Of a DNA stretch of 22,744 nt, positions 1-22,744 are shown one piece after another. The notes beneath the pieces were generated by a model. The model was not told the origin of the DNA. It ran no database searches and worked only from the letters and a program-made list of their open reading frames with translations. The position numbers were made by a program, and so were the translations under genes. This stretch comes from a virus, in IMG/VR virus record IMGVR_UViG_3300009504_000040, positions 1-22,744 of that record; one strand, given 5' to 3'. How positions within the stretch are numbered: position 1 is the stretch's first letter; every line of letters begins with the position of its first letter.

Positions 1-1164
1 GCGCTGAAATACCCGCGGGCCAGCATCGTCATTGCACGCAAGACGCTGGCAAGCACCTACTCGACGGTGCTGCAAACGTATCTGCACAAGGTGATGGTCG
101 GCGGATCGGCGATAGAACCCTACGGCGGCGGCAAGCCGGAGTGGTTCGACTACCAGAACGGAGCGCGCATCTGGCTGGCCGGCCTCGACAAGCCGGGCAA
201 GGTGCTATCATCGGAACACGACATCATCTATGTCAATCAGACCGAGGAGCTGTCGCTGGCAGACTGGGAGACGTTGACGACGCGTACCACAGGGAGAGCC
301 GGTAACATGCCGTACTCACAAACCATCGGCGACGCCAACCCATCGTATCCCTCGCATTGGATGTATCACCGCGAATCACTGCGACTATTCCACTCGAAAC
401 ACGAAGAGAATCCGATGCTGTTCGACCCGAGGACAGGCGCAATCACCGAGCAAGGCAAGCGCACAATGTCGGTGCTGGACGCGCTTACAGGCGTGCGCAA
501 GCAGCGACTGCGATACGGCGTGCCGGCACAAGCCGAAGGCGCGATCTATGACGAGTGGGATGAAAGCGTGCATCGCATCTACGCGGAGCAGGTGCCGGTG
601 ATCAAGCGTTACGTCGCATCCCAGGACTGGGGATACACGAACCCTGGCGCGTTGGGACTATGGGGCCTCGACAACGACGGCAGCATGTATCTGCTGGAGC
701 AGGTCTACCAGACGCGTCGAACGACTGACTGGTGGATTGAGCAGGCGCTTGACATGCAGTCCAGGCACGGGTATCTGGAGATAATCGCGTGTGACCCGAG
801 CGAACCGGCATTCATCGACGAATACCGCAGCGCTGGATTGAACGCACAACCGGCCAACAATGCCGTGGCACCCGGTATCGATGCCGTCAAGAAGCGACTG
901 GCAGAGAAGCGGCTGTTTATCGTACGCGACAGCTTGCGACACACCGATCCGGCACTGGCCGATGAGCGCAAACCGCAGCGCGTCGAAGATGAGATACCGA
1001 TGTACGTGTGGGCCGACAAGGTCGGCAAAGAGCAGCCGGTCAAGGAGAACGATCACGGCGTGGATATGGTCCGGTATGCGGTGGCAACGCTCGACATGCC
1101 GGCGGTGCAGCCCGCAGCCTACGTCGTCAACCTGGCCGACCGCGTCGAGATTTCGCCGTATTGA
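1..1164 (+). CDS. terL: Terminase large subunit, C-terminal part (5' end outside window)
   Basis: This is the DNA-packaging motor: an ATPase that threads DNA through the portal and a nuclease that cuts the concatemer. The frame is open from base 1, so the Walker A end lies upstream. A Walker B-like strand (HDIIYVNQTEEL) starts near 217. The RNase H-like nuclease domain follows, with acidic positions in DWGYTNP (near 625), ACDPSEPAF (near 787) and DHGVDMVRYA (near 1051), the usual three-acid layout. The stop is TGA at 1162-1164. It comes just before a small gene and the portal, the standard order. The family call is firm from motif order and context; whether packaging is headful or cos-type cannot be told. 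Confidence 0.93.
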   Translation, partial: ALKYPRASIVIARKTLASTYSTVLQTYLHKVMVGGSAIEPYGGGKPEWFDYQNGARIWLAGLDKPGKVLSSEHDIIYVNQTEELSLADWETLTTRTTGRAGNMPYSQTIGDANPSYPSHWMYHRESLRLFHSKHEENPMLFDPRTGAITEQGKRTMSVLDALTGVRKQRLRYGVPAQAEGAIYDEWDESVHRIYAEQVPVIKRYVASQDWGYTNPGALGLWGLDNDGSMYLLEQVYQTRRTTDWWIEQALDMQSRHGYLEIIACDPSEPAFIDEYRSAGLNAQPANNAVAPGIDAVKKRLAEKRLFIVRDSLRHTDPALADERKPQRVEDEIPMYVWADKVGKEQPVKENDHGVDMVRYAVATLDMPAVQPAAYVVNLADRVEISPY

Positions 1165-1178
1165 TGTGAGGTTCTAGG

Positions 1179-1334
1179 ATGGTACGCAAATACGCCACAG
1201 AACAGCGTTCTAAGTGTCACAGAGTAACGTTCTGGCGCGTTGAGGGGCATAGTACGCAGATACCACAAAAACGCATGGCGGCGCTCCTAGACGGCAATAT
1301 GCAGACTATTGCATACATTGAGGGTAACGCATGA
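1179..1334 (+). CDS. Small 51-residue protein between terminase and portal
   Basis: A short reading frame starts at ATG 1179 with GAGG at 1168-1171, seven bases upstream, and ends in TGA at 1332-1334, which overlaps the portal ATG (1331) as ATGA. That stop-start coupling and the ribosome site argue for a real gene filling an otherwise unexplained 166-base gap. The product begins MVRKYATEQRSK, is basic in its first half and ends DGNMQTIAYIEGNA. I do not recognise a family. It could be a small head or packaging accessory protein, or simply a leader that couples portal translation. The region also contains short inverted repeats around AGAAC/GTTCT (1198-1234). Confidence 0.6.
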   Translation: MVRKYATEQRSKCHRVTFWRVEGHSTQIPQKRMAALLDGNMQTIAYIEGNA

Positions 1335-2905
1335 ACGGTATATCTGCCACACACGATGTGGAGCTATTGAGAAACGAATACCTCGTTGAGCGGCTGATCG
1401 AGCTGGAGCTTGCGTTGGATAGCGAGGGCTGGATCAGTATGAGCGGGCTGGACGACAACAACGAGTTCACCCGTGCCGCGCTGCGCGAAATCCATAAGCA
1501 GGCTCGGCTCTACTACATCAAGAATCCGCTGGTGCGGCGTGGGGTGCAAATCCAGCGCCTCATGGTTTTCGGCCGCGGCATGAACGTCCGGGCCGCAGAT
1601 GAGGACGTCAACGCGGTAGTCCAGTCATTCATGGACGACGCGAAGAACCAAGCGGAGATGACGTCCTACCAGTCGATGGGCCAGAAAGAGACAGCACTTC
1701 GGATCGCCGGCAACCTGTTCTTTGTGTTCTTCGTTGACCCTAGCAGCAAGGGCCGCGTCTGGGTGCGCACAATTCCATTCGACCAGGTGGAGGAGATTGT
1801 CACCGACCCGGAGGACGCGAAGTCGCCGTGGTTCTACTTGCGGATGTACAGCCAGAGACTGCCGGAGGGTGGCACGCGTGACCAGAAGGTGGCATATCCC
1901 GACTGGCGCTACAAGCCGGCGCCGTCTGACAGAGTAGACAAGGTACGCGACTACGTCGTAGATTGGGGCCACCCGGTCTACCACGTGAAAACCGGCGGCC
2001 TTGATGACATGCGCTTCGGCGTGCCGGAGACGTACCCTGCTCATGACTGGGCGAAGGCGTATACGAAGTTCCTCGAAGACTGGGCGACATTGACGCGCGC
2101 CTACAGCCGCTTTGCGCACAAACTGACGGTGCCGGACAACAAGCAGATCGTCGGCGCACGGCAGCGGCTCGGGACAACCCTCGGCGACGGTAGTGCAGAG
2201 ACGAACCCTCCGCCGGTCACGGGGTCGGTGTTCATCCAAGGCGCGGGCACCGACTTGTCGGCAATCCGTATCGGCGGGGCCAACGTCAACGCGGAGGACG
2301 GCCGTCGGCTGCTGTTGATGGTCGCGGCTGCGATGGGTCTGCCAGACACGTATTTCGGCGATACAGCCATCGGGACGCTGGCGACGGCGAAGTCGCTCGA
2401 CCACCCGACAGAATTGCAGATGCGCGACCGACAATCACTGTGGGCCGACGTGTACCAGGGCATCCTCGGCTACGTTGTTGAGCAAGCGGTGAGATACGGC
2501 GCGCTGGCCGGCTCCGTCGAGGAAGAAGACGACGGCACGCCGATCATCACGCTGGAGATCGACCCGGAGACGAATGAACCGCGCGACGCGACGGTGTTCG
2601 TCGAGTTTCCGCCGGTCATGGAAGACGACCGCGGCTCGGTGATCGATGCGATTGTCAAGGCCGGCACGCTTGGCGGGAATCCTCTTGCCGGCACCATCGA
2701 CCAGCAGCACATGTCGCGGTTGCTGATGACGGCGTTGGGCGTTGACGACGTAGACGCAATCATGGACGAGTTGTACCCGGAAGGCGAAGAAGACGACGAG
2801 CCGCCGGCGGGAGCACAGGAGCTACCGAAGCTCGGCGAGTTTGCGGCGGCGTTGCAGGACTTGCGAATGCATCTGGCTGAATTACAAGATTCGGCGAAGG
2901 AGTAG
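1331..2905 (+). CDS. Portal protein
   Basis: This 524-residue protein is the dodecameric portal at the capsid vertex, the docking point for terminase and later the neck. The N-terminal segment around NPLVRRGVQIQRLMVFGRG is typical of the portal wing region. The stretch around residue 336 (GLPDTYFGDTAIGTLATAKS) followed by LQMRDRQSLWADVYQ matches the stem and clip region of portals of the kind seen in GC-rich Gram-positive phages. The C-terminus is acidic (EGEEDDEPP) and ends in a short helix. The start at 1331 has GAGGG at 1320-1324. Length and position after the terminase fit the family. Confidence 0.92.
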   Translation: MNGISATHDVELLRNEYLVERLIELELALDSEGWISMSGLDDNNEFTRAALREIHKQARLYYIKNPLVRRGVQIQRLMVFGRGMNVRAADEDVNAVVQSFMDDAKNQAEMTSYQSMGQKETALRIAGNLFFVFFVDPSSKGRVWVRTIPFDQVEEIVTDPEDAKSPWFYLRMYSQRLPEGGTRDQKVAYPDWRYKPAPSDRVDKVRDYVVDWGHPVYHVKTGGLDDMRFGVPETYPAHDWAKAYTKFLEDWATLTRAYSRFAHKLTVPDNKQIVGARQRLGTTLGDGSAETNPPPVTGSVFIQGAGTDLSAIRIGGANVNAEDGRRLLLMVAAAMGLPDTYFGDTAIGTLATAKSLDHPTELQMRDRQSLWADVYQGILGYVVEQAVRYGALAGSVEEEDDGTPIITLEIDPETNEPRDATVFVEFPPVMEDDRGSVIDAIVKAGTLGGNPLAGTIDQQHMSRLLMTALGVDDVDAIMDELYPEGEEDDEPPAGAQELPKLGEFAAALQDLRMHLAELQDSAKE

Positions 2906-2910
2906 AAAGC

Positions 2911-3405
2911 ATGGCGGAAAAGCACATCATATCTGGAAGCGTAATTAACGACGATACACCACTGGCGACCGAAGATCAGCGATTGCCGGCGAACCTCGGG
3001 CCGAGTGGAGGACTGGTCGTAGAAAGCATTCTGCCAGGCGGCCTGGTGATCGTTGCCAAAACCGAGCCGATGACAGATTGCATAGCCACGATCCCGAACG
3101 GCGAGACTATGTCGAGTGCCATCGACCTGCGCAATGTCGGCGTACCGGTTGCGTTGGTGATGCCGGCGGCGTGGACGGCTGCGGTGATAACAGCGCAGGT
3201 TGCCATCACTGGCGCGTCTTTCATCAATTTGCGAGACAGGTTCGGCACAGAATGGAGCGCAACAGTGGCGGCTGATCGTGGCGTAATTCTCGACCCTATC
3301 GATTTTCTCGCTTGGCGATACATCCGCCTGCGGAGTGGTACGGCAGCGGCGCCGGTTGCGCAAGGTGGAGAACGATCGCTACGTGTCGTAGCGAGGCCAT
3401 TCTAA
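2911..3405 (+). CDS. Putative virion-associated beta-rich protein, unknown function
   Basis: A 164-residue protein with AAGGAG at 2897-2902 before its ATG. It is rich in beta-prone residues. Segments such as VGVPVALVMPAAWTAAVI, a central NLRDRFGTEWSATV and the C-terminal WRYIRLRSGTAAAPVAQG resemble a beta-sandwich domain that recurs in hypothetical phage structural proteins. It has no signal peptide or membrane helix. It sits between the portal and the PKD-repeat gene, one base from the latter, so it may belong with the accessory, possibly surface-exposed, head proteins. The specific function is not recognisable; a minor head or fibre-base role is inference. Confidence 0.6.
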   Translation: MAEKHIISGSVINDDTPLATEDQRLPANLGPSGGLVVESILPGGLVIVAKTEPMTDCIATIPNGETMSSAIDLRNVGVPVALVMPAAWTAAVITAQVAITGASFINLRDRFGTEWSATVAADRGVILDPIDFLAWRYIRLRSGTAAAPVAQGGERSLRVVARPF

Positions 3406-3406
3406 C

Positions 3407-4444
3407 ATGAGCATCTTGTTACTGCGAAGACGGCCCGAGCTAACGTTGACGGCGACAACCACAGCATCGCCGCAGACGGTGAGCATCGCTCGCATGACGA
3501 TGGCTGATGGGCCGTTCATCATCAACTGGGGCGACGGCACGACTGAGGTACTTGACGGCTCGCTGACGACTGCACGCACACACGCCTACGCCACAGCCGG
3601 CACGTACCGGATACGGGTGCGGCGGCCGGAGAGGATAGCGCAGATACACTTACTATCGTCGGCGTTGGGCGGATTTAATACGGCACAACTTCGCAACTCG
3701 CCGATTGTAGGATTTTATTTGGCATCGATTACTGGCAGTACATTTAATTCCGCCGATATGCGGGGTTGGCCGGTGACAACTGATTGGCAGATACGCAATA
3801 TGCCGGCGGGCGGTATTTACAGAATTGACACCAGCGATATGGCACACTTTCGGCCAACTCGGTTTTGGTTCTACGCTATAGCAGGTGGAGATTTTGTACT
3901 TAATTCCGCTCAAATCACAGCCTGGAGGCCGAATGATGTCAGAATTGCTGGAGCATTACCCGCTGGGACATATACGATCAATTCGGTGCATCTGCAAGAT
4001 TGGCCCATAACGACGGCGTTTTACCTTAATTCAGTGCCTGCGGGCACGTATGTGTTCGATTTCGGAGATGTGACAACCTGGGCCGTATCATTCTTCTACC
4101 TGCACACCATGCCGGCGGGGACGTACACGATTAATCCGGCCACGTTTGCGGCATGGACGGGTATCCGTGACCTGCGTGTTTACACGCTCGACCCGATCAT
4201 CCCAACTGCAACCGTTGACGCTATTATCGACGCAATCCATGCCGCACGCAACGGCTACACGGTTGCGACCAACATCCGGTTGGATATCGGTGGTACGAAT
4301 GGAGGACCTACCGGAGTCGTCCAAAATGTCTGTCCGCCAACGACGCCAGGGGAACGCCTGTGGAACTTGCACCACGTACAATGCGCTGGTGACACACACC
4401 GAGTCTGGTCGCCAATTACCTATACAGGTGGTACGCTACCATGA
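3407..4444 (+). CDS. PKD-like and pseudo-leucine-rich-repeat protein, putative adhesin
   Basis: A 345-residue protein. Residues 12-72 look like a PKD fold: INWGDGTTEVL, then an AYATAGTYRIRV end, the classical WGDG-to-HxYxxxGxYxV pattern. Residues about 97-250 form five or six degenerate repeats of roughly 24 residues, with PAGTY and a Trp-ended segment (for example LPAGTYTINSVHLQDW, VPAGTYVFDFGDVTTW, MPAGTYTINPATFAAW), resembling BspA-type repeats. A globular end contains RLDIGGTNGGPTG. It has no secretion signal, so it is probably a virion component. A surface-binding or head-fibre role is inferred from the folds. The repeat region (about 3650-4110) is visibly more AT-rich than its neighbours, which may indicate separate acquisition. 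Confidence 0.6.
   Translation: MSILLLRRRPELTLTATTTASPQTVSIARMTMADGPFIINWGDGTTEVLDGSLTTARTHAYATAGTYRIRVRRPERIAQIHLLSSALGGFNTAQLRNSPIVGFYLASITGSTFNSADMRGWPVTTDWQIRNMPAGGIYRIDTSDMAHFRPTRFWFYAIAGGDFVLNSAQITAWRPNDVRIAGALPAGTYTINSVHLQDWPITTAFYLNSVPAGTYVFDFGDVTTWAVSFFYLHTMPAGTYTINPATFAAWTGIRDLRVYTLDPIIPTATVDAIIDAIHAARNGYTVATNIRLDIGGTNGGPTGVVQNVCPPTTPGERLWNLHHVQCAGDTHRVWSPITYTGGTLP
3695..4156 (+). repeat. Coding repeats of about 24 residues (pseudo-LRR array)
   Basis: Degenerate protein repeats within the PKD-like gene. Each unit has a hydrophobic strand, a PAGTY-like turn and a segment ending in W or F. Copies are visible at residues near 133, 185, 211 and 236, with weaker ones near 105 and 158. 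They are recognisable in protein rather than as strong DNA repeats, so they are old or under selection. Confidence 0.6.
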
Positions 4445-4884
4445 CCCATATCAAACACGCAGGCAAGCCTCAATTCTGGTATGGACGTGACGGCAAAGAG
4501 ATAGTCAGCGGCATACTCGGTCCGACGGAGGCGATGCTGCATCACTACACCGATGTGGTGGTCGATACATCGGAGATCGCTTTCTTGGCCAAACTGCCGG
4601 TGAGGGACCTGCCAGAGCTGCCGGAGAGCGGGTGGTTGGAAGTGGGCCAGGTCTACCAGCACAACGGTGTAGCGTTGATGATCCGAGAGTCGCATTGGCG
4701 CATACCGCAAGACCCTGCCGACACGCCGGCACAGTATATGATTGTGCCGTGGAAAGCAGGAGTGGATTACAAAGTGGGCGATCGTGTGAGATACAAAGAC
4801 AAGCTGTACGAATGCCAAGAGGCGCACACGAGCAAGGTGGGCCAGGAGCCGCCGGCGGAGCCGACGTTGTGGAAAGAGGTGTAA
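4441..4884 (+). CDS. Small protein with chitin-binding-like (CBM5/12-type) C-terminus
   Basis: A 147-residue protein whose ATG overlaps the previous stop (ATGA at 4441-4444). The last 45 residues (YKVGDRVRYKDKLYECQEAH, then TSKVG and a PTLWKEV end) match the short carbohydrate-binding pattern of CBM5/12 and ChtBD3 modules: aromatic, GD.V.Y, Y.C..AHTS, P, LW. A second, more diverged copy may lie at residues 65-98 (WLEVGQVYQHNG, then SHWRIPQDP). Such modules are common at the ends of phage fibres. Translational coupling to the PKD-repeat gene suggests the two act together as a head- or neck-associated binding complex; this is inference. Confidence 0.6.
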   Translation: MTHIKHAGKPQFWYGRDGKEIVSGILGPTEAMLHHYTDVVVDTSEIAFLAKLPVRDLPELPESGWLEVGQVYQHNGVALMIRESHWRIPQDPADTPAQYMIVPWKAGVDYKVGDRVRYKDKLYECQEAHTSKVGQEPPAEPTLWKEV

Positions 4885-4892
4885 GGCAGGCG

Positions 4893-6725
4893 ATGACACC
4901 GACTGAGACCATGCAGCTCATCGAAAAAGTGGAACGCGTCATCGAAGCCGCTACGCGTGCGTCGAAAGAGGCACGCATAGCACCGCTGGAAGCGGCGGCG
5001 GAGAAGCGCATCGCGTCGCTGTTTCGGCTGCAAGGTAAGGCGTTCAAACGCGAGGTAGACGCGGCGCGGCCGGCAGATGGTAGCGAACCGATCACCGAGG
5101 CGAAGGTCGACGAGCTGGAGCGACGGCTGGAGAAGGTGTTCATCGCGACGCTAAAGGAACAGTGGGACACATTCCAAGGTATCATCGAAGACGGGTTCGC
5201 GGCCGGCATCATGGACGCCGTCGAGCAGATGGGGCACAATCCTGATCTGCTGTGGCCACTGCTGGCGTTCGACGGACGGATGCAAGAATCGAATATTGAC
5301 CGCTTTCTAATGTTCCGGCTGGCGTTCAACTTGCGGTCACCTGGAGCGCGTGACTACATCGAGCACAGAAGCGCCGACTTGATAACTAAAGTCACTCAGA
5401 CGACCAAGGACCGCATAAGGCGACTGCTGATGGAGGGGTTTGACGAGAAGCGGAGCTACGATCAGACGGCCAAGGCGATCATACGTCTATTCCCGGAGAT
5501 GGCGATCGGCAAGCCGCAGTTGCACATCGACAGCCGAGCGCATCTGATAGCGGTGACGGAATGCTTCCCGGGCGATGTTCTAGTCGCTCCGTTTTCTCGC
5601 CCGATATCGCCGTTGCCTTTCCCTGGCTCGGGCGCGGCTAGCCTCAGTACTGGGTTTAGCTCCGGGTCTGAGTCTCCTATCAGATGGGCTGCGCGGCGTT
5701 GGTATGAGGGAGACTTGATCGAGATCGCAATGGCCAGCGGCAACAAGCTCACCGGAACCCCGAATCACCCTATACTCACCGATAGGGGATGGGTTGCTAT
5801 TGGCGCTTTGGCTAAAGGCGATTATGTCATCTGCTGCCGATTGGGAAAGCGGATGGCTATCAGTGACCCATGCGTAAAGGACATTCCAGCCGCATTCAGT
5901 GAGGTATTTGATGCGATTGAGAGCCGCCCGGGAGGAGCGGGCGCGAAGCGGGTTGCAACGCGTGACATGGATTTCCACGGCGACGGCAGGGATGGCTATG
6001 TCGATATTGTAGGGGCCAGCGGAGACTTGTTGCCTTACATTCAATCCCCGATCGCGAAGCCAGCCAGCCATGAGGTTTTCGCCATCGCCAACTTGTGTCA
6101 GTCTCCGTTCACGCGAAGCGCTCCTGTTGGCCAAGGCACGCGCAGATTTGGGGACACCCTTGCCCATGCGGGCAATCTCGCTCATCCGCCCCTTCGTGGC
6201 CGCGTGGGCATTGGCAAGATGGATATTTCGCTCAGCAGGCGAGCGCTTGGACCAAAAAAGCCGGAGGGCTTCCGAAGTATTGCGGATACGAACTCCGGCG
6301 CGTTTGAGGATTGTAGCGATACAGTCGTTGGAAACGCCATATCTGCGAGCAATTGCGCTCAGAGAATCTCCGGACAAATAACGTGTGATCGCATCGTTAG
6401 AGTCGACAGGAAACTTGGATGGGGGGGACATGTCTATAACCTCCATACTCGTTTCGGATATTATACAGCAAATGGCGTTATTGTGCAAAACTGTGGTAAC
6501 GCATACAGCGAAGGCGCGTACCAGGCCGGCGACAAGCTGAATCAGTCGGGGATCACGATGGAGAAGTCGTGGCTGACGTCAAGAGACGATAGGGTGAGCG
6601 ACGGTTGCGCTGAAAACGAAGATGCTGGGTGGATAGGGTTTTACGACGCGTTTCCGTCGGGACATCAACATCCGCTCAGGCATCCAGGCTGCCGATGTAG
6701 TCTCATGCAGCAGCCGGTACTGTAG
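4893..6725 (+). CDS. MuF-type (SPP1 gp7-like) minor head protein precursor containing an intein
   Basis: The 610-residue precursor would give a 300-residue minor head protein after removal of a 310-residue intein. The N-extein is helical and acidic or basic and runs to AHLIAVTE (residue 223). The C-extein (534-610) has the family end: SWLTSRDDRVSDGC, then HPLRHPGCRCSL. Together these are the MuF core (R.IA.TE, W.t..DdRV...C, HP.CRC), a protein bound inside the head near the portal. The intein interrupts the conserved TE motif. I chose ATG 4893, directly after the previous gene; the frame is open further upstream (to about 4632) but that region codes the previous gene in another frame. The sense frame stays open throughout, so the intein is not broken. 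Confidence 0.88.
   Translation: MTPTETMQLIEKVERVIEAATRASKEARIAPLEAAAEKRIASLFRLQGKAFKREVDAARPADGSEPITEAKVDELERRLEKVFIATLKEQWDTFQGIIEDGFAAGIMDAVEQMGHNPDLLWPLLAFDGRMQESNIDRFLMFRLAFNLRSPGARDYIEHRSADLITKVTQTTKDRIRRLLMEGFDEKRSYDQTAKAIIRLFPEMAIGKPQLHIDSRAHLIAVTECFPGDVLVAPFSRPISPLPFPGSGAASLSTGFSSGSESPIRWAARRWYEGDLIEIAMASGNKLTGTPNHPILTDRGWVAIGALAKGDYVICCRLGKRMAISDPCVKDIPAAFSEVFDAIESRPGGAGAKRVATRDMDFHGDGRDGYVDIVGASGDLLPYIQSPIAKPASHEVFAIANLCQSPFTRSAPVGQGTRRFGDTLAHAGNLAHPPLRGRVGIGKMDISLSRRALGPKKPEGFRSIADTNSGAFEDCSDTVVGNAISASNCAQRISGQITCDRIVRVDRKLGWGGHVYNLHTRFGYYTANGVIVQNCGNAYSEGAYQAGDKLNQSGITMEKSWLTSRDDRVSDGCAENEDAGWIGFYDAFPSGHQHPLRHPGCRCSLMQQPVL
5580..6431 (-). CDS. Antisense homing endonuclease (HTH plus Vsr/DUF559-like nuclease) nested in the intein
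   Basis: This 283-residue protein is encoded on the minus strand wholly inside the intein. The start is ATG 6431, preceded by GGAGG (6440-6444) with an 8-base spacer; the stop is TAG at 5580-5582, only 18 bases inside the intein's first codon. Residues 12-50 form a helix-turn-helix (ITRYLSGDSLSAIARRYGVS, then CIATILKRAGVR), like DNA-binding parts of homing enzymes. Residues about 117-206 look like a PD-(D/E)XK/Vsr-like core: LRDRGLNVRQQ, YNIDIAIPAVAVEIH with D144 and E153, RIKYLTECGWNVLYAWV. The C-terminus (264-283) is very Arg-rich. Codons align exactly with the sense codons, a register in which GC-rich genes often give spurious antisense frames. The domain content, ribosome site and promoter-like elements argue against that. 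Inferred role: cutting intein-less minor head alleles to spread the intein. A longer form from ATG 6446 is possible. Confidence 0.78.
   Translation of the reverse strand: MSPPSKFPVDSNDAITRYLSGDSLSAIARRYGVSNDCIATILKRAGVRIRNTSEALRLFWSKRSPAERNIHLANAHAATKGRMSEIARMGKGVPKSARALANRSASRERRLTQVGDGENLMAGWLRDRGLNVRQQVSAGPYNIDIAIPAVAVEIHVTRCNPLRARSSRAALNRIKYLTECGWNVLYAWVTDSHPLSQSAADDIIAFSQSANSNPSPIGEYRVIRGSGELVAAGHCDLDQVSLIPTPRSPSDRRLRPGAKPSTEASRARARERQRRYRARKRSD
6440..6488 (-). promoter_or_regulatory. Promoter-like elements and ribosome site for the antisense endonuclease
   Basis: Read on the minus strand: TTGCAC (6488-6483), a 17-base spacer, a perfect TATAAT (6465-6460), then GGAGG (6444-6440) and ATG at 6431. 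The -10 matches the sigma-70 consensus, the spacing is ideal and the -35 is weak (3 of 6). All of it lies within codons for the intein's C-terminal splicing segment YYTANGVIVQN, so regulatory and protein constraints overlap. Function is inferred from sequence only. Confidence 0.55.
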
Positions 6726-6739
6726 CATAGGAGGTGAAA

Positions 6740-8362
6740 ATGGCGACATTTGACGCAGGCAAACTCAAACAACTGGCGGGCGCGGCACTGGATGAAGCGA
6801 TTGTCCAGTATGAGATGCAATTCGAGGCCGAGAAAGAGACGAAGACTGAAGATGGCAAGCAGTTTCCGCGTGAGGCATACGCCTACACGCCGGACGGACC
6901 GTCCACGTGGAAGCTCCGACTCTGGGCAGAGCCGGGCGGCGGGCCGGACGCAAGCATTGTCGGCGCGGCTGTCGCGGCGCTGGGCAAAGGCTTTCGCGGG
7001 AAAAAGGTGCAGATACCGGCGGAGGATCTGCCGGCAGTCAAGCGCAAGGTGCGTGCCGCGTGGAAAAAGGCGAACCCGGACAAAGACGCCGATGAGATGC
7101 CGGCCGTGATCAAGGAGATAAAGGATGTGAAAACGAATTACCACCTGAAGGGCATGACGGAGATTCTGGAGAAGCTCGATTTGAGCCATGATGATGTGCG
7201 GAAGCTACTGCGTGATAAGATTCAAGGCACCGACCCTGGGGATATATGGGTAGCTGACGTCTATGACACGTGGTTTGTGTATGAGGGGAAGGATGGCAAC
7301 TACAAACGCACCTACGTGATTAATGGCGAGACCGGCGAAGTAACGCTTGGCGATGCGGTTAAGGTCATCGCACAAACTACGTGGATCACTGTCGGCGAAG
7401 CTGAAGCGGAGGAGCTTGACGGCGAAATCGTGCCGCTTATCGAGAAGTCGATACGCGACGACGGTACAATACCGATCAAGGTGATTTCGCCAGGTTGGGG
7501 CAGCAGCGGTTACTACCCCCCAGAGGTATTGCAGCGGGACGGTCCTAAAGTGTTCAAGACTGGGCTGCACACCTTCTGGAACCACCCGACCGTATCGGAA
7601 TCCAAAGAGCGGCCGGAGCGAGACTTGCGTGACCTGGCAGGCGTGCTGACAAAAGACGCTTACTACGACGCCGACGGGCCGGCTGGGCCGGGATTGTATG
7701 CGGAGGCGAAGGTCACGGATCAGTACAAAGCAGTTGTCGGAGAGCTTGCGCCGCACATCGGCATGAGCATCAGGGCCTTCGGCAAGGTGAAAGAAGGCAA
7801 GGCCGAGGACAAGAAAGGCCGCATCGTGGAGGAGCTCGCATCGGCGCAGAGCGTCGATTTCGTGACGGTACCAGGCGCCGGCGGGCGTATCCTGGAGCTA
7901 TTTGAGGCAGCCGGCCGAGAGCCGGCGGAGATACCACCAGACCTAGAGGAGGTCGCTATGGCGGAAGAGTTGGAGAAATTGCAGAGCGAGAACGCCGCGA
8001 TCAAAGAACAGTTGGAAGCGCTGCGGCGTGAAAAGGCGGAACTCAAAGCGGCCGAAATTACGGCGGCTATCCTGGCGGAGTCAGACCTGCCAGAAGCGGC
8101 GAAGGTGCGGATCAAGCGATCACTGACCACGCCGATGACCGAAGACGGCGACGTTGACGAAGATGCGCTCCGCACGAACGCGCAAGCGGCAATCGAGGCG
8201 GAGAAGGCGTACCTGGCCGAGGTGCAGGTCAAGCCGGCGCGCAGCGGCATCACTGGCATGGGGCCGACCGGAACCGACGGCACATCTACGCTCGAAGAGG
8301 CGTTCCGAAACTCAGGACTATCAGATCAAATGGCCGCAATCGCGGCTAGAGGACGGAGGTAA
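6740..8362 (+). CDS. Capsid maturation protease with C-terminal scaffold
   Basis: A 540-residue protein that both shapes and cleaves the procapsid. Residues 1-125 carry a domain with FPREAYAYTPDGPSTWKLRL and FRGKKVQIPAEDLPAVK, seen in phage proteases but of unclear role. Residues 138-217 form a second module (DIWVADVYDTWFVYEGKDG). The protease follows, with likely catalytic His282 (TFWNHP), Ser343 (HIGMSIRAFG) and Asp373 (SVDFVTVPGAGG), as in prohead proteases. From residue 407 a coiled coil (EELEKLQSENAAIKEQLEAL) and an acidic tail act as scaffold. The start is ATG 6740 with GGAGG five bases upstream rather than GTG 6734. The scaffold part also appears to be made separately from an internal start. 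Confidence 0.88.
   Translation: MATFDAGKLKQLAGAALDEAIVQYEMQFEAEKETKTEDGKQFPREAYAYTPDGPSTWKLRLWAEPGGGPDASIVGAAVAALGKGFRGKKVQIPAEDLPAVKRKVRAAWKKANPDKDADEMPAVIKEIKDVKTNYHLKGMTEILEKLDLSHDDVRKLLRDKIQGTDPGDIWVADVYDTWFVYEGKDGNYKRTYVINGETGEVTLGDAVKVIAQTTWITVGEAEAEELDGEIVPLIEKSIRDDGTIPIKVISPGWGSSGYYPPEVLQRDGPKVFKTGLHTFWNHPTVSESKERPERDLRDLAGVLTKDAYYDADGPAGPGLYAEAKVTDQYKAVVGELAPHIGMSIRAFGKVKEGKAEDKKGRIVEELASAQSVDFVTVPGAGGRILELFEAAGREPAEIPPDLEEVAMAEELEKLQSENAAIKEQLEALRREKAELKAAEITAAILAESDLPEAAKVRIKRSLTTPMTEDGDVDEDALRTNAQAAIEAEKAYLAEVQVKPARSGITGMGPTGTDGTSTLEEAFRNSGLSDQMAAIAARGRR
7958..8362 (+). CDS. Nested scaffold protein from an internal in-frame start
   Basis: Inside the protease gene, AGAGGAGG (7945-7952) precedes an in-frame ATG (7958) by five bases, the same spacing as the gene's own GGAGG and ATG at 6740. 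Starting there gives a 134-residue protein that begins exactly at the coiled coil (MAEELEKLQSENAAIKEQ), just after the protease domain ends. This mirrors lambda Nu3 within gene C, where the scaffold is translated in excess from an internal start. The arrangement is read directly from the sequence; actual production of the short form is inferred. Confidence 0.7.
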   Translation: MAEELEKLQSENAAIKEQLEALRREKAELKAAEITAAILAESDLPEAAKVRIKRSLTTPMTEDGDVDEDALRTNAQAAIEAEKAYLAEVQVKPARSGITGMGPTGTDGTSTLEEAFRNSGLSDQMAAIAARGRR

Positions 8363-8365
8363 GAA

Positions 8366-9346
8366 ATGGCGAATAACAAGGCTTTTAACCCGAGCTTTCG
8401 CCGGGCTGTTGTAGTCACGGCACCTGCTGCGGCTACTTCTGGCGCGGCTGTGCGCTGGGGACAACTGACCGGCGTGGCGCTGACTGACGTTGTTGCAGCA
8501 ACCGGCGTCGCGACCGTGGACTTCGGACCGTCAGCATGGCGTCTGTCCGTCACCGACACTGTGGGCGGCGGAATCGCTGTAGGCGATCCGCTCTATCTCA
8601 ACGACGCAGCAACGCTGCTGGACAACCAGCCGACGACCGGGCGATTCTTCGGCTATGCTGAGGAAGCGATCGGCGCTGGCCTGACGGCCACGATCTGCGT
8701 CTGGCACGAGCCAAATGCAACCGTCGGCACGCTCAATCTCCAAGCAGACGTCCTGGCAGCCAACGCGGCTGGCCGTGCGGCAATGGAAGCCGACTTCTTC
8801 AACGCCGCAACCGTCGATGATACGTTCGCGGTCGATTCGTTCACTGAGGCAAACGTCCTTAGCAAGTTCGCCGCTGATTCGTTCAGCGTGGCCAACGTCT
8901 TGGCAATCGTCGAGGACGAGGCAATCATCCAGGCGAAGATCGCAGAGTCGAGCCTGACAGGCTACGCTCCGGCTGTGTCTGCGGCTGATGCGGCAATCCC
9001 AGCCGTGCCGGTGTTGCTGCGGTATGACGTGCCGGACATGGCGACCGGCGTACTCGACTTCGACCTTACATACGGCGTGCTGGTCTTGGACGTGTGGCTT
9101 AAGAAAGTTACCAACAACGCCAGCGCACACGCTCACACCATCCAGGTGCAAACGATTGGCGGAGCGGCGAACATCTCTAGCGCGATGAGCCTGAACGCCG
9201 TCGCACAGAATACGCTTGTGCGCACGACGACAGTTGACGACGCCGCGGTTGTCGCTGCTGCTAACGCTGTTCGCATCGACGTTGTCCGAGCAGACGGCGC
9301 CGGCCAGGTGGCCTGCGAAGTCTACGTGCTCGCAGTGAAAGTCTAA
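8366..9346 (+). CDS. Capsid decoration protein (DUF2190-like) with fibre-type extension
   Basis: A 326-residue protein with GGAGG at 8355-8359. The first 115 residues (VVVTAPAAATSGAAVRWGQL, GVALTDVV, GIAVGDPLYLND, FFGYAEEAIGAG) match the small beta-barrel of DUF2190 decoration proteins that stabilise the capsid surface; such proteins are normally about 110 residues. A repeat-like linker follows (residues about 128-200, including AANAAGRAAMEADFF), similar to units of the tail fibre at 17417-18724. A C-terminal beta-sandwich follows (VLDVWLKKVTNNASAHAHTI to VACEVYVLAVKV). Its place just before the major capsid gene supports decoration; the extension probably projects outward. Confidence 0.72.
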   Translation: MANNKAFNPSFRRAVVVTAPAAATSGAAVRWGQLTGVALTDVVAATGVATVDFGPSAWRLSVTDTVGGGIAVGDPLYLNDAATLLDNQPTTGRFFGYAEEAIGAGLTATICVWHEPNATVGTLNLQADVLAANAAGRAAMEADFFNAATVDDTFAVDSFTEANVLSKFAADSFSVANVLAIVEDEAIIQAKIAESSLTGYAPAVSAADAAIPAVPVLLRYDVPDMATGVLDFDLTYGVLVLDVWLKKVTNNASAHAHTIQVQTIGGAANISSAMSLNAVAQNTLVRTTTVDDAAVVAAANAVRIDVVRADGAGQVACEVYVLAVKV

Positions 9347-9362
9347 CGGAGGTTAATCAAAC

Positions 9363-10493
9363 ATGAACGAGTTCTTGGAATTGATGGAGAAATGGGACGG
9401 CTTCCGGCCAGCATCCCGGGGGTTGAGCGAGGCGGGCATGGCTCGTGCGCTCGACCTGCTATCGAATAAGGCGGGCCACGAGCCTTACAAGCATCGCTTC
9501 CTGCTGACCGAGGCGATCACCACGTCCGACTTCCCGGTACTGTTCGGTGGCGTCCTGGATCGCCAGATGTTGGCGCTCTACCAGGCCGCAATGCCGGGAT
9601 GGCGAAGCTACGTACCGACTGGCACGCTGGCCGACTTCAGGGTGGCTGACTACCACAAGGTGCAAGGCAACCAGCAACTGCTTGAGCGTGTGAACGAGAA
9701 GGCCGAGTATCCTGAGACGCCGATGGCGGAAGCGCGCTACCACCGCCAGGTGTTCAAGCGTGGCCGGAAGTTCGACATCTCCTGGGAAGCGGTGATCAAT
9801 GACGCAATGGATGCCTTCGGCGACATCGCAACGCGGTTCGCAAACGCCGCGCTGTACACCGAGGGCATGGCGGCATCGTCAATCTATGCGGCGGCTGGCG
9901 GGCCGAGCGCCGCGCTGTTCGGCGCTCCGATTGCCGACGTTGACGGCCAGAACGTCACGAATGCAGGCGTTCTGCCGCTGACTATCGCTAACTTGGAGAT
10001 CACGATGCAGTTGATGTCCATGCAGACCGATGTGCAGGGTCGGCCGCTTGGGATCCGCGGCGTGCATCTGGTCGTTCCGCCGATGCTGGAGTTTACGGCA
10101 CGGCAAATCCTGACCAGTGCGCTCAAATCGTGGATTCCTGACGCTGCGGCAGCCGCTTCTATCCCGGTGCCGACCGCCAACGTGATCAGCCAGATGGGGT
10201 TGCAGTTGCACATAGACCCGAACCTGCCGATCATCACCGGCGTGTTGCCGAACAGCACATGGTACCTGTTCGCCGACAAGGCGCAGGGCAAGTACGGCCA
10301 GCTCGACTTCCTGCGAGGTCACGAGACGCCAGAAATCTGCATGAAGGCGTCGAACAAGGTGACGCTCACGGGCGGGCCGGTCAGCCCGTTCGACGGCGAC
10401 TTCGACACGGACAATATCCTGTGGCGTGTGAGGCACGTGCTGGGCGAAACGCAGCTCGATCCTCGCTACGCTTACGCTCAGGTTGGTCCGTAA
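9363..10493 (+). CDS. Major capsid protein
   Basis: A 376-residue HK97-fold major head protein, also related to Mu gpT-type subunits. Recognisable segments are ITTSDFPVLFGGVLDRQML, then GWRSYVPTGTLADFR (E-loop region), EKAEYPETPMAEARYHRQVF, KFDISWEAVINDAMDAF and a C-terminal WYLFADKAQGKYGQLDFLRG with ETQLDPRYAYA. There is no long N-terminal delta domain, consistent with the separate scaffold in the protease gene. GGAGG stands at 9349-9353. Position after protease and decoration genes is standard. Confidence 0.92.
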   Translation: MNEFLELMEKWDGFRPASRGLSEAGMARALDLLSNKAGHEPYKHRFLLTEAITTSDFPVLFGGVLDRQMLALYQAAMPGWRSYVPTGTLADFRVADYHKVQGNQQLLERVNEKAEYPETPMAEARYHRQVFKRGRKFDISWEAVINDAMDAFGDIATRFANAALYTEGMAASSIYAAAGGPSAALFGAPIADVDGQNVTNAGVLPLTIANLEITMQLMSMQTDVQGRPLGIRGVHLVVPPMLEFTARQILTSALKSWIPDAAAAASIPVPTANVISQMGLQLHIDPNLPIITGVLPNSTWYLFADKAQGKYGQLDFLRGHETPEICMKASNKVTLTGGPVSPFDGDFDTDNILWRVRHVLGETQLDPRYAYAQVGP

Positions 10494-10660
10494 TGAGCGA
10501 CTTGCCGAGGCCGGTCAGCGTCGAGGCGCACTACCTGGCGGCAATAGTTGAGCAGCTCCGCCGTCTCAATGCGGCGGTGGAGCAGCTCGGCCAGCGGCTG
10601 CAAGAGGTGGAAGCCAAGGCGCCAGCGGCTGGCAAGAAGCGAACCAAGGGGGGTGGGTGA
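10493..10660 (+). CDS. Short coiled-coil protein after the capsid gene
   Basis: This 55-residue protein starts at ATG 10493, overlapping the capsid stop (TAATG), and ends in TGA at 10658-10660, overlapping the next ATG (TGATG). It contains a heptad-like helix (AAIVEQLRRLNAAVEQLGQR) and a Lys/Gly-rich tail (KKRTKGGG). Such small helical proteins often follow capsid genes in phages; their role is unknown. Tight coupling on both sides supports expression. Confidence 0.6.
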   Translation: MSDLPRPVSVEAHYLAAIVEQLRRLNAAVEQLGQRLQEVEAKAPAAGKKRTKGGG

Positions 10661-11034
10661 TGGCGTTTTCGTACAATCCCACTGCGGTTACGGCCAGAGA
10701 CAGGGTGCGGCTGCTGATACCCGATCGGGTGACGCCAGATCACATCTATGAGGACGAGGAGCTTGACGCTCTCTTGGACTTGGAGGATGATGTCTGGTCG
10801 GCAGCCGCGGCCGCTCTGGAATCCATGGCGTCCGATCAAGCCATGGTCTTGAAAGTGATGAAGCTACTGGACGTTTCGACGGACGGAGCGAGAGTGTCAG
10901 ACGCGTTGCTGGCACGTGCCGAGAAGTTGCGTGAGCACAGCGCAGCAACGGTGCCGTCCTTCGACTGGGCCGAGATGGTCGTCAACGATTTCTCGGCACG
11001 AGAACGCCTGTGGGCGGAGGCGTTACGGAGCTAG
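10660..11034 (+). CDS. Head-tail connector (adaptor) protein
   Basis: A 124-residue mostly helical protein: VRLLIPDRVTPDHIYEDEEL, then LEDDVWSAAAAALESMA, and VSDALLARAEKLREHS. This matches the DNA-packaging or HK97 gp6/SPP1 gp15-like adaptor family that docks below the portal, and it lies first in the neck block. An alternative GTG start exists at 10657; ATG 10660, coupled to the previous TGA and after a purine-rich AAGGGGGG run, is preferred. Confidence 0.75.
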   Translation: MAFSYNPTAVTARDRVRLLIPDRVTPDHIYEDEELDALLDLEDDVWSAAAAALESMASDQAMVLKVMKLLDVSTDGARVSDALLARAEKLREHSAATVPSFDWAEMVVNDFSARERLWAEALRS

Positions 11035-11037
11035 GTC

Positions 11038-11409
11038 ATGTCGCTGATACATCCGCGGTTGTTGAGCCAACGTGTCGGGGTGGGACTGCTGTTTCCGTCG
11101 GTGTGCACAATCCAGACGCCGGCTGCCACCAACGACAGAGGCGATATCATCAATGTGCCTTGGGCTGATCTGGCAGGCCATATCGACCTGCCATGTCGGC
11201 TATCGCCCGTCACCGCGGGATCGCGCGAGGTAAGGCGCGACGACATGACCTACTCCACGATCACGCACACGCTGACGCTGCGAGGGTTGTACACGGCAGT
11301 GCGGCCGCACATGCGGGCGATGGTGGATGGGATACCGCACAACATCGAGACGGTAGACATGGACGGCAACACGACCATGACGCGGCTCGGACTGCGGAGG
11401 ATCATCTGA
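11038..11409 (+). CDS. Head completion (stopper) protein
   Basis: A 123-residue beta-rich protein with CTIQTPAATNDRGDIINVPW near the start, the DRGD element common in stopper proteins, and HTLTLRGLYTAVRPHMRAMV followed by a metal- or turn-like DMDGNTT. It fits the SPP1 gp16 or lambda FII class that closes the portal channel after packaging. The TGA at 11407-11409 overlaps the next ATG. The assignment rests on order (connector, stopper, gp10-like, terminator) and weak motif similarity. Confidence 0.68.
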   Translation: MSLIHPRLLSQRVGVGLLFPSVCTIQTPAATNDRGDIINVPWADLAGHIDLPCRLSPVTAGSREVRRDDMTYSTITHTLTLRGLYTAVRPHMRAMVDGIPHNIETVDMDGNTTMTRLGLRRII

Positions 11410-11867
11410 TGGCTGTTCGGTCGGAGATGCTAGGGTTGGAGGAGCTGGCGCGAAATGTCGGCAATATCCGGGCGGAGCTGACCGGCGATAGATTGGCGCG
11501 GGCCGGCGAGGCCAGCATGAACATCATGGCGAACGCGGCCAGGCAGAAGGCGCCGTATCGAACGGGCACGCTCCGGCGATCCATCCACGTCGAGGTAACA
11601 GAGGTCGGCGCGCACAGCGCAATGGTGGAAGTCGGCACGGGCGAAGACGTTCCCTACGCCGCGATACAGGAGTTCGGCGGCGTTATCGTGCCGAAGATAG
11701 CCAAGATGCTGGCGTGGCGGGACAGGGGCACGGGCGAGATGATATTCGCAAAATCCGTCACCATCCCGGCCAGACCCTACATGCGGCCAGCATGGGATGA
11801 GACCATTGACAAGGTGAAGGATTCAATCATCAAGATACTGAAGAATCTGATCGAGAAGGGCCGATGA
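11409..11867 (+). CDS. HK97 gp10-like neck/tail protein
   Basis: This 152-residue protein starts at ATG 11409; the frame is open upstream only over the stopper gene. It has the HK97 gp10 hallmarks: ARQKAPYRTGTLRRSIHVEV (the AP..TG.LR.SI motif), VEVGTGEDVPYAAIQEFGG (Y...EFG motif) and IPARPYMRPAWDE near the end. This family joins head and tail or aids tail assembly. The stop overlaps the next gene by four bases. Confidence 0.87.
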   Translation: MAVRSEMLGLEELARNVGNIRAELTGDRLARAGEASMNIMANAARQKAPYRTGTLRRSIHVEVTEVGAHSAMVEVGTGEDVPYAAIQEFGGVIVPKIAKMLAWRDRGTGEMIFAKSVTIPARPYMRPAWDETIDKVKDSIIKILKNLIEKGR

Positions 11868-12244
11868 GCGTATCTGACGACCTATTCGACCACCTGGCGA
11901 CAATCGCGCTGATAGGCGGGCCGGCGGCGCCTCGGCTGTACCGGCGCAAGCTACCTGCTCCAATTCCAGACATGCCGGCGCTGACGTTCTTCCGAATCAC
12001 GACCGGCTTCGAGTATGCGCACGACGGCGACAGTACCTTGATAGGGCCGCGATATCAGGTCTCTTGCTGGGCCGAGACAGGCGCCGGCGCGGAAACACTC
12101 GCCAGAACCGTCCAGCAACGGATGGACACATGGCACACGATATTTGGTGGAGCGGCGATACCGATAGAGCAGTACGACATGATCGAATCAGAGACAGGCA
12201 TGTTTCACGTACCAATCGACTTTCGGATTTGGTATAACCAATAG
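11864..12244 (+). CDS. Tail terminator/completion protein (DUF3168-like)
   Basis: A 126-residue protein coupled through ATGA at 11864-11867. Features are a helical start (DDLFDHLATIALI), PRLYRRKLPAPIPDMPALTF, RYQVSCWAETGAGAETLART and a final strand (HVPIDFRIWYNQ). This is the layout of tail terminators such as lambda gpU and DUF3168 proteins, which cap the tail tube before head joining. It lies immediately before the tube genes, as expected. Confidence 0.75.
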   Translation: MSVSDDLFDHLATIALIGGPAAPRLYRRKLPAPIPDMPALTFFRITTGFEYAHDGDSTLIGPRYQVSCWAETGAGAETLARTVQQRMDTWHTIFGGAAIPIEQYDMIESETGMFHVPIDFRIWYNQ

Positions 12245-12254
12245 GAGGTAAGAA

Positions 12255-12650
12255 ATGGCAGGACTTGCAGCGTTTGGGGTCACTCTCGCAGGGGCCACCA
12301 GCGGAACTATCGTCAATGTGACCAGCGTCTCAGGGCCAGGCTTGTCGCTGGACGTTGAGGACGTAACGGCACACGACAGCACAGGCGCCTGGGAAGAAGT
12401 GGTCGCAACCATCGTCAGGAGCGGCGAATTGTCGTTCGACATCAACTACAATCAGGCAGCCGTGACGCATCGAGCGTTGATCACGGCTCTGACCTCCAGG
12501 ACAGCAGAGGTATGGACGCTCGGCGGGCCTATGGGCGCCTGGAGCTTCAACGGGTACGTGGTCGGATTCGAGCCTACCGCGCCGCATGAAGGCAAGATGG
12601 CCGCATCAGTGAGAATCAAGCCGACGACCACCGTGACCGTACCGGCATAG
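12255..12650 (+). CDS. Tail tube protein A
   Basis: A 131-residue tube-type protein with TAGGAGG at 12243-12249. Key segments are SVSGPGLSLDVEDVTAHDS, AWEEVVATIVRSGELSFDIN, WSFNGYVVGFEPTAPHEGKM and RIKPTTTVTV, typical of lambda gpV/TP901-1-like tube subunits that stack as hexamers. The next gene is a clear paralogue. One of the two is likely the main tube and the other a variant or minor subunit; the sequence does not say which. Confidence 0.83.
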   Translation: MAGLAAFGVTLAGATSGTIVNVTSVSGPGLSLDVEDVTAHDSTGAWEEVVATIVRSGELSFDINYNQAAVTHRALITALTSRTAEVWTLGGPMGAWSFNGYVVGFEPTAPHEGKMAASVRIKPTTTVTVPA

Positions 12651-12659
12651 GAGGCAGCT

Positions 12660-13298
12660 ATGACAGGACTTGGCGCTTACGGCACTATGCTGTTAATGCA
12701 CCTTACACCGGCTCAGGCGATCGTAGCCGTGGACACCGTGGCAGACGAGTTCCGGGTTGCCGGCGATCAGACGGCGTTCTACCTGGACACGGTGGCGTTT
12801 CGCGTTGTCGGGTCGACCGGCAACGATGGTAACTACACGTGCAACGGCAATGCCATTCACGACGTCGGGCCTAACCAGACAGTGATCGCCGTCAACGAGG
12901 ATATCACGAACGCAGTCGCCGACGGCGATATCGAGGTGGCGATAATCACGAGTGTGACGAGCATGACCGGGCCGGGGCTGTCGCTGGACGTGGAAGATGT
13001 GACAGCACATGATAGCCTGAACGCGTGGGAGGAGGTGGTAGCGACCATCATCCGCAGCGGGGAGGTATCTTTCGACGTCAACTTCGACCCAGACAACCCG
13101 CTGCACAATCAGGCGTTGGGGACGCTGGAGAGTCTGACAGACCGAGACCTGCGCGACTACGAGCTGGTCTTTCCAACGACGCCGCCGGACTCGATAGAGT
13201 TCGCCGGCTTTCTGGTCGGGTTTGAACCGTCTGCGCCGCACGAAGGTAAGCTCGCAGCGGCGGTGCGAATCAAGCCAACGACTACCGTGACCGTGTAG
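12660..13298 (+). CDS. Tail tube protein B, paralogue with inserted domain
   Basis: A 212-residue protein. After a matching start (TGLGAYGTMLL), about 80 extra residues are inserted (AVDTVADEFRVAGDQTAFYL, then FRVVGSTGNDGNYTCNG), a small beta module seen elsewhere in phage structural proteins. The tube core then resumes nearly identically to protein A: TGPGLSLDVEDVTAHDSLNA, WEEVVATIIRSGEVSFDVN, AGFLVGFEPSAPHEGKL and RIKPTTTVTV. The DNA has diverged at many third positions, so the duplication is not recent. The insert could project from the tube surface. Confidence 0.8.
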   Translation: MTGLGAYGTMLLMHLTPAQAIVAVDTVADEFRVAGDQTAFYLDTVAFRVVGSTGNDGNYTCNGNAIHDVGPNQTVIAVNEDITNAVADGDIEVAIITSVTSMTGPGLSLDVEDVTAHDSLNAWEEVVATIIRSGEVSFDVNFDPDNPLHNQALGTLESLTDRDLRDYELVFPTTPPDSIEFAGFLVGFEPSAPHEGKLAAAVRIKPTTTVTV

Positions 13299-13310
13299 AA
13301 AGGGGAGAGG

Positions 13311-13709
13311 ATGATGGGAAGGTTAACGAAAGAGGAGATACTGGGCGCTGACGACATCGAACGCGTTGAGGTCGAGGTGCCACAGTGGGGCGGGACCGTG
13401 CTGGTGCAGGCGCTTACAGCGCAACAGCGCGGCGTGTTCAGCAACCAGGTCGTTGATCAGAAGAAGGGCGGACGCACGATCCGCCTCCAGGACATCCAAG
13501 TCCGACTGTGTGCGATATCGATGGTCGATGAGAATGGCCGGCGGCTATTCTCGGACGCCGAGATGCACCAGTTGGCGAAGAAAAGCTCGGCTGCGCTTCA
13601 GATCGTCTTCGAGGCGGCACAGCGTATCAGCGGCCTGAGCGACGAGCAGGTTGAGGAGTTTGTGGGAAACTCAGACGAAACCCAGAGCGACGATTCGCTT
13701 TCCGACTAG
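13311..13709 (+). CDS. Tail assembly chaperone G (zero-frame product)
   Basis: This 132-residue protein lies between tube and tape measure, the place of lambda gpG. It has an N-terminal beta part (ERVEVEVPQWGGTVLVQALT), a helical middle (QIVFEAAQRISGLSDEQVEE) and an acidic Ser/Asp tail (SDETQSDDSLSD) ending at TAG 13707-13709. ATG 13311 and 13314 are both possible; the purine-rich GGGGAGAGG upstream is better spaced for 13314. A frameshift near its end produces a longer GT form. Confidence 0.83.
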   Translation: MMGRLTKEEILGADDIERVEVEVPQWGGTVLVQALTAQQRGVFSNQVVDQKKGGRTIRLQDIQVRLCAISMVDENGRRLFSDAEMHQLAKKSSAALQIVFEAAQRISGLSDEQVEEFVGNSDETQSDDSLSD

Positions 13710-14011
13710 CAATCGCTCTGGGTTGGCCTTCCGTCGAATGGGGCCTACGTCGCATGAGTTCGATGGAGTTTGCCGAGTGGATAGCGTTCGCCGGACTGGA
13801 ACCGATAGGCGACCGGCGCGGCGACGTACAAGCGGCGCTGATCTGCAAGATACTTGTGGACCTGAACCGCAAGCAAGGCGCACCGCCAAGTAAGATTGAC
13901 AGCTTTATGCTCGACTACGGCGACACGGAGGCAATCGAAATGGATGATGACATGATAGCGATGCAGGCCGATGTCCTCCGTGCGTATCTTGACGCTGAAG
14001 GGACGGGCTGA
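13311..14011 (+). CDS. Tail assembly chaperone GT (-1 frameshift product)
   Basis: Ribosomes slipping back one base at 13664-13670 would join the first 120 residues of G to 113 further residues, giving about 233. The extension is open from 13670 to TGA 14009-14011 and reads LRRNPERRFAFRLAIALGWP, then SSMEFAEWIAFAGLEPIGD and RGDVQAALICKILVDLN, matching the T part of siphovirus chaperones. GT binds the tape measure and recruits tube subunits in lambda. The T part has a possible own ATG at 13754, but it lacks a clear ribosome site and the frameshift signal is complete. Confidence 0.85.
13664..13724 (+). promoter_or_regulatory. Programmed -1 frameshift signal (slippery site plus hairpin)
   Basis: The heptamer GGGAAAC (13664-13670) is in the required register: zero-frame codons are GTG GGA AAC, so it reads G GGA AAC. 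Eight bases later a perfect 12-bp stem forms between AACCCAGAGCGA (13679-13690) and TCGCTCTGGGTT (13713-13724), with a 22-base loop that holds the zero-frame stop. Lambda uses the near-identical GGGAAAG. Efficiency cannot be judged from sequence. Confidence 0.9.
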
Positions 14012-16530
14012 TGGCGATCACTATCGGCAATCTGCTAGTCAAGCTTGGCTTGGACTCCAAAGAGTTCGACACCGGCATGGATCAGGCGCTCGGCAAGTCG
14101 CAGAAGGCCGGCCGCGGCATGGTGGACAACCTGAGCAAAGTCGGCGGGGCCGTCGTCATGGGAGCGCTTGCTGCTGGCGTTGTAGGCGTCGCGGCTGTCG
14201 GCGGTGCGCTGGTGAAATCAACCAAAGCTGCTGCTGATTGGGAAGTCGCGGTCGGTAAGCTTGACGCTGTTCAAGAATCTATGGGGCAGGCGTCGGGATT
14301 TACAACAAAACAGCTTCTTGACCATGCTAGCGCTCTCCAATCCGTAACTCGACACAGTGATGACACTATCGTTGCTGGCCAGGCGATACTTGCCACGTTC
14401 GGTGAGATCAGCGGCGATATCTTTATGAGAGCCACGGAAGTGGGACTTGACCTCGCTGAAGTGTTCGGAACCAGCGTGCCGGGAGCGGCTGTTATGTTGG
14501 GCAAGGCGCTCAATGATCCGATTCGCGGTATGGCAGCTCTGACCCGCGTCGGCGTCGCATTCACCGACCAGGAACGCGAGATGATAACCGCGCTCCAGGA
14601 ATCGGGGGACATGCTAGGTGCCCAGACCGTCATGCTGGAGGCGCTTGAGAAGCAAGTTGGAGGTGCAGCGCGCGCCGTCGGCGAAACGTTCGTGGGCCGG
14701 CTGGCGCAAGCTCAAAATGCGCTTGGCGACATACAGAAGGAGATCGGCGCGGCTGTTCTGCCAACAGTGACAAAGCTTGCTGAGGCGTTTTCGGCGTGGC
14801 TATCTGATCCTGCTGTCCAGGAGGGCATCGCGTCAATTGTCGAAGGCATCGCCAATCTGGGTATAACAGTTGTCGAGGCGATTCCCAAAGTGATTGAGTG
14901 GTTCGAGGGTGTCGCAAGGTGGTTCATGGAGAACGAAGGCGTCATCATCGGCATTCTGGCGGCTCTCGGCGTGGCGGTCGCGGCGTTCGTCTACACGACG
15001 GTGATACCTGCGGCGATTGCCATGATCGGAGCAATGCTGCCGATTCTGCTGCCGCTTGCGGCAATCGCGGCAGCGGTGTACCTGCTGTACGAGGCGTGGC
15101 AGACGAACTTCCTGGGGATCCGCGACATCGTGGATTCCGTGATCGCTTTCATCACGCCGCTGATTGCCGGCGCGCTGGCCTGGCTGACAGACCTGTGGGA
15201 GACGCACAGCGAAGTCATCCTGGGATTGGCTTCCAACGCCTGGATGTGGATACAGCAGGCGGTTGACGACGCGCTTGACTGGATACAAGCAGCCGTTGCA
15301 GACGTGCTGGCCTGGGTTGACGCATTCTGGCAGTCACACGGCGAGACCATCATGGGCATCGCCGAGACCGCATGGGACGGCATTTCCAAGCACGTCGAGA
15401 CGGCGTTGCAATTCATCCAGGCGATCATCGACACGGTGATGGCAATTATCCGAGGCGACTGGGAGGGAGCGTGGGAAGGCATCCACTCTATCGCTGACAC
15501 GTATCTGGCGATGATCCAAAACCTGGTCGATACGATCCTCGGCATCGTTGCCGGTATATTCGGCCTGAATGCGGCTGAGCTGAAGGCTATCACTGACGAC
15601 GCATGGACGGCGATATACCGCACAATCGACACGATGATAAACGCCGTCAAGACTGTCATCGAGGTGATAGTGGCGGCCATCGAGGCGTTCTGGCAGACCC
15701 ACGGCGACACGATCCTCCGCATTGCTGACCTGGCGTGGGAAGCGATCATGAACACGATTGATACCATCACGAAACTGATCTACGGCATATATGAGGCGTT
15801 CCGTGCGCTGTTCGAGGGTGACTTCCAAGGGTTCATGACGGCGGTGCTCCAGCTCTGGGTTGATCTGTGGGAAGGCATCATGCGCAATCTTGGCATATTC
15901 GGCGAAGCGTTGCGCCTGGCGCTTGGCATCCTCTGGGATCAGATTGTCGTCGGCGTCACGCAGATGTTCCGCGGGTTCTTGCGTGTTGTCGAGGAGTGGT
16001 TGCCGAAGATACTCAAAATCTTTACGGAGACGTGGGAGCGCATCAAAGAAGGTGCCATGAATACCATCAACAGTGTCAAATCGAGCTTCCAAAATGTGGA
16101 CTGGCCGGCGATCGGGAGAGCGATTATCGACGGCATAGCAAGGGGTATCAAGGCTGGCGCACAGGCGGTTATCGATGCGGCATCCAGCGCGGCAAGAGCA
16201 GCCTTCGAGGCGGCCAAGCGGGTACTCGGCATCGGGTCGCCGTCCAAGCTCTTCTGGGAGATCGGCGAGAATCTGAGCATCTCAATGGCCGGCGGCATCG
16301 ATCGCATGGTTAGGCAGGTCGAAAGCGCGGCAACGAACCTCGGCAACATAGCCAGCCAAGGCGTGCAATCGCACATCCCGACAGCGCCGACCATGCGCGC
16401 GCCTGCGGCGGCACCGGCAGCGGGTAACAGCCCTATTTACAACTACTACCTGACTAACACGTTCGGCCAGCCAGACGATCCACGCCGGATCGAGCACGTC
16501 ATCCGCGCGCTGGAGGCGACACATGCCTAA
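14011..16530 (+). CDS. Tail tape measure protein
   Basis: An 839-residue protein that sets tail length and is carried in the tube lumen. The N-terminus (MAITIGNLLVKLGLDSKEFD) and the following TMP-like helices (STKAAADWEVAVGKLDAVQE, LGKALNDPIRGMAALTRVGV, QNALGDIQKEIGAAVLPTV) are diagnostic. There are hydrophobic stretches near residues 45-68 and 308-362. Trp-rich repeats follow, including three copies of a motif like FWQ(T/S)HG(E/D)TI(M/L) near 15190, 15325 and 15687. A C-terminal helix (AAKRVLGIGSPSKLFWEIGE) is typical of this family. It starts on the TGATG that ends GT and overlaps the next gene by eight bases. Confidence 0.95.
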   Translation: MAITIGNLLVKLGLDSKEFDTGMDQALGKSQKAGRGMVDNLSKVGGAVVMGALAAGVVGVAAVGGALVKSTKAAADWEVAVGKLDAVQESMGQASGFTTKQLLDHASALQSVTRHSDDTIVAGQAILATFGEISGDIFMRATEVGLDLAEVFGTSVPGAAVMLGKALNDPIRGMAALTRVGVAFTDQEREMITALQESGDMLGAQTVMLEALEKQVGGAARAVGETFVGRLAQAQNALGDIQKEIGAAVLPTVTKLAEAFSAWLSDPAVQEGIASIVEGIANLGITVVEAIPKVIEWFEGVARWFMENEGVIIGILAALGVAVAAFVYTTVIPAAIAMIGAMLPILLPLAAIAAAVYLLYEAWQTNFLGIRDIVDSVIAFITPLIAGALAWLTDLWETHSEVILGLASNAWMWIQQAVDDALDWIQAAVADVLAWVDAFWQSHGETIMGIAETAWDGISKHVETALQFIQAIIDTVMAIIRGDWEGAWEGIHSIADTYLAMIQNLVDTILGIVAGIFGLNAAELKAITDDAWTAIYRTIDTMINAVKTVIEVIVAAIEAFWQTHGDTILRIADLAWEAIMNTIDTITKLIYGIYEAFRALFEGDFQGFMTAVLQLWVDLWEGIMRNLGIFGEALRLALGILWDQIVVGVTQMFRGFLRVVEEWLPKILKIFTETWERIKEGAMNTINSVKSSFQNVDWPAIGRAIIDGIARGIKAGAQAVIDAASSAARAAFEAAKRVLGIGSPSKLFWEIGENLSISMAGGIDRMVRQVESAATNLGNIASQGVQSHIPTAPTMRAPAAAPAAGNSPIYNYYLTNTFGQPDDPRRIEHVIRALEATHA

Positions 16531-17407
16531 CACGATCACGATCAAGGACATCACGGGACGGACGCTTACACTGAGCCAGCCGTTTCGCGTGTCGGCCTAC
16601 AGTGGGTTTGGCTTCCCGGCACCGCGCAACATCCTACAGCGCAGCATCTATCGAGCCGGTCACAAGACGGTCCACACCTCGTGGGAGGGTCGAGTTATGA
16701 CCCTGACGCTGGAGGTGACGCCTGGCGGGTTGACGTTGGCGGCACGGCGTGACGAACTCAATGCGTACCTCGCGCAGTTGCGCGCCGGCGTGCGTGTATT
16801 CTACGACCGCGAGGACGGCCGGCGATTCGAGACGACGGCGCGACTTGGTAGCGAGATACCGGGGCATCGATCAGGACAAGACGGCGGCACTACCTGGCAG
16901 CGTATCGTGTTGTCGATGGTTGCAGACGATCCGTGGTGGTTTGGCGACTCGCATCTGTGGTCGTTTGCTGTCGCAGCCGGCTCGGGTAACTGGGCCTTCC
17001 CGTTACCATTCCCGATGGGGTTCGGCGCAAGCATCATCGACGCAAGAGAGACCCGTCGGTATGCCGGCCAGCACGATGCTTTTCCCGTCATCACTGTGAT
17101 GGGGCCAGCAGACGCGATGGTGATCACCAACGAGTCGCTCGACCTCAAACTCGACCTGTCGGCGTATACGATAGCTGCCGGCGAAGTTGTCACGTTTAAC
17201 CTGCGCGAGGATTACAAGACCGTTATTTCATCCACAGCGGGGTCGCTGATACATGAGTTGTCCGAGGATTCTGACCTCGGCTTCTGGCGGATCGGAGCGC
17301 ATCCATATCCGTCGCAAGGAGACAACACAATCCATGTCTATCTGGAAGACGCTACCAACGAGACTACTATCCAGGTCACATACCGTGAACGTTACATGAG
17401 CGCGTAG
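16523..17407 (+). CDS. Distal tail protein (Dit-like)
   Basis: A 294-residue protein directly after the tape measure. It shows the Dit pattern: an N-terminal strand set (ITIKDITGRTLTLSQPFRVS), GFGFPAPRNILQRSIYRAG, LTLEVTPGGLTLAARRDELN, and the recognisable SMVADDPWWFGD segment closing the ring domain. A galectin-like C-terminal domain follows (FPVITVMGPADAMVITNESL to YRERYMSA). Dit forms the hexameric ring linking tube to hub and fibres. Confidence 0.87.
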   Translation: MPNTITIKDITGRTLTLSQPFRVSAYSGFGFPAPRNILQRSIYRAGHKTVHTSWEGRVMTLTLEVTPGGLTLAARRDELNAYLAQLRAGVRVFYDREDGRRFETTARLGSEIPGHRSGQDGGTTWQRIVLSMVADDPWWFGDSHLWSFAVAAGSGNWAFPLPFPMGFGASIIDARETRRYAGQHDAFPVITVMGPADAMVITNESLDLKLDLSAYTIAAGEVVTFNLREDYKTVISSTAGSLIHELSEDSDLGFWRIGAHPYPSQGDNTIHVYLEDATNETTIQVTYRERYMSA

Positions 17408-17416
17408 GAGGCAATT

Positions 17417-18724
17417 ATGGCAGAACTTTCTTTCCCATGGCCGGATACCACAGTACCAGGGCCGATAGTCGGCGATGGGCGGCCTTACACAGATAGAGAC
17501 TGGTCTGGAGCGTGGCGGGCAGCCTTCCAGGGCGCTAACGCTGAAGACGGGTACGTGCTGATGACAAGCGCTGCCGGCGACTTGCCTGACCGGCTAGGGT
17601 GTACCACGCCTGGCGCCAATCAGATCACCATGGCAGCCGGCGCCGCTTTTGTCGATGGTGGATTCTACATCAACGACGCCGACCTCGCGCTTGCTCCTGT
17701 GAGCGCTGGCCCAGGCGCAATCCGCCATGACAGCGTTGTTATTCGTGGCAGTTGGGGCGTTGGTGCAGAGCAATACACAGCACGTGGCTACGTCAAGCAG
17801 GGCGACCACTTGGCGCCGCCGGCGCTGGTGCAGGTGCGGAATACGACGTGGGAAGTGCGCGTGTGCAGCTACCAGATTGACGAGCATGGCGCCGTCACAA
17901 ATATCGTTGACGAGCGGGAATACTGTCAGTATCCGACGGAAGTGGTGACAGAGATGCTCATTGACGGCGTGCTTTCTGCTGATGCGGCAGGGCGTGCGAA
18001 GATGGCGGACGGGTACTTTACGGCGGCGGTGCTGGCGAAGTTTGCGAACGGTCTTTGGACGGCAGACGCAGCAGGGCGCGCCAAGTTCGCTGACGGTATC
18101 TGGAACACCGCAAAGCTGGCCGACAACGCGCTCTCTGCTGACGCTGCTGGACGCGCCAAGATGCAAGACGGATTCATCAACAATGCGTCCGTTGACAAGA
18201 TCACCGATGGCACGTTCGCAGCAGACGCCGGCAGCCGTGCCAAGTTTGCGGATAGCATCTGGACGCTAGCGAAACTCGTTGACGGCATCCTGAGCGCCGA
18301 CGCCGCAGGCCGGCTGAAAATGGCTGACCTGTTTGTGAATACGGCGAAGCTTGACAACGATAGCGTTGATGACCTGAAGGCTGGCAATCGCGTTCCCACA
18401 TTCTACCGACGGCAGGGCGGCCATGCAGACACATGGTCTATCGTAGGAGACGATAACCGCACACCGACGCTTGTCATGACACAGGGTGGGTCGAAGGCAT
18501 GGGCAGGCGGCGCAGCAAGTTCTGGCACCATAGACGTTACTTTCCCGCAAGCATACAGTCACGCTCCGCTGGTATTCATAACAGGCGGAAGCGGCAGCGA
18601 CGTATTCGTGACACATGCGATTGCAATGGTGATAACGACGGGTTTCCGCGCCTACTGGCGCACAATATCGGGAGGCAGTGTTGCAAGCGTTGGGTTTCAT
18701 TGGTTAGCAGTCGGGCCAGGATAG
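17417..18724 (+). CDS. Tail fibre/baseplate protein with repeats and H-type lectin-like end
   Basis: A 435-residue protein with GGAGG at 17407-17411. Residues 1-175 resemble a baseplate attachment domain (WPDTTVPGPIVGDGRPYTDR, WRAAFQGANAEDGYVLM, QITMAAGAAFVDGGFYIND). Residues 184-313 hold five repeats built on LSADAAGRAKMADG. The C-terminal 70 residues (GTIDVTFPQAYSHAPLVFIT to VGFHWLAVGPG) look like an H-type lectin or fibre-tip domain, a likely receptor- or sugar-binding end. Receptor binding is inferred from domain order and the neighbouring Dit and hub genes. Confidence 0.75.
   Translation: MAELSFPWPDTTVPGPIVGDGRPYTDRDWSGAWRAAFQGANAEDGYVLMTSAAGDLPDRLGCTTPGANQITMAAGAAFVDGGFYINDADLALAPVSAGPGAIRHDSVVIRGSWGVGAEQYTARGYVKQGDHLAPPALVQVRNTTWEVRVCSYQIDEHGAVTNIVDEREYCQYPTEVVTEMLIDGVLSADAAGRAKMADGYFTAAVLAKFANGLWTADAAGRAKFADGIWNTAKLADNALSADAAGRAKMQDGFINNASVDKITDGTFAADAGSRAKFADSIWTLAKLVDGILSADAAGRLKMADLFVNTAKLDNDSVDDLKAGNRVPTFYRRQGGHADTWSIVGDDNRTPTLVMTQGGSKAWAGGAASSGTIDVTFPQAYSHAPLVFITGGSGSDVFVTHAIAMVITTGFRAYWRTISGGSVASVGFHWLAVGPG
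17966..18355 (+). repeat. Five coding repeats based on ADAAGRAKMADG
   Basis: Units of about 25-28 residues, each with a hydrophobic start, (S/T)ADAAGRAK(M/F)ADG and a short strand ending AVL or AKL, at residues near 187, 215, 240, 268 and 293. They probably form the trimeric fibre shaft. A related single unit occurs in the decoration protein at about 8750-8800. The codons vary between copies, so this is a protein repeat rather than a recent DNA duplication. Confidence 0.8.
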
Positions 18725-18738
18725 CAAAGGAGAGTGAG

Positions 18739-19035
18739 ATGAAAACAGGTGTATGGATTATCGTGGCAGCAATGGCGATAATGTTGTTGTCGGGTTGTGG
18801 CACGCCGGGATGCATGACCGACCCGCTAGGAGACATCAACGAAGACGGCGTAGTGGACATTCTGGACTTTTCGCTCATGTCGGCGGCATACGGCTGTCGA
18901 TGCCAGATACTAGACCGAGAGCTGGTATGCGACGTGTGTTACGACATTCGAGCAGACCTGAATTGCGACATGCGCATTGACAGCGATGACATGGACATAC
19001 TGCAAGCCAACTACGGAGCGATCGGGTGTAAGTGA
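18739..19035 (+). CDS. Lipoprotein with dockerin-like double calcium loops
   Basis: A 98-residue protein with AGGAG before ATG 18739. Residues 1-20 are a lipoprotein signal (hydrophobic VWIIVAAMAIMLLSGC, lipobox LSGC, Cys20). Residues 31-52 (GDINEDGVVDILDFSLMSAA) and 72-93 (ADLNCDMRIDSDDMDILQAN) are two dockerin F-hand loops; ligand positions 1, 3, 5, 9 and 12 are all present (D32, N34, D36, D40, D43 and D73, N75, D77, D81, D84). Seven further Cys are present, several between the loops. It lies between fibre and hub genes and overlaps the next start (TGATG). Dockerins bind cohesins in host extracellular complexes. Here a role in superinfection exclusion, as for other phage lipoproteins, or in cell-surface anchoring is only a guess. 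Confidence 0.78.
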   Translation: MKTGVWIIVAAMAIMLLSGCGTPGCMTDPLGDINEDGVVDILDFSLMSAAYGCRCQILDRELVCDVCYDIRADLNCDMRIDSDDMDILQANYGAIGCK

Positions 19036-20090
19036 TGGAGATCGCCTACCAGGTACGAGTCAAGAGCGCAGCCGGCGTGCTCCAGGCTATCATCGGCCAG
19101 GAGAACATAGCCGATATCGCGTTCGCACGCGTCGTCAACGGTGTCGGCTGGCACGTGCTGAAGGTGGCGATAGACATGGGCGACCACTTTGAGTCTGACG
19201 GTCAGATCGAGGTCTGGCGTAACGTGGATGACTATGGCTGGTACCTGGAGTACGAGGGGTTGCACCTAGAGGGTACGTGGGCGGCAGATGCTCAAATGGT
19301 TGAGACGTTCACGTCACGAGGCGCTGGCTACAATGACCTGCTGGTACGTCGGTGCATCGCAGCACATGCCGGCACGCCGCAGACATCCAAGAACGGAGCG
19401 GCGGAGACGATCGCAAAGGCGTTCGTGGATGAGCAGCTTGTGTCGCCAGCGGAGGCATCCCGTGCTATGCCGGAGATGTCTATTGAGGTGAACGCAGGTG
19501 CCGGCAATGTGATTCGTGTCGACCGCGCCTATCGCAACGTGCTGGAGGTACTGCAAGAGATTGCACGCATCGGCGGCGGCGACTTCGACATCGTGGGGAT
19601 CGGCGGCGGAGATTATGAGTTCCGCTGGTACAACGGCCAGCGGGGGACAGACCGACGTGCCACCATCATCTTCAGCACGGCGTTCGGCAACATGCTGACG
19701 CCGCGTCTTGCCGTGATACCGGCGACGGCCAGCACCGTGTTGGTGATCGGCGAAGGCGAAGGCGTGGCGCGGGCGTGGGAATGGCGACCGCCGCTGCCAG
19801 GTCCCGTCGGCATGGCACGCCGCGAGATAGTCCGAGACGCACGTGACACAGACAGCGCCGATGTTATGCAGCGTCGAGGCGATGCGGAGCTGGAGCGGCA
19901 CCGCGGGCGCACTGAGCTTTCATTCCGAGCGGCGCAGACAATGGCGTATCGATACGGTGTCCATTACCATTTCGGCGACCTCGTGAGTGCGTGGTATCGC
20001 GGCGATTCGTACGACATGCAGATTGTCGGCGTGGAGATCAGTTTCGGTAGCATGGCAGAACGCGTGGAAGTGGTGCTAGAGGATGTTTGA
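19035..20090 (+). CDS. Tail hub protein, siphovirus ReqiPepy6 Gp37-like
   Basis: A 351-residue protein starting at ATG 19035 on the TGATG overlap; GTG 19032 is a weaker alternative. Recognisable parts are the N-terminal WHVLKVAIDMGDHFESDGQI, YNDLLVRRCIAAHAGTP, RAYRNVLEVLQEIARIGGGD, IIFSTAFGNMLTPRLAV and VLVIGEGEGVARAWEW, which follow the Gp37-like family of tail-tip hub proteins (related to gp27/Tal folds). The C-terminus (FGDLVSAWYRGDSYDMQIVG) closes the last beta domain. It acts with Dit at the tail tip. The stop overlaps the next gene by eight bases. Confidence 0.83.
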   Translation: MEIAYQVRVKSAAGVLQAIIGQENIADIAFARVVNGVGWHVLKVAIDMGDHFESDGQIEVWRNVDDYGWYLEYEGLHLEGTWAADAQMVETFTSRGAGYNDLLVRRCIAAHAGTPQTSKNGAAETIAKAFVDEQLVSPAEASRAMPEMSIEVNAGAGNVIRVDRAYRNVLEVLQEIARIGGGDFDIVGIGGGDYEFRWYNGQRGTDRRATIIFSTAFGNMLTPRLAVIPATASTVLVIGEGEGVARAWEWRPPLPGPVGMARREIVRDARDTDSADVMQRRGDAELERHRGRTELSFRAAQTMAYRYGVHYHFGDLVSAWYRGDSYDMQIVGVEISFGSMAERVEVVLEDV

Positions 20091-21660
20091 GACCATTCAG
20101 CGAATAATCGACGATTTGACGGCGCGGGTGCGGCATCTGGAGACAATCGAGGAAGCACTGCCAGCGCACGCGGTGACGCATGAACTCGGTGGTGCAGACG
20201 AGATTGACGTGACCGGCTTATCGGGGGTGTTGGCCGACGCACAGACTCCGGCAGTACACGCGGCGACACACGAGGCCGGTGGCACAGACGAAATCACATT
20301 ACGTCCGTCCCTCTGGGGCGACGGGACTGACGGCGCGGTTGCGCTATCCAACATCGATCTGCAAGCGACGGCTATCACAACAACCGGCGACGTAACGCTC
20401 ACGCATAATCGCACCATCCAGGCGACAGGCGACATTACGCTTACGCATGAGGTCACGGTCAGCCGGCAGGACGGTATCGCACGCGGCACGTATCCGACTG
20501 GGTTAGGATCGCCAGGAATCGATCTGGAGCTGATCCTTGCCGCTATCGGCGCGAAGTCCATGCCGGCGCCTATTCGGCCAGGTGGTGACACGGCCGCGCT
20601 CTGTGGCGGAGTTGTGCAGCTCCTCTCTGGTGATACGGTGGAGGTCTCCGGCGACATCATCGCGACGGGCAATAACGCCGCGAGTGAGGCCGGCGGCGGT
20701 GGTGGTCTCGTGTTGATCATCGCCAAGAACGAGATCACGGGAACAAACGGGATAGATGTGTCTGGCGCGAACGGCCACGCAACGGCAGCGGCGTTCGGCG
20801 GAGCGGGCGCGTATTCCGCCGGAATGGGGGGCCATGCGGGGTTCCCGGGGTCGGGCGGCGGCGGCGGCGGTGGAAATGACTCACAACCAGGCGGCACTGG
20901 CGGGCCACCAGGCAGCGGCGTCGAGTTCGGCAGCAGCGTAGGGTTCGCCGGTGGAGACGGCAATAGTCATTCGACATCTGCTCACGGCGGCGGCGGCGGC
21001 ACCTACGGCGAGGCCGGACAGAACGCAGCGGGCAATAATGCCGGCAATGGTGGCAGCAACATTGCCATGCAGATACCGCTTGTTGCTAGAGTGATGGCTG
21101 TACATGGGTCGAATGGCGCGACAATGGGTGCTCCATTTGTTGCTGGCGTTGGCGGCCTGATCGGCGGCGGAGGCGGCGGAAGCTCGCGAGAACGCACCGG
21201 TGGAGCAGGCGGGCCATTCGGATCAGGCGGCGGAGGCGGCGGCACACGCGCGGGAGGAAGTGGCGGCGCTGGCGGTGATGGCCTGGCATACTTGCCGATA
21301 ACTACCGGCTATGACGGCGGCCAGGGTGGCGGTGGCGGTGGCGGTGGCGGTGGCAGCGGTGGAGCAAGCGGCGGCGCTGGTGGCGCGGCTGGCACTGCTG
21401 GCACAGGACAATCGTTGAACAGCGCAAACGGAGCAGGCAATGGCGGCGCTGGAAGCAATGGCGCAGCAGGTACCCACACAGGCACGGATGCTGGCGGCAA
21501 CGGCGGCGGCGGCGGTGACGGTGGCAACGGCGGCGGTGCAGCCGGCCTCGTGCTGATGATAGCGCCAACCATCAGCTACGGCGGAACGGTGACGGGTAGA
21601 CACATCAAGATCGAGGGTGCAGATGCACTCGCATTCATTCGCGGATTTGAAATCGCATAG
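20083..21660 (+). CDS. Polyglycine-rich tail fibre/adhesin-like protein
   Basis: A 525-residue protein. The first 25 residues are a helix (ETIQRIIDDLTARVRHLETI) that probably trimerises. Residues 30-75 carry the fibre motif HAVTHELGGADEI, repeated as HAATHEAGGTDEI. Residues about 205-500 are extremely Gly-rich, with runs of up to ten Gly separated by hydrophobic strands such as GLVLIIAKNEITGTNGIDVS. This resembles polyglycine-helix adhesins, for example the T-even-like S16 gp38. A final strand set (ISYGGTVTGRHIKIEGADAL) resembles the earlier ones. Host binding is inferred. The GC- and GGC-rich DNA here is prone to slippage or assembly error. Confidence 0.72.
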   Translation: MFETIQRIIDDLTARVRHLETIEEALPAHAVTHELGGADEIDVTGLSGVLADAQTPAVHAATHEAGGTDEITLRPSLWGDGTDGAVALSNIDLQATAITTTGDVTLTHNRTIQATGDITLTHEVTVSRQDGIARGTYPTGLGSPGIDLELILAAIGAKSMPAPIRPGGDTAALCGGVVQLLSGDTVEVSGDIIATGNNAASEAGGGGGLVLIIAKNEITGTNGIDVSGANGHATAAAFGGAGAYSAGMGGHAGFPGSGGGGGGGNDSQPGGTGGPPGSGVEFGSSVGFAGGDGNSHSTSAHGGGGGTYGEAGQNAAGNNAGNGGSNIAMQIPLVARVMAVHGSNGATMGAPFVAGVGGLIGGGGGGSSRERTGGAGGPFGSGGGGGGTRAGGSGGAGGDGLAYLPITTGYDGGQGGGGGGGGGGSGGASGGAGGAAGTAGTGQSLNSANGAGNGGAGSNGAAGTHTGTDAGGNGGGGGDGGNGGGAAGLVLMIAPTISYGGTVTGRHIKIEGADALAFIRGFEIA

Positions 21661-21687
21661 AGTACCACGCAGCAGATAGGAGCGGCC

Positions 21688-21939
21688 ATGCCGGAAGCAA
21701 CTACAATGATGACAAGCCATGAGTGTAAAGAGATACAGCTACAGCTCCACGATCTTGACAAGAATATCCTCGCGCTAAACATCAAAATCGACAGATACGC
21801 AGAGCTGGAGAAGCGCGTGCGTGATCTGGAGCTGAAGATCGCCGGCGAAGCGTTCAAGGGCGGATTTGTCGGCAGCGGTGTTTGGGTTGCCGTCGGCGCG
21901 GTCTTATTTGGGGTCGCAAAGTCGGCGGGCTGGCTATGA
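21688..21939 (+). CDS. Small XhlA-like coiled-coil membrane protein, putative lysis accessory
   Basis: An 83-residue protein with GGAG at 21679-21682. Residues 11-52 form a charged coiled coil (LQLHDLDKNILALNIKIDRY, then LEKRVRDLELKIAG), followed by one membrane helix (SGVWVAVGAVLFGVAKSAGW) at the C-terminus. This is the layout of XhlA-type haemolysin or holin-associated proteins. It is coupled by ATGA to a glycoside hydrolase gene, which fits a lysis cassette. A structural role cannot be excluded. Confidence 0.65.
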   Translation: MPEATTMMTSHECKEIQLQLHDLDKNILALNIKIDRYAELEKRVRDLELKIAGEAFKGGFVGSGVWVAVGAVLFGVAKSAGWL

Positions 21940-22744
21940 ACGTCGGCATCCACTTCTCCAACTGGTACTGGGAGCCGCCGACCGATGATATGTTTCAGCG
22001 GTTGCGGGACGCGCGGCCGGATACGATCAAGACGTGTCTGTTCCACGATCCAAAGTTCAACCAGGCTGGCATCCATCATCGCTTACGCATCGAGCATCCC
22101 GGCGCAACGATCATCGCACGGCTGTTTGCCGACATGAACGGCGGAGCGTGGAGCGTAGACGAGTTCGTGACGCGGTTCGTTCCACGCATGCAAGAGATCA
22201 TGCCATTCACGCCGTGGTTCGAGGTGCACAACGAGCCGGACATCGAGCGCGAGGTTGCCGGCTATAGCGAGGGTTGGGGTAGGTCCTCGGCTGACGCGGA
22301 GGCGTTCAACGTCTGGATGGCGACGGTTGTTGTGTCGCTTCGCAACGCCGTTCCAGGATGCAAGTTGGTCTTCCCGGGCCAGTGGGTATTCCCGGGCTAC
22401 GTCGAGTGGTGGCGGCGAGTCATGCCGGCCATCCGCATGTGCGACGCGTGGGGTGTCCACGCCTACTGGCAGCACCACAATGTCGCATCGTTGGACTGGG
22501 GCGCGTGCTACGAGATCGCACACAAGATGCTGCCGACAATGCCGCTGTACGTGACGGAGTTCGGCGATTCGACGCCTGACCGGTCACCGGCGGAGAAGAT
22601 GAATCGCTATTGGGCCTGGTACCACTCGCTGCCTCCCTACGTCCACGGCAGTGCCTTGTACATCATGGGAGGCACAGACGATTGGGCACATTTCGAGGTC
22701 AACGAAGACATGGCCCGCAAGATAGGCGAGATTCCACGAGACAA
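21936..22744 (+). CDS. TIM-barrel glycoside hydrolase, putative lysin (3' end outside window)
   Basis: The frame is open from ATG 21936 to the window end (269 residues), coupled to the previous TGA. It begins MNVGIHFSNWYWEPP. It has the clan-A glycosidase layout: PWFEVHNEPD with likely acid/base Glu100, WGVHAYWQHH after the central strands, and LYVTEFGD with likely nucleophile Glu208, then GSALYIMGGTDDW near the end. This resembles GH5/GH39-type enzymes rather than the common lysozyme or amidase lysins. Following an XhlA-like gene it is probably the endolysin; a virion-borne surface-polymer hydrolase is the alternative. There is no signal peptide. Confidence 0.75.
   Translation, partial: MNVGIHFSNWYWEPPTDDMFQRLRDARPDTIKTCLFHDPKFNQAGIHHRLRIEHPGATIIARLFADMNGGAWSVDEFVTRFVPRMQEIMPFTPWFEVHNEPDIEREVAGYSEGWGRSSADAEAFNVWMATVVVSLRNAVPGCKLVFPGQWVFPGYVEWWRRVMPAIRMCDAWGVHAYWQHHNVASLDWGACYEIAHKMLPTMPLYVTEFGDSTPDRSPAEKMNRYWAWYHSLPPYVHGSALYIMGGTDDWAHFEVNEDMARKIGEIPRD

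Follow-up and report, generated by a model that had tools for sequence, protein, structure and literature searches.

Inteins whose homing endonuclease is a domain within the intein polypeptide itself, inserted at one conserved position, represent the standard arrangement (PMC6801210). In group I introns, endonuclease genes have been found to lie on the complementary strand, for example in Porphyra rDNA introns (PMC2585584), and homing endonucleases of the EDxHD/Vsr type include enzymes located beside split inteins, as cited in PMC12350094. The intein family described here was analysed starting from a locus in an IMG/VR virus record, and all coordinates without a locus label refer to the window, that is the whole 22,744-nt stretch. 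Like the canonical inteins PI-SceI and PI-PfuI, the family has a Hint domain at a conserved host site, a homing endonuclease and occupied as well as empty alleles; the endonuclease, however, is predicted to be a separate protein encoded by the opposite strand instead of a part of the same polypeptide. With the Porphyra-type group I introns it shares an endonuclease gene antisense to the host gene within a self-splicing element, but in those introns the insert is RNA on its sense side, whereas here the same codons are protein-coding on both strands and interrupt a protein gene, with splicing predicted at the protein level. The nuclease fold is shared with EDxHD/Vsr-type enzymes such as I-Bth0305I, although described enzymes of this type are free-standing, intron-encoded or placed between split-intein halves, and not antisense in an intact intein. 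The EDxHD-type enzymes between split-intein halves were reportedly described by Dassa and co-workers in 2009. The best sequence-level relatives of the nuclease core are the MTES_1575/DUF559 proteins (PF18741, PF04480; PDB 3hrl), from which the window family differs by the fused helix-turn-helix (HTH), a C-terminal YRVIRG hairpin and the embedding in an intein. No published account of an intein with a fully nested antisense endonuclease in codon register was found in the open-licence literature, and a prior description elsewhere is possible; as far as that literature allows a judgement, the parts are known and the arrangement appears to be new.

The features of the window locus are the following:

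4893-6725, plus strand: open reading frame of the host gene, a MuF-like minor head protein, with exteins at 4893-5561 and 6492-6725.
5562-6491, plus strand: intein of 310 codons, C1 to N310, the next residue being an extein Cys; assigned by Intein_splicing match, conserved motifs and Hint fold.
5739-5780, plus strand: intein block B (GNKLTGTPNHPILT), from alignments A1 and A2; its complement encodes YRVIRGSG of the nuclease.
6426-6449, plus strand: intein block F (GHVYNLHT); its complement provides the antisense start codon and Shine-Dalgarno sequence.
6468-6491, plus strand: end of intein block G (ANGVIVQN); its complement provides a -35-like element.
5580-6431, minus strand: putative antisense homing-endonuclease gene, 283 codons plus stop, with ATG at 6431 and stop at 5582-5580.
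6297-6401, minus strand: HTH domain, residues 11-45 (HTH_28, E=5e-4 in the window; model).
5727-6098, minus strand: Vsr/MTES_1575-type nuclease domain, residues 112-235 (MTES_1575, E=6e-6; structural matches over residues 112-233).
5967-6011, minus strand: predicted catalytic signature YNIDIAIPAVAVEIH, residues 141-155; its complement is the sense motif MDFHGDGRDGYVDIV.
6440-6444, minus strand: Shine-Dalgarno sequence GGAGG, 8 nt before the antisense ATG, supported by the family codon-choice test.
6460-6489, minus strand: sigma-70-like promoter of the antisense gene, with TATAAT at 6465-6460 and a weak -35 (10 of 12 matches), wholly within the intein.

The host gene was identified by profile matches (Pfam Phage_Mu_F, E=1.2e-6, and PHROG head morphogenesis families), and the intein interrupts its product between IAVTE and CGNAY. 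By its motifs and Hint fold the insert is an intein, its protein splicing activity being inferred. All hallmarks are present (C1, TPNH as the TxxH of block B, N310 and the extein Cys at +1), and C1, TxxH, GHVYNL and the terminal N are conserved across the intein alignment A2. The Pfam Intein_splicing match (E=1.5e-6) lies under the curated cut-off of that family, and in the AlphaFold2 model of the sense product the Hint fold matches the splicing domain of the Mtu RecA intein with Z 12.8 (110 residues, rmsd 2.6). Residues 155-250 of this model are disordered (pLDDT ~40), and residues 96-150, modelled with intermediate to good confidence, may to judge from the model matter to the sense protein as well. 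A Pfam search of the window intein gave no nuclease match in the sense linker between blocks B and F, so that a canonical in-frame sense endonuclease domain is absent; the linker is largely disordered in the model and the nuclease is antisense. Contig IMGVR_UViG_3300025135_000067 (L001/L002) carries the same intein, with protein identity of 100% on both strands. Elsewhere in the window, a small lipoprotein is predicted in a phage structural region (18736-19032, plus strand), with a match to the dockerin type I domain (E=1.4e-5), and a protein with long glycine-rich tracts and no Pfam match is encoded near the window end (20083-21660, plus strand).

The antisense reading frame is nested in the intein, its stop lying 18 nt inside the 5' end and its start 60 nt inside the 3' end, and the two frames are in register, each antisense codon being the exact reverse complement of a sense codon. 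Its product is confidently modelled by AlphaFold2 (mean pLDDT 86) as an HTH joined to a Vsr/I-Bth0305I-like nuclease, from which nuclease activity is inferred. The modelled nuclease domain matches Vsr (1cw0; Z 10.5, 113 residues, 2.8 A), the catalytic domain of I-Bth0305I (3r3p; Z 9.8, 92 residues, 2.9 A) and 3hrl (Z 9.5, 87 residues, 1.8 A). A search of the PDB with the family profile retrieved the DUF559-type nuclease 3hrl (E=5e-7) and, more weakly, the HTH of gamma-delta resolvase. The score of the window protein for the restriction-endonuclease-like Pfam family MTES_1575 (PF18741), 26.7 bits, is below the gathering cut-off of 38.2; among the relatives, 54 of 83 match this family at E<=0.01 (best 1e-9), and many match HTH families (best E 8.5e-15). 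E118, D144, E153 and R173 are conserved, H155 is found in many members though not in all, and Y141, N142, D144, A151 and E153 are invariant in the 19 antisense sequences compared. The sense motif DFHGDG...VDVV (5967-6011), which lies inside a region matched by the head protein family PHROG 15127, is the complement of YNID...VAVEIH and may largely be a shadow of the nuclease signature. The first-pass annotation, which was made from the letters of the window alone, had placed the intein at 5562-6491 and the antisense gene at 6431-5580 with 18 and 60 bases to spare, and had predicted a splicing-type intein lacking a sense endonuclease and a 283-residue antisense protein with an HTH and a Vsr/DUF559-like core; its coordinates are all exact, and both predictions are borne out by the matches and folds given above. 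Its proposal of EDxHD enzymes as near relatives holds at the level of the fold.

Taken alone, the window offers modest evidence for antisense coding (the probability of no antisense stop is 0.0019), and it is the family that renders it decisive. The family sample comprised 101 loci, drawn from annotated phages, from IMG/VR and from bacterial genomes, all of which match both the sense and the antisense profiles. The 19-sequence alignments were too poor in conserved stretches for profile scans, and a subset of five antisense proteins was used instead; the sample is enriched for the subfamily of this subset, although searches from the sense side had supplied some of the first 19 loci. The antisense frame is likewise retained in additional sense-side finds examined afterwards. 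Several tests against chance were run because the register phase is prone to shadow homology and to long chance frames: it stays open if only TTA, CTA and TCA are avoided in the sense frame, and for GC-rich members the chance of a long antisense frame is not small (P up to 0.5). Since the frames are in register, similarity on one strand moreover tends to force similarity on the other, and tblastn with the sense or the antisense protein retrieved almost identical sets of phage records. Stops and frame borders were scored in 85 distinct inteins with complete ends, the expected number of stops being obtained by encoding the sense residues with the codon usage of their own exteins. In the register phase, 0 interior stops were observed against 551 expected, and the other two antisense phases contained 524 and 1165; for many AT-rich members the probability of the open frame falls to 1e-8 to 1e-12. 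When two sense proteins were recoded synonymously (six recodings), none of the six gave a Pfam nuclease or HTH match in the antisense reading. The positions of start and stop and the MTES_1575 match recur among the relatives, and on this sequence evidence the antisense arrangement is confirmed and family-wide. In Salmonella phage PK1 an antisense reading frame (L126:1468-2277, minus strand) that overlaps the head gene has been annotated as a hypothetical protein. At another locus (L084) two inteins lie in one MuF gene, with an antisense nuclease frame in each.

The comparison of close relatives at the codon level shows which strand is under selection. Changes at sense positions 1:2:3 numbered 725:571:1587 in the exteins, with the usual excess at position 3, and 502:135:251 in the intein middle. 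Since sense position 1 is the fastest in the intein middle, the fast site there is the third position of the antisense codon. Eight independent close pairs, one of which belongs to the second, LAGLIDADG-like system described below, gave 407:189 for position 1 against position 3 in the intein middle (p=2e-19); in the exteins of the seven main-family pairs the same comparison gave 526:1007. Along the intein the ratio d3/d1 runs through 1.59, 1.54, 0.91, 0.75, 1.02 and 1.88, and the amino acid changes in the middle amount to 564 in sense against 296 in antisense, a difference of about twofold. As judged from these substitution patterns, selection reads the antisense strand in the intein middle and the sense strand in the splicing blocks and exteins, and the antisense protein is under ongoing purifying selection between close relatives. 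Distances of splicing blocks and endonucleases are only weakly correlated (Mantel r 0.26), so that splicing frames and endonucleases may have been shuffled.

The intein also appears to hold the expression signals of the antisense gene. When the most suitable codon around the conserved location was chosen as the start (ATG in 64, GTG in 20 and TTG in one of the 85 inteins), its distance to the intein 3' end was exactly 20 codons in 58 inteins; in 82, the frame terminates within the intein, at 3-81 nt from the 5' border. The family consensus TGGAGGTTGTAnAC-ATG places a Shine-Dalgarno sequence 8 nt upstream of the start, overlying block F (GHVYNL). Given the amino acids, the codon choice favours both signals: His is written CAT in 44 of 58 cases (23.2 expected), and Leu is written CTC within the Shine-Dalgarno sequence in 53 of 72 (18.4 expected); no bias was seen for Asn as AAC near the Shine-Dalgarno sequence. 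Promoter scores of at least 10 of 12 in the last 60 nt were reached by 15 inteins against 2.9 expected after recoding, and a perfect TTGACA-17/18-TATAAT (12 of 12) by three against 0.03 expected, the -35 of these sigma-70-like promoters mostly beginning 2-7 nt inside the intein. On this evidence a sigma-70 promoter is convincing only in a subset, and none is evident in many GC-rich members.

Two further arrangements were found:

L077:2234-3199, plus strand: free-standing nuclease of 321 aa (MTES_1575, E=4e-6), overlapping the end of the MuF gene by ~10 nt.
L116:1465-2052, minus strand: LAGLIDADG-like antisense endonuclease inside an intein (L116:1351-2175) at the same Gordonia MuF site.

The MuF gene at L077 is uninterrupted and has no intein. 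The nuclease gene follows it directly, in convergent orientation; its product has an additional Cys/His-rich N-terminus, and its opposite strand is non-coding and full of stops. The nuclease protein stands on its own, since the L077 version exists apart from an intein; this layout hints at either the origin or the decay of the antisense arrangement. In the Nordenberg-type intein the middle is unrelated to that of the main-family intein at the same Gordonia MuF site. Its antisense frame matches the endonuclease family PHROG_5046 (E=2e-15), is 32% identical to a free-standing cyanophage PP endonuclease and contains a motif, AYVAAFIDGEG, resembling I-MsoI (weak match to an I-MsoI-derived chain, E=0.0013); the match to Pfam LAGLIDADG_3 (E=0.26) is not significant. 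We refer to it as LAGLIDADG-like, the assignment resting on PHROG, the weak I-MsoI similarity and the cyanophage homologue. Between Nordenberg and Barsten the intein middle shows d1:d2:d3 of 42:3:8, with 43 amino acid changes in sense and 8 in antisense, so that the apparent antisense constraint is stronger still than in the main family. As this second endonuclease is unrelated to the first, the arrangement arose at least twice, and antisense recruitment has involved two or more endonuclease families. A scan of viral contigs yielded no new free-standing relatives of the L077 nuclease and no new antisense frames of the LAGLIDADG type.

Occupied and empty alleles were found in Gordonia and Escherichia phages, the window's own insertion site being outside this comparison. 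Gordonia phages such as Geodirt have an intein-less MuF region whose DNA is 96-97% identical to that of occupied relatives, and exactly the Geodirt empty site is occupied by 825 nt in Nordenberg and Sedona and by 948 nt in Angelicage and Vivi2. In Escherichia phage fEg-Eco19 the 816-nt intein found in Snoke is missing (identity 92%). Five kinds of host gene have been invaded (MuF, uracil-DNA glycosylase, dCMP deaminase, large terminase and phage metallopeptidase), and within MuF the inteins of the window's family occupy several sites. Presence and absence at exact sites and the invasion of several host genes, together with the location of the gene wholly inside the intein, are the signature of homing; cleavage and intein gain are inferred.

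Very probably, in our view, the element is a mobile intein with its homing endonuclease gene encoded in codon register by the complementary strand of its own DNA. At the level of sequence this reading rests on double coding, strand-specific selection, nuclease and HTH homology, fixed expression signals and empty and occupied alleles; that the gene is expressed independently of the late host gene, that the empty site is cut and that homing takes place are inferences, no transcript, protein or cleavage data being available. The intein would be translated with the MuF head protein and splice itself out, its middle serving as a weakly constrained linker, and the antisense gene, equipped with a ribosome site, start and stop of its own (and a sigma-70 promoter in at least a subset), would give rise to a separate HTH and Vsr-fold nuclease. 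This nuclease would cut intein-less host alleles near the insertion site, and recombinational repair of the cut allele would copy the whole intein.

It might be argued that the nuclease is real and expressed and has a main role other than homing, for instance in keeping out rival phages or in some domesticated capacity: competition is a known role of some phage homing endonucleases, and the product is encoded separately from the intein, without fusion to it. However, the gene lies wholly within the intein in 82 of 85 cases, presence and absence concern exact sites and several host genes have been invaded, so that we regard such a role as unlikely, while noting that it is compatible with homing and not exclusive of it. 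Homing endonucleases decay after fixation, and the shortened intein of Rhodococcus phage REQ3 (L124), whose antisense frame retains the nuclease without the HTH part, is possibly a stage of such decay; that the family as a whole is a relic, formerly functional and now unexpressed, seems very unlikely given frames that are intact in essentially all members and the purifying selection that close relatives show on the antisense protein. That the sense intein is the sole gene, with an antisense frame open by chance, as in the main alternative named by the first-pass annotation, and relatives alike through the codon register, is hardly credible in the face of the stop counts, AT-rich members included, of a position 1 that outpaces position 3 in the middle and not in the terminal splicing blocks or exteins, of the domain matches lost on recoding, of the Shine-Dalgarno and start codon bias and of the L077 nuclease retained opposite a non-coding strand.

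The mobile intein with an antisense endonuclease gene, which the first-pass annotation had proposed as a bidirectional element, is supported by fold, stops, borders and selection, and its generality goes beyond what was seen there: over 100 loci, several host genes, a second endonuclease family, promoter signals and empty sites. Antisense encoding is probably a general strategy of phage inteins, in which the unrelated Vsr-like and LAGLIDADG-like families would have settled independently, in register and with their own expression signals. The result would be a selfish element read in both directions, with endonuclease expression freed from that of the late structural gene, and its sense motifs would partly be shadows of a catalytic site. 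The family offers a large and verifiable example of selection acting on long stretches that code for protein on both strands, in which the constrained strand clearly switches within one gene. Well over a hundred nuclease genes have been missed by current phage annotation, and many apparent mini-inteins with an unexplained middle may, as our data suggest, be homing inteins read from the wrong strand. With their empty and occupied alleles, the Gordonia and Escherichia phages provide a tractable system for asking why a selfish gene goes antisense.

Follow-up and report, generated by a model that had tools for sequence, protein, structure and literature searches.

The window analysed here is a 22,744-nucleotide stretch of viral DNA (IMG/VR record IMGVR_UViG_3300009504_000040) in which a minor head gene contains an intein, and the opposite strand of the intein contains a second gene (Table 1). 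The host gene is part of an ordinary head-tail module of the virus record, with terminase, portal, protease, decoration, major head, and tape measure genes as neighbours. Its product has head proteins as PHROG matches, and Pfam places Phage_Mu_F at residues 527-605 (E 1.2e-6) and Intein_splicing at residues 267-533 (E 8e-6). The sequence motifs of HINT inteins are present in the window: C1, T66-N68-H69, GHVYNLH, and VQN followed by Cys+1. In the sense alignment A3, residues C1, T66, N68, H69, H139, G140, D141, V291, Y292, and L294 are invariant. The Intein_splicing score is below the Pfam cut-off in the window and above it in relatives L018 and L010, and against the curated cut-offs the window's nuclease and intein Pfam matches are both sub-threshold. 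Searches of the sense reading between blocks B and F with Pfam, PHROGs, and NCBIfam found no in-frame endonuclease.

Table 1. Features of the intein-containing head gene and of the gene on its opposite strand (positions in the window)
Feature	Position	Strand	Evidence
Host gene, MuF/SPP1-gp7-like minor head protein with intein	4893..6725	+	Pfam, PHROG, neighbours
Intein, 310 aa: Cys1 ... block B TPNHP ... block F GHVYNLH ... VQN, then Cys+1	5562..6491	+	Alignment A3, intein-free homologue
Block B T-x-x-H (TPNH), opposite YRVIRG at the end of the antisense protein	5757..5768	+	Sense T/H conservation
FHGDG...VDIV, mirror of the antisense active site; HGD at 5976-5984	5973..6011	+	Column tables, third-base freedom
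Antisense gene, 283 aa, predicted homing endonuclease (HTH plus DUF559/Vsr-like nuclease), in register with the intein	5580..6431	-	Alignment A1, selection, hhalign
Helix-turn-helix DNA-binding part (predicted)	6300..6392	-	HTH_28, HTH_7, PDB 2lvs
PD-(D/E)XK nuclease domain; D144 at 6000-6002, E153 at 5973-5975	5859..6065	-	REase_MTES_1575, DUF559
ATG start of the antisense gene; the complementary CAT is the His codon of block F	6429..6431	-	Codon skew
Shine-Dalgarno GGAGG of the antisense gene, within block F	6440..6444	-	Leu codon skew
Promoter-like -35/-10 (TTTGCA-18-TATAAT) upstream of the antisense gene	6460..6489	-	Consensus match only

The two strands are exactly in codon register. The antisense ORF extends over 5580-6488 from a TTG and over 5580-6431 from an ATG, the likely start being the ATG, and in both forms it shares codon boundaries with the sense CDS. 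This had been claimed in the initial annotation, and the catalytic residues D144 and E153, numbered from the ATG, also lie exactly where it had placed them. The length of the antisense ORF is weak evidence alone because the GC-rich window has six other minus-strand ORFs of at least 250 aa, and the open frame in the window was rejected as proof for the same reason. Given the window's Leu and Ser codon usage, the chance of an open antisense frame is about 1e-4. Mirror stops among Leu and Ser codons number 0 of 2244 in the overlaps and 382 of 2099 outside them, a contrast that is partly true by construction since the overlap is delimited by antisense stops. As openness proves little in a GC-rich window, the comparison with relatives is decisive.

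The same arrangement recurs in inteins of phages from many hosts. In each of the 44 loci collected first (20 from an IMG/VR scan and 24 from 126 matching phage records), the intein ORF is open in sense and an in-register antisense frame is open for 200 codons or more. Phages with this dual arrangement infect Salmonella, E. coli, Pantoea, Vibrio, Pseudomonas, Klebsiella, Haemophilus, Gordonia, Mycobacterium, Rhodococcus, and other hosts. Scanning IMG/VR by sense splicing motifs alone gave at least 509 relatives, of which the best 80 were kept and 52 distinct inteins parsed; every one of these 52 stays open in antisense for 200 codons or more. FHGDG-like segments do recur in phage minor-head inteins, as the initial annotation had suggested, and a common lack of an open antisense frame, which would have spoken against its proposal, was not seen among the 52. 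Its suggestion that databases may hold the same hidden gene is borne out by the 126 phage records and, for the 52 inteins in which the antisense strand was checked, by the IMG/VR relatives. In the opposite direction, 49 loci found through GPYNIDI were examined, and in every one a long sense ORF is open across the nuclease. Nearly all of them have a recognisable motif of block B, F, or G, and the motif search found no recognisable block F in a few loci. A scan of the genome collection returned a single strict match. Statistically, the relatives are not independent of one another, and the E-values of small scans are approximate.

The antisense nuclease is almost never annotated in relatives. In Salmonella phage vB_StyS-sam an antisense CDS that the submitter had annotated over the intein (1778-2179 plus, hypothetical protein) was considered as the nuclease and rejected, as its coordinates correspond to another frame. 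In two IMG/VR relatives, L018 and L019, the same intein and antisense nuclease are found in a non-MuF host protein (LGDC|VIAAM...), for which no Pfam family was found.

The antisense protein is related to nucleases and to DNA-binding proteins. HTH_28 matches residues 14-44 (E 5e-4), and HTH_7 is matched in 24 of 39 relatives (best E 3.5e-9). The antisense profile also matches PDB 2lvs in the HTH part (E 1.3e-7), and many relatives have two HTH units. REase_MTES_1575 matches residues 123-191 (E 6e-6) and is matched in 21 of the 39 relatives (best 2e-8), with DUF559 matched in seven. In independent libraries the HTH and REase_MTES_1575 matches occur in the antisense reading only. The profile built from 12 of the antisense proteins also retrieves free-standing DUF559 nucleases of unrelated bacterial genomes (best E 1.5e-11). 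With hhalign the antisense profile aligns to DUF559 at 97.8% (E 1.2e-12) over Q...GPY..D...VE...R...GW, while the sense profile gives 0.3%. Weaker PDB matches of the antisense profile are 3hrl, Vsr, and I-Bth0305I. Alignment A1, which has 39 rows of antisense proteins, shows M1, Y141, N142, D144, E153, and R173 to be invariant. By its D...E core and profile similarity, the antisense product is classified as a predicted member of the DUF559/Vsr-like PD-(D/E)XK superfamily. It shares the Q...GPY..D...VE core and downstream R with the DUF559, REase_MTES_1575, and Vsr-like nucleases, including I-Bth0305I (PDB 3r3p), but it adds N-terminal HTH repeats. The segment after the catalytic E also differs, being E-V-D-G-x-Q-H in DUF559 and E-I-F/H-G-G-x-W-H in the antisense family, where some members lack it.

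Substitution patterns assign the constraint on the nuclease core to the antisense strand. Codon position 3 of the antisense frame (sense position 1) is the fastest in the overlap, while in the exteins the fastest is sense position 3. Single changes were counted in DNA alignments of seven close, independent pairs, with nearly equal opportunity for both classes. In the nuclease core, 210 changes are synonymous in antisense and nonsynonymous in sense and 48 are the reverse (p 1e-27), and the direction is the same in all seven pairs. The flanking extein control gives 27 versus 300, and the region under the N-terminal blocks of the intein gives 33 versus 43. The initial annotation had called for a comparison of purifying selection on the two readings, and by these counts the antisense nuclease is under the stronger selection. 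Judged from substitutions, the antisense frame is an overlapping protein-coding gene under purifying selection beyond the level that the sense protein explains.

It is hardly credible, then, that the antisense ORF is a by-product, an in-register frame that stays open in a GC-rich gene and whose conservation is a shadow of the sense protein. The six other long minus-strand ORFs of the window fit such an origin, and at block B the antisense conservation truly is a sense shadow: the T and H are almost or fully invariant, while the antisense residues opposite (222 and 225) vary. However, the strand-specific substitutions and the speed of the antisense-synonymous position in the core refute a by-product, and the nuclease homology belongs to the antisense reading and not to the sense. 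Antisense frames also stay open in relatives from genomes of 40-50% GC, and another phage intein, that of FoX3, has 12 in-register antisense stops.

The sense motif FHGDG...VDIV lies over the nuclease active site and is a mosaic of sense and antisense constraints. YNIDIAIPAVAVEIH mirrors DFHGDGRDGYVDIV. Antisense residues Y141, N142, D144, and E153 are invariant in 59 of 59 distinct relatives, while their sense partners merely swap (V/I, I/V, V/I, and F/L, respectively). The pattern is different at HGD. The third bases of A151 and V152 are free in antisense, yet they are 98% one base. By comparison, the T and H of block B reach 100%, and most other four-fold antisense columns 28-51%. In column 150 the antisense residue may be V, I, L, or T, and the sense Asp is kept. 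Because HGD is fixed at antisense-free bases, it is a sense-side motif over the nuclease active site. The initial annotation had proposed that conservation of the sense motif may be imposed by the nuclease and not by splicing. This stands for F (opposite E153) and for VDIV (opposite Y141-D144), and a purely antisense origin of FHGDG is rejected for HGD by the third-base test. The converse, in which the motif is purely a sense element, for instance for splicing or folding, and the nuclease adapted to it, is improbable: the constraint on HGD and the invariance of H139, G140, and D141 in A3 agree with it, but F and VDIV vary within antisense synonymy and the antisense residues do not vary. HGD is conserved as strictly as the T-x-x-H of block B, and it may have a structural or splicing role in the intein. 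A second small sense-driven island, F-x-x-L at 5907-5918, is found about 20 codons before HGD, with variable antisense residues.

Block F of the intein contains the start codon and Shine-Dalgarno sequence of the antisense gene. In block F (GHVYDLQ) the start codon is opposite His and the Shine-Dalgarno sequence is opposite D/N-L-Q. The His codon is CAT in 37 of 39 relatives and in 37% of cases elsewhere in the same genes (p 4e-14). Relatives with Gln (CAA) in place of His have TTG as the antisense start, and those in which His is written CAC have GTG; both are usable start codons. The Leu codon opposing the Shine-Dalgarno sequence is CTC in 29 of 35 cases against a background of 22% (p 5e-14). 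The promoter-like pair matches the consensus at 10 of 12 positions, and three such pairs occur in the region against 0.6 in shuffles. The antisense gene is presumably expressed.

Empty sites, alternative sites, and a replaced nuclease favour homing. The homologue in Methanoculleus virus Blf4 is intein-free, with LIAVTE joined directly to AAEAY at the window's insertion site. The Kagunavirus phages Snoke and fEg-Eco06 have near-identical minor-head proteins with inteins at different positions, each being empty at the other's site. In the examined loci the antisense gene lies opposite an open sense ORF, and it is absent from the empty alleles, which is the pattern looked for in a resident homing gene. 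The MuF intein of Gordonia phage Nordenberg (MH976514) has a different antisense ORF (2004-3083 minus), and it occupies the site of the DUF559-type element in the sibling phages Vivi2 and Fosterous. Pfam finds nothing with the whole of this ORF, and when trimmed it matches phrog_5046 as a LAGLIDADG-like endonuclease (E 1.3e-15), with a weak match to I-MsoI. Relatives of the phrog_5046 type are annotated as endonucleases in other phages, and this second type of antisense endonuclease is also present in Sitar, Lennon, Thing3, SchottB, and Barsten. An unrelated antisense endonuclease at the same Gordonia site is as expected for replacement of one homing endonuclease gene by another.

The locus is best interpreted as a mobile intein within the minor-head gene of a phage, with a putative homing endonuclease gene on its other strand and the two readings matched codon by codon; from the sequence data we give this a probability of about 0.88. 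The antisense gene could be real and instead be HTH-nuclease cargo, a defence or regulatory protein sheltering in the intein. DUF559/MTES_1575-like domains are indeed found in large non-homing proteins as well (open frames of 1855 and 1996 aa). Cargo is nevertheless quite improbable, given that the antisense gene is found essentially only within inteins, at several insertion sites and in several host genes, and that the sibling Gordonia phages have an unrelated antisense endonuclease at the same site. A PADLOC defence search gave no match, and a defence protein was rejected as a candidate for this reason.

Under the preferred reading, the mobile intein with its antisense homing endonuclease would work as follows. 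The sense strand would encode the minor-head precursor, from which the intein should splice itself out, and the segment from block B to block F would be a mostly passive linker in sense, save for the conserved HGD. The HTH plus DUF559/Vsr-like nuclease would be translated from its own Shine-Dalgarno sequence and start codon within block F. Its presumed targets are host-gene alleles that lack the intein, and repair of the break could copy in the intein together with its antisense gene.

The arrangement resembles several known systems but differs from each of them. In-frame mobile inteins of the PI-SceI type likewise have HINT blocks A, B, F, and G, a nuclease between blocks B and F, and a sporadic distribution with allelic presence and absence. 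Here the nuclease is on the opposite strand, has its own start, and is unfused, and the sense insert shows no nuclease. Dassa et al. are said to have described, in 2009, split inteins in fractured genes with Vsr-like homing endonucleases; in that system the endonuclease gene reportedly lies between the two split halves and is not nested antisense in a continuous intein. Some group I introns have antisense homing endonuclease genes (I-DsqI, Dir.S956-2), for which an internal promoter was proposed (PMC9548176). They share the placement of the gene on the strand opposite the splicing element, but there it is inserted in RNA loops without protein-coding constraint, while here both strands code, codon for codon. 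The ShiLan-type HNH insertion in phage methylases contains an out-of-frame nuclease (PMC11855218); there, too, an open insertion in a phage gene conceals the nuclease in another reading frame. It differs in being a shifted-frame HNH on the same strand, with no splicing domain and no Shine-Dalgarno sequence found. In the literature searched, antisense homing endonuclease genes were found in group I introns only (PMC9548176), along with the same-strand, out-of-frame HNH that lacks splicing blocks (PMC11855218).

Nesting of antisense homing endonuclease genes is probably widespread and recurrent in phage inteins. It would involve at least two unrelated families (DUF559/Vsr-like and LAGLIDADG-like phrog_5046), with block F serving as ribosome binding site and start and with HGD and the active site overwritten on each other. 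If this is true, there is a hidden class of mobile elements, with a full nuclease gene opposite inteins annotated as plain linkers, and hundreds of phage head genes are concerned, including those of well-studied Salmonella, E. coli, Pseudomonas, and Gordonia phages. The loci would be a clear natural example of two functional proteins encoded antisense to each other over a long stretch, with constraint assignable base by base to either reading, and also a source of compact HTH-nucleases. They are a warning that conservation in intein linkers may originate from the opposite strand. Priority for the actinophage members is uncertain: PMC11855218 cites a preprint on non-canonical actinophage inteins (Gosselin, Arsenault, Gogarten; bioRxiv 2025.01.02.630785), which may overlap with these results. 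In the Rhodococcus phage REQ3 the antisense ORF is shortened and the HTH part is lost, and this copy is perhaps a decaying element.

Follow-up and report, generated by a model that had tools for sequence, protein, structure and literature searches.

I-Bth0305I and its relatives occupy either a group I intron or the position between the halves of split inteins; the nuclease considered here is instead encoded antisense inside an intein. Gosselin et al. are said to have described, in 2025, actinobacteriophage inteins of non-canonical architecture, and may already have reported antisense endonucleases among them; judged by its title, that work concerns unusual layouts in phages of a kind that includes the Gordonia relatives found here. 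As in canonical endonuclease-bearing inteins, the splicing domains of the present element flank a mobility region, its insertion is site-specific and intein-free alleles exist. In textbook mobile inteins (e.g., PI-SceI) the endonuclease is fused in frame and translated with the host gene (PMC3943268), whereas the present endonuclease has a gene to itself, on the opposite strand and with start signals of its own.

Three further systems share some of these features. The T4 endonucleases I-TevI, I-TevII and I-TevIII are encoded within a splicing element and have their own promoter and SD, but that element is an intron rather than an intein, the gene is on the same strand and the signals lie outside splicing-domain codons (PMC2988022). 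A homing endonuclease gene antisense to the host gene is known from nuclear group I introns (PMC9548176); these are RNA introns, and unlike the present element they are free of the coding constraint of a splicing protein. The ShiLan domain, an HNH endonuclease hidden within a phage methylase, likewise has its nuclease gene in another frame, within an insert which is open in the host frame; it differs in using the third frame with respect to that of the methylase, in being read from a larger transcript, in its GTG start and in lacking splicing domains and a detectable ribosome binding site (PMC11855218). A ShiLan-type hidden endonuclease was rejected as a description of our locus, at which splicing blocks are present and the nuclease is read from the other strand. 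A literature search, the scope of which left out bioRxiv and most subscription journals, recognised no paper on an antisense endonuclease within an intein; of the whole arrangement, the embedded, self-contained promoter is what seems most likely to be new.

In our assessment it is likely that the locus combines an intein, splicing on the plus strand, with a putative homing endonuclease which has its own promoter on the opposite, minus strand. Protein-splicing domains within a minor head protein would be specified by the plus strand and an independent HTH and Vsr/EDxHD-like nuclease gene by the minus strand; the codons of splicing blocks F and G would also contain the start codon of this gene, its ribosome site and its promoter.

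The host gene and its intein

The window, that is, the whole stretch of DNA analysed, comprises 22,744 nt (positions 1 to 22,744 of IMG/VR record IMGVR_UViG_3300009504_000040), and Rfam and tRNA scans of it were empty. The intein host is a minor head (MuF-like) protein gene on the plus strand (4893..6725), assigned by a match to Pfam Phage_Mu_F (1.2e-6, residues 527-605) and to PHROG head morphogenesis families. Directly before it in the head operon, 4441-4884 encodes a small protein that bears a carbohydrate-binding module (CBM_5_12, E 7e-16).

The intein itself is 310 aa long (5562..6491, plus strand), running from Cys1 to Asn310 and followed by a +1 Cys; these ends are exact, and homologues without the intein span the site. 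The hallmarks are present in the form of Cys1, the TxxH of block B, the terminal Asn and the +1 Cys, with block A reading CFPGDVLV, block B TPNHPIL (5757-5777) and blocks F/G VYNLHTRFGYYTANGVIVQN; the C-terminal end is ...VIVQN, in which the penultimate residue is Gln in place of His. The Pfam Intein_splicing model PF14890 matched the sense protein with 26.2 bits (E 8e-6), which is below its curated cut-off of 35.8, and in eight scanned relatives it scored above the cut-off in four and below in four. At the insertion site, between VTE and CGNAYSEG, 7/7 of the intein-free loci supplied to the search align across. From its sequence, the element appears to be an intein with putative splicing activity. 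The Pfam matches of the sense protein comprise only Phage_Mu_F and Intein_splicing, and no endonuclease fused in frame with the intein was found among them. The C-terminal HPGCRC of the MuF protein (6681-6698) retains, empty, the CRC site used by most related inteins, while the intein of the window sits between VTE and CGNAY.

The antisense gene and its product

Gene P0001 lies on the minus strand (5580..6431) and encodes 283 aa plus a stop codon, with an HTH (about residues 11-44) and a Vsr/EDxHD-like nuclease domain (about 115-212); its frame ends, at 5580, just within the N-terminus of the intein. Matches to the P0001 protein were found by tblastn in 126 phage records, and relatives numbered 192 among 230 viral-contig stretches (80 kept) and 10 among 36 genome stretches. 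In each of the first 11 annotated stretches (nine phage, two plasmid), the gene annotated at the match lay on the opposite strand. The antisense gene is unmarked in most of the annotated phage records that were opened, and common annotation therefore misses it. In the records of Snoke and KMB36 the intein is noted and the antisense gene unmarked, and in Salmonella phage PK1 (L160:1450-2259) the antisense frame is annotated as 'hypothetical protein'.

Of 113 loci, 112 keep a sense frame of identical codon register open throughout the match; the exception, L084, is a free-standing copy. Opposite a real gene, the codon register (c1-c3) may by itself give rise to a long spurious frame, and with a chance of an open antisense frame at the window's locus of P(open) = 0.027, openness is unremarkable; it was dropped as evidence for the gene, being too weak. 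The YRVIRG of the antisense C-terminus is no more than the TPNHP of block B in reverse. Substitutions in the linker tell against such a spurious frame. Over 16 pairs (11 distinct, as L075 and L096 duplicate L018 and L019) the rates were 0.278, 0.079 and 0.144 at sense positions 1, 2 and 3, respectively; sense position 1 is the antisense wobble position, and the antisense-type pattern was found in all 16 pairs. The exteins and splicing domains of the same pairs showed the ordinary excess at position 3. The linker substitutions track the antisense wobble and so identify the antisense ORF as a genuine gene, shown here to be protein-coding throughout the family; the excess at position 1 further indicates that selection in the linker acts mainly on the antisense protein. 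With homologues free-standing outside inteins and a recognisable nuclease fold also opposing it, we give the spurious frame a negligible probability. On the preferred reading the sense linker would serve chiefly to carry the antisense gene while staying free of stops. At one locus (L069:1555-3357) there is a stop in the N-terminal part of the antisense frame while the intein frame is open, possibly a decaying nuclease gene.

It is also conceivable that the minus-strand transcript serves mainly as antisense control of the head mRNA, with the protein secondary, given that its sequence would pair with the MuF mRNA. The antisense frame is conserved at protein level together with its start and SD, and free-standing copies next to a MuF gene without an intein retain the protein; both observations make this a very remote prospect compared with a transcript made for the nuclease.

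The fold assignment is carried by VIA-align and a profile search, the latter of which matched the PDB entries 3hrl and I-Bth0305I (3r3p); a Foldseek search against PDB returned zero matches at E <= 0.001. The AF2 model of the antisense protein has a pLDDT of 87.3 and a pTM of 0.63, and its nuclease part aligned to Vsr with Z 10.7 (113 residues, 2.8 A; a second Vsr entry Z 9.8), to I-Bth0305I with Z 9.7 (92 residues, 3.0 A) and to 3hrl with Z 9.5 (87 residues, 1.8 A), the next rows having Z <= 8.7. Pfam MTES_1575 was found in 43/68 antisense proteins. As to the named catalytic residues of the Vsr/EDxHD superfamily (E, D, H and D), the sequences show Y141, N142, D144 and E153 to be invariant and E118 to be conserved in at least 90% (68 and 61 proteins). 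The antisense protein is thus predicted to consist of an HTH and a Vsr/EDxHD-like nuclease, the catalytic-domain fold of which would be shared with I-Bth0305I and the Vsr-like nucleases, and on this model it probably acts as a homing endonuclease.

Start signals opposite the C-terminal splicing blocks

On the minus strand opposite blocks F and G, the initial annotation had read the series TTGCAC, 17 bases, TATAAT, followed by GGAGG, 8 bases and ATG, and all of these were found where it placed them. The ATG start codon of P0001 (6431-6429) is opposite the His codon CAT directly ahead of block F, and the GGAGG ribosome binding site (6444-6440) is 8 nt upstream of it. The overlap with blocks F and G holds for the signals, though with the ATG opposite the His that precedes VYNL and not opposite VYNL itself. 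The -10 element TATAAT (6465-6460), of the inner type defined below, is 26 nt inside the intein edge, and the weak -35-like TTGCAC (6488-6483) ends 3 nt inside the intein/C-extein junction. The position of TTGCAC and its 17-base spacing to TATAAT are as claimed, but as a -35 it is weak and matches the sigma70 -35 consensus at only 3/6 positions; TTTGCA (18-bp spacer) and TGCACA (16-bp), in overlapping registers, match at 4/6 each. Transcription is predicted to start at 6452-6454 (minus strand), about 7 nt past the -10, a position obtained from spacing alone. The structure of the predicted leader RNA is not unusually stable (z 0.74), and there is therefore no sign of a T4-style hairpin.

The exact pattern TTGCAC-N15..19-TATAAT occurs once in the window and in 0/100 shuffles; plain shuffles were rejected as a chance test because the pattern had been chosen after it was sighted, and nulls based on synonymous codons were used instead. 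With the sense protein fixed, 5000 redraws of the window's locus gave the ATG in 76%, GGAGG in 18% and TATAAT in 36%; the three signals coincided in 4.7% (p = 0.047), and the full promoter score had p = 0.09 under the same null. Taken alone, the start signals at this locus are only suggestive, being mildly unusual, and their significance therefore rests on the family. That the local codon pool so readily yields TATAAT, and that the residues of blocks F and G permit an SD, an ATG and TATAAT, are what would be expected if the signals simply followed from the conserved residues (HVYNL..NGII.HN) and from the AT-rich codons of the intein, an explanation which can be weighed against the relatives and against inteins without the gene.

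Of 120 loci loaded, 113 were matched, and 15 without block F by pattern were set aside; the remaining 98 gave 97 candidates and, after removal of proteins at least 80% identical, 76 non-redundant relatives. For each, the sense protein was held fixed and synonymous codons were redrawn from the same gene. The His before block F is encoded by CAT (antisense ATG) in 51/64 against 26.6 expected, and the block-F Leu by CTC (the GAG of the SD) in 56/66 against 17.3. An antisense ATG, GTG or TTG stands at exactly that His codon in 66/76 and no more than three codons downstream in six more, with none in four. A strong SD is found in 61/76 relatives (23.8 expected), an exact TATAAT in 27/76 (3.8 expected) and a 5-of-6 match to the -10 in 55/76 (28.6 expected). 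Codon bias reaches z 10-19 at codons 0 (His), 4 (Leu), 16, 17 and 18; over codons 19 to 33, C-extein included, no codon bias exceeded z 2.2, the bias thus stopping where the intein does. The excess persists at no more than 40% identity, where CAT is used in 23/28 (12.1 expected) and CTC in 22/28 (7.4 expected), with a promoter z of 1.53 (n=35). When a promoter score weighted by approximate E. coli frequencies (for family and control inteins alike) was slid along both strands of the whole region (n=76), the peak was on the antisense strand at block F/G, with a mean z of 1.34; the overlapping neighbouring interval had 0.74 and the remaining intervals, both strands, -0.54 to 0.42.

A control set was drawn from inteins without an antisense gene (29 loci, less nine duplicates and two without block F); in these 18, a small set from a single phylum, the promoter interval had z 0.38 (se 0.33), the -10 had z -0.01 and CTC was used in 2/11 against 2.9 expected, one intein having a high promoter score (z 4.09). 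As the family exceeds nulls that preserve both the amino acids and the local codon pool, and these controls show no such -10 or CTC excess, we consider it highly unlikely that the signals are by-products of the splicing residues. It is shown here that the start codon, SD and -10 signals exceed the requirement of the sense amino acids across the family, and there is strong evidence, for the family, of a sigma70-type promoter beyond chance.

The alignment of homologous inteins proposed in the initial annotation, which asked whether TATAAT and GGAGG are conserved beyond amino-acid needs, thus gives a positive answer in the 76 relatives, and the family-wide excess of start, SD and -10 bears out its view that the mobile unit itself carries its expression signals. 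Its expectation that relatives which keep the frame should not lose these elements holds in part, for no -10-like hexamer of at least 5/6 lies inside the intein in 24/76 relatives and a strong SD is absent in 15/76. Those 24 relatives without a clear -10, together with the single-locus promoter score and the weak -35, would also fit a real antisense gene at which the promoter-like sequence is due to chance, transcription reads through from another minus-strand promoter and only the SD and ATG are functional. A consensus scan of the minus strand from 6490 to 11000 found no further promoter-like site, and the family-wide -10 excess is confined to the block-F/G place; we consequently regard read-through as unlikely, and favour a promoter within the intein.

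Such a promoter appears in two layouts. In the edge layout (33 loci) the -10 is at the intein edge, and therefore a -35 would lie in host DNA; the TGn of an extended -10 is present in 19/33 against 4.1 expected, with no clear -35 excess in these 33 loci. In the inner layout (19 loci, including the window) the -10 is further inward and the -35 still within the intein; the -35 match is 4.53 against 3.59, reaching at least 5/6 in 9/19, and there is no TGn excess among the 19. Choosing the -10 regardless of -35 or TGn gave the same picture, with a slight -35 rise in the edge class (84 vs 76; sd 3.2, 400 redraws). As predicted from these motifs, both layouts confine the promoter to the intein, and a promoter kept wholly inside the element would work in whatever host gene it enters.

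Mobility, insertion sites and free-standing copies

A plausible course of events is that the intein-internal promoter fires, giving a minus-strand transcript from which the nuclease would be made; the nuclease would cut intein-free copies of the head gene, repair would copy the intein into the cut allele, and the sense intein would then splice out of the head protein. The mobility gene could in this way be switched on separately from the host gene. For late structural genes, an in-frame fusion would otherwise bind homing to late transcription, and a promoter of its own would uncouple the supply of nuclease from it. As the initial annotation proposed, such transcription could be early and independent of the late operon, and the minus-strand and head transcripts may be mutually exclusive in time. 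The arrangement also represents a dense form of overlap coding, in which synonymous codon choices within a catalytic protein motif spell out a probable promoter. This promoter adjoins the half of the target site that is retained, so that nuclease bound beside it could perhaps repress its own gene, a speculation drawn by analogy with I-TevI.

With belief and doubt evenly balanced, we suggest that these elements form a widespread class of phage inteins, in which splicing domains and a Vsr/EDxHD homing endonuclease occupy opposite strands and the F/G codons at the same time form a self-contained promoter with SD and start codon, the edge type having an extended -10 and the inner type a -10 with a -35 at the edge; self-repression by the nuclease would be the speculative part of this scheme. 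The host genes of related inteins include those for MuF, minor capsid protein 2 and the terminase large subunit, and the C-side junctions are many, CRC being the commonest (37/76).

In Acinetobacter phages and in L084 the nuclease gene is free-standing; it directly follows a MuF gene without an intein and is oriented towards it. Such copies let one see directly how a nuclease gene comes together with, or separates from, an intein. In a quick tree of 78 antisense proteins, which has few supported deep forks, the two free-standing forms are placed apart and one joins Vibrio L023 at 99. Where the free nuclease gene is convergent with MuF (L159:2501-3394 and L084:1507-2496), the C-terminal Cys motif of MuF near the usual intein site is uninterrupted. 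At a further locus (L073:1-3825, minus strand) the MuF-intein protein carries, as a fusion, a domain resembling ADP-ribosyltransferases (Pfam ADPrib_exo_Tox, E 2e-12).
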